This document shows, piece after piece, positions 1 to 64,000 of a DNA stretch of 64,000 bases; position 1 is the stretch's first letter; each line of letters opens with the position of its first letter. Source of the stretch: Thermoplasmata archaeon (GTDB lineage Archaea; Thermoplasmatota; Thermoplasmata; Lutacidiplasmatales; UBA184); NCBI GenBank assembly GCA_021828195.1, contig JAKASQ010000001.1, positions 419,202 through 483,201 on the forward strand. The letters are read 5' to 3'. The notes under the pieces were generated by a model that was not told the origin of the DNA, did not search any database, and was given only the letters and a program-made list of their open reading frames with translations. Position numbers and translations under genes: made by a program.

Positions 1-514
1 CGGAGGCGGGACCTCGCCCTTGGCGGGCCGGCTGTCGGAGCATGGTTTCCACCAGATCACGGTCGTCGACATCGCCGACGCGGCGGTCCAACTGGGTCCC
101 AAGCGGTTGGGGACCGGCCAACTGAACGTGCGTTGGATCCGCGCCGACGTCACGCGGGTGGACCGGCTGGCTCGGTTTGACGTCTGGCACGACCGGGAGT
201 TCTTCCACTTCCTCACCAACGCCACGGGTCGAAGCGCCTACGTGCGGCCGGCCCGCCGGAGCGTGCCCGTGGGGGGGGCACGTCATCCTCGCCACCTTTG
301 CTCTGGATGGGCCGGAGACCTGCAGCGGCCTCGACGTCGTTCGGTACGATGGGAGGAAGCTCGAGTCGGAGTTCGCGAGAGGCTTCCGCCTCCTTCGCGA
401 GCGTCGGGAGATCCATCGGACCCCGTGGGGGGCCCGCCAGCCGTTCACGTACGTCGTGTTCCGACGGATTCGAACGGCCGAAGCCGGCGCCCGGGCCCGG
501 AGTCGATCGCCTAG
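1..514 (+). pseudogene. Class I SAM-dependent methyltransferase, left-truncated by the window edge and frameshifted
   Basis: Frame of ORF 20..514 gives ITVVDIADAAVQLGPKRLG...WHDREFFHFLTNA; the continuation GGHVILATFALDGPETCSGLDVVRYDGRKLESEF..RTPWGARQPFTYVVFRR is in the frame of ORF 177..746. Frames join if one G is removed from the 8-G run at 271-278. 3' end unclear. Confidence 0.7.
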
Positions 515-927
515 AGCGCGCCCCAGGTCGCATTCACCCAGATCGTCATCACACCGGACCCCGCCGCTGCGAACCCCGCGCCGCACTGGTACGTCCCACC
601 CCACGACCAGAACGAGTAGGAGTCGGTCCCGTCCATCATCGAGTGGTCGAACATCATCCCGCCGGGCCCTTCCATCCAATAGTGCATCGATCGCATCCCC
701 GCTCCTGGGGAGAAGTGAACCGTCACCCATCCCACCTCGGGGATAGATAGGGCGGTCGTTGCGCCCGCCTGCGACGAGACGGTAATCTGTTTCGATGTCG
801 AGTTGTACGGCACGATCATCAGCGCGAGAAACGCGCCGGCGATGATCACCACCGTCACGACCACGACGATAGCTCGCCGCTGTCGGCTGGAAGCCGGTCC
901 CCTCCCGGACTCAGAGGATCGCACCAT
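511..927 (-). CDS. Hypothetical membrane-anchored/secreted protein, one N-terminal TM helix
   Basis: ORF 138 aa with TM segment AIVVVVTVVIIAGAFLALMIV. Confidence 0.6.
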   Translation of the reverse strand: MVRSSESGRGPASSRQRRAIVVVVTVVIIAGAFLALMIVPYNSTSKQITVSSQAGATTALSIPEVGWVTVHFSPGAGMRSMHYWMEGPGGMMFDHSMMDGTDSYSFWSWGGTYQCGAGFAAAGSGVMTIWVNATWGAL

Positions 928-1008
928 GCCGTCCTGGACGGCGGGAGGAGATTAGAAGCGCCCGTCAATCGCGCTTGACCCGGAAGCCCGACCGGCCCAT
1001 CCCACGGA

Positions 1009-3081
1009 TCAATGGGCCAAAGAGACGAATCGAAGGGAAAGTGAGTTCAGTACGACCGAGGTGGACGAGAGACCCATGGCGAGAGCCCCCGTGATGGGCA
1101 GTATGTTGTAGATGCCGAGTCCGAAGACGGGGACCAGGGCACCGGCGGCGACCGGGAGCAGGACGGCGTTGTACCCAAGCGCCCACGTCAGGTTGCCCTT
1201 GACCTTCCCCACGGTCCGGCGTCCGGTGCGTAGCGCGAGGGCCACTCCTCGGAAGTCCGAGCGCACGAGGATCACCCCACCGGCTTCCTTTGCGACGTCG
1301 GTGCCGGCGCCGATCGCGATGCCGAGGTCCGCGGCAGCGAGCGCCGGTGCGTCATTGATGCCGTCGCCGACGTACGCGACGTGCTTCCCCTGGGCTTGGT
1401 AGTCCTTGATGATCGCCAACTTCTCCTGGGGACTCACGTTGGCGTGCACCTCGGCGATCCCCACCTGCTCCGCCACGCGACGCGCGGCGGCCTCGTGATC
1501 GCCCGTCACCATGATCGCGGCGATACCGTCCTGAGAGAGGGCCGCGATCGCCTCTCGGACGCCGGGAGCGACCTCGTCGGAGAAGCCGAGGATTCCCAGG
1601 GGGCGTCCCTCTTCGAGGACGACGGACCACGTCTTCCCTTCCGACTCGAGTCTGCGGGATTCCGCGACCAACGGGCCGAGTTCCAAGCGATCCGTCCGGG
1701 CAGCGGCTCCCCGAAGGATCGACACCGTCCTTCCGTCTGTTTCGCCGCGGATCCCTCGTCCGGGTTCGGCGGTGAGCGAGCGAACCGCGGAGATGGTCGA
1801 GCCGCGCCGAGCCGCGGCGTCGCGGACCGCCTTGGCCAGCGGGTGCTCGGAGCCCTGCTCCAGGCCCGCCGCGACGCTGAGGAGGTGGGTCGGATCGACT
1901 CCCGGCATGGCCAGGACGTCGGTCATGGACGGTTCGCCGCGGGTCAGGGTCCCCGTCTTGTCCGTAAGGACTACGTCCGCTTGGCTCGCGCGCTCCAGGG
2001 AATCGCGTCCCTTGAAGAGGATCCCTTCCTCGGCAGCCCTTCCGGTTCCCACGACGATCGCGGCGGGGGTCGCGATGCCGAAGGCGCAGGGGCAGGCGGT
2101 GATGACCACCGACACCAGAACGAGCAGGGAGATCGTGAGACCCACGCCCGCGAGGGCCCAGGCGAAGGACGCCAGGACCGCCAGGACCAGCACGACGGGC
2201 ACGAACGTGGCGGCGATCCGGTCGGCCAGCTTCTGCAGGGGCACTCGGCTCGTTTCGGCCTCGGCCACGAGCTGGCCGATCTGGGCCAGCAGGGTGTCCT
2301 CTCCGACCTTCGTCGCCTCTACCGTGAGGAGTCCTTCCCCGTTGATGGACCCGGCGATGATCGGATCGCCGGGGCTCTTCTCTACCGGCAGGCTCTCCCC
2401 GGTGAGGATCGCTTCGTCGATGGCCGATTGGCCCTGGAGGATCACGCCGTCGGTCGGGATACGCGCCCCTGGGCGAACGCGGAAGAGGTCTCGGGCCTGG
2501 ATCTCCGAGACCGGGATCTCCACCTCGCTTCCGTCCCGCAGAACCCTCGCCGTGCTCGGGAGCAGCTCCTGGAGCTTGCGCAGCGAGCCGCGGGCCTTTT
2601 CGCGGGTGAGATGTTCGAGGTAGTGTCCCGTCAGGATGAGGGTGACGATCAGGGCCGACGCGTCAAAGTAGTAGTTGTGAGGCAGCCCCGCCGGCACGAC
2701 CACCACCGCGGCGCTGTACGCGAAGGCGACGGTGGTTCCGATCGCGATGAGTATGTCCATGTTCCAGACGCGGTTATGGACCGCATCGTAGGTCCCGCGA
2801 TAGAAATCGAGGCCGGGGTAGAACTGGACGACCCCCGCGAGCGCGAGCGCGACCCAGGGCCATCCCGGCGGGGAGTACACGTAGGAAAGGACGAGAATCA
2901 CCGCGGAGAGGGGCCAGGCAATCGCGAGTCGGAGCTGGAGCTGGGCAAGTTGATGCTCCGGGGCCGAGAACTCCTTTAGGCACGTCGTGGAGCAGAAGTA
3001 GTAGGTTCGACTCTCGCGCCGGAGGGTCAGCTCGGCGCTCTTCTCGTCGACGAACATCCCGCAGATCGGGTCGGTCGCCAT
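1009..3081 (-). CDS. copA: Cu+-type P1B ATPase with N-terminal YHS domain
   Basis: YHS motif DPICGM..YYFCSTTCLKEF; TGES, CPC (CPCAFGIATP), DKTGTLT, SEHPLAKAV, GDGINDAPAL; late-TM YN and MGLSS motifs typical of Cu+ ATPases. Confidence 0.93.
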   Translation of the reverse strand: MATDPICGMFVDEKSAELTLRRESRTYYFCSTTCLKEFSAPEHQLAQLQLRLAIAWPLSAVILVLSYVYSPPGWPWVALALAGVVQFYPGLDFYRGTYDAVHNRVWNMDILIAIGTTVAFAYSAAVVVVPAGLPHNYYFDASALIVTLILTGHYLEHLTREKARGSLRKLQELLPSTARVLRDGSEVEIPVSEIQARDLFRVRPGARIPTDGVILQGQSAIDEAILTGESLPVEKSPGDPIIAGSINGEGLLTVEATKVGEDTLLAQIGQLVAEAETSRVPLQKLADRIAATFVPVVLVLAVLASFAWALAGVGLTISLLVLVSVVITACPCAFGIATPAAIVVGTGRAAEEGILFKGRDSLERASQADVVLTDKTGTLTRGEPSMTDVLAMPGVDPTHLLSVAAGLEQGSEHPLAKAVRDAAARRGSTISAVRSLTAEPGRGIRGETDGRTVSILRGAAARTDRLELGPLVAESRRLESEGKTWSVVLEEGRPLGILGFSDEVAPGVREAIAALSQDGIAAIMVTGDHEAAARRVAEQVGIAEVHANVSPQEKLAIIKDYQAQGKHVAYVGDGINDAPALAAADLGIAIGAGTDVAKEAGGVILVRSDFRGVALALRTGRRTVGKVKGNLTWALGYNAVLLPVAAGALVPVFGLGIYNILPITGALAMGLSSTSVVLNSLSLRFVSLAH

Positions 3082-3123
3082 CGAGCGCGCGCCCTCCGAG
3101 CGGTTCGACTACGCGCCCCGAGC

Positions 3124-3264
3124 CTACGCGCTGGGGTGGGTGCGCTCGTACGTCTTGCGGCAGCCCTCGCTGCAGAAGTAGATCGTCTCGCCGCCGTACG
3201 TCCCCTTCGCCGGGGCGCGGGCCGGGTCGACCATCATTCCGCAGACCGGGTCACGGAACTGCAT
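3124..3264 (-). CDS. 46-aa stand-alone YHS domain protein (not in ORF track)
   Basis: Manual translation MQFRDPVCGMMVDPARAPAKGTYGGETIYFCSEGCRKTYERTHPSA*; TATA-like CTATATGC about 25 nt upstream on the minus strand. Confidence 0.82.
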   Translation of the reverse strand: MQFRDPVCGMMVDPARAPAKGTYGGETIYFCSEGCRKTYERTHPSA

Positions 3265-3383
3265 GTCGGACGTGAGCCCGAGCGAGCATATAGGGCCCGC
3301 CTAACGCGTCTCCGTCCGCGCGACCGAGGGGGACGGTGGGGGGTGTAGAAAGGAATATCCCCGCCCCGCTCGATGGCGGCACG

Positions 3384-3710
3384 ATGGTCGCACGGACGAC
3401 ACCGGAAGAGGTCGCCCGCCGGCTCTCGGAAGAACCAGAGAGTTTGCTGCTCTTGGATGTCCGCGAGGACGAGGAGCGGGTTACCGCAGCGATCCAACCT
3501 TCGATCCACATCCCGATGTACGAGGTTCCCGAAAGGCTCGCTGAGATTCCACGGGACCGAGAAGTGATTGTCTACTGCCACCACGGTTCGCGCTCCGAAG
3601 TGGTCGCCGGTTTCCTCGAGGGCGAGGGGTACGCGCGCGTCACGAATCTCTCCGGGGGCATCGACGCCTGGTCCGCCCAGGTCGATCGCACGGTCCCGCG
3701 GTACGCCTGA
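3384..3710 (+). CDS. Rhodanese-like domain protein
   Basis: LLLLDVREDEE...IHIPMYEVPERL...VIVYCHHGSRSEVVAGFL..GYARVTNLSGGIDAWS; catalytic Cys in CHHGSRS. Confidence 0.9.
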   Translation: MVARTTPEEVARRLSEEPESLLLLDVREDEERVTAAIQPSIHIPMYEVPERLAEIPRDREVIVYCHHGSRSEVVAGFLEGEGYARVTNLSGGIDAWSAQVDRTVPRYA

Positions 3711-4143
3711 CGCACCCTCGGCCGAAGGGCTCACCGCTCGTGAGCGCCCTCCGTGCGCTAGGCATGTCCTCCTAGGGAGGGTTCCTTCCTCCATGTCCGC
3801 CCTCTCGTCCCCGGGAATGGGGAGCGTGGTGATGCCGCCGCCGTCCTCCGAGCGCCTACCGATCAACGCTGCCGGCGAACTCCGCGCAAGCGGCCGTGAA
3901 CTTCTCGCTCGTCCGCCCGACCCTCCTCGCAGATCTCCCGGCATGCCTCTTCTCCGCAAGCTGCTCCAACGTCGCTCCGGCCGCAACGCTCGAGACGCGC
4001 GCTCCCACGCGACAGAAGCTCCGTTCGACTCGAAGGGCGGGTGCCCGGCCGTGCGGCCCGTCGTCGCCTTTGTGACGCTCCGTTAGGACTCAATCGGCCC
4101 CTTGGGGTCCCCGCAGGCTGCGCCCAACCGCGCGGGGGCGCGG

Positions 4144-4470
4144 TCAGCGCGCGCTCGCCGCTCCGGAGGAGCCCGAGAACGCCTCGGTGTACGCTCGCAT
4201 CCTCCAATACGTGTTCAGGAACTCCTGCCCTCGAACGGTGACCTGGTAGGCGGTGTGCCCACCGGATTCGTCGGACGAGAGAAGGCCGAGCGCGATGAGC
4301 CGCTCGATCGATCGACGCAGGCGGTCGACGGGCATGCCGGCACCGTAGGAGACCCGGGTGACCCGGGCCCGACCGTGGTGACGTTTGACGACCTCGAGGA
4401 TCGTAGCGTAGAGGTCGGTCTGCTCGCGGCGGCGCGCGGTCCCTGAACCCTCGCGCGGCCGGTCCCACAC
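4144..4470 (-). CDS. Winged-helix DNA-binding protein (ArnR1-like/MarR-like fold)
   Basis: YATILEVVKRHHGRARVTRVSYGAGMPVDRLRRSIERLIALGLLSSDESGGHTAYQVTVRGQEFLNTY; GTG start at 4470 chosen to avoid overlap with the 4487-5704 gene. Confidence 0.65.
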   Translation of the reverse strand: MWDRPREGSGTARRREQTDLYATILEVVKRHHGRARVTRVSYGAGMPVDRLRRSIERLIALGLLSSDESGGHTAYQVTVRGQEFLNTYWRMRAYTEAFSGSSGAASAR

Positions 4471-4486
4471 GGTTCGAGGCCCCCCT

Positions 4487-5704
4487 TCAGAGAGGGAACG
4501 TGGGGAGATGGTCCACCTTCTGCAAGGACCCACGAACCGACCCGGAGGTCTGCTCCCCGAACGAGCGCGTGTACTGGACCTCATCGGTGGTGGCGCCGCG
4601 CTCGAGGATGACCTCCTCGGCGAAGATCCGGGTCGCGTGGGCGTCCCGACCGAGCTCCACGGTACCGGCGTAGATCTCCTCCGCTTCGGCGTCCGCTTCG
4701 AGGATCACCCGGTCCCCGACGAGCGCTCCGCGGGCCTTGGTCTTGCGGCCTACTCGGATCCGGCGACCCTTGAGGCCCTCGGTCGTGCCGACGGAGCCTC
4801 CGACCTCGACCTCGCCGGAGATGATACCGCGCAACGCGCGCACCGCTCCCCCCACCTCGAGGCGCGCGGCGATGAGGCGTTCTCCGACCTCGAGCATCCC
4901 GCCGACCTCGATGGAGTCCTGGACCTCGAGCGATCGGCGGACATCGAGCTTGCCTCCGACCTCCACCGATTGGCCGGTACCGTTGCCGTGGATCGATCCG
5001 ATCCCACCGATCTCCAGTCGTGCGAAGTGGAGATCCCCGTCGGTTCGGAACACGCCTCCGATGTCGATGTTCCCGCCCTGGGAGGGAGCGCCGAGGCGCG
5101 CCTTCCCGCCCACATCCAGGGAGCCGAAGGTGAGAGCGCCGGCCGCATCGATCGTGCCGCCCACAGCGATCGAGCGGCGGACTTCTCCGCCCCGGAGCGA
5201 GATTCGTCCACCAATGGCGAGTTCGTCGAGCTCGACCGTTGCGAGCTCGGCCATCCCGCCGACGTCGAGCTTCTCCGCCTTGAGGGCCCCCCGGACGACG
5301 ACCCGACCTCCCACGGAGACCCGACGCGCCGTGAGGGTGTCGCCGCAATCGAGCAATCCACCGATCTCGAACCGCTCGCCCGCGGCCGGGCCGCGTATGA
5401 CCAGCTGCTTGTCGACGTCGACGTCCCGCGCCCGGAACGTCCCGTCGACCCGGATCGAGGACCGTTCGCCCTCGAGGTCCTCCGTTACCTCGAGGTTGCC
5501 GTGGATGAGCAGATCCGCGTGGTCGGCTCGGAGCGAGGCGCACTCGACGTTCCCTGCGATCTCGGCGTCGCCGACAAAGCTCGCGCGTCCCAAGACCTTC
5601 AGAAGGCCGTCAACGTCGATGCGTACGTTCTTCTCGACATCCAGATCTCCCTCGACGGTCCCGAGACGGACGCGGGAACCCTTGGGCACGTGCTGGCCGG
5701 CCAT
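4487..5704 (-). CDS. Bactofilin/polymer-forming (DUF583-like) right-handed beta-helix protein with VGG repeats
   Basis: 405 aa with repeats such as LDVGGMAEL, LAIGGRISL, IAVGGTIDA, LDVGGKARL, IDIGGVFRT, VEVGGKLDV, IEVGGMLEV, LEVGGAVRA, VEVGGSVGT. Confidence 0.75.
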   Translation of the reverse strand: MAGQHVPKGSRVRLGTVEGDLDVEKNVRIDVDGLLKVLGRASFVGDAEIAGNVECASLRADHADLLIHGNLEVTEDLEGERSSIRVDGTFRARDVDVDKQLVIRGPAAGERFEIGGLLDCGDTLTARRVSVGGRVVVRGALKAEKLDVGGMAELATVELDELAIGGRISLRGGEVRRSIAVGGTIDAAGALTFGSLDVGGKARLGAPSQGGNIDIGGVFRTDGDLHFARLEIGGIGSIHGNGTGQSVEVGGKLDVRRSLEVQDSIEVGGMLEVGERLIAARLEVGGAVRALRGIISGEVEVGGSVGTTEGLKGRRIRVGRKTKARGALVGDRVILEADAEAEEIYAGTVELGRDAHATRIFAEEVILERGATTDEVQYTRSFGEQTSGSVRGSLQKVDHLPTFPL

Positions 5705-5782
5705 AAGGGGCCGGAGGCAGGGAGTAAGTAAAGGACTGCGTCACTCCCGGTGAGTCTCGCGCGGGCTCTCCGGCGAACGGAT

Positions 5783-6514
5783 ATGCCCGGAATCGGTCTC
5801 GCCCACATGACGGATTCCTTGGCCGCGCTCCGGACCGAGGTCGTCGCCTGCCGCCGCTGCCCACGGCTCGTGCGCTACCGCGAGGAGGTGGCCGCCGTCC
5901 GCAAGCGGGAGTACCGAGAAGAGGAGTACTGGGGGAAACCCGTCCCGGGCTTCGGCGACCCGAACGCTCGGCTGATCGCGGTCGGGCTCGCCCCCGCCGC
6001 GCACGGCTCGAACCGGACGGGCCGCATGTTCACGGGGGACCGCTCGGCCGCCTTCCTCGTCCGGGCGTTCCATGCGGCAGGGTTCGCGAACCAACCGACC
6101 TCGACCCGACGCTCCGACGGCCTGCGCTACACCGATCTCTATCTCACGGCCGCCGTTCGGTGCGTCCCACCGGGCAACCGCCCTTCCCTCGAGGAGAGTT
6201 CTCGGTGCCGGCCGTATCTCGATCGCGAGCTCCGCCTCCTTTCCAACGCCCGAGCCATCCTCGCGCTCGGCTCGATCGCGTGGGACGCGATCCGGGGGGC
6301 GGTCCCCGAGGTGTATGGCGTCGGCCCGATCCGAACGCCGTTCTCGCACGGGGCGGTCGCGACGATCGGACCCGGCCGACCGTTGCTGTGGGCGTCGTAC
6401 CATCCGAGCCCGCAGAACACCAACACCGGGAAGTTGACCTTCCCCATGCTCGTCGGGCTCCTGACGCGGATCCGCGAGAGTTGGACGCCGGCTCCTTCAC
6501 GCCGCCAAAGTTAA
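5783..6514 (+). CDS. udgB: Family 5 (UdgB-type) uracil-DNA glycosylase
   Basis: CRRCPRLVRYREEVA, GLAPAAHGSNRTGRMFTGD, ASYHPSPQNTNTGKL; Cys spacing of a 4Fe-4S UDG. Confidence 0.87.
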   Translation: MPGIGLAHMTDSLAALRTEVVACRRCPRLVRYREEVAAVRKREYREEEYWGKPVPGFGDPNARLIAVGLAPAAHGSNRTGRMFTGDRSAAFLVRAFHAAGFANQPTSTRRSDGLRYTDLYLTAAVRCVPPGNRPSLEESSRCRPYLDRELRLLSNARAILALGSIAWDAIRGAVPEVYGVGPIRTPFSHGAVATIGPGRPLLWASYHPSPQNTNTGKLTFPMLVGLLTRIRESWTPAPSRRQS

Positions 6515-6539
6515 TCGGCCGCCCGCGTCGCATGCACCG

Positions 6540-8474
6540 ATGGTGGAGTTCGAGCTGCTCGACCGGGACGGGCTCGCGCGCATCGGTCGGTTCGACACTC
6601 CCCACGGGCGTATCGAAACCCCCGCGCTCCTTCCCGTCGTCCACCCGGACCCGACCCGTCAGCCGGTTTCGACCTCGGAGATCCGCCGACGCTTCGGGTT
6701 GGGGACGGTGATCACCTCTTCGTACATCACCTGGCGAACCCCGGCGCTGCGGGGCGCGGCCGAGCGCAGCGGGATCCACGGTCTCCTCGATTTCGACGGG
6801 CCCGTGATGACCGACTCCGGCGCCTTTCAGCAGCATGCCTACGGGCACGTCGAGGTGGGCCCGGAAGAGATCCTCGAGTTCCAGAACCGCATCGGCAGCG
6901 ACATCGCGACCGTGCTCGATGTCTTCGTCGAACCGGGCGTCGACCACGCGGAGGCGGAAGCGGGGGTCGGGACGACGATCGAGCGAGCGCGCGCCGCCCG
7001 ACGCGCACGGCCGGGGCTGCTCGCGGTGCCGGTCCAAGGCGGAGCCTTCGACGACCTGCGGGCTCGCTCCGCACGCGAAGCGAGCGCCCTCGGCGATGTG
7101 CTGGCGATCGGGGGCGTCGTCCCACTCTTCGAACAGTACCGCTTCGCGGAGCTCGCGCGTACGATCGCGTCGACGCGTCCGCACCTCTCCCCCGGCCGGG
7201 TCGTCCACCTCTTCGGAACCGGCCATCCTATGACGTTCGCTTTCGCCGCGCTGTTCGGGGTGGACCTGTTCGACTCGTCGGCGTATCACAAGTTCGCCCG
7301 GCGGGGCCGGTTGCTCTTCCCCGAAGGCAGCATCGCGATCGACGAGCTGCGGGAGCGGACCTGCCGCTGCGCGCTCTGCGAGGAGATCCCGCTGCCCGCG
7401 GTCGCGAAACTGGAGCCCGCCGAGCGAGAGCGGCGGATCGCGGAGCACAACCTGCTCACCTCCGCCGCCGAGATGGGCGTGGTCCGCCAGGCGATCCGGG
7501 ACGGAACGTTATGGGAGCTCGTCGAACGACGAGCGACCGCGCACCCGGCGCTCCGGGCCGGGCTCTCCGCTGCACGGGGACGGGGAGAAGTGTTCTTTCC
7601 CACCGAGCCGGCGAGCCGTCGGGCCTTTCGCGAGACCGGCCCGTCCAGCTACGATCGCCCCGCGGTACGGTTGTTCCGCGAGCGCCTGGCACGATACACC
7701 CGCGGCCTCCCGCCGGCCCGAACCCTTCCTCGGATCGCACTCTCCCCCGACTACCTCTCCCGCGTGCCCCTCGCGACCCGGACGGGAGAGCCCCTTCGAT
7801 GGGAGTCCGAGACCTCGTTCGGGAGGGTGCCGGTCGAGCTGCTCGAGCTGTACCCGATCGGACCCTGTCTCTCCTCCGCCGAGTTCGAGTCCATGGGCCG
7901 CCGAACCCCGAGCGACCTGACTGCAGTGTTGCGCGCCACCGGGTCGGAGGAGTTCGATCTCGAGCGGGACTGGACCGAAGAGTGGACGGACCTCGAGGTC
8001 CGGTCCCGATTGCTCTGGCAGTACGGCTCGCCCTCCGCGGAGGCGCTCGCTCGGCACCTGCTCCGGGGCCAACGCTCGCGGCGCACCGGTCGCCTCCGGG
8101 GGATCTTGGCCGGGGATATCCCGGTCTTCCAGATCGGCAACGACGGGCTTCCCCGCCCGTCCTTCCGTGGTGCCGAGATGCTCCGGGCCGCGCTCCCTCC
8201 TCCTCGGGCGCGGGTGATCGTCCATGCGGACGCGATCGGCTTCGTGCGCGAGGGTCGAAGCCTGTTCTCGCGTTTCGCGCTCGGCGCCGATGCCGATCTG
8301 CGGATCGGCGAGACCGGGATCCTGGTGGATGCCCAGGACGCGCTGCTCGCCGTGGGCCGGCTCCTGCTCGCTCCCCACGAGATGAGCTGCCTGCGCCGGG
8401 GCGTCGCGGTACGGGTCACGGCACACGCGAAGCGTCCGCACGAACCCGAAGAGGCCGACCCCGACGAGGCTTAA
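6540..8474 (+). CDS. tgtA: tRNA-guanine(15) transglycosylase (archaeosine) with C-terminal PUA domain
   Basis: PALLPVVHP..VMTDSGAFQQHAYG, AVPVQGG, VVHLFGTGHP, FDSSAYHKFARRGR, CRCALC; C-terminal PUA-like region. Confidence 0.94.
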   Translation: MVEFELLDRDGLARIGRFDTPHGRIETPALLPVVHPDPTRQPVSTSEIRRRFGLGTVITSSYITWRTPALRGAAERSGIHGLLDFDGPVMTDSGAFQQHAYGHVEVGPEEILEFQNRIGSDIATVLDVFVEPGVDHAEAEAGVGTTIERARAARRARPGLLAVPVQGGAFDDLRARSAREASALGDVLAIGGVVPLFEQYRFAELARTIASTRPHLSPGRVVHLFGTGHPMTFAFAALFGVDLFDSSAYHKFARRGRLLFPEGSIAIDELRERTCRCALCEEIPLPAVAKLEPAERERRIAEHNLLTSAAEMGVVRQAIRDGTLWELVERRATAHPALRAGLSAARGRGEVFFPTEPASRRAFRETGPSSYDRPAVRLFRERLARYTRGLPPARTLPRIALSPDYLSRVPLATRTGEPLRWESETSFGRVPVELLELYPIGPCLSSAEFESMGRRTPSDLTAVLRATGSEEFDLERDWTEEWTDLEVRSRLLWQYGSPSAEALARHLLRGQRSRRTGRLRGILAGDIPVFQIGNDGLPRPSFRGAEMLRAALPPPRARVIVHADAIGFVREGRSLFSRFALGADADLRIGETGILVDAQDALLAVGRLLLAPHEMSCLRRGVAVRVTAHAKRPHEPEEADPDEA

Positions 8475-8515
8475 GGGTCGCAATCCCATTGGAGTTCGGC
8501 CCCCAGAGGCACGAG

Positions 8516-8758
8516 ATGACCCGGACCTTCCTATTGCTGGCGTTGGACAGCGAAGGCGCGCCGTACTCCGAGGTCGCCGACATCCTTCAGGACATGGGAT
8601 TCCAGCGCGGGGCCAGCGGCTACGACTTCGTTTACGACTGGGGCCGCGACGTCACGATCCAGGAGTCGCTCGAGTTCGCCGATCGGATCCAGGCCTCGCT
8701 GCGAGGAAAGCGGCTCGGCTTCCGTGTCGAGTCGACCGAGGACTCGATCCTGGAGTGA
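8516..8758 (+). CDS. Conserved small protein, predicted beta-alpha-beta-alpha-beta (ferredoxin-like) fold
   Basis: 80 aa MTRTFLLLALDSEGAPYSEVADILQDMGFQRGASGYDFVYDWGRDVTIQESLEFADRIQASLRGKRLGFRVESTEDSILE within ORF 7511..8758. Confidence 0.7.
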   Translation: MTRTFLLLALDSEGAPYSEVADILQDMGFQRGASGYDFVYDWGRDVTIQESLEFADRIQASLRGKRLGFRVESTEDSILE

Positions 8759-9106
8759 CCTCCTCCACCGAAAAAGTTCGGTGGGTTCCTTGGCGGGAGT
8801 ACAGCGATTCTCCCATCTGTCCCCTCATAAGGGTGTCGCGCCCCCGGCACCAGAAGGTGCCAGGGGTTTCGGCGGGTGTTCGCCAACCTTCGTGTTCCCG
8901 TCTCCGGGGTGGGTTGCTCGACTCTCCCCGAGCGGCTCCTGCTTCATGGACCCGGCTCGCTCCCGAGGGAGTGGGAGCCGCAGCTGCTACGGGCGTGTAT
9001 CCCCCCGGTGCCCCCGGACGCCGTGCTCCGCCAATACTTGGGCTCGTTAACCCCCTATCAATAGGGGGGCTTGGGGGGCTTGCGCTCGCCGACATCGTCA
9101 TGGTTC
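8755..9106 (-). mobile_element. Degenerate/non-autonomous IS605/IS1341-like element (tnpB deleted) related to the element at 40466-41836
   Basis: Reverse complement begins GAACCATGACGATGTCGGCGAGCGCAAGCCCCCC, identical to the left end at 40466; right end keeps CCACCGAA-CTTT-TTCGGTGG-AGGAGGTCAC versus CCACCGAA-CTCG-TTCGGTGG-AGGATGTCAC. Confidence 0.78.
9044..9067. repeat. Left-end hairpin of the degenerate element (core CCCCCTAT-TG-ATAGGGGG)
   Basis: Perfect inverted repeat in the text ccccctatcaataggggg (position approximate within the range). Confidence 0.6.
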
Positions 9107-9194
9107 CGGCGGCGGCGTCGCGTCCTCGGGGCGCCATGGCGGGGCGGAACCATCTCCCCCGATGGGGGCCGGCAGGGATCTGCCGGTCTCGGCT

Positions 9195-10547
9195 CTAGGT
9201 GCGCCGGATCAGCACCACCGCCGCAACGCCGACCACGAGGGCTACGGCCAGGCCCGCGAGCACCCACGGCGCGCTCGAGACCGTTCCGGAGGGACCCGAC
9301 ACGCTGCTCGCGCACGCCCCTCCGGTGAGGCAGGCCGCGCTCGCTTGCGCCGCGCTCGGGGACAGAGGAGTCCCCTGGACCACGCTCGGGCTCGAATCCG
9401 TGGGAGCGCCGTACGAATTGACGCTGGTGGTGTAGCTCCACTCGGCCGAGTCGAGACCCAGGTGCGAGCCCAGCACTCCCATGCTGTCGATCCCGGAGGC
9501 ATCTGCGTGGGTCGTGAGGGCCATCGAGGAACCCCAGTCGCCGGTATCGGCCCAGATGTCCACCACGCGCGGAACGAGGGCGAATCCGTCCTGGAGATCG
9601 AAGCCGAGGCCGAGGTCGCTCGATCCGCGCTGTTCCATCAGCGAGCCGAGACGGACGGTGATGCGGGTCCAGTTCTGCCCCTGCACGGGGCGCAGAGTGT
9701 CCGATTCGAGACGGCCGTCCGATCCGTAGAGGGTGACGTTCCCACTACCGGTCAGATTCCCCGATCGGCGCGCGTTGAGCGACCCGTCCGGACCGACCGA
9801 CATGAAGCTCGTCTGCCAGTTCCCCGAGGCGTTGAACTGGCTCGTGGCCGTCCACGCCTCCACTTCGGTCAGGTTCAATGGGAGAAGCCCGAGCGCCGGC
9901 GCGAAGCCAACGGACAGGTTCGCGCTCGCAGCGACGAAGAGCTCTCGCACGAGGTGCGTCGTTCCATTCGCGGTGAACGACCGCGTCTCGGAGAGGTTCG
10001 CCACGGCCTGCGTCGATGCGTGGGTGAGTGCGAGCGCGGGAACCGACGACCCGTTCCGCAACGTGACCAAACCCGAGATCGTGAAGTCGGCGACGCTCGT
10101 CCATTGCTCCCACGCATGGGCGTCGAAGCTCGAGGAGAAGTTCGCCGACGCGCAGTCCGGCTGGCAGTAGGTCAGCCGCACCGATGCGCCGACCGTGTGG
10201 TTCTCCGTGAGGTAGTAGGTGGTGTTCGATGTGTTCGTCTGGGTCAGCGTCGTCGAGAACCCGTACGATGCGCTCCCGATGAACTGGCCGTGCTCGCCTT
10301 GCCAAGCGACCGAGACGTTCTCGGTCCCTCCGTAGGCCCAGACGATCTCGCCGCTCGCGGCGGCGCTCGCTCCCGCGACGGGCGCTGCGGAACCGATCGG
10401 CACGCTCGCAATAGCGAGCAGGATCATTCCGAGGGCGACGGCGCACGCCCCCCCGCGAGTAACGCTGTGGCCCCGGGTTCTCTTCCAGTTTCCTTGGGAT
10501 GCGCGCATTGCAGAAGAAGTGGAGCCGCCCCTTGGAACATAAGCCAT
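9195..10547 (-). CDS. Secreted surface protein with C-terminal membrane anchor, many N-glycosylation sequons
   Basis: N-terminal hydrophobic signal region, many NxS/T motifs, C-terminal WVLAGLAVALVVGVAAVVLIRRT. Confidence 0.75.
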   Translation of the reverse strand: MAYVPRGGSTSSAMRASQGNWKRTRGHSVTRGGACAVALGMILLAIASVPIGSAAPVAGASAAASGEIVWAYGGTENVSVAWQGEHGQFIGSASYGFSTTLTQTNTSNTTYYLTENHTVGASVRLTYCQPDCASANFSSSFDAHAWEQWTSVADFTISGLVTLRNGSSVPALALTHASTQAVANLSETRSFTANGTTHLVRELFVAASANLSVGFAPALGLLPLNLTEVEAWTATSQFNASGNWQTSFMSVGPDGSLNARRSGNLTGSGNVTLYGSDGRLESDTLRPVQGQNWTRITVRLGSLMEQRGSSDLGLGFDLQDGFALVPRVVDIWADTGDWGSSMALTTHADASGIDSMGVLGSHLGLDSAEWSYTTSVNSYGAPTDSSPSVVQGTPLSPSAAQASAACLTGGACASSVSGPSGTVSSAPWVLAGLAVALVVGVAAVVLIRRT

Positions 10548-10685
10548 AGTTCAACGAAATCGGGTTTCGTTGGATTCCGTGCTAGGGTCTGACCTATCGA
10601 CTCCCGGGGGCGCGCGCAACCCGGCGCGGCTCCCTCGGCGTGCCGGTTCGACGGGCTTATTCGCCCGTTCCCCTCGGACACTCCG

Positions 10686-11693
10686 ATGGCGACCCTCGGC
10701 ATCGAATCGACCGCGCACACCGCTTCGGTGGGGATCGTCTCCGAGTCGGCGGAGGTCCTCGCGATCGCCTCCGACATGTATCGTCCGCCCAGCGGGGGGA
10801 TCCACCCGAGGGAGGCGGCGAATCACCACGTCGAATTCCTGCCGGGGCTGGTCGAACGCGCGCTCGGGGCCGCGCATCTCGGACCCCAGGACCTCGAGGC
10901 GGTCGCCTTCGCGCAGGGCCCGGGATTGGGCCCCTGCCTGCGCGCCGGAGCGACCGTGGCCCGCACGCTCTCCCTCGCTTGGGATCTCCCCCTCGTTCCC
11001 GTCAACCACTGCGTCGCCCACGTCGAGATCGCTCGGGTCCTGAGCGGACTGGACGACCCGCTCCTATTGTACGCGAGCGGTGGTAACACGCAGGTAATCG
11101 CGTACGGTCGTGGCCGCTACCGCGTCCTCGGGGAGACGATCGACATCGGGATCGGGAACTTCCTCGACAAGCTCTGGATCGCCCTCGGAGGCGCCTTCCC
11201 CGGCGGGCCCGCGATCGAAGCGGAGGCCCGGTTCGGCGCCGAGCTCCTCCCGCTCCCGTACTCGGTGCACGGGATGGACGTTGCGTTCTCCGGGATGCTC
11301 ACGGCGACGCTGGCCCTCCACGCGAAGGGAGCGAAACGCGCCGATCTCGCCTATTCGGTCGAGGTGACGGCGTACTCGATGCTCACCGAGATCACCGAGC
11401 GGGCGCTCGCCCACCGCAAGCACGGCGCGGTCGTTCTGGGAGGAGGCGTCGCCTGCAACGAGCGCCTCCGAGGGATGGTGCGCACGATGGTCGAGGAGCG
11501 TGGAGGTACGATGTTCGCCCCACCGCGATCGCTGTGTGTGGACAACGGAGCGATGATCGCATGGACCGGACACCTCGCCTTCCGGAGCGGACTCTCGGTC
11601 ACTCCGGATGCCTCGGCGGTGCAGCCGCGGCAACGGACCGATCTCGTGGCAACGCCGTGGCGCGAGGCGCACGCGGCGTCCGCGGGATTATAG
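10686..11693 (+). CDS. kae1: KEOPS subunit Kae1 (tRNA N6-threonylcarbamoyladenosine synthesis), not fused to Bud32
   Basis: LGIESTAHT, PPSGGIHPREAANHH, FAQGPGLGPCLRAGA, NHCVAHVEI, LYASGGNTQV, GGPAIE, VVLGGGVACNERLR, CVDNGAMIAWTG. Confidence 0.95.
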   Translation: MATLGIESTAHTASVGIVSESAEVLAIASDMYRPPSGGIHPREAANHHVEFLPGLVERALGAAHLGPQDLEAVAFAQGPGLGPCLRAGATVARTLSLAWDLPLVPVNHCVAHVEIARVLSGLDDPLLLYASGGNTQVIAYGRGRYRVLGETIDIGIGNFLDKLWIALGGAFPGGPAIEAEARFGAELLPLPYSVHGMDVAFSGMLTATLALHAKGAKRADLAYSVEVTAYSMLTEITERALAHRKHGAVVLGGGVACNERLRGMVRTMVEERGGTMFAPPRSLCVDNGAMIAWTGHLAFRSGLSVTPDASAVQPRQRTDLVATPWREAHAASAGL

Positions 11694-11715
11694 CGCGTCC
11701 AGGGTTCGAGGCACC

Positions 11716-12957
11716 GTGGAGGAGGTCGACATCCTCGTCGTGGGAGCCGGCCCTGCCGGCTCGAACGCGGCCTACCATCTCGCTCGGCGGGGCTACGACG
11801 TGCTCGTCGTCGAGGAGCACGATCGTATCGGGTACCCCGTCCAGTGCGCGGGCCTGGTCTCCCAACGCGTGCTGGATCTCGCCGGATCGGATCGGTTCGT
11901 CCGGCGGCCGGTCCATGGGGCGAGCGTCTTTGGCCCGTCGCTCGGCTCGATCGAGTTCACGGCGGCGGAGCCACGCGCGTACGTCATCGACCGGGCTGGA
12001 CTCGACATCTACCTCGCCGACCGCGCCGCCCGCGCCGGTGCGCGCTACTCGAGCTCGACCCGGTTTGACCGCTCTCTCGGACCGACGAGCGGCCGGGCGC
12101 ACGTCGAGCTCTCGAGCTTCGGTGGCGAGCGCCGGGAGATCGCGGCCCGGCTCGTCCTCGGAGCGGACGGCGTGACCAGCGCCGTCGCTCGAGCGTACGG
12201 CCTGCGCCGGCCGGTGGAGATCCTCCCCGCGTTCGAAGCGGAGTTTGCGACGAGCCCCGGCGACCCCGACCGGGTCGAAGTGTACTTGGGGCACGATTTT
12301 GCGCCGGGTCTCTTCGGTTGGTGGATCCCCGACGGGGCGGGTGGGGCGCGGGTCGGGATCGCGGCCGACGCCGACGGCACCAGCGCGCGGGTCCGCTTCG
12401 ATCGGCTCCTCGGCCACCTCGAGCGTCGATTCGGCCAGCGCCTGAGCAACCCCACCGCCTACCTCGTGAGTGGGATCCCGATCGGCCATGTGCCCCGGAC
12501 CCATGCGGACGGGGTCCTCCTGGTCGGCGACGCCGCCGGTCAGGTCAAGCCGCTCTCCGGAGGAGGGATCTTCACGGGGATGCGGTGCGCGGAGATCGCG
12601 GCCGAGGTCGCCGATGGCGCGCTGCGCGCGAACGACCTCTCCGCACGCGTTCTCTCCGAGTACGACCGCCGCTGGTGGGGGGAGCTCGGCGAGGAGATCG
12701 ACCGCGCGCTCCACCTCCGCCGCTTGTTCGTTCGCCTCTCGGACGCCGATTACGATCGTCTCATCGACGTCCTGAAGGAGTCCGATCTGCTCGGCACGGT
12801 CGTCGCGTTCGGCGACATCGATTTCCCGACTCACGTGGCGCGTCGCCTGCTCGCTCAGTCCCCTTCGCTCTTGCGTCTCTTGCCCAAGGCGCTCGGGGCC
12901 TGGCTCGCTCCCGGGGACCGCATCGCCCCGGCGCTCGACCCGGTTCGCCGGAAGTAG
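11716..12957 (+). CDS. Geranylgeranyl reductase family FAD-dependent oxidoreductase
   Basis: VDILVVGAGPAGSNAAYHLARRGYDVLVVEEHDRIGYPVQCAGLVS; VLLVGDAAGQVKPLSGGGIFTGM; GTG start. Confidence 0.9.
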   Translation: MEEVDILVVGAGPAGSNAAYHLARRGYDVLVVEEHDRIGYPVQCAGLVSQRVLDLAGSDRFVRRPVHGASVFGPSLGSIEFTAAEPRAYVIDRAGLDIYLADRAARAGARYSSSTRFDRSLGPTSGRAHVELSSFGGERREIAARLVLGADGVTSAVARAYGLRRPVEILPAFEAEFATSPGDPDRVEVYLGHDFAPGLFGWWIPDGAGGARVGIAADADGTSARVRFDRLLGHLERRFGQRLSNPTAYLVSGIPIGHVPRTHADGVLLVGDAAGQVKPLSGGGIFTGMRCAEIAAEVADGALRANDLSARVLSEYDRRWWGELGEEIDRALHLRRLFVRLSDADYDRLIDVLKESDLLGTVVAFGDIDFPTHVARRLLAQSPSLLRLLPKALGAWLAPGDRIAPALDPVRRK

Positions 12958-13667
12958 AAGAACGCCCCCAGGCCCACGAGCGCGATCGCTCCGGCGATCA
13001 TCCCGTAGACGACCCACGCCCACGTGACCGTCTGCACGATGATCGAGGATTCGGGCGTGACGCCCGAGACCCCGAGCGCGGCGAGGTTGAGGGTCGCGCT
13101 GCCGTTGACAAGTTCCGTCGCGTTCTGCCACACTGTCGAGCTGAACCACCCGCGCGACTCGAGCAGGTACCGGGTGCTGTTCGCCGTGAATTCGAGGGCG
13201 GTCCGGACGAGGAAGGATGCGGCGCCGATCGACGCGGAGGTGCTGACGGGAACCGTAACGGTCGCGACGCCCCCCGGGGCGAGCGGGGGCACGGGGAACG
13301 TGATGTTCGACCCGCTCACCCCGTTCGTGCCGGTGAGGAGCGGGGTCATCGAGCTCCCGATCGGCGTGGCGGGACCTGCGTTCGATCCCATCGCATAGAT
13401 GTCCAGAGTCAGCGCGATAACGGACATCGGCCACGGGAGGAGGTCCTGCACGGTCAGGCCCAGGCTCCCGGAGGATCCCGCGTTCAGGGTTGGGCCGGAG
13501 AGGTTCCCGAGGAGGTGGTTGCCTACGAACACCGGGAGACGCGGGTAGGGCGTGGCGCTGACGGTGCCGGCCGGGGCGAGCGCGGCCATCACGATCGCGA
13601 GCACGACGAGGACGGTCCACGTGCTCCTTGAAACGGCTCGGCCCGGCCGTCTACCCACCGTCGGCAT
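12855..13667 (-). CDS. Secreted protein with signal peptide and C-terminal TM anchor
   Basis: Signal WTVLVVLAIVMAALAPAGTVSA; C-terminal AWVVYGMIAGAIALVGLGAFFYFRR; start chosen at MPTVGRR. Confidence 0.7.
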   Translation of the reverse strand: MPTVGRRPGRAVSRSTWTVLVVLAIVMAALAPAGTVSATPYPRLPVFVGNHLLGNLSGPTLNAGSSGSLGLTVQDLLPWPMSVIALTLDIYAMGSNAGPATPIGSSMTPLLTGTNGVSGSNITFPVPPLAPGGVATVTVPVSTSASIGAASFLVRTALEFTANSTRYLLESRGWFSSTVWQNATELVNGSATLNLAALGVSGVTPESSIIVQTVTWAWVVYGMIAGAIALVGLGAFFYFRRTGSSAGAMRSPGASQAPSALGKRRKSEGD

Positions 13668-14553
13668 CCCCCGCTGGGGCGTCGGACTCGGCGCGGGCCA
13701 CGAGGCGGCGGATCCGGCGCCACGCTTCGGCGCGGCCCCGTTCGCCGCCGAGACCGAGGAACCCCACCGCGCGGATCCCGAGCTCGCCACCCCCGTTCGT
13801 GCTGGCCTTGAACAGCGCACGCGCGAGCGCGCGCGGATTGTGGGTCATTTCCACGGCCTCGTCGTCCGCGCGGTACTCCTCGCGGCGCGTGAGCGCACTC
13901 GCGACCCGACCGAGCACCGGATCCCATCGCATCAATCGCGCGAACGTGCGGAAGAATGTCAGGTAGCGGCCGTCCAGGTCCCGGACATGGCCGAGCTCGT
14001 GGGCGATCACGCTCTCGAGTTCCTCGGGTGTCAGGGTCGCGCGAAGGCCGCTCGAGAGCAGGATCACCTCACGACGGTGGACGAGGCGAGGGCCGCCGAA
14101 CTCGACGAGGGTGAAGCTGAAGGCGTCGACCCGGGCATCCGGGAAGCCGAGGAGAGCGATGGATTTTCCCGGAGATGGCAGGCGCTCCGGCCAGGCGATC
14201 ACGGTGGGCTGGAGGATGCTGAGCCAGCCGCGACCGACCAGCTGGTTGATCAGGAATGCGAGCGCGAAAACGACGAACGCGCCGGCCGCTCCGAGCGCCC
14301 AGACCGAGGCGAACTGAGGTTGGAAGAGCATGAAGGGCGATCGCACGAGCCCGGCGGCCCCGCCCCAGCCTCCTTCGACGACGACCCAAGCGAGGGCGGT
14401 CGTGACGAGCACCGCCCACAACGCGAGGAAGCTCGCCGCAAGCCGGAGGACGATGGGCGAGCCGGATCGGCGGACCGCGACGAGCAACCCAACGCCGGTC
14501 GCCACCCAGACGACCACGAGAAGAAACGGGATCCCCAGTACGGGCGCATCCAT
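13651..14553 (-). CDS. Integral membrane M56/M48-type metallopeptidase (BlaR1/HtpX-like)
   Basis: N-terminal TM helices, VIAHELGHVRDLDGRY zinc motif, downstream REEYRADDEAVE. Confidence 0.85.
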   Translation of the reverse strand: MDAPVLGIPFLLVVVWVATGVGLLVAVRRSGSPIVLRLAASFLALWAVLVTTALAWVVVEGGWGGAAGLVRSPFMLFQPQFASVWALGAAGAFVVFALAFLINQLVGRGWLSILQPTVIAWPERLPSPGKSIALLGFPDARVDAFSFTLVEFGGPRLVHRREVILLSSGLRATLTPEELESVIAHELGHVRDLDGRYLTFFRTFARLMRWDPVLGRVASALTRREEYRADDEAVEMTHNPRALARALFKASTNGGGELGIRAVGFLGLGGERGRAEAWRRIRRLVARAESDAPAGDADGG

Positions 14554-14576
14554 GCCGATGCAGGTCCCCGAACGAC

Positions 14577-14933
14577 CTACAGACCCAGCTTCCGACGGAG
14601 CTCTTGCTCCTCCGCCGGGTTGAGCTTCTCGATCTCTTCGTTCAGATGGACGACCCCCGCCGGGCCGAACATGTCGACGACCCCTTTAAGCAGATTGACG
14701 AGGTACTTCCGCTCGAAGTCGGCGGGTCGGTAAACGTAGCGCTCGCCCCCTCGGCAGGTTTCCCGGCGGCGCTTGACGACCCCTTTCGCGTGGAGGCGGG
14801 ACAAGGTCGTCGCCACCGTGGTGTAGGCCACGCGGACCCCCCGGTGCTCGAGGTCCTGGCGGACGGTGCGCGCCGGAGCCTCCTTGAGATCACGCAGCGA
14901 GCGAATCACGTCCGCTTCGAGGGAACCGGGCAT
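14577..14933 (-). CDS. BlaI/MecI-type winged-helix repressor
   Basis: MPGSLEADVIRSLRDLKEAPARTVRQDLEHRGVRVAYTTVATTLSRLHAKGVVKRRRE..RYVYRPA. Confidence 0.87.
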   Translation of the reverse strand: MPGSLEADVIRSLRDLKEAPARTVRQDLEHRGVRVAYTTVATTLSRLHAKGVVKRRRETCRGGERYVYRPADFERKYLVNLLKGVVDMFGPAGVVHLNEEIEKLNPAEEQELRRKLGL

Positions 14934-15069
14934 CTTCCTCCGACGGTGGCTTTGGTCTGGGGCCCTTTAAGACATCCGGCCGTGAGGAACGAACGAGTTC
15001 GTACTTGACCGGATCGCGGGAAGGACGGGCGAGGCAAGCGTTTATGGCCGCCCCTCAATCGGGCGGGGG

Positions 15070-16470
15070 ATGACCCCCCCCGCGAACCCACCCACCTCGA
15101 TCCTCGACCTGATCGGGGATACTCCCGCGATCCCGCTGCGTCGGGTGACCGAGGGAGTCCCCTACCGGGTGCTGGTCAAGCTCGAGTTCCTCAATCCGGG
15201 CGGTTCGGTCAAGGACCGGATCGGCACCTCGATGATCGACGAAGCCGAGCGCACAGGTCGGCTCCGGCCGGGCGGGACGATCGTCGAGGCCACGAGCGGG
15301 AACACCGGGGTGGGACTCGCCCTCGTTGCCGCGGTCCGGGGGTACCGCTGCGTGTTCGTGATCCCCGACAAGATGAGCTCCGAGAAGATACGGCTGTTGC
15401 GCGCGTACGGTGCGCGCGTGGTCGTGACTCCGAGCCAGCTGCCCCCCGAGCACCCGATGAGCCACTACTCGGTCGCGCGTCGGCTCGCGCGGGAGATCCC
15501 CGGGGCCTACTACCCCAACCAGTACGAGAACGAGGGCAACGCGCTCGCCCACTACCGCACGACCGGACCCGAGATCGATCGCGACGGCGGCGAGGACCTC
15601 ACGGCCGTGGTGGCCACGGTCGGGACCGGCGGAACGCTGAGCGGGATCGGACGCTACTTCAAGGAGCATCGCCCGTCGGTCCGCATCGTCGCGGTCGACC
15701 CGGTGGGTTCGATCCTCGGGACCTACTTCCGGACGAAGGAGGTGACGAGGGCCGCTCCCTACCTCGTCGAGGGCATCGGGGAAGACCTGATCCCGAAGTC
15801 GATCCACTTCCAGTTCCTCGACGAGTTCGTCGAGGTCAACGATGCCGAGTCGTTCGCCATGGCACGCCGCCTTGCCCGGGAAGAGGGACTCTTCGTCGGG
15901 GGCTCGTCCGGCTCCGCGGTCGCCGGAGCTCTACGCTGGCTGTCCACGCGCCCGGTGCCCGCGGGCTCGACCATCATCATCGTTCTGCCGGATTCCGGCG
16001 ACCGGTACCTTTCGAAGTTCTACTCGGACGAGTGGATGCGCGAGAAGGGGTTCCTCGACCCCGGCGCCACCGCGCGCAGCCTGCTGTCGCGCAAGGGAGA
16101 CCTCCCCGCGCTCGTGACCGCCGAGCCCACCACGCGCGTCCGAGATGCGCTGGCCCTGCTGCGCCGGCATGGGTTCTCGCAGATGCCGATCCTCTCCTCG
16201 GGCGCGAACCTCGGGAGCGTTCAGGAGGAGGAGATCCTGCGTCGGATGCTCGCGGACGAGACTGTCGTTGAACGCACCGTCGCCTCCGTCCTCCTGCCCC
16301 CCTTCCCCGAGGTCGGCGCCGACACGCCCGTGGCGATTGTGCTCCACCGATTGAAGGAGGAGCGCGCGCTGTTGGTCCGGGAACCCGCGACCGGGACCCC
16401 CATCGGACTATTGACCCGGTACGATCTGCTCGGGTTCCTCTCGGAGGAAGGAGCGAGCCATGCGATTTGA
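15070..16470 (+). CDS. Cystathionine beta-synthase (PLP domain plus CBS-domain pair)
   Basis: NPGGSVKDRIG, EATSGNTGVGLA, VGTGGTLSGIGRYFKE, GGSSGSAVAGAL; C-terminal tandem CBS repeats. Confidence 0.9.
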   Translation: MTPPANPPTSILDLIGDTPAIPLRRVTEGVPYRVLVKLEFLNPGGSVKDRIGTSMIDEAERTGRLRPGGTIVEATSGNTGVGLALVAAVRGYRCVFVIPDKMSSEKIRLLRAYGARVVVTPSQLPPEHPMSHYSVARRLAREIPGAYYPNQYENEGNALAHYRTTGPEIDRDGGEDLTAVVATVGTGGTLSGIGRYFKEHRPSVRIVAVDPVGSILGTYFRTKEVTRAAPYLVEGIGEDLIPKSIHFQFLDEFVEVNDAESFAMARRLAREEGLFVGGSSGSAVAGALRWLSTRPVPAGSTIIIVLPDSGDRYLSKFYSDEWMREKGFLDPGATARSLLSRKGDLPALVTAEPTTRVRDALALLRRHGFSQMPILSSGANLGSVQEEEILRRMLADETVVERTVASVLLPPFPEVGADTPVAIVLHRLKEERALLVREPATGTPIGLLTRYDLLGFLSEEGASHAI

Positions 16471-17605
16471 TACCCGCCTGATCCACGCCCACCAGCCTCC
16501 CGACGCGGCCACCGGGGCCGTCAACACTCCGATCTACCTGTCGAGCACCTTCGCCCAGGAGGCGCCGAACCGCAACCGGGGCTACGTCTACGGGCGGACG
16601 GCGAATCCCACCCGCGACGTCCTCGAGCGCGCGCTCGCGGACCTGGAGGGCGGCGTCCGGGGTCTTGCATTCTCCTCGGGCCTCGGCGCGCTCGTCAGCC
16701 TGCTCGAGAACTACGGAACGGGGCGGCGGATCGTATCGGTCAACGATCTCTATGGGGGAAGCTGGCGCCTGTTCGAGCACCACCGCCGCCAGTTCGGCCT
16801 CAAGATCGACTACCTCGACCTGACGGACCTCGATGCCCTCCGGGAGGCGCTGGCCGTGGGCCCGACCGATCTCGTGTACCTCGAAACGCCGACCAATCCG
16901 CTGCTCCGGATCATCGACCTCAGCACGGTCGCTCGTCTCGCCCACCGCGCCGGAGCGCTCCTCGCCGTGGACAATACGTTCGCGTCCCCGGCCCTCCAAC
17001 GCCCGATCGAGCGGGGCGCGGACATCGTGCTGCACTCGACCACGAAGTACCTGGGGGGCCACTCGGACGTTCTCGGAGGCGCGCTCGTCCTCCGGGACGC
17101 CGCCCTGGGGGACCGGTTCGCGTGGATCCAAAACGCCGCAGGAGCGGTTCCGAGCCCGTTCGATAGCTATCTCGTGCTCCGCGGGCTCCATACGCTCGGA
17201 GTGCGGATGCGCGCCCACGGGGCGAACGCGCAGGCCGCCGCCGAGCTGCTGGAACGGAGCCGGAAGGTCCGTATCGTTCACTATCCCGGCCTATCGAGCC
17301 ATCCGCAGCACCCGCTCGCCCGCCGGCAGATGGACGGCTACGGAGGGATGGTCAGCATCGATCTCCGCGGCGGTTCCGCGGCGGCGCGCCGTTTCATGCG
17401 CGCGCTCCGGATCTTCACCCTCGCGGAGAGCCTGGGAGGCGTGGAGTCGCTTGTCGAGCACCCGGCCTCGATGACCCATGCGAGCGTACCGCGCCGGGAA
17501 CGCGAGGCCCACGGGGTCGGCGGCGGCCTCGTGCGCCTCTCCTGCGGCATCGAGGATCCCGAAGACCTCCTGGACGACCTGCGAGCCGGCCTCAGGGCGG
17601 CCTAG
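16460..17605 (+). CDS. Cystathionine gamma-lyase/synthase family PLP enzyme
   Basis: TRLIHAHQPPD..GAVNTPIYLSSTFAQ, YVYGRTANPTRD, VDNTFASPALQRPIERGADIVLHSTTKYLGGHSDVLGG. Confidence 0.93.
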   Translation: MRFDTRLIHAHQPPDAATGAVNTPIYLSSTFAQEAPNRNRGYVYGRTANPTRDVLERALADLEGGVRGLAFSSGLGALVSLLENYGTGRRIVSVNDLYGGSWRLFEHHRRQFGLKIDYLDLTDLDALREALAVGPTDLVYLETPTNPLLRIIDLSTVARLAHRAGALLAVDNTFASPALQRPIERGADIVLHSTTKYLGGHSDVLGGALVLRDAALGDRFAWIQNAAGAVPSPFDSYLVLRGLHTLGVRMRAHGANAQAAAELLERSRKVRIVHYPGLSSHPQHPLARRQMDGYGGMVSIDLRGGSAAARRFMRALRIFTLAESLGGVESLVEHPASMTHASVPRREREAHGVGGGLVRLSCGIEDPEDLLDDLRAGLRAA

Positions 17606-17608
17606 ACG

Positions 17609-19051
17609 ATGCGTCGCGTCACGATCTACGATACGCTCTCCCGGGAGAGCCGGCTCTTCGTGCCGCGCTTTCCGCCGCGCGTCGGCATGTTCGTCTGCGG
17701 CCTGACCCCGTACGACGAAGCCCACATCGGTCACGCCCGCGTGGCGGTCGTGTTCGACGTCGTGGCTCGGGCGCTCGCCCGGTGGGGATATCGGGTGTTC
17801 TACGTCCAGAACGTTACGAACATTGACGACAAGATTCTGGGCCGTGCGGGAGAGCTCGGCCTCGACCCGTTCGCGCTCGCCGCTCGTCACTTCGGGGAGT
17901 GGCGCGAGGCGATGGAGCGGCTCGGTGTCCGGTCGGTCCAGTACTACCCGCATGCGACCGATTACCTCCCCGAGATCCTGGAACAGGTTGGCCAGCTGGT
18001 GGACCGGGGATTCGCTTACCGAACGGACGACGGCTCGGTCTACTACGAGGTCGCGAAGTTCCCCGGCTACGGCAAGCTCTCCGGCCAGAAGGTCGAGGCG
18101 CTCCGGCCCGGAGCGCGCCTGGAGATCGATCGCAACAAGCACGCGCCCGAGGATTTCGTGCTCTGGAAAGCCGCAACGCCGGGCGAGCCGAGCTGGGAGA
18201 GCCCATGGGGCCCGGGACGACCCGGCTGGCACATCGAGGATACCGCGATCACGGCCCGACTGCTCGGTCCGCGCTACGACCTCCATGGAGGGGGCCTCGA
18301 TCTGAAGTTTCCTCACCACGAAGCCGAGATCGCCCAGGCGGAGGCCGCGACCGGGCTCGCGCCGCTCGTGAACTTCTGGATGCACGCCGGCCTCGTCTCG
18401 ATGGGCGGGGAGAAGATGTCCAAGTCGCTCGGCAACGTCTACTCGCTCACCCAGGCGCTCGACGAGTTCGGTCCCATGGTGCTACGCTTCTACTACCTCA
18501 ACGCGCACTACCGCAGCCCGCTCGAATTCACGCGGGGGGAGAGCCTGGAGGCCGCCCGCGAAGCGTACGCGCGCCTGTCGCTCCCCTACCGGCGGCTCCG
18601 GTCCCAATGGGACCAAGAGGCGCCCGAGCGCGTCGGCGAGGAGCTGCCGGAGGAGCTCGCGAGCGCCTCGGCCGACCTCGTCGACCGCCTCGACGAAACC
18701 CTGGCGGACGACTTCCAAACGCGCGAGGTGATCGCGCAATTGTTCGTCTGGGGCCACCGAGTGGCCGAGTGGCTGCCCAAGCTCGACCGCCTGTCGAGCG
18801 GAGCGCTTGCGACGCTGGCCGCCCCGTACCGCTGGGTCGAGGAAACGCTCGGGCTCTTTGAGGAGGTTGAGGCGAGCGGATCGAGCGATCTCGCGGCCGC
18901 GGTCGGGGTCGCGATCGAGGCTCGGACCCGGGCCCGGACCCGCGGAGACTTTGCCGAGGCCGACCGGATCCGCGACGCTCTGCGCTCGGCGAGAATCGAA
19001 CTCGAGGACGATACGACCGGAACTCGGTGGGAACGCACCGCGTCGAAGTGA
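17609..19051 (+). CDS. cysS: Cysteinyl-tRNA synthetase
   Basis: FVCGLTPYDEAHIGHARVAVVFDVVARAL, NVTNIDDKIL, GWHIEDTAI, HHEAEIAQAEA, GEKMSKSLGN. Confidence 0.97.
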   Translation: MRRVTIYDTLSRESRLFVPRFPPRVGMFVCGLTPYDEAHIGHARVAVVFDVVARALARWGYRVFYVQNVTNIDDKILGRAGELGLDPFALAARHFGEWREAMERLGVRSVQYYPHATDYLPEILEQVGQLVDRGFAYRTDDGSVYYEVAKFPGYGKLSGQKVEALRPGARLEIDRNKHAPEDFVLWKAATPGEPSWESPWGPGRPGWHIEDTAITARLLGPRYDLHGGGLDLKFPHHEAEIAQAEAATGLAPLVNFWMHAGLVSMGGEKMSKSLGNVYSLTQALDEFGPMVLRFYYLNAHYRSPLEFTRGESLEAAREAYARLSLPYRRLRSQWDQEAPERVGEELPEELASASADLVDRLDETLADDFQTREVIAQLFVWGHRVAEWLPKLDRLSSGALATLAAPYRWVEETLGLFEEVEASGSSDLAAAVGVAIEARTRARTRGDFAEADRIRDALRSARIELEDDTTGTRWERTASK

Positions 19052-19058
19052 GCGGACC

Positions 19059-20099
19059 ATGCGGGGCTTCGGGTTTTCGGAGCACGGTGGACTCGACCGG
19101 ATCGGATTCGTGGAGATCCCCGAGCCCGCTCCCGGTCCGGGGGAAGTTCGGATCCGCATCCGTGCGGCCGCGTTCAACCGGCTGGACCGGTTCACGCTCG
19201 AGGGGATCCCGGGCGTCCCGATCGAACGCCCCCACGTGCTGGGCTCCGACGGATCCGGAATCGTCGACGCGCTCGGGGCCGGCGTCGGCGACCTGGCCGT
19301 CGGATCGAGCGTTCTGATCAACCCGGGGATCCCGGATGGGACGTGTGAGGCCTGCCGGGCCGGTGAGGAAGCCCTGTGCCGGGCCTATCGCATCCTCGGC
19401 GAGCACACGCAGGGAAGCGCCACGACATTCGTCGTGGTCCCCCGCCGCAACGTACACCCGAAGCCCGAGCGGCTCTCCTTCACGGAGGCCGCTGCAGCTC
19501 CCCTGGTCTTCCAGACCGCGTGGCGGGCGCTCGCCACGGTTGGCGGCGTCCGCCCCGGGGACCGCGTGGCGATCATCGGTGCTGGCGGCGGAACCACCAC
19601 CGCCGCCGTCCAGATCGCGAAGCTCTTGGGCGGGAACGTCGCCGTCGCCTCGCGGACGCTCACGAAGGCGGAGCGAGCGCGCGCGCTCGGCGCCGACGCG
19701 GCACTCGCGTTCGATGCCGATCACCCGCTCGACAAGGTCCTGTGGCAGTGGAGCGAGAAACGGGGCGTGGACGTGATCTTCGATTCGAACGGGGCCGCGA
19801 CCGTCCCGAGGTCGGTCCGCGCGCTGGCTCGCGGAGGACGCGTGGTCGTCATTGGCGCCACCGCCGGCCCGACTGTCGAGGTCGATCTCCGCACGCTGTT
19901 CTGGCGCCAGGCGTCGATCCGCGGCAGCACGATGGCCAACTTCGCCGAATTCAACGCCGTGCTGGGCCACCTCGCCGGCGGACAGCTGAAACCCGTAGTC
20001 GATTCCGTCTACCCCTTCGAGCAGGCGCCCGAGGCGTTCCGTCGGTTCGACGGAGCGGATCTCTTCGGCAAGATCGTGGTCGAGAACCCCCGGACCTAG
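19059..20099 (+). CDS. Zn-dependent alcohol dehydrogenase/quinone oxidoreductase family (MDR)
   Basis: HVLGSDGSGIVDALG, GTCEACRAGEEALC, GDRVAIIGAGGGTTTAAVQIAKLLGG, FGKIVVE. Confidence 0.92.
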   Translation: MRGFGFSEHGGLDRIGFVEIPEPAPGPGEVRIRIRAAAFNRLDRFTLEGIPGVPIERPHVLGSDGSGIVDALGAGVGDLAVGSSVLINPGIPDGTCEACRAGEEALCRAYRILGEHTQGSATTFVVVPRRNVHPKPERLSFTEAAAAPLVFQTAWRALATVGGVRPGDRVAIIGAGGGTTTAAVQIAKLLGGNVAVASRTLTKAERARALGADAALAFDADHPLDKVLWQWSEKRGVDVIFDSNGAATVPRSVRALARGGRVVVIGATAGPTVEVDLRTLFWRQASIRGSTMANFAEFNAVLGHLAGGQLKPVVDSVYPFEQAPEAFRRFDGADLFGKIVVENPRT

Positions 20100-20173
20100 G
20101 CGCATCGGCCGTCCGGGGCACCCCGGGAACCCCAACGGAAGGCCTCAAGGACCGCGGCATCCTCCGGAGGGAC

Positions 20174-23100
20174 GTGAGCCGTGTCCGACCTCTGCCTTGG
20201 TACGCCCGGTCGGGAGCCGCAAGTGCGAGAACTCTCACCGTCCTAGCGCTCGGTGTTCTTCTCCTGGTGGGGTCCGTACTGATTGCACCGGCCTCCCGGG
20301 CTCCGTCGAGCGTCGTCCCGGGCTCGGGCCCGACCCTGCCAATCTCGGGCGCCGCGCCTGCGTGCGGCACGTCTCCCTATGCCCCGAACGACCTGATCGT
20401 GGGCCCGGGAACCGGGCCGTGCGTGCTCCAATCGTCGGGACCGGGCACCATCTACACCCAATCTGGAAACGTCACCGTGCTCCCGGGTGGAGTTCTCATC
20501 CTTCGGGACATCACGTTCTCGATCCAACAGTTCGTTTCGGACACGGGAACTCCGATGCAGCGGCTCAGCCACATCTACTCGTTCCGCGACGAGGGAAGCG
20601 TGCAGTTTTGGAACGCGACACTAACGACGGCGGCAACCGGCTCGGATCCGTACCTCAAGCTCAATCTGAATATCACGGGCCAGATGACCGTGTGGAACTC
20701 GAGCTTCGAGTTCCCGGGCTGGATCGACGTATACGGTCCCAGCGCGAGCCTGACATTGAACGAGTCAAAGATCGAGGCCAATCCCGCGGCGAACAGCACG
20801 GCGTACCAGTCCCTCGGGGCTACTATCGTAGCCGACACGGCGTATTCTGCTTCGCTGTCCGCGCAGGACGGTGCGCAGCTCGTCCTGTTGAACAGCGCCT
20901 GCGTTGACACATACGCAGACAACTCGCAGTTGAATGGAATGCCCGGACCGGCACCGCTTTCGGACACGACTTTCTTCCAGCTCACTCCCTCAGCGGGGAA
21001 GATCCTTCACTCCTTCATGACCCCGACTGATTCCCTTAGCCTGATTCGAGACTGGCTCTACCCGGATGGTGTCTACTCGGGCATAGTCTCGCTCACCTAC
21101 TCGACTCAATCTACTGGCGCAACGAGCCAGTTATCAGTGACTTACGATGGCTCCGTCTACCCACTAGGGACCGTCAACTTTGGAGCCGGTTCTACACTAC
21201 CAGCTCAGATTCCATTCTCATCCGCACTCGTTACGGCAATCAACTCCGCAGGCATGCTAGCATACCTGAATCTCACCGGCTCGTTTTCGGGGGCTGGACC
21301 CTCGGGAATCTCCGTAACCCTGAACTCCACAAGTGCCGGAACGGTCAACTTTTCCCTCGCCCAGATCTCCCTTGAACCCCTACTCCAGTTCAACCTTGTG
21401 GAATCAGACCGGGGTACGACCCTTACCTCGGCCGGATCGCTCTTGGATCTCAACTGGAACCAGACTCCGACAAACCCAGTTGCTCAGTCACCCCCGTTCG
21501 CCTGGGACTCGAACAAGCTTCTCGTTGAGCATGGGGCAACTGCTCTCTTGGCAGGCCTGACTATACCCACGCTTAACCCGGGGGCGTCTGCCACTTCTGT
21601 GATATTGCCGGATTCGTCTAGCAGTGCATACTTGTTCCGCTGGGCAGCCTTTCCTGTCGCAGGTCGAGGAGGCATTCCAGTCCCCGACGCCCGCGCCCTC
21701 GCGTACTATGCGACAGGTGGCGGGGCTACCAACGCGACGGTCAGCGCCCTCAATGACCTCAGCAACAGCAACCCCATCCTTTGGGGATACGTACAGTCGT
21801 GGGACTCTGCACACGGAATCTCGACGTATGGGGTGACATCCGCAACTGGCCTCGATCCGGGCGTGGCTTTCTTACTCCTCGTTTCGGACAACGTCACTGC
21901 AGCCGCGCTGCCGTCCGGTGTGTTCCTCGGTTCGTACAACGGAAAGATCGTTCCACCGCTCACCGGGGTGGCGACCGCCTCGTTCGCGTTCTCCCTTACT
22001 CCATATCCTCAAGGTCTCACGAGCGCCACGCCCGACCGTTTGCCGACGACCAGTTTCCCGGAGTACGCGGCGGGTCTCTCGATCGGAAGCTTATCTTTCA
22101 CCGTCGACGGGGTCCCTTCGACGGCGACGGCCCACATCGGTCAGGCGCTCGGGGTGCAGATCCCTGTCCGGAACACGGGTACGGCTCCCGTAGAGAACCT
22201 CTCGGCCAGGATGGCCTACCAGCCGCCCTCGGGAGGAAGCATCGTGGTGTCGATCCTCCCCCTCACGAACGAGAGCATCCTATCGAACGGGACGTTCACG
22301 ATCGACCTCTCGTGGAACCTTTCCGAGTCGGTGGTTGGTGCCATCGGCGCGTTCTCGGCCACCCTTTCCCTCAATGTCGTGTGGAACGGAGGATCATCGA
22401 TTGGGGATGGAGGCTCAGTCGCGACGACGGCGCCGGTCGAGGTCCTGCCCTCCTACGTCCGGATCCTAACCTTCCAGGCCTATCCTTCGACGCTCCAGGT
22501 CCACTCAAACTACACGAGCGCCGGTAGCATTTCGTTCAATGGCTCCGGAAGAGCCTTCATCGAGCTGATTGCGACTCCCGCCGGCGGGGCCGGGTTCGCC
22601 CTAGCGGAGACGAACGCCTCGGCGGGAACGTTCAACCTCACTCTTTCCTCATCTCGGTTGGTCGCGGGAGTCGTCTACACCCTTTCGATCAAGGCTACGT
22701 ACAACACGGCTTCCGCCCCGGTGTATGGAGCCGCGGGCACTGTCTCCTTGGGCTCGGGAGCATCGTCCGCATCTTCGTCCAATCTCTGGCTTGGGATCGC
22801 CATCGGAGTCGCGATCGTCGTCGCGGTGCTGCTGCTGGTCCTCCTCCTGCGCCGGGGCAGGAAGTCGGAGATGCGGGAGTGCGGCGAATGTGGCTCTGTG
22901 GTCGCGGCGGGAGAACAGAGCTGCCCCCGCTGCGGCATGTGGTTCGAGATCACGCCGATCCCTTGCCCCAGCTGTGGGGCGGCCATCCCAGCCGACGTCG
23001 GGATCTGCCCCGAGTGCGCGACCGAGGCTCCGGACCGTCCCACCGTGGTCCAGGCGAGCGAAGGAGAGCGGCAAGCCTACGAGGAGTTCGTCAGCCACTA

Positions 23101-23278
23101 CCGCGCCGCCGCGGCGGGGGAGCTCGGGGAGGATTACCCCGAAGCGGAATTCTGGGCATGGTGGAAGCAGCAACCGTCGTACTACAGCTTCCGCGCGTGG
23201 AGGAAGCGGGAGGAACGAGACTCCCACCCTATCGATCCACCGGTCGAGCCCGAGCCCTCGGACGAGGAGCTTTTCTGA
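20174..23278 (+). CDS. Large secreted surface protein with C-terminal TM helix and cytoplasmic double zinc ribbon
   Basis: Signal TLTVLALGVLLLVGSVLIAPAS; TM IAIGVAIVVAVLLLVLLLRRGRKSE; C-x2-C..C-x2-C twice (CGECG..CPRCG; CPSCG..CPECA); GTG start; upstream part of ORF 19376 is a shadow of the ADH gene. Confidence 0.85.
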   Translation: MSRVRPLPWYARSGAASARTLTVLALGVLLLVGSVLIAPASRAPSSVVPGSGPTLPISGAAPACGTSPYAPNDLIVGPGTGPCVLQSSGPGTIYTQSGNVTVLPGGVLILRDITFSIQQFVSDTGTPMQRLSHIYSFRDEGSVQFWNATLTTAATGSDPYLKLNLNITGQMTVWNSSFEFPGWIDVYGPSASLTLNESKIEANPAANSTAYQSLGATIVADTAYSASLSAQDGAQLVLLNSACVDTYADNSQLNGMPGPAPLSDTTFFQLTPSAGKILHSFMTPTDSLSLIRDWLYPDGVYSGIVSLTYSTQSTGATSQLSVTYDGSVYPLGTVNFGAGSTLPAQIPFSSALVTAINSAGMLAYLNLTGSFSGAGPSGISVTLNSTSAGTVNFSLAQISLEPLLQFNLVESDRGTTLTSAGSLLDLNWNQTPTNPVAQSPPFAWDSNKLLVEHGATALLAGLTIPTLNPGASATSVILPDSSSSAYLFRWAAFPVAGRGGIPVPDARALAYYATGGGATNATVSALNDLSNSNPILWGYVQSWDSAHGISTYGVTSATGLDPGVAFLLLVSDNVTAAALPSGVFLGSYNGKIVPPLTGVATASFAFSLTPYPQGLTSATPDRLPTTSFPEYAAGLSIGSLSFTVDGVPSTATAHIGQALGVQIPVRNTGTAPVENLSARMAYQPPSGGSIVVSILPLTNESILSNGTFTIDLSWNLSESVVGAIGAFSATLSLNVVWNGGSSIGDGGSVATTAPVEVLPSYVRILTFQAYPSTLQVHSNYTSAGSISFNGSGRAFIELIATPAGGAGFALAETNASAGTFNLTLSSSRLVAGVVYTLSIKATYNTASAPVYGAAGTVSLGSGASSASSSNLWLGIAIGVAIVVAVLLLVLLLRRGRKSEMRECGECGSVVAAGEQSCPRCGMWFEITPIPCPSCGAAIPADVGICPECATEAPDRPTVVQASEGERQAYEEFVSHYRAAAAGELGEDYPEAEFWAWWKQQPSYYSFRAWRKREERDSHPIDPPVEPEPSDEELF

Positions 23279-23317
23279 GGTCGGCCGTGCGACATCTTTA
23301 ACGTGCGTCCGTCATGG

Positions 23318-24565
23318 ATGCTCGACTTTCGCATGCCGGGAAATCTGGAGCGGGGACGCCAGAAGATCGAGTGGGCCCGGACGCACATGGCCGTACTCGA
23401 AGGGATCCGCCGGCGCTTCGAGGTCGAGAAGCCGTTCCAAGGGCTCACGCTCTCCGCCGTCCTCCACGTCGAGGCGAAGACCGCCGCACTCGCGCTCGCC
23501 TTCCAGGCCGGGGGCGCGGAGGTCCACCTCGCCGCCGGAAACCCTCTCTCCACCGATGACGACCCCGTGGCCGCGTTGGTTGATGCGGGGATCGATACCC
23601 ACGCCGTGAAGGGTGAGTCGATCGCCGAGTACAACGCGGGGATCGCGGCGATGCTGGAAGCGGACCCCGATGTCATTGTCGATGATGGGGCCGATCTGGT
23701 CGCGCTGGTTCACACGAAGCGCAAGGACGCCGGGCGCGTTCGAGGTTCGACCGAGGAAACCACGACCGGGATCACGCGCCTGCGTGCGCTCGAGAGATCC
23801 GGCAAGCTCCTGTTCCCGGCAATCGACGTCAACGACGCCGAGATGAAGCATCTCTTCGATAATCGGTACGGAACGGGCCAATCCACGATCGATGGCATCC
23901 TCAGCGCGACGAATCTCCTCATCGCGGGCCGAGTCGCGGTCGTCGCCGGATACGGTTGGTGCGGCAAGGGGATCGCCGCGCGGCTCCGCGGCATGGGGGC
24001 CGACGTCATCGTGACCGAGATCGACCCGGTCCGGGCGCTCGAAGCGCGGATGGACGGCTTCCGCGTACAGCGTATGTTGGATGCCGCGACGCACGCCGAT
24101 ATGATCGTGACCGTGACGGGCAGCACGGGCATCGTAGGAACCGAGCACTTCCGGGTGATCAAGGATGGATGCATCCTCGCCAACTCCGGCCATTTCGATG
24201 TCGAGGTCTCCCGGACCGATCTGGAGGGAGTCGCTATCTCCCACCGCTCCGTGCGCCCGCATGTGGAGGAGTACGCATTCGCGGACGGACGGAAGGTCTA
24301 CCTCCTCGGGGAAGGACGCCTAGTCAACCTCGCGGCTGGCCAGGGCCACCCGGTCGAGATCATGGACCTTTCCTTCTCCCTGCAGGCGCTGAGCGCGGAG
24401 CACATCGCGAAGCACGGCCGCTCGATGAGCCGCAAGGTGCACGCGGTGCCCACCGAATTGGACCGAGAGGTGGCACGCGCCGCCCTCACGCCGTTCGGCA
24501 TCCAGATCGATGAGCGCACGGACGCGCAACGGGACTACGCCGCAAGCTGGGAACTAGGAACATGA
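23318..24565 (+). CDS. ahcY: S-adenosyl-L-homocysteine hydrolase
   Basis: LTLSAVLHVEAKTA, DDGADLV, TEETTTGITRL, NDAEMKHLFDNRYGTGQSTIDGI, VVAGYGWCGKGIA, NSGHFDVE; start 23303/23318/23333 uncertain. Confidence 0.93.
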   Translation: MLDFRMPGNLERGRQKIEWARTHMAVLEGIRRRFEVEKPFQGLTLSAVLHVEAKTAALALAFQAGGAEVHLAAGNPLSTDDDPVAALVDAGIDTHAVKGESIAEYNAGIAAMLEADPDVIVDDGADLVALVHTKRKDAGRVRGSTEETTTGITRLRALERSGKLLFPAIDVNDAEMKHLFDNRYGTGQSTIDGILSATNLLIAGRVAVVAGYGWCGKGIAARLRGMGADVIVTEIDPVRALEARMDGFRVQRMLDAATHADMIVTVTGSTGIVGTEHFRVIKDGCILANSGHFDVEVSRTDLEGVAISHRSVRPHVEEYAFADGRKVYLLGEGRLVNLAAGQGHPVEIMDLSFSLQALSAEHIAKHGRSMSRKVHAVPTELDREVARAALTPFGIQIDERTDAQRDYAASWELGT

Positions 24566-24960
24566 CACCCGATGCAAAGACGCCCGAGGAGCTGCGCTAC
24601 ACCCAGACCCACGAGTGGGTTCGGATCGACGGCGACCAGGCAACGATCGGCATCACCGACCACGCCCAGGGCGAGCTCACCGACATCGTGTACGTGGATC
24701 TTCCCGAGGTCGGTAAGCCGGTAAAGGCCGGAGCCTCCGTGCTCGTCCTCGAGTCGGTCAAGACCGTCGCCGACATCTACGCGCCGGGGGACGGGCGGAT
24801 CAGCGCCGTGAACACGACCTTGAAGACCGATCCGGGCCTGATCAACAAGGACCCGTACGGTCAGGGGTGGATCCTCCGCATCCAGCTGGAGCGCCCAATC
24901 CCACCCGAAGCGCTCCTCGACGCGGCCGCCTACCGCGCGCTCGCTGCGTCGCACGCCTAG
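24562..24960 (+). CDS. gcvH: Glycine cleavage system H (lipoyl carrier) protein
   Basis: YTQTHEWVRIDGDQATIGITDHAQGELTDIVYVDLPEVGKPV..VLESVKTVADIYAPGDG. Confidence 0.95.
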   Translation: MTPDAKTPEELRYTQTHEWVRIDGDQATIGITDHAQGELTDIVYVDLPEVGKPVKAGASVLVLESVKTVADIYAPGDGRISAVNTTLKTDPGLINKDPYGQGWILRIQLERPIPPEALLDAAAYRALAASHA

Positions 24961-24967
24961 CGGCGGA

Positions 24968-26875
24968 TTACTTGCCCTCGAATCTGGGGGGCCGTCGCTC
25001 CAGGAATGCACGCATCCCTTCGGTGCGGTCGCGCGTGCCGAACGTGTGGCCGGCCGATTGGCCCTCGAGGTAGAGGGCCGCGGAGAGCGGTGCGTCCATG
25101 CCGTCGTCGATCACTCGTTTGATCCAACGCACCCCGAGCGGTGCGCGGCTCGCGATCATCTCGGCGAGCCTCTGGGTCTCCTCCCGGGCCGTGCCCGCCG
25201 GAACGACCTGCGCAACGAAGCCGAGGCGAAGGGCTTCCTCCGCCCCCACGGGGATCCCGGTGTAGACCAGCCACTTGGTTCTCGCCCTACCGATGAGGCG
25301 GGTGAGTCGCGAGGCTCCACCCATGCCGGGGTGGATCCCGACCGTCACCTCGGGAAGCCCGAGCTGGGCGCCTTGCGCCGCGACGATGAAGTCGGCCGCC
25401 AGCGCGAGTTCGAGACCCCCTCCGAGCGCGTAACCCTCGACCAGCGCGATCACGGGCCCAGGGAACGCTTCGATGCGGCGCGCGGCGCGCTGACCGATGT
25501 AGCCGAACTCGACGCCCTCGGAGACGCTCTTGCGCTCCATCTCGGCGATGTCCGCACCCGCCGCGAACACCGGGGAGGAGCCGGCGAGGACGATCGCCCG
25601 GATCCCCGGATCGGACTCGAGGTCGTGGAACGTACGTTCGATCTGCTCCAGGAGCTCGGAGTTGAGGGAGTTGAGCACCTCCGGTCGGTCGAGCAGGACC
25701 CAGGCGACCGGACCACGATGTTCAACCCGTACGTAGCGCATCGGCCAGCGGGCATCGCCCGCCGCGGCTCGCCGTCGCAGCTCCGCGGAGATTGGGAAGG
25801 CGTCGCCCCACCGCTTCGCATACTGCTCGACCAGGCGCAGTCCCTCGGGGATGCCGATCGACGAGAGCTGGGCGAACGGTCCCCAGGCCCGACGCAGTCC
25901 GACCGTCGCGCCTCGATCGGTCGCCTCGGGCGTGGCGACGCCCTCCTCGACGAGCCGGGTCGCTATCCCTATCGTCAGACCGAGGAAGCGCTCGCGTACG
26001 GCGGTCTTGTGCGGCGGCTCGACCGCCGTCTCCTTCCACGCCCACGGCGTGCCCACGCGGAACTGCTCCTCGAGGCGGCGGGACGGCGCGTAGGCGGCTC
26101 CGAAGGCCGCATGCAACGACTCCTGCGAATGCGCCGCGATCGGGATCCCGGTCACGTTCATCAGCTCGAAAGGGCCGAGGGTGGCCCCGAACAGCTCGCG
26201 CCCGACCTCTTCGATCGTCGCGAGGCTCGCCACGCCCTCTTCCGCGAGACGCGCGGCCTCGTTCAGGTACGGGACGAAGTAGCGGTTGACCGCGAAACCG
26301 GCGCGATCCGCGACGCGGATCGGCACCTTGCGCGTGAGGTAGGCGAACTGCTCCAGCGCGTCCAGGACCCCGGGGTCGGTGGACTCCCCACCGATCACCT
26401 CGAGGAGCTTGTTAATCGCGGCGGGGAAGAAGAAGTGCAGGCCCGCGAAGCGTTCCGGGTGCGGGAAGCCCCGGGAGAGCTCGGTCACGGAGAGCGACGA
26501 GGTGTTCGTCGCGACGATCGCCTGGGCCGTTACGAGCGGACCGAGCTCGCCGAGGAGCTTCGCCTTGACCCCGCGGTCCTCGAACACGGCCTCGATCACG
26601 AGGGCGGCCCGGTCGACCGCGGCACCAAGATCGGTTGTGAACGAGACGCGGCCGAGGATCTCCTCGCGCCGGGCCGGCGTTAGTTTCTTGCGCTGGATCG
26701 CTCCCGCGAGCATCTTCTCGATGAGGCCGCGGCCGCGCTCGAGCATCGGCGCATCGACGTCCCGAACCCGGACCGTGAAGCCGGATTGGGCGCACGCTTG
26801 CGCGATCCCACTGCCCATGTTCCCGGCGCCGATGACGGCGATCACTGCGGGTGGTCGTACCGATGGGATCTCCAT
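24968..26875 (-). CDS. Fused 3-hydroxyacyl-CoA dehydrogenase / enoyl-CoA hydratase
   Basis: N-terminal IAVIGAGNMGSGIAQACAQSGF..HFFFPA; C-terminal crotonase VLLDRPEVLNSLNSELL..FAAGADIAEME..YALGGGLELALAADF. Confidence 0.95.
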   Translation of the reverse strand: MEIPSVRPPAVIAVIGAGNMGSGIAQACAQSGFTVRVRDVDAPMLERGRGLIEKMLAGAIQRKKLTPARREEILGRVSFTTDLGAAVDRAALVIEAVFEDRGVKAKLLGELGPLVTAQAIVATNTSSLSVTELSRGFPHPERFAGLHFFFPAAINKLLEVIGGESTDPGVLDALEQFAYLTRKVPIRVADRAGFAVNRYFVPYLNEAARLAEEGVASLATIEEVGRELFGATLGPFELMNVTGIPIAAHSQESLHAAFGAAYAPSRRLEEQFRVGTPWAWKETAVEPPHKTAVRERFLGLTIGIATRLVEEGVATPEATDRGATVGLRRAWGPFAQLSSIGIPEGLRLVEQYAKRWGDAFPISAELRRRAAAGDARWPMRYVRVEHRGPVAWVLLDRPEVLNSLNSELLEQIERTFHDLESDPGIRAIVLAGSSPVFAAGADIAEMERKSVSEGVEFGYIGQRAARRIEAFPGPVIALVEGYALGGGLELALAADFIVAAQGAQLGLPEVTVGIHPGMGGASRLTRLIGRARTKWLVYTGIPVGAEEALRLGFVAQVVPAGTAREETQRLAEMIASRAPLGVRWIKRVIDDGMDAPLSAALYLEGQSAGHTFGTRDRTEGMRAFLERRPPRFEGK

Positions 26876-27051
26876 GAACGAAGGTGCCTCTGGTCCGCGT
26901 CAGGAGTGGGGTGTATTTACAGTTCGGGCCGTCTCGCCTCGGAAGGAGCTCGGGGCCCGGCATCGGCGCCGAGGGCCCCACCTCCGGCGGGTATCGAGGG
27001 TCCGGCCGTGCGTGCTCCACAAGTTAAGGGGGGCGACGCTCCGGGGGGACC

Positions 27052-27933
27052 ATGGCCGCCTTAGAAGACGAGGGGGCAGCGGACGCCGCGCTCGAGACCG
27101 AAGCGCAGCTCGTCTTGACGCTGGGAGGATACGCGCTCGAGCTCGCCGGGGCCCGGCTCGTCACGAACGAGCACATAGCCGTGCCCCGGTTCAACTTCGT
27201 GCAGGAGCTCGGTATCGCACGGGAGCGCCAAACGGCGTTCTTCGAGCGCGCGCTCGATCACTACTTCCAGCGCGCCCTGCGCCCGACCTTCCGCGTCCCC
27301 GTTCCCGTCCCGGCGTACCTGGACACCAACCTGCGCCGGCTTGGGTTCCAAGCGCGGCCCGAGCCCCTGACGGTCCTCGTGGGGGAGCCCGGGGCGACGC
27401 ACGCGAGTCGGGGACCGACGCGGGTGCGGATCGCCAAGGAGTCCGAACTCGGCCGGGTGGCCGCGTTCTGGACGACCGAGCGAGAGCGCCCCGAATTTGC
27501 CGCCGCCCTGTCGGTCGCGATCCATCACCCGAACCCGCACGAGCGCCTCGTTCCGGTCCTGGCCGAGCTCTCCGGCGCGCCGGTCGGCGCCGCCCTCCTC
27601 TATCGCTACCGGAACATGGCCGGGATCTTCGGGGTCACGACGCAACCCGAGGCACGGGGACGCGGCGTGGCCAGCGATCTCACCGGCTGGGTGGTGGCGG
27701 AGGGGATCGCCGGGACCGGCTGCCCGTACTTCGTCCTCGCCGATTCCGCCCGACTGGAAGCGCGGCTCGCGACCCTCGGCTTCCATCCCGTTCGCACCTT
27801 CCGCGAGTACGAGCTCGCGTCGGAGAACGCGCTCGCATTGCCCTCGCCCGGGGCTCCCGGAACTCCTCGATGGAGGCCCCCGCGTGTTCCGCCGAAGGTC
27901 ACTCGTTCGGACGGCGCAAGCTCTCGAGCTTGA
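27052..27933 (+). CDS. GNAT-family N-acetyltransferase with N-terminal extension
   Basis: AGIFGVTTQPEARGRGVASDLTGWVVAEGIAGTGCPYFVLADSARLEARLATLGFHPVRTFREY. Confidence 0.8.
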   Translation: MAALEDEGAADAALETEAQLVLTLGGYALELAGARLVTNEHIAVPRFNFVQELGIARERQTAFFERALDHYFQRALRPTFRVPVPVPAYLDTNLRRLGFQARPEPLTVLVGEPGATHASRGPTRVRIAKESELGRVAAFWTTERERPEFAAALSVAIHHPNPHERLVPVLAELSGAPVGAALLYRYRNMAGIFGVTTQPEARGRGVASDLTGWVVAEGIAGTGCPYFVLADSARLEARLATLGFHPVRTFREYELASENALALPSPGAPGTPRWRPPRVPPKVTRSDGASSRA

Positions 27934-30247
27934 GTCGCTGCTCGAGCGAAGCGATCGTGCGGATGGTCGGGATCACCGTGTCCGCGTTGAGGGAGATCGA
28001 GTCGATCCCCTGACGGACCAGGAACTCGGCGAACTCGGGGTAGACGCTCGGGCCCTGTCCGCAGATCCCCACGGTCCGACCCTCGGCGTGGGCCCCCTCG
28101 ATCAGGAGCTCGATCGCGCGCAGCACCGCCGGGTCGCGCTCGTCGAAGTATCCCATCCGGCCCAGCGTCTCCGAATCGCGGTCGGCCCCGAGCACGAGTT
28201 GGGTAAGGTCGTTCGAGCCGATGGAAAACCCATCGCAATGCTTGGAGAACTCGCGAGCGAGGAGGACGGTGGACGGGACCTCCGCCATCAGATAGAGCTG
28301 GAAGTCCCGGGACCGCCGCAGGCCGGCCTCGCGCATCATCGTCGCGATCTCTTCGAGCTCCCAGGTGTTCCGGACGAACGGCAGCATCACGTGGGCGTTC
28401 TTCAAGCCCATCTCGGTCCGGATGCGATGGATCGCCTCGAGCTCGCACAGGAACGCCGGTCGGTAGACCGGCGAGATGTACCGAGAGCAGCCGCGCCAGC
28501 CGATCATCGGGTTCTCTTCGACCGGTTCGAAGGCCTCTCCGCCGGGCATCCCGCGGTACTCGTTCGTCTTGAAGTCGGAGGTCCGGATGATCACCGGGCG
28601 CGGGTAGAACGCCTGGCAGACCTTGGCGAGCCCGTCGGCGAGCCGGCGGACGAGCTCCTCCTTGCGGCCCTCCTTCAGGAGCTTGAGCGGGTGCTCGCGA
28701 ACGTGGGCGGTGAAGATGAACTCGATGCGCAGCAGGCCGACGCCGTTCACCGGGAGCTGAGCGTACTCCGCGGCCTTCTCCGGCACGCCGACGTTCACGT
28801 AAATCTTCGTGGCGGTGACGGGAGAGGCGTGCCCCCCCATGCCCGATAGGCTCGCCGACGGTGCCGGAGCCGCCGTGGCACGCCGGCCGCGGTAGACCTG
28901 ACCGGTCTTTCCGTCCACCGTGACCTCGGTCCCGTCGACAATCGTGTGGGTGGCGGTCCGCGTCCCGACGACGCACGGGACACCGAGCTCGCGCGAGACG
29001 ATGGCCGCGTGACAGGTCATCCCGCCCTCGTCCGTGACGATCGCGGCCGCATGGGCCATCGCGGGCACCATGTCCGGCGTCGTCATTGACGTGACGAGCA
29101 CCTCACCGGGGCGGAGCTTCTCCATGTCGGCCGCACCCTGGAGGATCCGCGCCACGCCGCTCGCAACCCCGGGGCTCGCTCCGAATCCGCGCAGGATCGC
29201 GGCCTCGGCCTCGGGCGCGGCCTCGATCGGAGCGGCATCCGCCTGGCCGGGGGAGGGAGCCTTTGCGGGTCCCACGCCCCGGGTCTCCTTGTTCGGTATC
29301 GTGGTTACGGGACGAGCCTGGACGATATAGAGAGCGTGGGCGTCGGCGCACCACTCCACGTCCATCGGCCGCCGATAGTGCGACTCGATGACGCGGGCGA
29401 GGGACGCGAGCCGGAGGATCCGATCGTCCGATAGCTTCTGGACGTTCTGCTCGGCGGCCGGGATCGCCTCGTGCCGGTTCCCGCCCCCCTCCGCGCGGAC
29501 GATGCGCACGCGCTGTTCGGAAATCAGCTTCTGGACCACCTGCTGGCTGATGCCGTCGATGACGTAGTGGTCGGGCGTGACTTCGCCACCGACGATCGCT
29601 TCCCCAAGGCCCCAGCCGGCCTCGATGATCATGTGGTTCTCCCCGGTGTTCGGGTCCCGGGTGAACAGGATCCCGCTGACGGTGGAGTCGACCATCTTCT
29701 GGATGAGCACCGCGAGCTTCACGTCGGCATGCTCGAAGCCCTTCCGGCCGCGGTAGGAGATGACGCGCGGGGTGAAGACGGAGCTCCAGCAACGGCGGAT
29801 CGCATCCAGGATCGCTTCCGTACCCCCCACGTTCAGATACGTGTCCTGGAGTCCCGCGAACGACGCACCTTCGAGATCTTCCGCGGTGGCGCTCGAGCGG
29901 ACGGCGGAGAAGCGCACGAGGTGCTCGCGGGCGAACGACTCGTACGCGTCCACGATCTCCCGGCGCAGTTCCGGGGGGAATTCGGTCCGGTCGAACGCCG
30001 CGCGGATGCGTTGGGATGCGGCCTCCACGTTGTCCGACTTCGATACGTCGAGCTGACCGAGCGCCGTCGCGATCTCCTTGCGCAAGGTCGGGATCGCCAC
30101 GAAGCTGGAGTACGCATCGGTCGTCACCACGAACCCCGGAGGTACCGGGAGCCCTTCGCGGACCACCTCCCCGAGCTTGCTCGCCTTGCCCCCGACGAGC
30201 GCGTGGTCGCGCTCGGAGACGTCCGCGAGCGCGACGATGTTCCTCAT
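27899..30247 (-). CDS. ppsA: Phosphoenolpyruvate synthase
   Basis: GGKASKLGEVVREGLPVPPGFVVTT, VRSSATAEDLEGASFAGLQDTYLNV, TDEGGMTCHAAIVSRELGVPCVVGT, FSIGSNDLTQLVLGADRDS. Confidence 0.96.
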   Translation of the reverse strand: MRNIVALADVSERDHALVGGKASKLGEVVREGLPVPPGFVVTTDAYSSFVAIPTLRKEIATALGQLDVSKSDNVEAASQRIRAAFDRTEFPPELRREIVDAYESFAREHLVRFSAVRSSATAEDLEGASFAGLQDTYLNVGGTEAILDAIRRCWSSVFTPRVISYRGRKGFEHADVKLAVLIQKMVDSTVSGILFTRDPNTGENHMIIEAGWGLGEAIVGGEVTPDHYVIDGISQQVVQKLISEQRVRIVRAEGGGNRHEAIPAAEQNVQKLSDDRILRLASLARVIESHYRRPMDVEWCADAHALYIVQARPVTTIPNKETRGVGPAKAPSPGQADAAPIEAAPEAEAAILRGFGASPGVASGVARILQGAADMEKLRPGEVLVTSMTTPDMVPAMAHAAAIVTDEGGMTCHAAIVSRELGVPCVVGTRTATHTIVDGTEVTVDGKTGQVYRGRRATAAPAPSASLSGMGGHASPVTATKIYVNVGVPEKAAEYAQLPVNGVGLLRIEFIFTAHVREHPLKLLKEGRKEELVRRLADGLAKVCQAFYPRPVIIRTSDFKTNEYRGMPGGEAFEPVEENPMIGWRGCSRYISPVYRPAFLCELEAIHRIRTEMGLKNAHVMLPFVRNTWELEEIATMMREAGLRRSRDFQLYLMAEVPSTVLLAREFSKHCDGFSIGSNDLTQLVLGADRDSETLGRMGYFDERDPAVLRAIELLIEGAHAEGRTVGICGQGPSVYPEFAEFLVRQGIDSISLNADTVIPTIRTIASLEQRLKLESLRRPNE

Positions 30248-31278
30248 GCATCCTCCGCGGGGTCGGCCCGTGCGAACTGGAAGGCGACGAGGTCGTCCTG
30301 CGGGGAGTACGGATGCACGACGTGCTGATCGATCAAGCTCCAGTGGGCGCGACCGCCGATGCGATTCACCAGATCCTCCGCGCGCATGTCCGCGCCTTCG
30401 CGGGCCGTCACTTCGTAGTAGTGTACGACTCCGCCGGGACGGACAATCGTTCCTACCGACGGTAGATACTTAATCCCTTCGTGAGGAAGATTGAGGATGA
30501 CGCGATCGACAGGTCTCGCCGAGGAGAGAAAGGCGACCACGTCGGCTGCGATGGGCTCCACTCGATCGGCGTAGGGGCAGCGCGCGAGGGTCGAGCGCAA
30601 GAGCGCAATCGCGGCGGGGTTGGAATCGACGGCCGTGATCCGACGCGCGCGGCCGTCTCGGGCGATCGTGACCGCGAACGGTCCGATGCCGCAGCACAGG
30701 TCGTCCACCTCCTCGCCCACCTCCACATCCTCGGCTACGCGCGCATGCTCGCGGGCGAGGCGGGGAGAGAAGTAGGCCTGTTCCAGATCGACGTCGAAGG
30801 CGATCCCGTTCTCCCGATGGATCGTCCGGAAACCCTCCGCGCCGGCAAGCGGGACCAGCCGTCGGCGCCGCTCGGTCCCGTGGACCCCGTGGTCCGCCCC
30901 GGCGATCCGTGCCCCGGGAACGAACCGCAAGAGGGCCTCTCCGATGTCGGGGCCCCACCGCTCCAATTCGGGGGGAATGCGGATCAGCACGACATCTCCG
31001 ACAATATCGAACGAGCGAGGCAGGAGCTCCCGCTCGGTGGCAGGTAGTTGGACGAGGTCGCGATACTCGCGTGCGTGCGCTGCCCGGAGCGGCTCGAACT
31101 CTCTCTTGCTCGGCTCGCCGAGCCCCGAGGGGATCTCGGCGCTCTCGACGACCGGTAGCACGACCCAATCCCCGTCGCGCAGAATCCGCAGGTCCGTGCG
31201 CAACGCCCCCAGACGCATGAGCTCGAGGCGCGCATTCTCGCCGTGGGTACGACGGACGACGAGCGCCCGGCTCTTCAT
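30244..31278 (-). CDS. trm5: tRNA (guanine37-N1)-methyltransferase, Trm5 family
   Basis: FDIVGDVVLIRIP, YFSPRLAREHARVAEDVEVGEEVDDLCCGIGPFAVTIAR, VDSNPAAI, VILNLPHEGIKYLP. Confidence 0.92.
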   Translation of the reverse strand: MKSRALVVRRTHGENARLELMRLGALRTDLRILRDGDWVVLPVVESAEIPSGLGEPSKREFEPLRAAHAREYRDLVQLPATERELLPRSFDIVGDVVLIRIPPELERWGPDIGEALLRFVPGARIAGADHGVHGTERRRRLVPLAGAEGFRTIHRENGIAFDVDLEQAYFSPRLAREHARVAEDVEVGEEVDDLCCGIGPFAVTIARDGRARRITAVDSNPAAIALLRSTLARCPYADRVEPIAADVVAFLSSARPVDRVILNLPHEGIKYLPSVGTIVRPGGVVHYYEVTAREGADMRAEDLVNRIGGRAHWSLIDQHVVHPYSPQDDLVAFQFARADPAEDA

Positions 31279-32612
31279 TTCGGTCGACCGTCCGACCCGT
31301 CGAAGAGCAGCGGCAACACTTCGCGGCCGGCGCGCAGGCCCAGGGCGCCTCGAGCCGCGCTCGCCTCACCGAACTTCGGTCGCTCGGGCCCCCGCGGATC
31401 GGGGGTGATCCCGGCTCCGAAGAGGAGCAGCGGTACCGGGTCGTCCGAATGGCCCTTCAGAACGACGGGGGTCGCGTGATCCGCCGTGACGGCGATCCGA
31501 ACGTGCCGCAGGTCGAGCCCGTCAAGGAAGGGTCCGAAGAACGACCGATCGATCGCCTCGATAATCTCCTGCTTGAGCCGACCGTTCCCGTCATGGCCGG
31601 GTTCGTCGGGCCCCTTGAGGTGCACGTACACGAACGGGAATGCGTCGAGGGCCGCCCGCGTCGCGGCCGCCCGCTCCCGGTACCCCTCGTCCCGGTCGAG
31701 CCCCATGGGTCCGAGATACCGATCCTCGAGGTGGAGGACGCGTGCGATCCCCCGCTCCACCGGCATCTCCGTGACGGCGGCCCCCGCTCGGCCGTACTTC
31801 GCGGAGAACGCGGGCGGGGGGGTCGGTGCAAGAGAGCCTGCGTTCCGCACGAGGAGACCGTTGGCGACCTTGGCCCCGGCTCGGGCGCGTCGCGTGTTGA
31901 CGGGATCGTCGGCGAGCGCCGCTCGGGCGCGTTCGAGGAACAGGTTCGTCGCGCGAGCCGTTCGCGCCGCTTCGGGGGACCCGTCGAGGGGCTCGACGCT
32001 CGGCACATGAAGATCGGTGGCCTTTCGCGCCTGGCCCATGCCCCCAATCTTCTCGTAGAAGGGATCCGCGTTGGAGACATCGGCCGAGAGGGGACCGGTA
32101 CGGGTCGATCTCAACCAGAGCACTCCCCGGTGCCCGACGGTCGCGTGAACTTCGGCCCGGATCCCCTCCGGGGCTAACAGATCCCGAGCCGTGAGCATTC
32201 GGGCGAGCTCGATCGCCTCCAGCGTGGCGAGCGACCGGCCGACTCGGGAATCCAGGACCCGCCCGTCCGGGCCGAGGGTCGCAAAGTTCAGGCGGAACGC
32301 CACGTCCCCCGGCGCGAGGTCGATGCCGGCCCCTTCGGCCTCGAGAACGCCGCGCCCGGGGGAGTCGCGTACCGGATCGTACCCGAGGAGCGCGAAGACC
32401 CCCGCGTCCGACTCGGGCGCGATCCCGGGACCGAGCACCACGACCTGGCCCAGCTGGCCGATCGTGCATGCGTGATCGAGCTGCGGCGTGAACGCCGACT
32501 CGGTCGGAGTACGACCGTCGTTCTCGGGAATCGGGCGGTCGGCAAGGCCGTCCAGGATCACGAGCGCGGTGCGGATAGAGGAAATCCGTTCGAGGGGCCC
32601 TGCTTCCTGCAT
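31275..32612 (-). CDS. apgM: 2,3-bisphosphoglycerate-independent phosphoglycerate mutase, archaeal type
   Basis: ALVILDGLADRPIPENDGRTPTESAFTPQLD, DAGVFALLGYDP, VYVHLKGPDEPGHDGN, VTADHATPVVLKGHSDDPVPLL. Confidence 0.95.
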   Translation of the reverse strand: MQEAGPLERISSIRTALVILDGLADRPIPENDGRTPTESAFTPQLDHACTIGQLGQVVVLGPGIAPESDAGVFALLGYDPVRDSPGRGVLEAEGAGIDLAPGDVAFRLNFATLGPDGRVLDSRVGRSLATLEAIELARMLTARDLLAPEGIRAEVHATVGHRGVLWLRSTRTGPLSADVSNADPFYEKIGGMGQARKATDLHVPSVEPLDGSPEAARTARATNLFLERARAALADDPVNTRRARAGAKVANGLLVRNAGSLAPTPPPAFSAKYGRAGAAVTEMPVERGIARVLHLEDRYLGPMGLDRDEGYRERAAATRAALDAFPFVYVHLKGPDEPGHDGNGRLKQEIIEAIDRSFFGPFLDGLDLRHVRIAVTADHATPVVLKGHSDDPVPLLLFGAGITPDPRGPERPKFGEASAARGALGLRAGREVLPLLFDGSDGRPK

Positions 32613-32650
32613 CGTCTTAATAAACGCATGGCGGACTATCGTGCTGTTCC

Positions 32651-33727
32651 GTGCAGCCGGGTCGCGCCGTTAAGAGTTTCCTGAGAACCCGTCTGGGGTT
32701 CATCCTCCTCATTCTCCTCGCGATCGCCGTCGTCGTCGTCACGTACACGTACATCGGTGGCCCGCTACTCGCCATCGTTGGGATGCTCGTCTTCGGGCTC
32801 GGCCTCCCGATCTGGGTCGGAACGAGCCGCCCCCGCACCCTCGCGATCATGGGGATCGTGATCCTCGTCGTGAGCGCCCCGCTCATCACGGTCATCGAGA
32901 CCGGCGCGATCCTGACCCCGACCTCGACCGCATCGTCCTCTACCAGCCTGCCGTACGGCCATGGGGGAGCCGTTCTCCAGAACGCCGCCGTCTCGCCGTT
33001 CGTTTCGGCCTCCGGCTCGACGTTCACCTGGAACGTGTCGCTCTACCCGAAGTACCTCCCACCTCAATCGAGCCGGGCGTTGTGGCTCGATCTGTTCATC
33101 AGCACCTGTCCCGGTGCGACCGGCACGGCCTCCCCGAACTGCGCCGGCGGCTACCCCTTCTACCTCTTGAACCGCACGCTGCCCGGCGGCCTCACGAACG
33201 GCACGGTCGAATCCTTCACGGACCAGCTCAACGGGACCAACATCTGGTCCTGGCAGATGGCGGTCGCATTCCACAACGTCACGACGGGGAATCTGACGTG
33301 GACGTTCCTGGTCGGGGACCCGACGTACAATGGGATCGAGGGGCCGATCACGGGGAACTATTGGAGCACCTACGGCCTCCTCATCGGCACGATCTACGAG
33401 GCGGTGCTGTTCTACCTCGGGCTCGTCTTCTTCATCGCGCTGCTCATCTACATGGTCTTCAAGAACCGCAAGCGCAAGCGCCTGGACCAGGCCGCGCGGG
33501 CGAACCCGCCGCCCCCGATCGATGCCGACGCTTCGGCCACGGCGTCCCCTTCGGCACCCCCGCCCGCCCTTCCTCCCCCGACGCTGACTCCGGTCGCCGA
33601 GGCGGCCTGCCCCAACTGTGCGGCGGTCGTCTACCCTGGAGAGAAGGTCTGCTGGAAGTGCGGAACGAAGCTCGCGTCGCCCCCACCCTCGGGCGGATCG
33701 CCCCTTCCGTCCGCTCCAAAGGGCTAG
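32651..33727 (+). CDS. Multi-TM membrane protein with extracytoplasmic domain and C-terminal zinc ribbon
   Basis: N-terminal TM helices, NxS/T-rich loop, TM AVLFYLGLVFFIALLIYMVF, then CPNCAAVVYPGEKVCWKCGTKL. Confidence 0.8.
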   Translation: MQPGRAVKSFLRTRLGFILLILLAIAVVVVTYTYIGGPLLAIVGMLVFGLGLPIWVGTSRPRTLAIMGIVILVVSAPLITVIETGAILTPTSTASSSTSLPYGHGGAVLQNAAVSPFVSASGSTFTWNVSLYPKYLPPQSSRALWLDLFISTCPGATGTASPNCAGGYPFYLLNRTLPGGLTNGTVESFTDQLNGTNIWSWQMAVAFHNVTTGNLTWTFLVGDPTYNGIEGPITGNYWSTYGLLIGTIYEAVLFYLGLVFFIALLIYMVFKNRKRKRLDQAARANPPPPIDADASATASPSAPPPALPPPTLTPVAEAACPNCAAVVYPGEKVCWKCGTKLASPPPSGGSPLPSAPKG

Positions 33728-33791
33728 ACGAAACGCCGAGCGCCGGCTCCCGCGAGCGGACCGGGTGGTTGGAGCCGGCCCGATCTCGACT

Positions 33792-34364
33792 CTACGAGAG
33801 CGTCGTGGGAATCGAACCGTACCAGGTGCCCTGACCGGCCGCGTACAGGATGTTCCCGCCGGGCTGTCCGTGCGCCGAGCCGGTATCGATCCACAGCGTC
33901 ATCGCAAGGGTCAATGCATTGTCCGTCGAGTATCCCGGACCTGCGGTCCATCCCGTGCTCGATCCTGCCTGGGGACCGGGAGCGTACGCCACGAGATGAT
34001 TGGACGCGTCGATGAACGTGAAGTTCCAACTCGTGGTCGAGACGGTGAGGCCACTCGCGTTTTGCACGTAGAGGCTGAATGATGAGGGCGCCACACCGCC
34101 GCCCGCGGTCTGGATCTGGACCGCCCAGCAGTAGTCGCCCGCCGCGCACCCGATTTGCCCGACGGCCGGCTGATGCACGCTCGACGTGCCGAACGCGAAG
34201 TTAGACTGCAACGGCGTACCCGAGTGTCCAAGGAGCGGAATCAGGAGCGAGTAGAGCACCGCAGCGATGATCACAGTGATCGCGACTAGGAGGATCGTGG
34301 CGATGATCGGAGAGACTGCACGCCGGCCGCGTCGCAATCGCCTTCGCCGGATCCGTGGGTTCAT
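33792..34364 (-). CDS. Archaeal type IV pilin (class III signal peptide, DUF1628-like)
   Basis: RRGRRAVSPIIATILLVAITVIIAAVLYSLL. Confidence 0.9.
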   Translation of the reverse strand: MNPRIRRRRLRRGRRAVSPIIATILLVAITVIIAAVLYSLLIPLLGHSGTPLQSNFAFGTSSVHQPAVGQIGCAAGDYCWAVQIQTAGGGVAPSSFSLYVQNASGLTVSTTSWNFTFIDASNHLVAYAPGPQAGSSTGWTAGPGYSTDNALTLAMTLWIDTGSAHGQPGGNILYAAGQGTWYGSIPTTLS

Positions 34365-34659
34365 GGCTTCCTACTTCTGAGCAAACCGGGGCTCTTCGGC
34401 ACCGGACGACGCCCTCCCGCATTTGAAGCTTGAGCCCGAGTGGTCGGCCTGCGTGGGCCGCCTTCCGGCGAACGAATCGGTCCGTACCCCTCCGGCGCGA
34501 CCCGCGGGCCCCCACCGCGAGACGGTTATACACGCAGCAAACGGAGAAGTTGCCTGTTCGACCGGGCGTGTACATCGTTTGACACGTCAGAGACCGCGCG
34601 ATCGGACGTAGTGGGCTCGTTACTGACGCAGAGTGCGGCGTATGTTTAAGTAGCTGAAA

Positions 34660-35181
34660 ATGTGTTCATTTGGCGCAGTCGTGTTCGACAACGCTTCAAA
34701 GCGGGGAAACGGTCGCTCTCGCGAGCGGACGCCTCCCCCGAAGGAACCGGAGGAAGCGCGCATCGCCCTACGGTGCAACCGCAAGGAGCTCGAGCTGCTC
34801 GACTCGTTCGTCGCGGACGGCGAGTTCAAGAGTCGCTCGGAGCTCATGCGCGGGGCGCTGCACGCCTTCCTTCGCGCCCGAGCGCTGTCGGCCGCACCGA
34901 CCCCCCGCGTGGATTCGGAGGGCCTCATGGAGGTCCCCGTCCGCCTGCGCCCCGAAGAGGTAGCGACCTGGGAAGCATACGCCAAGACCATCGCCAATGG
35001 CCGACCTGTGGCGGATCTCCTAGCCGAGGCCGTCCGCCACTACGAGCACAAGCACGAACTGGTCGACCTCGCGAAGCACGGGCGGGAGCGGGTTCGAGAC
35101 GCCGTGGACAGCCGAGCTCAGGTGCATGCGCTCGGCGAGAGCGGCCGCGACCTTGAACGGAAAGGGATGGTCGGTCGGTAA
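34660..35181 (+). CDS. Tandem ribbon-helix-helix (CopG/CdrS-like) DNA-binding protein
   Basis: First RHH EARIALRCNRKELELLDSFVADGEFKSRSELMRGALHAFLRAR; second RHH-like MEVPVRLRPEEVATWEAYAKTIANGRPVADLLAEAVRHYE; start may be GTG 34681. Confidence 0.75.
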   Translation: MCSFGAVVFDNASKRGNGRSRERTPPPKEPEEARIALRCNRKELELLDSFVADGEFKSRSELMRGALHAFLRARALSAAPTPRVDSEGLMEVPVRLRPEEVATWEAYAKTIANGRPVADLLAEAVRHYEHKHELVDLAKHGRERVRDAVDSRAQVHALGESGRDLERKGMVGR

Positions 35182-35220
35182 GACGCGGTCAGCGGGGTTC
35201 GAGCGCGATGCGGAACAGGG

Positions 35221-36138
35221 GTGGGGGCGACGTACGAGACGGAGCAGCGAGCAATCGACGAGCATAACCCGGCGCTGGGGAACGGCGCCGTGGACACGAG
35301 CGATGGTCCGGAGGGCTGGCGGTTGGGCCACGACATCCGGTTCGTCCTGGTCGCGGTCGGCGGGGGCGGAGTTCGGATCGGGCGTGAGGTCGCCCGACGC
35401 CGGATCCGGCACCTGGAGACCGTCGCCATCAATTGCGATCCCAAGGTCCAAGGGTTCGACGAGTTCGACCGTCGGATCTATCTAGGTCCGGAAACCGGTG
35501 AAGAGATCGACACGGGAGGTTCGGCGTTCATCGGCGGCGTCCTCGCGCGCGCGGCGGAGCCCGCGCTCGAACGCCTGTTCGATGGCGCGACGTTCGTGGT
35601 GATCCTCGGCAGCCTCGGAGGTGGTGCCGGGAGCGGGGCGCTCCCCCACGTTCTCGAGGTCGCCAGCCGACACGGGCACCTCGTCAGCACGTTCGTCGTC
35701 AAGCCGTTCCGCTGCGAGGGCGAGCGCCGGGCGCTCGCCGAGCGCGCGGTCGGTCGTCTCCAGATGGTCCAGTCGTTCGTGGAGAAGCAGAACCGCGGAC
35801 GCGCGACCCTCAAGGTCCTGGACAATGAGTCGCTCGTCCGCACCTTCGGGCCCGTCGCGTTCACCAAGGTCGCCGGTTACTGGGCCGACGTGGTCTCCGA
35901 ACACATCCAGTCCTCGATCATTGGTGAATTCGAATCCGCGATCACCGCGAACTGGACGTCGTCGGCCGTGGTGCCCTCCGAGCTCTCGAGCCCCCTGGTC
36001 CGTTCGACCGACCCGACCCCGTCCGGGGTGACCCCTCCGTCGCTCCCCAGCCCCCTTCCCGCGGCGGACGCGACGCCTCTCGAGGCCGGCCTCACGATCG
36101 AGATCGTCACCGAGATGCGTCCGCGGGAGCTCCGCTAG
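35221..36138 (+). CDS. Divergent FtsZ/tubulin-superfamily protein lacking the C-terminal domain
   Basis: FVLVAVGGGGVRIGREV..VAINCDPK..VVILGSLGGGAGSGALPHVLEVAS (degenerate GGGTGTG), then FtsZ-like ATLKVLDNESL; ends after a putative H7 helix. Confidence 0.75.
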   Translation: MGATYETEQRAIDEHNPALGNGAVDTSDGPEGWRLGHDIRFVLVAVGGGGVRIGREVARRRIRHLETVAINCDPKVQGFDEFDRRIYLGPETGEEIDTGGSAFIGGVLARAAEPALERLFDGATFVVILGSLGGGAGSGALPHVLEVASRHGHLVSTFVVKPFRCEGERRALAERAVGRLQMVQSFVEKQNRGRATLKVLDNESLVRTFGPVAFTKVAGYWADVVSEHIQSSIIGEFESAITANWTSSAVVPSELSSPLVRSTDPTPSGVTPPSLPSPLPAADATPLEAGLTIEIVTEMRPRELR

Positions 36139-36228
36139 GGTACTCCACCGCTCCGCACGGTCGCCGGGCGGTCGACACCCCGGCCGGCGACCACAACCTT
36201 ATAATCGGCACGGCATCGAAGTCGCGCG

Positions 36229-36402
36229 ATGGACGGCAAGCTCCTGACCCTCATCCTGCTCATCGTCGTGCCCGCCGCCCTCATCGGGGTGACGATCGCC
36301 TACTTCGGCTCGAACCCGCTATCGATCGTCGGACTGTTCGTCGTGATGATCGCGGGATCGTTCTACCTGCTCTCCTACACCGAGGCGTTCGTCTCGGAGT
36401 AG
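36229..36402 (+). CDS. 57-aa two-TM membrane peptide (not in ORF track)
   Basis: Manual translation MDGKLLTLILLIVVPAALIGVTIAYFGSNPLSIVGLFVVMIAGSFYLLSYTEAFVSE*; TATA-like CTTATAATC centred 27 nt upstream. Confidence 0.75.
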   Translation: MDGKLLTLILLIVVPAALIGVTIAYFGSNPLSIVGLFVVMIAGSFYLLSYTEAFVSE

Positions 36403-36409
36403 TTCGCCC

Positions 36410-37183
36410 CTACCGGTACATCTCCGGCGATATCGGAGGCTTCGTTCCCTCTTCGCCTTGGCCCGCGTGTCCCTTCATCGCCGCGCGCAACGCCTTCTCG
36501 ATCCCCTCGGCCTGCGCCCGGAGCGGCCCCGTGTCGATGTGGATCTCCGGGAGGATCCGGTCGACCGCTTCGATCAGTGTCGCTCCCGCTCGATGGTCCG
36601 GGTACCCCTCACCCGCGCGGGCACTGACCAGTAGCACCGCGACCGGCAGCGGGCCCCCGATCCCCTGGACCAGGAGCGAGCCCGATACGCCTCCGATGAT
36701 CCCCTCTTCGAGTGGAAGCACGCCGCTGGGCGCGAACGCGCCCAGGACGCCCGCATCGGCCCGCGAGATCGCAGCCCAGACCGTCTCCTCCGGTGGTTCG
36801 GTATCGTCGTCGGCATCGCCCTCCGGGTGCGGGATGACCCCCTCGAGGCCGAGGATCCAACGGGCCTTCCGCTCCGTGGCACCCTCCATGATCGTGGTGG
36901 CGAGTGCGGTGGCTTGAGACGGGGTGGGCGGAAACTCCGAGACGACGACGGCGAAGTCCTTGCGCCCGTACACACGGATCGGGGGATGGACCTGTCCGCC
37001 CTGTACGACCGCGATCGGCATCATATCCGGAGCTTCGAAGCGGCCGATCCGAGGAAGCTTGAGGGTGCGGATCATGTACAGCGCCGCGACCGTGGTCGCG
37101 AGTCCCGCGCTCGGGAAGCAGGAGATCACCACGGCTCCTGGCTGGAGCGGGGAGTTCGATTCGTCGGTCCAGCGGAAGACCAT
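36410..37183 (-). CDS. PAC2 family (proteasome assembly chaperone-like) protein
   Basis: AVVISCFPSAGLATTVAALYMIRTLKLPRIGRFEAPDMMPIAVVQGGQVHPPIRVYG..FPPTPSQATALATTIME; start at MVFRWTDE. Confidence 0.82.
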   Translation of the reverse strand: MVFRWTDESNSPLQPGAVVISCFPSAGLATTVAALYMIRTLKLPRIGRFEAPDMMPIAVVQGGQVHPPIRVYGRKDFAVVVSEFPPTPSQATALATTIMEGATERKARWILGLEGVIPHPEGDADDDTEPPEETVWAAISRADAGVLGAFAPSGVLPLEEGIIGGVSGSLLVQGIGGPLPVAVLLVSARAGEGYPDHRAGATLIEAVDRILPEIHIDTGPLRAQAEGIEKALRAAMKGHAGQGEEGTKPPISPEMYR

Positions 37184-37262
37184 GGAGAACCTCGGCTCCC
37201 GCCAGCGACCGCAGGGATTTAGACTCGACTCCTGCCGCCCAGGGCCGAGCCGCCCTGGGCCG

Positions 37263-39302
37263 CTACCAGATTGCGACGCGACGATCGTCCGGGCGGCGCA
37301 TCGGCGCGCCCGGGGCGACCCCGAAGGCGCCCCAGAACTCCGGGAGGTTCGAGACGGGTCCGATGGCACGGAACCGACCGGGGGAGTGGGGATCGATGGT
37401 GAGACGCCGGCGGAGCTCCGCCTCGCGCACGTTCGAGCGCCAGATCTGGGCGTAGGAGATGAAGAACCGCTGGACCGGAGTCAGGCCGTCGATCTTCACA
37501 TCGGGGGTGCGGCCGTCGGCGATGCGTCGTTGCAGGGCCTCGTAGGCGATGCCCACCCCTCCGAGGTCGGCGATGTTCTCCCCGGCGGTCAGCTCTCCGT
37601 TGACGTGGGTGCCCGGAAGGGGCTCGAACTCACCGTACTGGTCGATGATCCGCTGGGCCCGGTGCTGGAACTCGGCCGAGTCCGCGGCATCCCACCAATC
37701 CCGCATGTTCCCGTCGGCGTCGTACTTGCGACCCTGGTCGTCGTAGCCGTGCGTAATCTCGTGCCCGATCACCACTCCGATGCCTCCGTAGTTCACGGCA
37801 TCGTCCATCGCCGGATCGAAGAACGGGGGCTGGAGGATGCCGGCCGGGAAGACGATCTCGTTGAGCGTGGGATCGAAGTAGGCGTTGACGGTCGGCGGCG
37901 TCATCTGCCACTCGCTCCGGTCCACCGGCATGCCCACCCGCACGATCATCCGCTGGATCTCGAAGGCCGCGGCGCGCCGGATGTTTCCCAGATAGTCCCG
38001 GCGGGAGATCCGCACGCGGGAGTAATCCCGGAAGCGCTCGGGGTGGCCGATCTTCGTGGTGAACCGATCGAACTTGACGCGGGCGCGTCGGCGGGTCTCT
38101 TCGGTCATCCAGGGGACGCGTTCGAGTCGCTGGCGGAACACCTCCCGCAGGTCCTTCACGAGTTCGGCCATCCGCTGCCGTGCGGCGGGCGGGAAGTACC
38201 GTTGCACGTAGATCCTGCCGAGCGCCTCGCCGAGGCCCTCGTCGACCACCATCGCCGCTCTTTTCCAGTCGGGCTCGGGTCGTTCTTGGCCGAGGAGGCG
38301 ACGGTGGAAGAAGTCGAAGTCCTCGGCATCCACGGCCGCGTGCAGGTGCGGCGCGCTCGCGTGCAGGAGGCGCCAGCGGAGGTAGACCTTCCACTCGGCG
38401 ATGGAGTGGGTGCGCAGGGCCCGGTGCACCGCATCAAAGAACTCCGGCTGACCGACCACCAGATACGGCGCCTTGCCTGCGCCGCGCATGGTCAGGTACT
38501 CCTTCCACCGAAGCGACGGGTTTCGTCCGATGAGCTCCTGCGGGGTCGTCCGGTTGTAGTTCCTCTCCGGATCCCGAAGTGCGCTGCGCGACCGGCTCGC
38601 TTTCGCAAGCTCGGTCTCGATGCGGAGAACCGTACGGGCAGCGGCCGTGGCACGGGCCCTGGGCTCCCCCCACAGGCCGAACGATTTCGAGATGTGGGCG
38701 AGGTAGGCTCGCCGCACGGGGACGAACTCCCTCTTGAGGTAATAGTCGCGATCCGGGAGCGAGAGGCCCCCCTGCATGAGATAGAGCGCGTAGATCGAAC
38801 TGTTCTTCTCGTCGGGCGCGACGGCGGTACGGAAGAGTCCGGGGATCCCTTGGCGGTGGAGTTCCGCGAGCGCGGATACGAGGTCGCGCGTCGAGGAAAT
38901 GGCCCGGATCCGCTCGCTCTCGCGTGCGATCGGTCGGAATGCGAGCTTCTCCCGTTGAGCGGCGTCCATCGCGGAGGCGAAGAAGTCGCCGACCTGCGTG
39001 CGCGGCGTGGGGGCCGATCCCCGTCGCCCGCTCGACGCCTGCTCCAGGATCCCGCGAACCTGTTGGAGGTTCCGCTCGAACAGTTCGTCGAATGCGCTCC
39101 ACCGGGACTTGTCCGCGGGCACGGGGTTCCGATCGAGCCACTGTCCGGTGGCGAACCGGTAGAAGTCCTTGGACGGGTCCGCCGACCGGTCCATGTAGTC
39201 CGCGGAAAATCGGGGCACCCGATCATGGGGCGGAGCGGAAGTCGGGGACGAACGTTCCGGCGCTCGGGGCGGGACCGCCGTTGGGGGCGTGCGGGTGGCC
39301 AT
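37263..39302 (-). CDS. pepO: M13 family (neprilysin/PepO-like) zinc metallopeptidase
   Basis: VNAYFDPTLNEIVFPAGILQPPFFD..GVVIGHEITHGYDDQGRKYDADGN..NGELTAGENIADLGGV. Confidence 0.95.
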   Translation of the reverse strand: MATRTPPTAVPPRAPERSSPTSAPPHDRVPRFSADYMDRSADPSKDFYRFATGQWLDRNPVPADKSRWSAFDELFERNLQQVRGILEQASSGRRGSAPTPRTQVGDFFASAMDAAQREKLAFRPIARESERIRAISSTRDLVSALAELHRQGIPGLFRTAVAPDEKNSSIYALYLMQGGLSLPDRDYYLKREFVPVRRAYLAHISKSFGLWGEPRARATAAARTVLRIETELAKASRSRSALRDPERNYNRTTPQELIGRNPSLRWKEYLTMRGAGKAPYLVVGQPEFFDAVHRALRTHSIAEWKVYLRWRLLHASAPHLHAAVDAEDFDFFHRRLLGQERPEPDWKRAAMVVDEGLGEALGRIYVQRYFPPAARQRMAELVKDLREVFRQRLERVPWMTEETRRRARVKFDRFTTKIGHPERFRDYSRVRISRRDYLGNIRRAAAFEIQRMIVRVGMPVDRSEWQMTPPTVNAYFDPTLNEIVFPAGILQPPFFDPAMDDAVNYGGIGVVIGHEITHGYDDQGRKYDADGNMRDWWDAADSAEFQHRAQRIIDQYGEFEPLPGTHVNGELTAGENIADLGGVGIAYEALQRRIADGRTPDVKIDGLTPVQRFFISYAQIWRSNVREAELRRRLTIDPHSPGRFRAIGPVSNLPEFWGAFGVAPGAPMRRPDDRRVAIW

Positions 39303-39430
39303 CGTGGTCAACTCCGGAGGTCCGTCAGCGGCTCTCCCTTGATGAAGGCTCGCCCGGTACGCCGCGCTCCGAACCCTGCCTCCCGCCGCCCGCGGTTAAC
39401 CCCAAGTACTGGGCCCCGCTCTCAGCGTTC

Positions 39431-40474
39431 GTGGGGCTCCCGTTCAAGGATATTGTTCAAGCCGAGCAGCTCCCGTGGAGCGCGCTCGCGGGCCGAACGG
39501 TCGCGGTGGATGGCTACAACGCGATCTACCAGTTCCTCGCGACCGTGCGCCAGGCGGACGGCGAGCCGTTCTCCGACGCCCGCGGCCGGCCCACGAGCCA
39601 CCTCATGGGTGTTTTCTACCGGACGACCGCGTTGCTGGGAGAGGGCGTCCGTCCCGTGTGGGTGTTCGATGGTCGACCCCCGGACCTGAAGGCCGGGACA
39701 CTGCGGTCGCGGTTCCGCGCCAAGGAACGGGCCGAGGAGCAGCGCCAGGAGGCCCTCGCCGCCGGCGATCTACAGACCGCTCGACGCAAGGCCGCTCAGA
39801 CCTCACGCCTTACCCCCACCATGGCCGAAGAAGCGATCGATCTGCTCGGTTCGCTCGGCATCCCGACGGTCCGGGCCCCGAGCGAGGGCGAGGCTCAGGC
39901 GGCGCGGATGGCGGCCACCGGGGTGGTCTGGGCCTCCGCCTCCGAGGACTACGACAGTCTCCTGTTCGGTGCGCCTCGGCTCGTCCGGGGGCTCGCCGCG
40001 CGTCGCTCCAAGGGGGTCGACGCCGGCGCCCAGTTGATCGACCGGGACCGGCTACTGCTGACGCTGGGAATCGATGGTGACGAACTGATCCTGGTTGGCC
40101 TCATCGTGGGCACGGACTTCAACGAAGGCGCCACAGGCTACGGTCCGAAGAAGGCCCTAAAGCTCGTCCAGGAGCACCTCGGGTGGGAAGCGACGCTCGC
40201 CCGCGTCGGGATCGATCCGAAGGAAGGGGCAGACGTGGGCGAGATCTTCCGCCATCCCGACACCGTCGATATCCCCGTGCCCGAGTTCCGGCCGATCGAT
40301 GACGCGGCCGTCCTCCGCCGGTTGGTGGACGATCACGGCTTCTCGGAGGAACGCGTCCGCTCCGCGATCGACCGTGCGCGGCGCGGCCTTCGCATCGCAC
40401 CGCGACCGATCCCTGCGGCGACGGCCCGAGGGCGCCAGACGATGCTCGATGGATTTGGCGGAGCCGAACCATGA
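39431..40474 (+). CDS. fen: Flap endonuclease 1
   Basis: VAVDGYNAIYQFL, PVWVFDGRPPDLK, APSEGEAQAARMA, ASEDYDSLLFG, GTDFNEGATGYGPKKALKLVQEH; PIP-like QTMLDGFG at C-terminus; GTG start. Confidence 0.94.
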   Translation: MGLPFKDIVQAEQLPWSALAGRTVAVDGYNAIYQFLATVRQADGEPFSDARGRPTSHLMGVFYRTTALLGEGVRPVWVFDGRPPDLKAGTLRSRFRAKERAEEQRQEALAAGDLQTARRKAAQTSRLTPTMAEEAIDLLGSLGIPTVRAPSEGEAQAARMAATGVVWASASEDYDSLLFGAPRLVRGLAARRSKGVDAGAQLIDRDRLLLTLGIDGDELILVGLIVGTDFNEGATGYGPKKALKLVQEHLGWEATLARVGIDPKEGADVGEIFRHPDTVDIPVPEFRPIDDAAVLRRLVDDHGFSEERVRSAIDRARRGLRIAPRPIPAATARGRQTMLDGFGGAEP

Positions 40475-40563
40475 CGATGTCGGCGAGCGCAAGCCCCCCT
40501 ACTTGTTGGTGGGTTAGCGAGCCACTTATGCGATCCGGTACAGTACGGCCACCGCTACCCTCG

Positions 40564-41793
40564 ATGTATCAGCCCTGCAAGTACCGCCTCTACCCGTTTC
40601 CGAATCAGGAGAGGGAACTCCTCCGTCAGCTGGAGGAGTTGCGGTTCCTGTGGAAGTACGCCCTCGAACGACGGCAGGAGGCATGGCGCAAGGAGAAGCG
40701 TTCGATCTCGTATGTGGGCCAGTGTCGGGACCTCGCCCGATGGAGAGCCTACGACAAGGAGGGCATCGGGCGCGTCTACGGCCACGTGGCGCAGGAGACC
40801 CTCGCCCGACTCGGTGACGCCTTCGGGCACTTCTTCCGGTGGGTGAAAGAGGGCGGACGGCCCGGGTTCCCGCGCTTCAAGCGCGAGGTCACATCGCTCT
40901 GCTACCCGGACTCCAACGGCTCGGCGGCCATCGTTCCGGGCCGCAACGGGACCCGGCGACTTCGGCTATCGATGATCGGAGAGATCCCCATCAAAGTCCA
41001 TCGCGCTCCCCCCGAGGGCCGGGTCAAGACCTGTACCATCCAGCGGGAGGGTGATCGTTGGTTCGCCGTGCTCACCTTGGAGGTCCCGGACCCATCTCTC
41101 CCACCGGCCACGCCGCCCGTCTCCCCGGTCGGGGTGGACCTCGGTCTCTCCCACCTCGCCACCCTCTCGACCGGAGAGGTGGTGGATCCCCCGAAGTTCC
41201 TGCGACGGGCCGAGGACCGCCTCACTCGCGCCCAGCGGGTCGTCTCCCGGAGAAAGAGGGGTTCGCACAATCGGGAGAAGGCGAAGGTGCGGCTCGCCCG
41301 ATGTCACGCGAAGGTGCGAGACCAGCGGCGGGACGTTGCTCACAAGCTCACGACGGGGTGGGCGAAGTCCCACGACCTGATCGCCTTCGAGGACATGGAC
41401 CTGCGCAGCCACATGGAGGGGGCCTTCCCGAAGTCCACCGCCGATGCCGGATGGGGGATGCTCCGACAGATGTCCCAGTACAAGGAGGCCCGGCGCTCCG
41501 GGAGATACGTGGAAGTTCCCACGAAGAACACGACGCAGAGCTGCTCGGCCTGTGGCCGTCTCCACGACCCTCCGCTCACGCTCCCGGACCGCACGTATGA
41601 GTGTCGGTGCGGCCTCGTAATGGATCGAGACCTGAACGCGGCGAGGAACGTCCTCGCGCGCGCTCTTCGGGCAGTACCCGGGGGCACCGGGGAATCCACG
41701 CCTGTGGAGACGGGACCTCCACCGCACCGCAAGGGGCGGCGAGTCCGGTCGAGGAGGCAGGAACCGCCACGGGGCACGGGGGTAGCAACTTGA
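40564..41793 (+). CDS. tnpB: TnpB RNA-guided nuclease
   Basis: RuvC-I GVDLGLSHLATLSTG, RuvC-II IAFEDMDL, zinc finger CSACG..CRCG, RuvC-III MDRDLNAARNVL; all three catalytic acidic residues present; alternative upstream start at 40471. Confidence 0.93.
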   Translation: MYQPCKYRLYPFPNQERELLRQLEELRFLWKYALERRQEAWRKEKRSISYVGQCRDLARWRAYDKEGIGRVYGHVAQETLARLGDAFGHFFRWVKEGGRPGFPRFKREVTSLCYPDSNGSAAIVPGRNGTRRLRLSMIGEIPIKVHRAPPEGRVKTCTIQREGDRWFAVLTLEVPDPSLPPATPPVSPVGVDLGLSHLATLSTGEVVDPPKFLRRAEDRLTRAQRVVSRRKRGSHNREKAKVRLARCHAKVRDQRRDVAHKLTTGWAKSHDLIAFEDMDLRSHMEGAFPKSTADAGWGMLRQMSQYKEARRSGRYVEVPTKNTTQSCSACGRLHDPPLTLPDRTYECRCGLVMDRDLNAARNVLARALRAVPGGTGESTPVETGPPPHRKGRRVRSRRQEPPRGTGVAT

Positions 41794-41836
41794 GTCCCGG
41801 AGGAAGCCACCGAACTCGTTCGGTGGAGGATGTCAC
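41650..41836 (+). ncRNA. Putative omega-RNA (reRNA) region at the TnpB 3' end/right end
   Basis: Inferred from TnpB family architecture plus a conserved terminal hairpin; exact boundaries not determinable. Confidence 0.45.
41807..41826 (+). repeat. Right-end hairpin CCACCGAA-CTCG-TTCGGTGG
   Basis: Perfect 8-bp stem; same stem with a different loop (CTTT) in the copy at 8765-8784. Confidence 0.85.
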
Positions 41837-43307
41837 GCCCTTCGAGTGCGTACCGAACTTTTCCGAGGGGCGCGACGAGTCGAAGATCCGGCGGATCGCG
41901 GACGCCGCCCGGATGGTCCCGGGGGTAGCGGTGCTCGATGTGGAGTGGAACGCGGATCACAACCGCTGCGTCATCACCCTGGTCGGGGAAGGCGAGGGCC
42001 TCGTGGACGCGGTGATGGGCATGATGGCGGTCGCCACCGCGCTGATCGATCTGACGCACCACACCGGAGAGCATCCCCGGATGGGCGCCACGGACGTGGT
42101 GCCGTTCGTGCCCCTCGGAGGGGCCACGGTCGAACAAGCCGTGCGCCTCGCGGAGCGTCTCGGCGATCGCGTCTGGAAGGAACTGGGGATTCCGGTCTAC
42201 TTCTACGGTTCGGCGGCCCGACGACCGGAGCGCGTGGATCTTCCCGCGGTCCGCAAGGGCGGGTTCGAGGGGATACGAGAGGAGATCGGCAAGAACCCGG
42301 ACCGTGCCCCGGACGTCGGGGAGCCCCGGGTCCACCCCACCGCCGGAGCCGTGGCGATCGGTGCTCGGCCGGTCCTGATCGCGTTCAATGCGTACCTCAC
42401 GACGCCCGACGTCGGCATCGCGAAGAAGATCGCCAAAGCCGTCCGCTCTCGGGACGGCGGCCTGGCGGAGGTCCGTGCGCTGGGATTCGAGATCAAGGAG
42501 CGCAACCGCGCGCAGGTCTCCATGAACCTCACGGACTATCGCAAGACCCCGATCCACCGGGCGCTCGAGCAGGTGCGGCGCGAGGCGGAACGTTTCGGTG
42601 TGGGCGTCGAGGAGTCGGAGATCGTCGGGGTGGTTCCCGAGGACGCTCTCCTCGACGCGGCGGAGTTCTATCTCCAATTGAACCGGTTCGATCGCTCCAC
42701 CATCCTCGAGCGGAAGGTCCGGGCGGTTTCCTCGGACGCGCCGGGTGCGGAATCCCTCGCGTCGTTCTCGGCCCGTCTCGCGGCGCGTACTGCGACCCCG
42801 GGAGGAGGAAGCGCCTCGGCGGCGGCCGGCGCGTTGGGCGCCGCGCTCGGGGAGATGGTCCTCTCCTATTCGATCCTCCCGGCGGCGCCAGATGCCGAGC
42901 TCGTGTCCGTCCGGCAGGAGTGCACCACGGCCCGGGCCGACTTCCTGCGCGGGATCGAGGAGGACGCGCGAGCGTACGACCTAGTCCGCGCGGCTCGCAG
43001 GTCCCTGAAGGAACGTCCCGGGGATCCCGCCTTGAAGGACGCCTACGTCGCAGCGGTACGAACGGCCGCCCGCGTTCCGCTGGAGACCGCTCGCCGCGCC
43101 CATGCGATCGCGCATCGCCTGCATGCGGTGCAACCCCACACCAAGGCCGCCCTGGCGAGCGACATCGTCACGGCGCTTGCGCTCCTGCGTGCCGCAACGG
43201 ACGGAGCGCTCGAGAACGTTGCGATCAACCTCGTCGACCTGAAGAGCGCCGGGGACGCCATCGGGCCGATCGAGACCGAGGTCGCCCGCTTGCGGCTCGC
43301 CGTGTAG
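41823..43307 (+). CDS. ftcD: Glutamate formiminotransferase / formiminotetrahydrofolate cyclodeaminase (bifunctional)
   Basis: FECVPNFSEGRDESKIRRIADA, VLDVEWNADHNRCVITLVG, HTGEHPRMGATDVVPFVPL; C-terminal cyclodeaminase TPGGGSASAAAGALGAAL. Confidence 0.92.
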   Translation: MEDVTPFECVPNFSEGRDESKIRRIADAARMVPGVAVLDVEWNADHNRCVITLVGEGEGLVDAVMGMMAVATALIDLTHHTGEHPRMGATDVVPFVPLGGATVEQAVRLAERLGDRVWKELGIPVYFYGSAARRPERVDLPAVRKGGFEGIREEIGKNPDRAPDVGEPRVHPTAGAVAIGARPVLIAFNAYLTTPDVGIAKKIAKAVRSRDGGLAEVRALGFEIKERNRAQVSMNLTDYRKTPIHRALEQVRREAERFGVGVEESEIVGVVPEDALLDAAEFYLQLNRFDRSTILERKVRAVSSDAPGAESLASFSARLAARTATPGGGSASAAAGALGAALGEMVLSYSILPAAPDAELVSVRQECTTARADFLRGIEEDARAYDLVRAARRSLKERPGDPALKDAYVAAVRTAARVPLETARRAHAIAHRLHAVQPHTKAALASDIVTALALLRAATDGALENVAINLVDLKSAGDAIGPIETEVARLRLAV

Positions 43308-43315
43308 GGCCTCGG

Positions 43316-43993
43316 ATGACGTTCCCGCGGCCGCTCGTTTGGATCAACTGCGCCGCCTCCGTCGACGGACGTCTCGCCTTCGATCAGGGTGCGCGCGCGC
43401 GACTGTCCGATCCGGAGGACCTCGCCCGCGTACAGCGGCTCCGGGCGAAGTCGGACGGCATCGTGATCGGCATCGGGACCGCGCTCGCGGACGATCCGTC
43501 CCTGCGCGTCCACTGGGAGCTGTTGGACGGCGCGCCGGGAAGCCCTCCGGCACGCATCGTGCTCGACTCCGCCGGACGCCTTCCGGCGGCCTCCCGTCTC
43601 CTCGATGGAAGTCTCCCGACGATCATCGCGACGAGCGAGCGGTGCGCGCGACACTATCCGGCGCACGTCACGACGATCGTTGCGGGCGCCGAGCGCGTGG
43701 ACCTCGAGCGGCTCTATACCGAGCTCCACGCGCGGGGCCACCGTCGCCTCCTGATCGAGGGTGGGGCGCGAGTACTCGCGAGCGCGCTCAAGCCGGGCCT
43801 CTTCGATCGGTTCACGATCTACGTTGCGCCCTTGATCATCGGCGAGCACGAGGCTCCGCCGGTCGTATCGGGCCCGGCGGCGCGCCGGATGGAGGACGTG
43901 CTTCCGCTCGATCTCCTCGCGGTCGATCGTCTCGGGGCCGGCTACGTCGCCTCGTACGGCCCACCTCGCGCGGCCCCGTCGCTTCTACCATGA
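43316..43993 (+). CDS. RibD-C/DHFR-fold reductase (probable 2,5-diamino-6-ribosylamino-pyrimidinone 5'-phosphate reductase)
   Basis: WINCAASVDGRLAF, DGIVIGIGTALADDPSLRV, RRLLIEGGARVLASALKPGLFDRFTIYVAPLIIG. Confidence 0.87.
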   Translation: MTFPRPLVWINCAASVDGRLAFDQGARARLSDPEDLARVQRLRAKSDGIVIGIGTALADDPSLRVHWELLDGAPGSPPARIVLDSAGRLPAASRLLDGSLPTIIATSERCARHYPAHVTTIVAGAERVDLERLYTELHARGHRRLLIEGGARVLASALKPGLFDRFTIYVAPLIIGEHEAPPVVSGPAARRMEDVLPLDLLAVDRLGAGYVASYGPPRAAPSLLP

Positions 43994-44057
43994 GGGAGGG
44001 CCCACCCGTCGCACGCCTTATCCGCTATCGGGGTTCGACCCGCCCGAGGCCCCGCTC

Positions 44058-45062
44058 ATGAAGCTCGTGCACTTTTCGCTCGCCGACCAGTTCCACTTCG
44101 GGATGCTGACCGACTCGAACGAGTACCTCGATCTCGACACTGCATGCCGCGACTACTACGGTGTGAACCCGGTCAAGGGCGCCGACCCGAGCCGCTTCCG
44201 CGACATGCAGTCGTTCTTTGCGGGTGGTGCGGAGTCGGTCGAGATCACGAAGAAGATCATCGATTACATCGACCGCCGCCGCAAGGCCGGGTGGACCCCG
44301 CGAGCCGCGACCGGCGCCCGCTTCCTGTTCAAGCCGGAGGAGGGGGTGAAGCTCCTCGCCCCGGTCGTGCGCGGGGTGAAGATCTATTGTCTCGCGTCCA
44401 ACTCCAAGAGCCACGTCGCCGAGCAAGGGAAGCCGCTCCCGACCCGACCGTACGTGTTCACCCGCTTCTTCAACAGCCTGGTCGGCCCCAGCGAGCCGCT
44501 CGTCCTGAACCCGGCCGGGACGTTTCCCGACGTCGAGCTCGAGCTCGCCCTCGTGATCGGTCAGCGCGGCAAGCACATCTCGGCGTCCGAGGCGATGAAC
44601 TACGTGGCGGGCTACACGATCGTGCTCGACATGGGCTACCGCGACCTGCAGTACCCGAGCGAGGGCATCGTCGACTGGGTGATGGGTAAAGGGTTCGATG
44701 CGACGATGGCCGTCGGTCCCTGGATCGTCCCGAAGGAAGAGATGGGGGACCCGTACCCGCTCGCCATGGAGCTGAAGGTCGGCGGCGTCGTACGGCAGGG
44801 CGGCGACACCAACGACTACATCTTCCGCATTCCCGAGATTATCGCGCACCTCTCCCGCGGCATCACCCTCGAGCCGGGGGATCTCATCTCCCTCGGCACA
44901 CTCGCGGGAAGCCCGGGCTTCGAATTCGGCAAGGAGAGCCGACGCCTCCAGGCCGGAGATCAGGTCGAGGCCGCGATCGAGCGTATCGGCCGGCTCGTCA
45001 TCCCGGTGAAGGCGGAAGCTCTGCCTCCCCCCGCAACACCAGGAACAACGCCGTCGGCGTGA
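44058..45062 (+). CDS. Fumarylacetoacetate hydrolase family protein
   Basis: KIYCLASNSKSH.., FTRFFNSLVGPSEPLVLNP..FPDVELELALVIGQRGKHISASEAMNYVAGYTIVLDM..KGFDATMAVGPWIV. Confidence 0.9.
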   Translation: MKLVHFSLADQFHFGMLTDSNEYLDLDTACRDYYGVNPVKGADPSRFRDMQSFFAGGAESVEITKKIIDYIDRRRKAGWTPRAATGARFLFKPEEGVKLLAPVVRGVKIYCLASNSKSHVAEQGKPLPTRPYVFTRFFNSLVGPSEPLVLNPAGTFPDVELELALVIGQRGKHISASEAMNYVAGYTIVLDMGYRDLQYPSEGIVDWVMGKGFDATMAVGPWIVPKEEMGDPYPLAMELKVGGVVRQGGDTNDYIFRIPEIIAHLSRGITLEPGDLISLGTLAGSPGFEFGKESRRLQAGDQVEAAIERIGRLVIPVKAEALPPPATPGTTPSA

Positions 45063-46257
45063 GGAGCTCCTCGGACGCGCCGGGCGTGCCGCGCACGCCC
45101 TCGGGGAACGGGTACTCGACGGCCGTCGTGAACGTCACGCGCTGGCGGTCCTCGCCCGTCGAGCGCGGGGGCGCGTCACGGAACGGATCGAACGTGTCGA
45201 GCGCCTCACGGGTCAGCGGCAGAACACGGAATCCCGTGCCACCGTGCAGCGATCGCGGTAGGCGGATGAGCCGATGGATGTCCGTCGTGACGGGAGCATC
45301 GGTCTCGCCCTCGACCCGGATCGCCGCCCGAGCGAGCACGGCGTCCCAGAACTCCTTCGGAAGATCCTTGTCGAAGACATCGAGGCTGAGGCTCGTCCGG
45401 ACCCTACGACTTCCGCCCTCCTCGACGAACATCCGTGCGAGTCGCTTCGCGCGCGCCGGGCCCATCCCGAGAGCCGTGATCTCCTTCGCGGTCTCGTCGA
45501 CCCCGATCGCTTCCCAGTGCGCGAGCAGGTCGAGGACCGCGCGCGTCGTCCGGCCCTTCCAACCCGGAGCGTCCGCGGGCGCGAGCTGGCGGACCTTGCC
45601 CGGAAGGTGGCCCGGTGCCCCCGTGTCATCGGGGGACGCGTCGGATGGGGTCCACGAGCTTGGGCCCCCCGCGGACCTTGCCGTGACCGCGTCGCGAGGA
45701 TCGAACCCGGAACCCACGAGGTAATCGACGAGTTCGCGCCGCTCCGGGCTCGTGAGACCGAGGAACGCTTCGTTGCGGACGTGGACATGGTACCCACGAC
45801 CGCCGGAGAAGACGAGCGTCGTGTCCGCCGGGTCGATACCGAAGTCCCCGAACAGGAAGTCGTCGACGAGTTCGTGCAGTTTCACCTTGACCCGCGCGAG
45901 CTGGCCGGCGTAGTCGAGGTTCTCGGCTCCCCGGAGATGATCCGAATCCAGGTCGAAGATCAGGTCCGCTCCGAGCCACTCCTTCGCCGCCATGGTCGGC
46001 TCGGAAGGCTTGCGGTAGTACGCCGTGGAGTAGTAGACGTGGCGCGGGACCTCGCGGGGGAGCCACGCCCGAAACTCCTCCACCGTCCGGAAGGCCTCGT
46101 GCCGGCGCATGAGGGTCTCGGTCGAGAATGGGAAGGCCGCGAACTCGCGGCGCGCGAACCGGTACGGCGGCTCGACCGTCGTCTCGGCGTAGTACCGGGC
46201 GAACTGCCGCCGAGCCCACGCGAGCGTAGGTCCGCCGAGCGCGACCGTCTTCGCCAC
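44998..46257 (-). CDS. priS: DNA primase small subunit
   Basis: RREFAAFPFS, ADLIFDLDSDHL, DTTLVFSGGRGYHVHVRNE, RLPRSLHGGTGFRV; GTG start. Confidence 0.93.
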   Translation of the reverse strand: MAKTVALGGPTLAWARRQFARYYAETTVEPPYRFARREFAAFPFSTETLMRRHEAFRTVEEFRAWLPREVPRHVYYSTAYYRKPSEPTMAAKEWLGADLIFDLDSDHLRGAENLDYAGQLARVKVKLHELVDDFLFGDFGIDPADTTLVFSGGRGYHVHVRNEAFLGLTSPERRELVDYLVGSGFDPRDAVTARSAGGPSSWTPSDASPDDTGAPGHLPGKVRQLAPADAPGWKGRTTRAVLDLLAHWEAIGVDETAKEITALGMGPARAKRLARMFVEEGGSRRVRTSLSLDVFDKDLPKEFWDAVLARAAIRVEGETDAPVTTDIHRLIRLPRSLHGGTGFRVLPLTREALDTFDPFRDAPPRSTGEDRQRVTFTTAVEYPFPEGVRGTPGASEELLTPTALFLVLRGEAELPPSPG

Positions 46258-46260
46258 GAC

Positions 46261-46830
46261 TCACCCCGCGAGCTCGTCATCGTCCAGCGGGTCGAGCGCT
46301 TCCGCGGCCACGTCGTTGCGTCGCAGGCGAGCGAGGAGGTGGAAGACGGTGGAGTGCTCGCTGCCGCGCAGGAGCAACTCGACCGCGCGCGTCGCGCGCT
46401 CCATCTGAGCTTCCTCGCCGATGAGGGAGACGGTCGCTCCGTAGACGCTCACCGAGCAGCCCGAGAGCTCCTCGATCCGGGCGCGCGCGCGGCCGTCCGT
46501 GCCGATCAGGCGCGAGCGGATGCGACGGAGCGCCCCCTTCGCACGCTTCCCGGTCTCGAACTTGATGTCCAGGATGGTGAGGACCGTCCCTTCTTTGGTG
46601 AGGCGGAGCGCGCGCGGAGGAGAGAATCCCCGTCCGATCGCCAGCACCACGTCCCGTCCCATCATCGCGTGCTCGGGCTCGGTGTCGGCGGAGGTGATCC
46701 GGACCTGCCCCTCCTCCTCGATCGTGATGCTCGCCCCGGTCCGACGGGCGATCTCGCGCTTGGTCTGGCCCCCGGGGCCGATAAGGACCCCGATCCGGTC
46801 GTCGGGAATGCGGGCGTAGAGCGTCGGCAT
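46261..46830 (-). CDS. KH-domain rRNA-processing protein (Pno1/Dim2-like)
   Basis: RIGVLIGPGGQTKREIARRTGASITIEEEGQVRI, RLIGTDGRARARIEELSGCSVSVYGATVSLIG. Confidence 0.9.
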   Translation of the reverse strand: MPTLYARIPDDRIGVLIGPGGQTKREIARRTGASITIEEEGQVRITSADTEPEHAMMGRDVVLAIGRGFSPPRALRLTKEGTVLTILDIKFETGKRAKGALRRIRSRLIGTDGRARARIEELSGCSVSVYGATVSLIGEEAQMERATRAVELLLRGSEHSTVFHLLARLRRNDVAAEALDPLDDDELAG

Positions 46831-46831
46831 G

Positions 46832-47611
46832 TTACGAGCGTTTCCCCACGTGGTCGGCCCCGATCGCGCGGAGGAACTCCTCCTTCGTGACCTGGAAATC
46901 AAGCCCCTGGAAGAACTTCACGAAGTGGGCGATGTCGCGATCAAGGAGGCGGCGCGCCTCGGGATGGTCCGCCGGGATGGCCTGGGCCACATCGATGAGG
47001 ACGCACTTGCCCTCCCAGTAGAGGACGTTCCACGGGGAGAGGTCGCCGTGCACCAGCCGCCCGGGCCGGATCATCAGGCTGAGCTGAGCCACCAGGTCCT
47101 CGTACAGGGCCGCGGGATCGTCGATCGTGGCGTCCCGCAATCGAGGGGCCGCGCCTCCGTCGGTCCCGATGAACTCCATCACGAGCACGTTGCGAAAGTG
47201 GACGTACGGCTTGGGCACCCGCACCCCCGCGGCGGTGAGCTGGCCGAGGATGGTATGCTCCCGACGGGTCCAGGCGCTGATCAATCCAGCAAAGTTCCCG
47301 ACGCTGGTCTCCCGCCCGAGCTGTTCGAGGGTGTAGGGAGGCAGGTGCCGGAACGTCGTGTTGCCGATGCGGTAAACCTTCACGGCGCGGTATTCACTAC
47401 CCTTCGTCGCCCGGAAGATGCCGCCCTCCTTGCCCGTGGAGATCGGGTAGTCCACAGTGTCGAACGCTCCGCGGTGCATGAGCCGGGAGACCGCAAGGAG
47501 CGTGGCGTGGTCGAAGAACTCGTCCAAGACCTTGCGGGCCTGCGACTCCTTGCGCCGGCCTTCGAAACGCTCTTTGCGGCGAGGGAAGGCCATCTCCTCA
47601 GGGTTGCTCAT
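46832..47611 (-). CDS. rio1: RIO1-type serine protein kinase
   Basis: ISTGKEGGIFRATKGSEYRAVKVYRIG, LVMEFIGTDGGAAPRL, GRLVHGDLSPWNVLYWEGKCVLIDVAQAI. Confidence 0.95.
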   Translation of the reverse strand: MSNPEEMAFPRRKERFEGRRKESQARKVLDEFFDHATLLAVSRLMHRGAFDTVDYPISTGKEGGIFRATKGSEYRAVKVYRIGNTTFRHLPPYTLEQLGRETSVGNFAGLISAWTRREHTILGQLTAAGVRVPKPYVHFRNVLVMEFIGTDGGAAPRLRDATIDDPAALYEDLVAQLSLMIRPGRLVHGDLSPWNVLYWEGKCVLIDVAQAIPADHPEARRLLDRDIAHFVKFFQGLDFQVTKEEFLRAIGADHVGKRS

Positions 47612-47750
47612 GGTGCGCGGCCGCCACCGCGCGAGGCCTGATAGGTTGTCGGGAGTTCCTGGAGGGTGCCTCCGGCGAGCCGCTCGCCCCCCAGTAGGTG
47701 GCTCCGCCGTAACCACCGCTATATCAGGGATGGGCGACGTTGTCCACGAG

Positions 47751-48329
47751 ATGTCGATCCTGCCCCTCGCCCCGGGGGCACCCCGGGTCGGGTCACCGGC
47801 CGTGGGCCCCGAACCGTCGGCATTCTCGCACGAGCCCCGGCCGTTCACCCTCGCCGTCACGCTCGACCGCCCCGCCGACTTCGACGCCGTCTTCCGGGTC
47901 GTGCGGGGAGCCGTCCACTACGTGCTCGGGCAGGAGCGCCCGGGCCTCGGCCTCGCGCTATCGAACCTCCCGCCCGCGGTCGGCGCGTACTGGCAGGTCG
48001 CCGGGAACGTGATCGTGGTGAACGAGGGGCTCGTTCGGGCGATGCGGGAGCGCGCGACCTCGACTCGGGAGTTCAACTCCTTCGTCTACGTGATCCTCGC
48101 CCACGAATACCTGCACTCGATCGGCTACATCGACGAACGCTCGGTCCGGCAGGTGACGGCGCGGGTGACGCGCACCGCCTTCGGACCGGATCACTCGGCC
48201 ACCCACATGGCGGAAGGGGACCTCTGGCAAATGTACCCCTTCCTTTCGTACGCCGCCGGAGGGGACGGGAGCCGGATCCGCATCGTTCCCCGCTTCGATC
48301 TCGCGAGCACCCAGACCTACATCCGCTAG
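47751..48329 (+). CDS. Putative zinc metalloprotease-like protein (HExxH)
   Basis: VILAHEYLHSIGYIDERSVRQVT; start chosen from TATA spacing, alternative ATG at 47730. Confidence 0.65.
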   Translation: MSILPLAPGAPRVGSPAVGPEPSAFSHEPRPFTLAVTLDRPADFDAVFRVVRGAVHYVLGQERPGLGLALSNLPPAVGAYWQVAGNVIVVNEGLVRAMRERATSTREFNSFVYVILAHEYLHSIGYIDERSVRQVTARVTRTAFGPDHSATHMAEGDLWQMYPFLSYAAGGDGSRIRIVPRFDLASTQTYIR

Positions 48330-48410
48330 CGACGCGGGGCGTGCCGGGGCCCGGGACCGTCGGTCAATCCTTATGGGCAGCCGACGGTTCGATGTCGCGG
48401 AGCCGCATCC

Positions 48411-48890
48411 GTGGTGGGCGACACGATAGGGATCATCCTCCTGGTCGCGGGGATCATCCTGCTCGCGGCGGAACTGATCCACCCCGGAGCGCTGCTGCTG
48501 ATCCCGGCATCGGTCCTCTTGATGGCGGGGTTCCTGTGGATCTTCCTTCCGAACGCCCTTCTCGACAGCGACTTCGGCATCATCCTGATCATCGTGGCGG
48601 CCGTCGCGGGGGCCCTGCTCGAGATACCCTATTACAGGTGGGTGGCGCCCGTTCATGCTCCCATGTCGACCACGGTCGGAACATTGGTCGGTCAGGAAGG
48701 CGTGATCATCGCCCCGGTGCTCCCGGACACTCTCCGCGGCAAGGTCCGCATCGGTTCGGAGGTCTGGTCCGCCCGTGCCGACGTGGCCATCGCTCCGGGG
48801 ACTCACGTCCGGGTGGTCGGAGGCTCGGGCGTATCGGTGTCGGTGGAAGTCATCGCGTCGGGCTCGGAACCGCCGGGAGTACCCCCATGA
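48411..48890 (+). CDS. NfeD-like membrane protein
   Basis: Multiple TM segments followed by an OB-fold-like region TVGTLVGQEGVIIAPVLPDTLRGKVRIGSEVWSARAD; adjacent to an SPFH gene. Confidence 0.85.
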   Translation: MVGDTIGIILLVAGIILLAAELIHPGALLLIPASVLLMAGFLWIFLPNALLDSDFGIILIIVAAVAGALLEIPYYRWVAPVHAPMSTTVGTLVGQEGVIIAPVLPDTLRGKVRIGSEVWSARADVAIAPGTHVRVVGGSGVSVSVEVIASGSEPPGVPP

Positions 48891-48954
48891 CCGGTATCGA
48901 AACCGTTAGCTTCGCCCGTTCGCTGCGCCGATGGCGCATGGAGGGTTGATTTCG

Positions 48955-50136
48955 ATGGACTACACGGGCCTGATCGCCGGGGTCGTCATCGCGCTGTTCG
49001 CACTCCTCGTCCTTCTGGCCCGGATGATCTACACGATCCAGCCGTACCAGCAAGGGATCGTCACGCTGCTCGGATCCTACAAGCGCATTATCAACCCCGG
49101 GTTCAACATCGTGAGCCCGCTCGCCACCGTTCTCAAGATCGACCTGCGAACGCAGGTCCTCGAGGTCCCCCGTCAGGAAGTGATCACCAAGGACAACTCG
49201 CCCACGAATGTCGACGCGATCATCTACATCAAGGTCGTCGACTCGCCGAAGGCGATCTTCCAGGTACAGAACTACCACCTTGCTACCGTCGCGCTCGCGC
49301 AGACCACGCTCCGGTCCGTGATCGGCGACATGGAACTCGATGAAATCCTGTACAACCGCGAGCGGATCAACACCCGGCTTCGCGACATCCTCGACGAGGC
49401 GACGGACCGCTGGGGCGTCCGGGTCGAGGCGGTCGAGATCAAGGAAGTCGATCCGGTCGGCCCCGTCAAGACGGCGATGGAGGAACAGACCTCCGCCGAA
49501 CGCCAGCGACGCGCGGCCGTTCTGCGCGCGGACGGAGAGAAGCGCTCGGCGATCCTGGTCTCCGAGGGTCAGAAGCGCTCCCGCATCCTGCAAGCGGAAG
49601 GCGTGCGGCAGTCCGCCATCCTCGAGGCCGAGGGCCAGCGGGTGGCTACGATCCTTCAGGCGCAGGGAGAGGCCCAACGCTTGCGCATCCTCGCTCTCGG
49701 TGCGACCGCGCTCGATGCGAAGGCCCTCACGGTGCTCTCGCTCGACACCGTACAGCGGGTGGGCGATGGCCAGGCCACCAAGATCCTCTTCCCCTTCGAG
49801 TTCACGCGCCTGATGGAGGGCGCCTCGGAGTACCTCGGCGCCGGGCGGCAAACGCCCGACCGCCCGCTCAACTCGATGGAGGACCTCGAGAAGCACATCG
49901 GAACGATGGACAGTATCCTCGGGCCGATCCCGCGTCAGGAAGAGCTCCTGACCGAGATCCAATCGATCGAGGACGAGATCAAGGCGGAGTCGGCCGAGTC
50001 GACCCGGATGGTGGCTCCCTTCGGCCACAGCGCGAAGACCCCGACGCCGGATCTGCCGGGCGCCGACGACATCGCACCGGCACCGCCCCCGACCCCTCCC
50101 AAGAAGGCTTCCCCGACGTCGACCGAGCGACCGTAG
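48955..50136 (+). CDS. SPFH/Band 7 (stomatin-like) protein
   Basis: YTIQPYQQGIVTLLGSYKRIINPGFNIVSPLA..TKDNSPTNVDAIIYIKVVD..TLRSVIGDMELDEIL..R. Confidence 0.94.
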   Translation: MDYTGLIAGVVIALFALLVLLARMIYTIQPYQQGIVTLLGSYKRIINPGFNIVSPLATVLKIDLRTQVLEVPRQEVITKDNSPTNVDAIIYIKVVDSPKAIFQVQNYHLATVALAQTTLRSVIGDMELDEILYNRERINTRLRDILDEATDRWGVRVEAVEIKEVDPVGPVKTAMEEQTSAERQRRAAVLRADGEKRSAILVSEGQKRSRILQAEGVRQSAILEAEGQRVATILQAQGEAQRLRILALGATALDAKALTVLSLDTVQRVGDGQATKILFPFEFTRLMEGASEYLGAGRQTPDRPLNSMEDLEKHIGTMDSILGPIPRQEELLTEIQSIEDEIKAESAESTRMVAPFGHSAKTPTPDLPGADDIAPAPPPTPPKKASPTSTERP

Positions 50137-50201
50137 GACGTTCGGCCCGTCGTTCCCGATGGGCCTATATGGGCCGGAGCCCCGAAGGGACCGGGACGAG
50201 T

Positions 50202-50990
50202 ATGGAGCCGATCCGAGCCGGGCGCGACGGGGCCGTCTTCACGATCACGATCAACCGGCCCGAGCGACGCAACGCGCTCGATGTCGTGTCGATGACCTCG
50301 CTACGCGAAGCGCTCCAGCGCGCGAGCCTCGACACCGCCGCCCGGGTCGTGGTGCTCACCGGGGCCGGTGACTCGTTCAGCGCGGGCGGGGACGTGTCCG
50401 TCATGGAGGAAGCGCGGACCGCGGGAACGCTCCCGAAGCTGTTCCACGAGCTCACGGCCGAGATGGAGCACGCGATCCGCGAGATCGTCAGCATGCCGAA
50501 GCCGGTGCTCGCGTCCCTGCCGGGCGTGGCGGCCGGCGGTGGCCTATCCCTCGCGCTCGCGGCCGATTGGCGCATCGCGAGCGACTCCGCCGTCCTCGTG
50601 CCGGCATTCTCCCAGCTCGGGGCGGTTCCGGACGGCGGACTGACCTACTTCCTTCCCCACTACCTCGGGATCGGGCTCGCTCAACAGATGTTGTTCTCGA
50701 ACGCACGCATCCCGGCCGCGCGGGCGCTCGAGCTCGGCCTTGTCCACGAAGTGCTCGCGTCCGGGGCCCTGGAGCCGCGTCGCATCGAACGGGCGGACGA
50801 ACTCGCCCGCGGGCCGACGTTCGCCTACGGATGGACCAAGCGGCTTCTTCATTCGGCATTCACCGAACGCATCGAGGGGCAGATGGCGCTCGAGCGTCGG
50901 GGCGCGGTCGAGGCGGCCCGCGGGCCGGAGCTCGCCGAGGGGATTCGCGCGTTCCGCGAGAAGCGCCCGCCGAAGTTCCCGTCGCAGTAG
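50202..50990 (+). CDS. Enoyl-CoA hydratase/isomerase family protein
   Basis: TINRPERRNALDVVSM, GAGDSFSAGGDVSVMEE, LPGVAAGGGLSLALAADWRIASDSAVLVPAFSQLG. Confidence 0.92.
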   Translation: MEPIRAGRDGAVFTITINRPERRNALDVVSMTSLREALQRASLDTAARVVVLTGAGDSFSAGGDVSVMEEARTAGTLPKLFHELTAEMEHAIREIVSMPKPVLASLPGVAAGGGLSLALAADWRIASDSAVLVPAFSQLGAVPDGGLTYFLPHYLGIGLAQQMLFSNARIPAARALELGLVHEVLASGALEPRRIERADELARGPTFAYGWTKRLLHSAFTERIEGQMALERRGAVEAARGPELAEGIRAFREKRPPKFPSQ

Positions 50991-51011
50991 CGTTCGCGGG
51001 ACCGCTATACC

Positions 51012-51629
51012 TCAAGCGGGAGTCGGCCAGGGGCGGGCCAGTTTCTCTTCCAGGCTCCGGCGCACGGCCGGCCACTCGGACTCGAGAATGCTGTAAAGTA
51101 CGGAAGAGCGCCAGACGCCGTTCGGCAGGGGCACGTCCTCGCGCATCTGGCCCTCCCGGACCGCTCCCAGCCGCTCGATGGCCCGCCGCGAGCGCACGTT
51201 CCGCGCATCGGTCTGGAGTTGGACCCGGTGGACGTGCTCGACGTCGAAGGCATGGTGGAGGAGGAGGTACTTCGCCTCGGTGTTCAGAGGGGTCCGCCAG
51301 TAGGCCGGATCGTACCAGGTCCCACCGATCTCTACGCCACGACTTTCCCGATCGATTCGTAGGAACCGGGTCATCCCGACCGGCTCGTGGCCGGGCAATC
51401 GCCGTACTGTGAAGCAGAGATCGGTACCCGCTTGTTGGCGCTCGAGCAGCACTCCAATCTGAGCGGTCATCGCGGGAAGCGTGGCCGCGGGGCCGGATCG
51501 GATGTACGTCCAAACCTTCGGATCTCGACCGGCTTCCGAGAGCGCCGGGGCGTGCTCGGTCTGGAGCGGGACCAGCTCCAAGCGGTTCCCGACCAGCGCG
51601 AGCGGTGGCCGGAACTCCGGTTCACGCAT
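51012..51629 (-). CDS. GNAT acetyltransferase (RimJ/RimL-like)
   Basis: GVEIGGTWYDPAYWRTPLNTEAKYLLLHHAFDVEHVHRVQLQTDARNVRSRRAIERLGAVREGQMRED. Confidence 0.92.
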   Translation of the reverse strand: MREPEFRPPLALVGNRLELVPLQTEHAPALSEAGRDPKVWTYIRSGPAATLPAMTAQIGVLLERQQAGTDLCFTVRRLPGHEPVGMTRFLRIDRESRGVEIGGTWYDPAYWRTPLNTEAKYLLLHHAFDVEHVHRVQLQTDARNVRSRRAIERLGAVREGQMREDVPLPNGVWRSSVLYSILESEWPAVRRSLEEKLARPWPTPA

Positions 51630-51783
51630 ACGAACGCCGTCAGGATGCCCGGAAGATAACGGGGTCCGGTCCCCGTCGGCTCCGCGGCGGGAAATCGGCC
51701 CGTTCGCCGGAACCCGGGTCAGGCCTTAAATAACGAAATGGGGTCCAACGGAACAGAGGCCGACCGGAAGGAGGGCAGCACGG

Positions 51784-52149
51784 ATGGACGCAGGACTGGA
51801 CACTTTCCTCGTCTTCGCTGGCATCGCGGCCGCCTTCGGCATCGGCTCGATCTTCGCGAACCGGACGCTCGGAGCGAAGCGACGGCGCTCCTACCTTCAG
51901 CTCACGACGTATGAATGCGGCGAGGAGGCCGAGGGTGAGGCGCAGATCGACTTCCCCACCCAGCACTACGCGTTCGCGATCGTGTTCGTCGCGGTCGACG
52001 TGATCGGGTTCATTCTCGCGCTGTGGGCGCTGACGTTCCGAGGTGTCAACTCCTCCTGGTACCCCGTCTTCATCGCCTTCGGGTTCGCGACCCTGGCGAT
52101 CATCGGCATCTACTACGCGCTCAGCGGCGAGCGCCGGTGGGTCGTATGA
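51784..52149 (+). CDS. nuoA: NADH-quinone oxidoreductase/Fpo-like subunit A
   Basis: [44 protein letters not shown]-like GGAGG upstream. Confidence 0.92.
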
Positions 52150-52757
52150 GCGCGGCTCCCGAGAATCTTCCTCGGCCGCTGACTCCCGGTATGCCGCCCC
52201 CGGTCCTTCCGATGGCCGACGCGGCCCCCGCCATTCCCTTCCTCGAGATCGAAGCCCTCCGCGCCCAGCAGTTCATCCCCGCCGCGAAGGAGGCTCTCGG
52301 GGCCATGATCGCGGAGCAAGGCCGGGACCGGCTAACCCGGCCCGTCTTCAACTGGGCCGGACGGAACTCGCTCTTCCCGCTCCACTGGGGCCTCGCCTGC
52401 TGCGCGATCGAGTTCGCTGCGGCGTTCGGCGCCCGCTGGGATGCCGAGCGCTTCGGGGTCGTGCCGCGATCGTCTCCGCGCCAGTGCGACCTCATGATCG
52501 TCAACGGGACCGTGACGTGGAAGGTGGCGCACAAGCTCGTCACGCTCTACGAGCAGATGCCCGAGCCGAAGTGGGTCATCGCGATGGGCAACTGCGCCAC
52601 CGGCGGTGGCCCGTTCCGGACGGCGTACTCGGTCGTGCCCGGCGTCGACAAGCTCGTCCCCGTGGACCTCTACATCGCCGGGTGCCCGCCGCGTCCGGAG
52701 GCGATGCTCGATGGGATCTTGAAGCTCGAACAGCTCATTCGGGAGCGAAAGGAGTAG
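52146..52757 (+). CDS. nuoB: NADH-quinone oxidoreductase/Fpo-like subunit B
   Basis: [72 protein letters not shown]. Confidence 0.96.
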
Positions 52758-52793
52758 TCCCGCTCGGGACGCCTCGAGCACCGTAGGGGAGGT

Positions 52794-53270
52794 ATGGCAG
52801 CGGAGGAGTGGGCTCAGGAACTCGCTCGACACCTCGGCGACCGGATGATCTCGCTCACCCCGTTCGCCCGGACGCTCGGCCGAGTGAAGTTCCGCCCCGA
52901 GGCGGCGCGGGAGATCTTCCGCGCGGTGCACGACGACCTCGGCTTCGACCATCTGTCGATGGTCGGCGGCATCGATTGGGTGGACCGCCGCGAGGTCATC
53001 TACACGCTCTGGTCCGATCGTCGCGTGGCCTATCTGTTCTTGTCGGCCGACCTCGTCGGGGAAGCCCCGCACATCGAAACCGCGAGCGCGGTGTGGCCCG
53101 GTGCGAACTGGCACGAACGAGAGACCTGGGAGCTCGTCGGGATCCAGTTCGACCACCACCCGGACCTGCGCCACCTCTTGATGCCGGACGGGTACGCGTT
53201 CAACCCGCTGCTCCGCTCCTTCAAGCTCCACGAGCCGGAGGAGCTGGAGGTGAAGACGCGCCATGTCTGA
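52794..53270 (+). CDS. nuoC: NADH-quinone oxidoreductase/Fpo-like subunit C
   Basis: DHLSMVGGIDW, IETASAVWPGANWHERETWELVGIQFDHHPDLRHLLMPDGY. Confidence 0.94.
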   Translation: MAAEEWAQELARHLGDRMISLTPFARTLGRVKFRPEAAREIFRAVHDDLGFDHLSMVGGIDWVDRREVIYTLWSDRRVAYLFLSADLVGEAPHIETASAVWPGANWHERETWELVGIQFDHHPDLRHLLMPDGYAFNPLLRSFKLHEPEELEVKTRHV

Positions 53271-54408
53271 GATGTGGATCAACATGGGGCCCCAGCACCC
53301 CATGACGCACGGCCTGTGGAATCTCCGCGTGAAGATCGACGGGGAGCAGGTCCTGGACGTCGATCCCGAGATGGGATACCTGCATCGAGGAATCGAGAAG
53401 ATCAGCGAGGATCGTCATTACAACGAAGTGATCACCCTGATGGATCGTTGCTGCTACGTCGCCGGACTGTCCTGGGAGCACCTGTACGTGCTCGCGGCGG
53501 AGCAGGCGCTCCACGTCCAGCCGCCCGAGCGGGCCGAGTACATCCGCGTGATGAGCGACGAGTTCCAGCGGATCGGTTCCCACGTGATGTGGTACGCCGC
53601 CTTTGTCCAGGACATCGGGCTGATGACGCCGTTCCTCTATGGGATGCGCGACCGCGATCTCGTCCTCGACCTCTTCCAGAGCTACACGGGCGCCCGGATG
53701 ACGTACGAATACATGCGGGTCGGCGGGGTTCGCAACGATCTGCCTCCGGGGTTCATCGGTGAGGCCCGCAAGGTCTGCGACTGGCTCATCGACCGCTTCG
53801 TCGAATACGACCAGCTCTGCCTCAACTCCGACATCTTCCACAAGCGTTGCGACGGCCTCGGCGTGATGAACGCGCGAGCCTGCATCGATCACGGGATCAC
53901 CGGTCCGATGCTCCGAAGCGCGGGCGTCCGCCGCGACCTGCGGAAGGACCGGCCCTACTCGGCGTACGACCGGCTCGAGTTCGATGTCGCCCACGCGGAG
54001 GCGGGAGACGTGACGGCGCGCTACCTCGTACGGATGGAGGAGATGCGCCAGTCGATCCGAATCATCCGCCAGACGCTCGACTGGCTCGAGCACCACCCGG
54101 GGCCGGTGCTGGCCCAGGAGCTCCCCCGCTGGCTCGGAGCGCCGTACGCTCCCGTCGGTCGAGAAGGCTACCTGCTCAAGCGCAACTACCCGAAGGGGCT
54201 CGGCTTCTCCGCGATCGAGGAACCGCACGGCGAGGCGCTCGCCTACGTGGTGAACGAAGGATCCGAGCATCCCTATCGCGTGAAGTTCCGCTCGCCCGTG
54301 TTCGCCAACGTCAGCGCGGCCCGGCAGTACCTGGTCGGCTACCGGATCGCCGACATCCCCCCCATCATGGGCAGCGTCGACGTCTGCGTCGGGGAAGTCG
54401 ACCGGTAG
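53263..54408 (+). CDS. nuoD: NADH-quinone oxidoreductase/Fpo-like subunit D
   Basis: MGPQHPMTHGLWNLRVKIDGEQVLDVDPEMGYLHRGIEKISEDRHYNEVITLMDR. Confidence 0.96.
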   Translation: MSEMWINMGPQHPMTHGLWNLRVKIDGEQVLDVDPEMGYLHRGIEKISEDRHYNEVITLMDRCCYVAGLSWEHLYVLAAEQALHVQPPERAEYIRVMSDEFQRIGSHVMWYAAFVQDIGLMTPFLYGMRDRDLVLDLFQSYTGARMTYEYMRVGGVRNDLPPGFIGEARKVCDWLIDRFVEYDQLCLNSDIFHKRCDGLGVMNARACIDHGITGPMLRSAGVRRDLRKDRPYSAYDRLEFDVAHAEAGDVTARYLVRMEEMRQSIRIIRQTLDWLEHHPGPVLAQELPRWLGAPYAPVGREGYLLKRNYPKGLGFSAIEEPHGEALAYVVNEGSEHPYRVKFRSPVFANVSAARQYLVGYRIADIPPIMGSVDVCVGEVDR

Positions 54409-54423
54409 GAGGGCGCACGATCA

Positions 54424-55551
54424 ATGACCACTTCGCTGCTCTCCGTCTCCATCGCGCTCTCGTCGGTCCTGCTCAGCGGAGTGGGATCGATCTTTCCGGC
54501 GCCGATCCAGGGTGGGCTGACGAACGGGAACACGATCGATGCGCTGGGGATCCTGATCTTCGGGGTCATCCTGCTCGCCGCGAGCATGCTCAACACGATC
54601 TTCCTGATCTGGTGGGAGCGCAAGCTCCTCGGGCGGTTCATGGATCGGCGCGGCGCGATGCACGTCGGCTACGCCGGGCTCCTGCAGAACTTTGCGGATG
54701 GGTTCAAACTGTTCCGCAAGGACACCGTACGCCCCCGGGACGCGGATTCGATGGGATTCTTCGTCGGCCCGACCGCGTACCTCGTCACGAGCCTCGTCAT
54801 CTTCGCCATCCTCCCCATCTCCACGGGATGGAACTCCGGGAATCTTCCCCTGAGCCTCCTGCTCGCGATCACGATCTTCTCCTTCGCGCCGCTCTTCATC
54901 TTCATCAGCGCCTGGTCGAGCAACAACAAGTACTCGCTGATCGGCGGGATGCGCTCCGCCGCGCAGATGATCGCCTACGAGGTCCCGATCCTCCTCGCGA
55001 TCGTCGCGGTCGTCATCGTTTCCGGCACCTTCAGCCTCGACACGATCGTCACCGAACAGCAGAACTACTGGTACTGGGGACCGCTCTTCCTCGCGATGGT
55101 CGTCTTCGTCGCCGGAATGCTCGCCGAGATGGAACGGATCCCGTTCGATCTCCCCGAGGCCGAGGCGGAGCTGGTCGAGGGCTGGAACACCGAGTACGGC
55201 GGGATGATGTTCGCGTACTTCATGCTCACCGACTACGTTCGGGTCCTTCTCGGATGCTTCCTCATCGTCCTACTCTTCCTCGGCGGCTGGACGATGCCGA
55301 GCTGGGTGCCGAGCGCCTGGACGAGCTTCCCGCTCGCGGGCATCTTCTGGTTCATGCTCAAGGCGTATGCGGTGTTCACCGTCTTTGTTTGGATCCGGGC
55401 CTCGTTGCCTCGCGTGCGCACCGACCAGCTCCTCCGGGTGGGCTGGAACCGCATGATCCCGCTCAGCCTCGTTTCGATCGTGCTCGCGGCGGGACTCGTC
55501 CTCGCCAAGTGCCTCCCGGTCTTCGGTTGCCTCCCGAACCTGGGGGGATGA
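54424..55551 (+). CDS. nuoH: NADH-quinone oxidoreductase/Fpo-like subunit H
   Basis: WWERKLLGRFMDRRGAMHVGYAGLLQNFADGFKLFRKDTVRP, EMERIPFDLPEAEAELVEGWNTEYGGMMF. Confidence 0.96.
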   Translation: MTTSLLSVSIALSSVLLSGVGSIFPAPIQGGLTNGNTIDALGILIFGVILLAASMLNTIFLIWWERKLLGRFMDRRGAMHVGYAGLLQNFADGFKLFRKDTVRPRDADSMGFFVGPTAYLVTSLVIFAILPISTGWNSGNLPLSLLLAITIFSFAPLFIFISAWSSNNKYSLIGGMRSAAQMIAYEVPILLAIVAVVIVSGTFSLDTIVTEQQNYWYWGPLFLAMVVFVAGMLAEMERIPFDLPEAEAELVEGWNTEYGGMMFAYFMLTDYVRVLLGCFLIVLLFLGGWTMPSWVPSAWTSFPLAGIFWFMLKAYAVFTVFVWIRASLPRVRTDQLLRVGWNRMIPLSLVSIVLAAGLVLAKCLPVFGCLPNLGG

Positions 55552-56345
55552 GCAGGGAACGATCCATGGCGGGTGCACAGGTCGAGGAGAAGACGAAGCC
55601 GAGCCGGTCGATCCTCTGGGTCGCCCGGCCGATGCTCACGGCGGCCCGTCAGTTCGGCCGCAGCCTCCTCCGGCCGAGCACGATTGTTTACCCGTTCGAG
55701 CGCCTCGAGGACCCGAAGTTCCGCGACCGCGTCGGGATCGGCTCCGGCCGGCCCATCGGGGTCGGGCACATCTGGGACAACTACCGAGGCGTGCACGCGC
55801 TGAACATCGCCACGTGCATCAGCTGCAACCTGTGCGCGTTCAGCTGCCCGGATCTGTGCATCGACATGGTCACAGTCCCCGGCGGAGACCCGAAGCACCC
55901 GAAGAAGAGCCCCCAGATCGACTACGGGAAGTGCAGCTACTGCGGCTTCTGCTCGGACGCCTGCCCCGAGGGCTGCCTCACGATGACCACGCGCTACGAG
56001 CTGTCGGTCACCAAGCGCGCAGAGATGGTCTACTCCCCTCAGAAGCTCCAGGAGGTCTTCGAACGAAAGCTTCCGATGAACCCGGTTCGTGTCGAGCGGC
56101 CGGCGAACGAGGACGCGATCCTGCTCGAACCGCTGCTGTGCATCGGATGCAACGCGTGCGCCCGGGACTGCCCCACCAATTGCATCACCATGCTCGATAT
56201 CCCCAAGGTCGAGCCGAAGCCGGGGGAGAAGGTCGCGAAGCGGATCTGGAAGGAGCCCGTCGTTAACGATTCCGACTGCGTGCGCTGCGGCACCTGCATC
56301 AGCGTCTGCCCGAAGGAATGCCTGTTCTGGGGGATTCGCACGTGA
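55548..56345 (+). CDS. nuoI: NuoI-like iron-sulfur subunit with four 4Fe-4S motifs
   Basis: CISCNLCAFSCP, CSYCGFCSDACP, CIGCNACARDCP, CVRCGTCISVCP. Confidence 0.93.
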   Translation: MSRERSMAGAQVEEKTKPSRSILWVARPMLTAARQFGRSLLRPSTIVYPFERLEDPKFRDRVGIGSGRPIGVGHIWDNYRGVHALNIATCISCNLCAFSCPDLCIDMVTVPGGDPKHPKKSPQIDYGKCSYCGFCSDACPEGCLTMTTRYELSVTKRAEMVYSPQKLQEVFERKLPMNPVRVERPANEDAILLEPLLCIGCNACARDCPTNCITMLDIPKVEPKPGEKVAKRIWKEPVVNDSDCVRCGTCISVCPKECLFWGIRT

Positions 56346-56830
56346 GCCCCGAGGAACTGGCGTTCCTCGCCCTCGCCTTGATCGCGATTGTCACGGGCAC
56401 CCTCGCCCTGCTCGTGCGCGAATTGATCCACACGATCGTCTGGATCGGGGTGTTCTTCGTCGATCTCGCCGCGCTCTACTTCCTCCTCCTCGCCCCGTTC
56501 CTGGGGGTCCTCCAGCTCGGCGTGTACGCCGGCGCGGTGACGATCCTGCTCCTGTTCGGTATCATGGTCACGCGCAAACGGATCTTCTCCCGGGAAGCCG
56601 CGACCGGGATCACGGCGGTTCCGGTGGCTCTCGCCGTCGTCGCGTTCATCTTCCTGCTAGTCGCCTTACCCGAGTTCCCCCAAGGTGAGCTCACGGTCCG
56701 TTCCTTCGATCCGTCCCTCCTCTCCCAGAACCTCTTCGGCCCCGGGGGGCCGTGGCTCCTCCTTCTTGGTCTCGTGATGCTCAGCGCGCTGATCGGAGCG
56801 ATCTACCTCGTGCGGGAAGGCCGCGAATAG
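56342..56830 (+). CDS. nuoJ: NADH-quinone oxidoreductase/Fpo-like subunit J
   Basis: Multi-TM; FFVDLAALYFLLLAPFLGVLQLGVYAGAVTILLLFGIMVT; GTG start overlapping nuoI stop. Confidence 0.9.
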   Translation: MSPEELAFLALALIAIVTGTLALLVRELIHTIVWIGVFFVDLAALYFLLLAPFLGVLQLGVYAGAVTILLLFGIMVTRKRIFSREAATGITAVPVALAVVAFIFLLVALPEFPQGELTVRSFDPSLLSQNLFGPGGPWLLLLGLVMLSALIGAIYLVREGRE

Positions 56831-57160
56831 ATGACGACGCTCGCGATCACCGGGTTCCTCGCGCTCTCCTTCGCGCTCTTCGCGATCGCAATCTTCGGGA
56901 TCCTCACGCGTCGGAACTTCATCCTGCTCCTGGTCTCCTTGGAGATCGGGATGAACGCTGCGATCCTGAACTTCGTCTACTTCGCCGCGCTGGCGCCCGT
57001 GAACGCGGGATCGACGAACGGGCTACCCGGTCAGTCGATTGCGGTCGTGCTGATCGGCTTCGCCGCGACGGAGATTGCGGTGGGACTCGCGATCGTGCTC
57101 GCGCTCAACCGTTCGAAGGGATCGATCAACGTCGCCGACTCGACCACCCTGAGGAACTGA
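56831..57160 (+). CDS. nuoK: NADH-quinone oxidoreductase/Fpo-like subunit K
   Basis: GILTRRNFILLLVSLEIGMNAAILNFVYFA..FAATEIAVGLAIVLALNRSKGSINVADSTTLRN. Confidence 0.93.
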   Translation: MTTLAITGFLALSFALFAIAIFGILTRRNFILLLVSLEIGMNAAILNFVYFAALAPVNAGSTNGLPGQSIAVVLIGFAATEIAVGLAIVLALNRSKGSINVADSTTLRN

Positions 57161-57172
57161 GGAGAAGTCTCG

Positions 57173-59170
57173 ATGGACCTGTCGATCCTGTTCGGCTGGG
57201 TGTTCCTCGTCCCGCTCCTTCCGGCACTCGCCTTCGTGATCATCGGGGTCTTGGGCGAGCGCCTCGGACGGTTCGAGCACGGAGGCTGGATCGCGGTCCT
57301 CCTCTCCGGAGCGGCGATGGTGCTCGGGGTCCTCATCGCGATCGGAGAGATGCTGAACCCGAACACGTACACCGACGTCAGCTACACCTGGTTCCACGTA
57401 GGTGCTTCCGGACCGTTCGCCAATGGGGTCTCCTTCGTCGTGGGGACGCTCGTCGATCCGATCTCGGCGTTGATGCTCATCGTCGTCACGGTCGTCGGAT
57501 TCCTCGTGATGCTGTACTCCGTGGGGTACATGCACCACGACGAGGGTCTCCCTCGGTACTACGCGTTGCTCTCGCTGTTCCTGACGGCGATGCTCGGCGT
57601 GGTCCTCTCCGACAACCTGCTCGAGTTCTTCCTGTTCTGGGAGCTTGTCGGCGTCTGCTCGTACTTCCTCATCGGGTTCTACTGGCGCAAGCCGAGCGCC
57701 TCGAGCGCGGCGAAGGAGGCGTTTCTGGTCACGCGGATCGGCGACGTGATGTTCCTCCTCGGGATTTTCATCTACTTCTCGGTCTACGCGATGACCGGCC
57801 CGAACGGTGGCTGGGCCGCGAACGGTTTCCTGTTCGTTCACGGGAGTGCGTCGTTCATCCCGATCGGCGCCCCGGGGAACAGCACGCTGCTCACCGTCGC
57901 CGGTCTCATGCTGCTGGGCGGAGCCGCCGGCAAGAGCGCCCAGTTCCCGCTCGATGTGTGGCTGCCGGACGCGATGGAGGGCCCCACGACCGTCTCGGCG
58001 CTCATCCACGCCGCGACGATGGTCGCTGCCGGTGTCTACCTGCTGGTCGTGGGAAGCATCTTCCTTGGGGGGTACACCTCGATCGTCCTGTTCGCGATCG
58101 TGGCGGTCGGGGGGTTCACCACCTTCTACGCGGCCACGATGGCCGTCGTCAATACCGACATCAAACGGGTGATCGCGTACTCAACGATCAGTCAGCTTGG
58201 CTACATGGTCCTCGCCGTCGGAGCTGGCTTCGCCATGGTCGGCCTGTATCAATTGTTCACGCACGCCTTCTTCAAGGCGCTCCTGTTCCTCGCCGCGGGC
58301 GCTATCATTCACACGATCGTCACGCAGGACCTGTTCCGGATGGGCGGTCTTGCGAAGAAGATGCGCTACACGTCGATCGCGTTCTTGATCGGTGCGCTGG
58401 CCCTCTCGGGAATCCCGCCGTTCGCCGGGTTCTGGAGCAAGGACGACGTCCTCGCGTCGGTGTATAGCCAACTCGGAGCGCACCCCGAGTACTGGCCGTT
58501 CTTCATCCTGGCCTTCGTAACGGTCTTCCTGACGGCCTACTACATCTTCCGGGTCTACTTCCTCGCCTTCTCCGGCCAACGCACCCGCGATGCCAGCCTG
58601 CCCGAGGCGCACGAGGTCCCGTGGGTGATGCTCGTTCCGATGATGGTCCTTGCCGGGTTCGCGGTCGTTGCCGGACTCTTCGCCTTTGTTCCGAGCTTCG
58701 CGGCCCTGTTCACGGGGGTCCCGGGCCTGGCCACCAACGTGCCCCCGGCGTACGGGCCGACCGACCTCCTCCTCTCGGCGATCTCGGTGACGCTGGCCGG
58801 CGCCGGGATCCTCCTCGCGTGGGGTCTCTGGGGCAACGGCCGCGTCTACGAGCTCCGGGCGAGCTCGCCCGTCCACTCGATCCGTAACCTCCTCCTCGCC
58901 CGGTACCACGTCAAGGCGGCCTACGATTGGGTCGGGATGGTCGGCATGTACACGGTCGCCCGGGCCGCCGACTTCTTCGACCGGTTCGTCATCGACGGCG
59001 CGGTGAAGGGATTCGAACGCTCGTTCCGCTCGATGAGCGACGGGATGCGTCGGATCCAGACCGGGCTCGTATCCGATTACGCCACGTATGTCGTCGCCGG
59101 GGTCATCGCGGTATTCGTCCTCCTGCTGTTCGTCGCGCCGTACCTCGCGTCGTTGTTCGGGGGTGGCTAG
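57173..59170 (+). CDS. nuoL: NADH-quinone oxidoreductase/Fpo-like subunit L
   Basis: YSVGYMHHDEGLPRYYALLSLF, FWELVGVCSYFLIGFYWRKPSASSAAKEAFLVTRIGDVMFLLG, KSAQFPLDVWLPDAMEGPTTVSALIHAATMVAAGVYLL. Confidence 0.97.
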   Translation: MDLSILFGWVFLVPLLPALAFVIIGVLGERLGRFEHGGWIAVLLSGAAMVLGVLIAIGEMLNPNTYTDVSYTWFHVGASGPFANGVSFVVGTLVDPISALMLIVVTVVGFLVMLYSVGYMHHDEGLPRYYALLSLFLTAMLGVVLSDNLLEFFLFWELVGVCSYFLIGFYWRKPSASSAAKEAFLVTRIGDVMFLLGIFIYFSVYAMTGPNGGWAANGFLFVHGSASFIPIGAPGNSTLLTVAGLMLLGGAAGKSAQFPLDVWLPDAMEGPTTVSALIHAATMVAAGVYLLVVGSIFLGGYTSIVLFAIVAVGGFTTFYAATMAVVNTDIKRVIAYSTISQLGYMVLAVGAGFAMVGLYQLFTHAFFKALLFLAAGAIIHTIVTQDLFRMGGLAKKMRYTSIAFLIGALALSGIPPFAGFWSKDDVLASVYSQLGAHPEYWPFFILAFVTVFLTAYYIFRVYFLAFSGQRTRDASLPEAHEVPWVMLVPMMVLAGFAVVAGLFAFVPSFAALFTGVPGLATNVPPAYGPTDLLLSAISVTLAGAGILLAWGLWGNGRVYELRASSPVHSIRNLLLARYHVKAAYDWVGMVGMYTVARAADFFDRFVIDGAVKGFERSFRSMSDGMRRIQTGLVSDYATYVVAGVIAVFVLLLFVAPYLASLFGGG

Positions 59171-60655
59171 ATGGATCTCTCGACCCTCCCGATCATACCG
59201 ATCACGCTCGGCACGCTGGCGGCCGGCACGGTGCTCACCTTCGCGAGCGGTCGATGGGCCCGCTGGGTAGCGCTCGCGACCTCGGTCGTCTTCCTCTTCG
59301 AGATCGGCCTGATGTTCCTCGGCTACACGAGCTGGCCGGGCCGCTCGAGCTCGTTGGTCCCGCAGTTCGGGGAGTACCAATCGTATTCGTGGATCAGTCT
59401 GTCCTGGTTGCAGATCAACTTCACGGTGGGGATCGACGGGATCTCGCTGATCCTGGTCCTGCTGACGGGGTTCCTCCAGATCGCGACGGTCGTGTACACC
59501 TGGAACGAGACGAAGCGCCCCGCGGCCTGGTTCGGCCTCGTGCTGATGACGTGCCTCGGGAGCTTCGGGGTCTTTGTCTCGCTCGACGTCCTCCTGTTCT
59601 TCCTGTTCTGGGAAGCCGTGCTCATCCCGATGTTCTTCATCATCGGGTACTGGGGTGGCCCCAACCGCCGGTACGCCGCGCTCAAGTTCTTCGTGTACAC
59701 CCACGTGGCATCGATCGTCATGCTCATCGGTCTGCTGGCCCTCGTCTTTTACTCCGGGGCCAGCTCGTTCGACTTCTCCTCGATCTCTGCGGCGGCCCAG
59801 GGTCTCACGGGAATCGTTCCGGTGGTGCTCTTCCTCTCGCTGTTCTTCGGTTTCGGCGTCAAGTTCCCGATCGTACCGTTCCACACCTGGTTGCCCGACG
59901 CGCATGTCGAGGCCCCCACGGGGGGTTCGGTCCTGCTCGCGGGGCTGTTGCTCAAGCTCGGAGGCTACGGGCTGATCCGGTGGGCGGTGATCATCCTACC
60001 GAGCACGCTGACCCGGGTCGATCCGATCCTGTTCTTCGTGGCGTTCCTGTCGATCGTCTGGGGAGCCGTGCTCTCGCTCTCCCAGCGCGATCTCAAGCGG
60101 ATGATCGCGTACTCCTCGATCAACCACATGGGGATCGTCCTCCTCGCGATCTCCCTGAACTCTGCGCTCGGGCTCACGGCCGCGGTGCTGCTCATGTTCG
60201 CGCACGGCGTCGTCAGCGCACTCCTGTTCATGGGAGCCGGGACGTTCCACCACACCTACGGAACGCGCGACATCCCGAGCGTCGGAGGCATCAACTCGCG
60301 CACGCCGATCCTCGCCTCGCTGATCATGATCGGGAGCTTAGCGTCGCTGGGGTTGCCCGCACTGATCAGCTTCCCCGCCGAGTTCGCGGCCCTGCTCGCC
60401 ACGTGGGACGGGCTCACGTACCTCGTGCTGATCCCGCTGATCGCGCTCGTCGTGACCGCGGCGTTCTACATCTGGATGATGCAGCGCGTGCTGTTCGGTC
60501 CGCCGAAAGGGATCCCGAACGACGCGCACGATGTGCCCCCGGCCGAAGGGCTCGGGATGGGCATGCTCGCGGCGCTCACCGTCCTCTTCGGGGTGCTGCC
60601 GTTCCTGCTCGTGAACGTGATCACGATGTCGCCGATCACGGGGTGGCACGGATGA
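59171..60655 (+). CDS. nuoM: NADH-quinone oxidoreductase/Fpo-like subunit M
   Basis: FFLFWEAVLIPMFFIIGYWGG, GVKFPIVPFHTWLPDAHVEAPTGGSVLLAGLLLKLGGYGLIR, DLKRMIAYSSINHMG. Confidence 0.97.
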   Translation: MDLSTLPIIPITLGTLAAGTVLTFASGRWARWVALATSVVFLFEIGLMFLGYTSWPGRSSSLVPQFGEYQSYSWISLSWLQINFTVGIDGISLILVLLTGFLQIATVVYTWNETKRPAAWFGLVLMTCLGSFGVFVSLDVLLFFLFWEAVLIPMFFIIGYWGGPNRRYAALKFFVYTHVASIVMLIGLLALVFYSGASSFDFSSISAAAQGLTGIVPVVLFLSLFFGFGVKFPIVPFHTWLPDAHVEAPTGGSVLLAGLLLKLGGYGLIRWAVIILPSTLTRVDPILFFVAFLSIVWGAVLSLSQRDLKRMIAYSSINHMGIVLLAISLNSALGLTAAVLLMFAHGVVSALLFMGAGTFHHTYGTRDIPSVGGINSRTPILASLIMIGSLASLGLPALISFPAEFAALLATWDGLTYLVLIPLIALVVTAAFYIWMMQRVLFGPPKGIPNDAHDVPPAEGLGMGMLAALTVLFGVLPFLLVNVITMSPITGWHG

Positions 60656-60668
60656 GCGGAGGCGATCG

Positions 60669-62261
60669 ATGACCTTCGCCGATTTCGCGCTGCCGTTCCT
60701 CCCGGAGATCCTCGTCCTGGTGGGCGTTCTCCTCGTGCTCCTCCTCGATGTCTTCGGCGTCAAGCGGATCGAGGTGTTCGGATCGATCACGGTCGGGGCG
60801 ACCCTCCTTGCGCTCCTGTTCGTGGTCGCGGACCTGGGGTTCCTCCCGTTCGCCGCGCTCTCCACGGTGCCGGCGAGCCGGATCGACATTCCCCTCGCCG
60901 TCGTGGGAACGCCGTTGTACTCGTTCACGAGCCTCGGGTTCGTCTTTCAGGCGATCTTCCTCTCGGCGACCCTCCTCGTGAGCCTCGCCTCGATGAGCCG
61001 ATCGAGCTACGAGAAGGGCGCTGGGGTCTTCTACGCGCTCGTCGGGATGGCCACGCTCGGAATGCTCCTCGTGGGCATCGCCTCCGACCTGATCTTCCTG
61101 CTCCTCGCGATCGAGGTGACGGCGATCTCGACGTACCTCCTCGTCGGGTACACGCGCCGCGACCCCCGCTCCCTCGAGGCCGCGATGAAGTTCTACGTCA
61201 TCGGCGCGCTCTCGACCGTGATCAGCTTCTTCGGAGCGTCACTGCTCTTCGGCGCGTATGGATCGACGAACCTGTACTACCTCCGGAGCGTCGGCGGCGC
61301 CGTCGGATACCCCACGCTGATCCTCCTCGGATACGGTCTCCTGATCGCCGGGCTCGCGTTCAAGGTCACGCTGGTTCCCTTCCACGCCTGGGCCGTCGAC
61401 GTGTACGACGGCGCTCCATCGGACGTCTCGGCGTTCCTCGCGGGCGGCACGAAGAAGATCGGATTGTTCGCGTTCTTCCTGGTCTTCTTGGGACCCGTGC
61501 TCTTCTTCACGACCACGGGCACCAGCAATCCGTTCAACGCGGGAGTGTTGAACACGGGGCCGATCTTCCAGATCGTGCTGGGGGTGCTCGCCGTCGTGAC
61601 GATGACCGTGGGCAACGTGCTCGCGCTCATGCAGAAGGAGATGAAGCGGATGCTCGCCTACTCCTCGATCAGCCAGGTCGGATACATGATGATCGGCATC
61701 GTGATCGCCACCTCGCCGGCGATCGCCGGGGCCACGCTGCAGATCTTCTCGCACACGTTCATGAAGACCGGAGCCTTCCTCGTCGTCGCCGCGGTCGCGA
61801 GCCTCGGGATCGGCCCGCTCATCTCCGACTGGAAGGGACTCGGGCAGCGCCGGCCGTGGCTGAGCATCGCCTTCGCGCTGATCCTCCTGAGCCTCGCGGG
61901 CGTTCCGCTCACGGTCGGCTTCGTATCGAAGTTCGTGCTGTTCAGCTCGGCGGTCCAGGCGCAGGGCTACTTCATCTGGCTCGCGGTCGCCGGTCTGCTC
62001 AACAGCGCGATCTCCGTGTTCTACTACGGGCGAGTGCTGAAGGTGATGTTCTTCGACGCGCCGGATCCCGAGCCGGAAGCCACGGTGGCGGGACCGAGCC
62101 CCCCGGTGTCCGAGCGCCTGTCCATGGGCGGTCTCGGGTACGCCCGCGCGAGCACGATCGCGCTCATCGCCGTCGTCATCGTCACCTTTGGCATCTTCCC
62201 CCAGGTGATCCTGGGACCGATCCAGAGCGCGGCGCAGCACTTCCTCATCGCCGGACCGTGA
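60669..62261 (+). CDS. nuoN: NADH-quinone oxidoreductase/Fpo-like subunit N
   Basis: AFKVTLVPFHAWAVDVYDGAPSDVSAFLAGGTKKIG, MKRMLAYSSISQVGYMMIG. Confidence 0.96.
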   Translation: MTFADFALPFLPEILVLVGVLLVLLLDVFGVKRIEVFGSITVGATLLALLFVVADLGFLPFAALSTVPASRIDIPLAVVGTPLYSFTSLGFVFQAIFLSATLLVSLASMSRSSYEKGAGVFYALVGMATLGMLLVGIASDLIFLLLAIEVTAISTYLLVGYTRRDPRSLEAAMKFYVIGALSTVISFFGASLLFGAYGSTNLYYLRSVGGAVGYPTLILLGYGLLIAGLAFKVTLVPFHAWAVDVYDGAPSDVSAFLAGGTKKIGLFAFFLVFLGPVLFFTTTGTSNPFNAGVLNTGPIFQIVLGVLAVVTMTVGNVLALMQKEMKRMLAYSSISQVGYMMIGIVIATSPAIAGATLQIFSHTFMKTGAFLVVAAVASLGIGPLISDWKGLGQRRPWLSIAFALILLSLAGVPLTVGFVSKFVLFSSAVQAQGYFIWLAVAGLLNSAISVFYYGRVLKVMFFDAPDPEPEATVAGPSPPVSERLSMGGLGYARASTIALIAVVIVTFGIFPQVILGPIQSAAQHFLIAGP

Positions 62262-62266
62262 GCCCC

Positions 62267-63367
62267 ATGGAGGAATTCGACGTGGTGGTCGTCGGCGCCG
62301 GGCCCGCCGGTTCCGTCGCGGCCCGCGCCGCGGCTGAATCGGGCGCGCGGACCTTACTGCTCGATCGGCGCGCCGAGCTCGGAGAGCCGGTCCAATGCGG
62401 TGAGTTCCTACCGACCCCGGCCGAGCTCGCCGACATCTTCCACTCCCCGGAGCTGATCGAAGCGGCTTTCCAGATTCCCCCGGAGACGATCCTGCGGGAG
62501 ACCCACTGGATGGCGTGCGTCTCTCCTTCGGGCCGCCGGTTCCGCTTCCCACTCTCGGGCTACATGGTCTCCCGACGGGCGTTCGACAAGGCCCTGGCCG
62601 GCGCGGCGGAGGGCGTCGGGGCCGAGCTGCGCTACCCCGTTGGGGTCGCGCGCGTGAGCGGCGAGCGGGTCGAGATGGTGAACGGTACGACCGTGCGCGC
62701 GAAGGTCATCATCGGGGCCGACGGCCCGACCTCGACCGTCGCCCGATCGCTGGGCTTCGCTCCCGCCCGGGAGATGTTCCGCATGATCACCGCGACCGTC
62801 GACGGGGTCGGCAGCGATGAGATCGATCTGTACTTCGGACGCTCAGCTCCCGGGGGATACGCCTGGTGGTTCCCGCGCTCGGCGGACGTGAACGTCGGCC
62901 TCGGTGTCACGGAGCTGCCGCCCGGCGCATCGCTCAGCTCGCTGCTCGATCACTTCCTCGAACGAGAGGGACTCGGCGTAGCTCGCGACCGGACCCGCTG
63001 GTGGGTCCCCATCGGGCCCCCGCCCGACACGCTCGTGTTCGGACGAGCCCTGTTCTGTGGGGATGCCGCGAACCTCGTGATGGCCACGAACGGAGGAGGG
63101 ATCCCGACGGCGATGCTCAGCGGCTGGCTCGCGGGCCGTGCGGCGGCGCAGCACGCGCGGGAAGGCGCGCCGCTCTCCGGGTACGATCTCGCCTGGCGCG
63201 CGGTCCTCGCCCCTCCCCTCGCCCGAGGCCACCGGATCAAGGAAACGACCGACCGGATCGTCCGTTCGGACCTCGCCCTGACGCTGGGAATGAGATATAT
63301 CGGAGCGTCGGGGTTGGATGCCGTGATGCGCCTGAGGTGGCCGCGCCGCCTCGGGAGGGCTTCGTGA
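62267..63367 (+). CDS. Geranylgeranyl reductase family FAD-dependent oxidoreductase
   Basis: FDVVVVGAGPAGSVAARAAAESGARTLLLDRRAELGEPVQCGEFLP, GADGPTSTVARSLG, YAWWFPRSADVNVGLGV, FCGDAANLVMATNGGGIPTAMLSG. Confidence 0.93.
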   Translation: MEEFDVVVVGAGPAGSVAARAAAESGARTLLLDRRAELGEPVQCGEFLPTPAELADIFHSPELIEAAFQIPPETILRETHWMACVSPSGRRFRFPLSGYMVSRRAFDKALAGAAEGVGAELRYPVGVARVSGERVEMVNGTTVRAKVIIGADGPTSTVARSLGFAPAREMFRMITATVDGVGSDEIDLYFGRSAPGGYAWWFPRSADVNVGLGVTELPPGASLSSLLDHFLEREGLGVARDRTRWWVPIGPPPDTLVFGRALFCGDAANLVMATNGGGIPTAMLSGWLAGRAAAQHAREGAPLSGYDLAWRAVLAPPLARGHRIKETTDRIVRSDLALTLGMRYIGASGLDAVMRLRWPRRLGRAS

Positions 63368-64000
63368 CGAGCAGTCATCCGCTTCCGGACGCAGGCATCG
63401 ATTCCTCGGCCCTCGAGGCGGTCGTCCGACAAACGATCGGGGCGGAGGCCCTCGCAGAGCTCTCCGCGCTCCTCCCGGTGCTCGTTCGCGACCTCGCGGA
63501 CGTCGATTGGCGGGTCGAGCAGGCGCTGGGTTCGCAATACTCCCAACTGAGCGAGGCGGCGCGTTACGCGTGCTCCACCGGCGGCAAGCGGGTGCGTCCG
63601 CTCCTCATGGCGACGATGGCGCGCGCCCTCGGCGCCACCACCACCCAGCCCCTCTTGTCGCTCGCGGCCGCGTTCCAACTCATTCACACGGCCAGTCTCG
63701 TGCACGACGACGTCATCGATCACGCCGATCTGCGCCGAGGCAGACCGTCCATGCCCCGTGCCTATGGGACGGCTCTCGCGATCGTGACCGGCGATTACCT
63801 GTTCGTTCGCGCGTTCGAGCTGGCCGCCGATTACCCAAAGTCGATCATCATCCGGTGCGGGGAGGCCTGCGCGGAACTGGTCGAGGGCGAGGTGCTCCAG
63901 GAGAACACCCTGTTCGACCTCGCCTCGGGCCGGGAACATTACTTGCGCGTGGTCGAGCGGAAGACCGCGTCGATCGTGGCGGCGGCCCTCTCCTCGGTCG
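63364..64000 (+). CDS. Polyprenyl (geranylgeranyl) diphosphate synthase, truncated by the window end
   Basis: Manual translation from GTG 63364 overlapping the preceding stop: STGGKRVRPLLMATMA, IHTASLVHDDVIDHADLRRGRPSMPRAYGTALAIVTGDYLF; absent from ORF track because it is open-ended. Confidence 0.93.
   Translation, partial: MTSSHPLPDAGIDSSALEAVVRQTIGAEALAELSALLPVLVRDLADVDWRVEQALGSQYSQLSEAARYACSTGGKRVRPLLMATMARALGATTTQPLLSLAAAFQLIHTASLVHDDVIDHADLRRGRPSMPRAYGTALAIVTGDYLFVRAFELAADYPKSIIIRCGEACAELVEGEVLQENTLFDLASGREHYLRVVERKTASIVAAALSSV

Follow-up and report, generated by a model that had tools for sequence, protein, structure and literature searches.

An RHH (ribbon-helix-helix) gene paired with an FtsZ gene is already known from the haloarchaeal cdrS-ftsZ2 operon (PMC7439475), and an FtsZ-like protein without the C-terminal domain is already known as FtsZl1 (PMC2875224). 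In the parts of the reports that were accessible, the RHH protein CdrS is co-transcribed with ftsZ2, acts as a regulator of division genes and has binding sites upstream of ftsZ1 (PMC7439475, PMC8406309), and the CdrS ChIP-Seq sites presented there exclude the cdrS-ftsZ2 promoter. FtsZl1 consists of an FtsZ-like N-terminal domain, without a recognisable FtsZ C-terminal domain, to which a coiled coil and a helical domain are added, and in FtsZl2 mixed alpha/beta structure follows for about 300 aa (PMC2875224). When the superfamily was reviewed, all characterised FtsZ/tubulin proteins were filament formers (PMC2875224). Another set of non-canonical archaeal FtsZ-like proteins, some of them from Thermoplasmata, forms the clade described together with Culexarchaeia (PMC9723716); the portion of that paper available to us mentions neither truncation nor an RHH partner, and the comparison is by description only.

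The locus studied here lies in a 64,000-nucleotide stretch of DNA from a Thermoplasmata archaeon, the whole of which is called the window. A tandem-RHH gene, rhhB, directly precedes the gene of a short FtsZ that ends after helix H7 (Table 1). As in cdrS-ftsZ2, an RHH gene and, directly 3' of it, an FtsZ-family gene share one operon. CdrS is small, whereas the RHH protein here is tandem; FtsZ2 is full-length, whereas the partner here is half an FtsZ; and the candidate binding sites are found in the operon's own promoter. From FtsZl1 and FtsZl2, short FtsZ differs in having only a brief disordered tail and an RHH gene as its neighbour. In a literature search that reached few subscription papers, no earlier description of a tandem-RHH gene with an FtsZ lacking the C-terminal domain was found.

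Table 1. Features of the rhhB/short-FtsZ locus, its surroundings and the second tandem-RHH gene of the genome (window positions unless a contig is given)
Feature	Coordinates	Strand	Remarks
GGTTATAC element	34524..34531	+	at -157; may be a distal promoter element of TATA type
GTTCGACC	34556..34563	+	at -125; degenerate operator-like site
GTTTGACA	34577..34584	+	at -104; operator-like site inside TTTGACACGTCAG
TATA box TTTAAGTA	34645..34652	+	at -36
rhhB	34681..35181	+	tandem RHH protein, 166 aa from GTG (most likely start)
GTTCGACA	34683..34690	+	operator-like site that overlaps the start codon of rhhB; GTGTTCGAC identical in 49/49 relatives
Short FtsZ	35221..36138	+	305 aa; N-terminal GTPase domain through H7, without T7 loop or C-terminal domain
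T4 signature GGGAGSG	35617..35637	+	residues 133-139; translation and alignment
H7-like helix	35827..35967	+	residues 203-249; AlphaFold model; end of FtsZ resemblance
Tail	35968..36135	+	disordered, Pro/Ser-rich, conserved terminal peptide; alignment and model
TATA-like box TTATAA	36200..36205		24-29 nt before the ATG of the membrane peptide
Membrane peptide	36229..36402	+	57 aa; neighbour of rhhB/short FtsZ
PAC2-like gene	36410..37369	-	convergent with the operon
TnpB/OrfB-like transposon protein	40471..41793	+	CxxC zinc-ribbon-like end; translation read
Type A tandem-RHH gene (L003)	G000:C2:317466-317942	-	both units score above the RHH_1 cut-off; overlaps the FtsZ3 start or abuts it

The tandem-RHH protein and its promoter

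The three open reading frames given in the first-pass annotation (34660-35181, 35221-36138 and 36229-36402) are present. The first had been taken as a 173-aa protein from ATG 34660. GTG 34681 is most likely the start, because the nine bases that begin there, GTGTTCGAC, are identical in 49/49 relatives, while most later codons vary, and because a TATA box is located 36 nt upstream. A 41-sequence alignment and an AlphaFold model place RHH unit 1 at approximately residues 27-65 and unit 2 at 83-127, followed by a long C-terminal helix. Unit 1 scores over the Pfam RHH_1 cut-off (26.3 bits against 20.5); unit 2 of the window's protein is below every Pfam cut-off, and Foldseek with the model of the RHH monomer gave no significant match. 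The CdrS model NF058555, built for the haloarchaeal protein, gives 18.3 bits against its cut-off of 100.

Repeated GTNNGACA sites are common to promoters of the RHH/short-FtsZ pair. In an unbiased scan of all XX..XXXX patterns over 88 non-redundant promoters from nine families, GT..GACA ranked first, ahead of a TATA-type pattern, and occurred in 85/88 promoters against 7.6 expected. Every family except f29 has 1.75-3.9 sites per promoter, compared with about 0.1 expected; f29 is the weakest, with 0.67 sites per promoter and 1/3 promoters. The variant depends on the family: GTTCGACA in f1, mostly GTCSGACA in f8, mostly GTAGGACA in f9, and mostly GTATGACA in the remaining ones. Near -103, where the window has GTTTGACA, the consensus of its relatives is TTGTTCGACACGTCAG, and GGTTATA is found at -155 to -158 in most of them. 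The GT..GACA sites are placed around the TATA box or overlap with the start codon, positions which are typical of repressors, and upstream copies are often helically spaced. Since the repeated GTNNGACA is the top promoter motif, the tandem-RHH protein is probably an autoregulator of its operon.

Another regulator could bind this motif instead, because similar sites precede ftsZ1 and the RHH-A/FtsZ3 operon described below. Those before ftsZ1 are present in 14/14 genomes as GTATGACG/GTCTGACA, unlike GTTCGACA of the rhhB operon. In the ftsZ1 promoters of the window's group (L001 and L257-L269), GAGCGTATGACGCTCGTCTGACAAAC or a close variant is located between the TATA box and the start in 14/14 genomes. 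CdrS is tied to division control, and sites of the same general type before ftsZ1 in the window's group recall the binding of CdrS upstream of ftsZ1 in Haloferax (PMC8406309). A wider regulon was also sought with the exact 11-mer of group f1, TTCGACACGTC, and this candidate was rejected. The other matches read in the window's group appear inside coding frames, so that the 11-mer looks specific to the rhhB operon.

An FtsZ that ends after H7

FtsZ requires the T7 loop and the C-terminal domain for GTP hydrolysis and head-to-tail polymerisation, and the T7 residues complete GTP hydrolysis in the next FtsZ subunit. Short FtsZ shares with canonical FtsZ the N-terminal GTPase domain, the T1-T6 loops and H7. 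Its closest PDB relatives are FtsZ, by sequence and by fold. The Pfam Tubulin match (54.8 bits, cut-off 33) is restricted to residues 42-180, and the NCBIfam ftsZ model, with a cut-off of 295 bits, scores 79.7. The AlphaFold model, computed from a 53-sequence alignment, has pLDDT above 95 in the core and above 90 nearly throughout residues 41-240. The secondary-structure elements of the FtsZ GTPase domain are there, strands as well as helices; a 47-residue helix occupies the H7 position, and the chain beyond it is disordered. The tubulin-superfamily fold suspected in the first-pass annotation is thus predicted, with a Foldseek value of 6e-13 against FtsZ. The similarity had been thought to stop before H7; with an H7-like helix in the model, only the later part is missing.

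What follows H7 in FtsZ was looked for in several ways. The model ends after H7 without a T7 loop (NxD..D/E), as had been supposed, and the T7 motif is present in 0/30 short FtsZs checked. FtsZ_C (PF12327) has no match in the window, while three other genes of the same genome match. The length after T4 is 123-182 aa in short FtsZs, compared with 224-243 in full-length FtsZs outside f8. The GID motif for SepF at the C-terminus of archaeal FtsZ (PMC8178401) has no counterpart at the end of short FtsZ as read from the alignment, where the conserved terminal peptide is VELTFEV in the consensus of relatives and AGLTIEI in the window. Pfam, AlphaFold and PF12327 therefore uphold the original description of the locus as an RHH gene followed by a C-terminally truncated FtsZ without T7 loop.

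A frameshift near 35.95-36.14 kb, or an assembly error, was also considered as something that might hide a normal C-terminal domain. It is ruled out because more than 100 relatives from many species terminate at this same point and the window contains no PF12327 match. It is also contradicted by dN/dS of 0.016-0.042 in the core, which indicates strong purifying selection; the tail, at about 0.4, is much less constrained.

In an alignment of 27 short FtsZs from six families, all of which stop after H7, the invariant positions are GG of T1, N of T2, GG..G.G of T4, PF..E of T5 and N of T6, and these constitute the FtsZ nucleotide pocket. Short FtsZ is therefore expected to bind GTP. Most members of the family have GGG[AST]G[ST]G at T4, and the view of GGGAGSG as a catalytically degraded signature was overstated, the other nucleotide-binding residues being invariant. 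Judged from these alignments, the part that has been lost is the T7 donor side, and the nucleotide-binding residues are kept.

Obligate pairing in the class Thermoplasmata

Among loci for which enough upstream sequence was available, the RHH gene directly precedes short FtsZ in all of those from the window's group (50/50), and a tandem-RHH gene takes the same place in 58/58 others, which come from 53 genomes and nine families of the class. The seeds of the profile for the latter survey were confined to f1, f9 and f29, so that the other families test the pairing independently. Many genomes of the window's group, a group whose public records include Candidatus Lutacidiplasma silvani, have relatives that share 35-98% identity. 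When a short-FtsZ profile was searched over 203 genomes, each at least 90% complete, short open frames were found in f1, f5, f8, f9, f22, f29, f30, f32 and f33, all belonging to Thermoplasmata. The protein is near-universal in some families (about 41/45 genomes of f8 and 11/11 of f29). A phylum-level search of 118 genomes yielded no short FtsZ from beyond the class, where all matches were of full-length type. Genomes tested from f8, f22, f29, f30 and f32 carry mcrA, and thus we take these genomes to be probably Methanomassiliicoccales. In several methanogens (L147, L148, L154 and L156), an ATP-NAD-kinase-like gene with INPIAGMGG or INPVAGMGG lies 3' of short FtsZ. The f19 genomes G062, G072, G089, G123 and G135 (99% complete) gave zero matches to the short-FtsZ profile, which elsewhere detects full-length FtsZ too.

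In a maximum-likelihood tree of N-terminal domains, 32 short FtsZs from six families are split from 22 full-length FtsZs with 96/96 support, the branch to the window's group being long (2.47), which could distort the topology; f5, f30 and f33 have short FtsZs in addition to those of the six families. Because the short FtsZs form one clade, a single origin of the pair is the simplest reading. As far as the surveyed genomes indicate, rhhB and short FtsZ make up an obligate two-gene module inherited class-wide in Thermoplasmata. The locus had been regarded as a derived version of the cdrS-ftsZ2 module. The similarity in arrangement stands; a class-wide module is not a local derivative, and its RHH protein is tandem and falls below the CdrS cut-off.

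The genome of the window also encodes two FtsZs whose T7 motifs are normal (L001 and L002), which were found on counting its canonical ftsZ genes, and a divergent full-length FtsZ3 (L003) behind another tandem-RHH gene, type A. RHH-A/FtsZ3 is a closer counterpart of cdrS-ftsZ2 than the rhhB/short-FtsZ pair. RHH-A/FtsZ pairs like L003 are present in other families.

The membrane peptide downstream of short FtsZ had been listed along with the two genes. Having its own TATA-like box and being seen only in the window's group, where it was found by pattern in 30/54 related loci, it is probably a separate gene outside the class-wide module. A gene similar to the PAC2-like one adjoins several of the relatives.

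Possible functions of the pair

The reading we prefer, which has about an even chance of being right, is that short FtsZ is a regulatory protein which binds GTP, does not polymerise and has its dose controlled by an RHH autoregulator; that the RHH protein binds DNA, that short FtsZ binds GTP and forms no polymer, and the identity of its partner are all inferred from sequences and models. The tandem-RHH protein would bind the repeated GTNNGACA sites and repress its own operon, and this autorepression would keep the amount of short FtsZ tightly set. Short FtsZ would bind GTP and act as a regulatory partner rather than as a filament subunit, while its tail would hold the protein near its partners. 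The likeliest of these, direct or indirect, would be the obligate RHH neighbour. In genomes that also have full-length FtsZ, the window's among them, the nucleotide face of short FtsZ might in addition meet the T7 face of an FtsZ subunit, limiting filaments. A precedent is haloarchaeal CdrS. We also propose, tentatively and with clearly less confidence, that this tubulin-superfamily GTP-binder, no longer a filament subunit, is a GTP-dependent partner of the tandem-RHH regulator which many families of the class have kept, even where no canonical FtsZ was found.

Short FtsZ may instead be a dedicated poison of FtsZ filaments or a cap, the latter as the first-pass annotation suggested: in the GTP-bound form it would accept the T7 face of full-length FtsZ and, its own T7 face missing, block further addition. 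A complete nucleotide face combined with loss of T7 and the C-terminal domain fits this idea, and the window's genome, with two normal-T7 FtsZs plus FtsZ3, offers filaments on which capping is possible. The methanogen family f8 argues against it as a general explanation. FtsZ_C has no match in 19 f8 genomes, among which several are single contigs with 98-99% completeness (by HMM, which a very divergent protein could escape), yet the RHH/short-FtsZ pair is retained. In addition to short FtsZ, most f8 genomes encode a single full-length FtsZ-like protein, which is very divergent and in which no T7 motif can be recognised. In six genomes (G044, G189, G197, G225, G277 and G303) no second tubulin-family gene was found. 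If the absence in f8 holds, capping of canonical FtsZ cannot be the only role of short FtsZ, and we regard a dedicated cap as unlikely. The divergent FtsZ-like protein (L198, L199, L204 and L208) is apparently the sole other tubulin-family gene where it occurs. SepF was not found in several f8 genomes, including G044 and G189, where short FtsZ stands alone; ESCRT (PF03357) gave no match, and a control showed that model to be insensitive.

It is rather improbable that the pair is a domesticated type II toxin-antitoxin-like system, in which short FtsZ would be a division poison and the RHH protein would both neutralise it and repress the operon. The RHH gene comes first, the spacing is short and candidate sites are present at the promoter, all in keeping with such an origin. 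Toxin-antitoxin loci are mobile and have a patchy distribution, whereas this pair clusters vertically and is near-universal in whole families, and no known toxin fold is present in the product of its second gene. Slightly less probable still is DNA positioning in the manner of TubZRC, a plasmid-borne system with a wHTH adaptor, TubR, and a polymerising TubZ. Here the RHH protein on the repeated upstream sites would serve as the centromere complex, and the tubulin-like GTPase would move or position it. The sites are indeed repeated and often helically spaced, and a DNA-binding protein occurs together with a tubulin-family NTPase; but the adaptor is of the RHH type, the location is chromosomal (a 799-kb contig), the sites are few per locus, and short FtsZ, without T7 or C-terminal domain, does not have the parts for a filament motor. 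Functionless decay of an FtsZ paralogue, which the truncation and the drifting tail might suggest, is refuted by the selection on the core, the invariance of the GTP-site residues across six families and the obligate pairing with the RHH gene.

A conserved and selected FtsZ without C-terminal domain, always paired with an RHH gene, would mean that the fold also serves outside filaments. Since GTNNGACA is common to the operon and related forms are found at the ftsZ1 and RHH-A/FtsZ3 promoters, an archaeal division regulon becomes testable. FtsZ surveys that count the N-terminal domain may overstate FtsZ-based division in f8, because FtsZ_C is found in 0/19 genomes of this family, whose clearest FtsZ match is the short protein. 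If short FtsZ is indeed a GTP-dependent partner of the tandem-RHH regulator that is kept without canonical FtsZ, some methanogens would divide, or regulate division, without any polymerising FtsZ.
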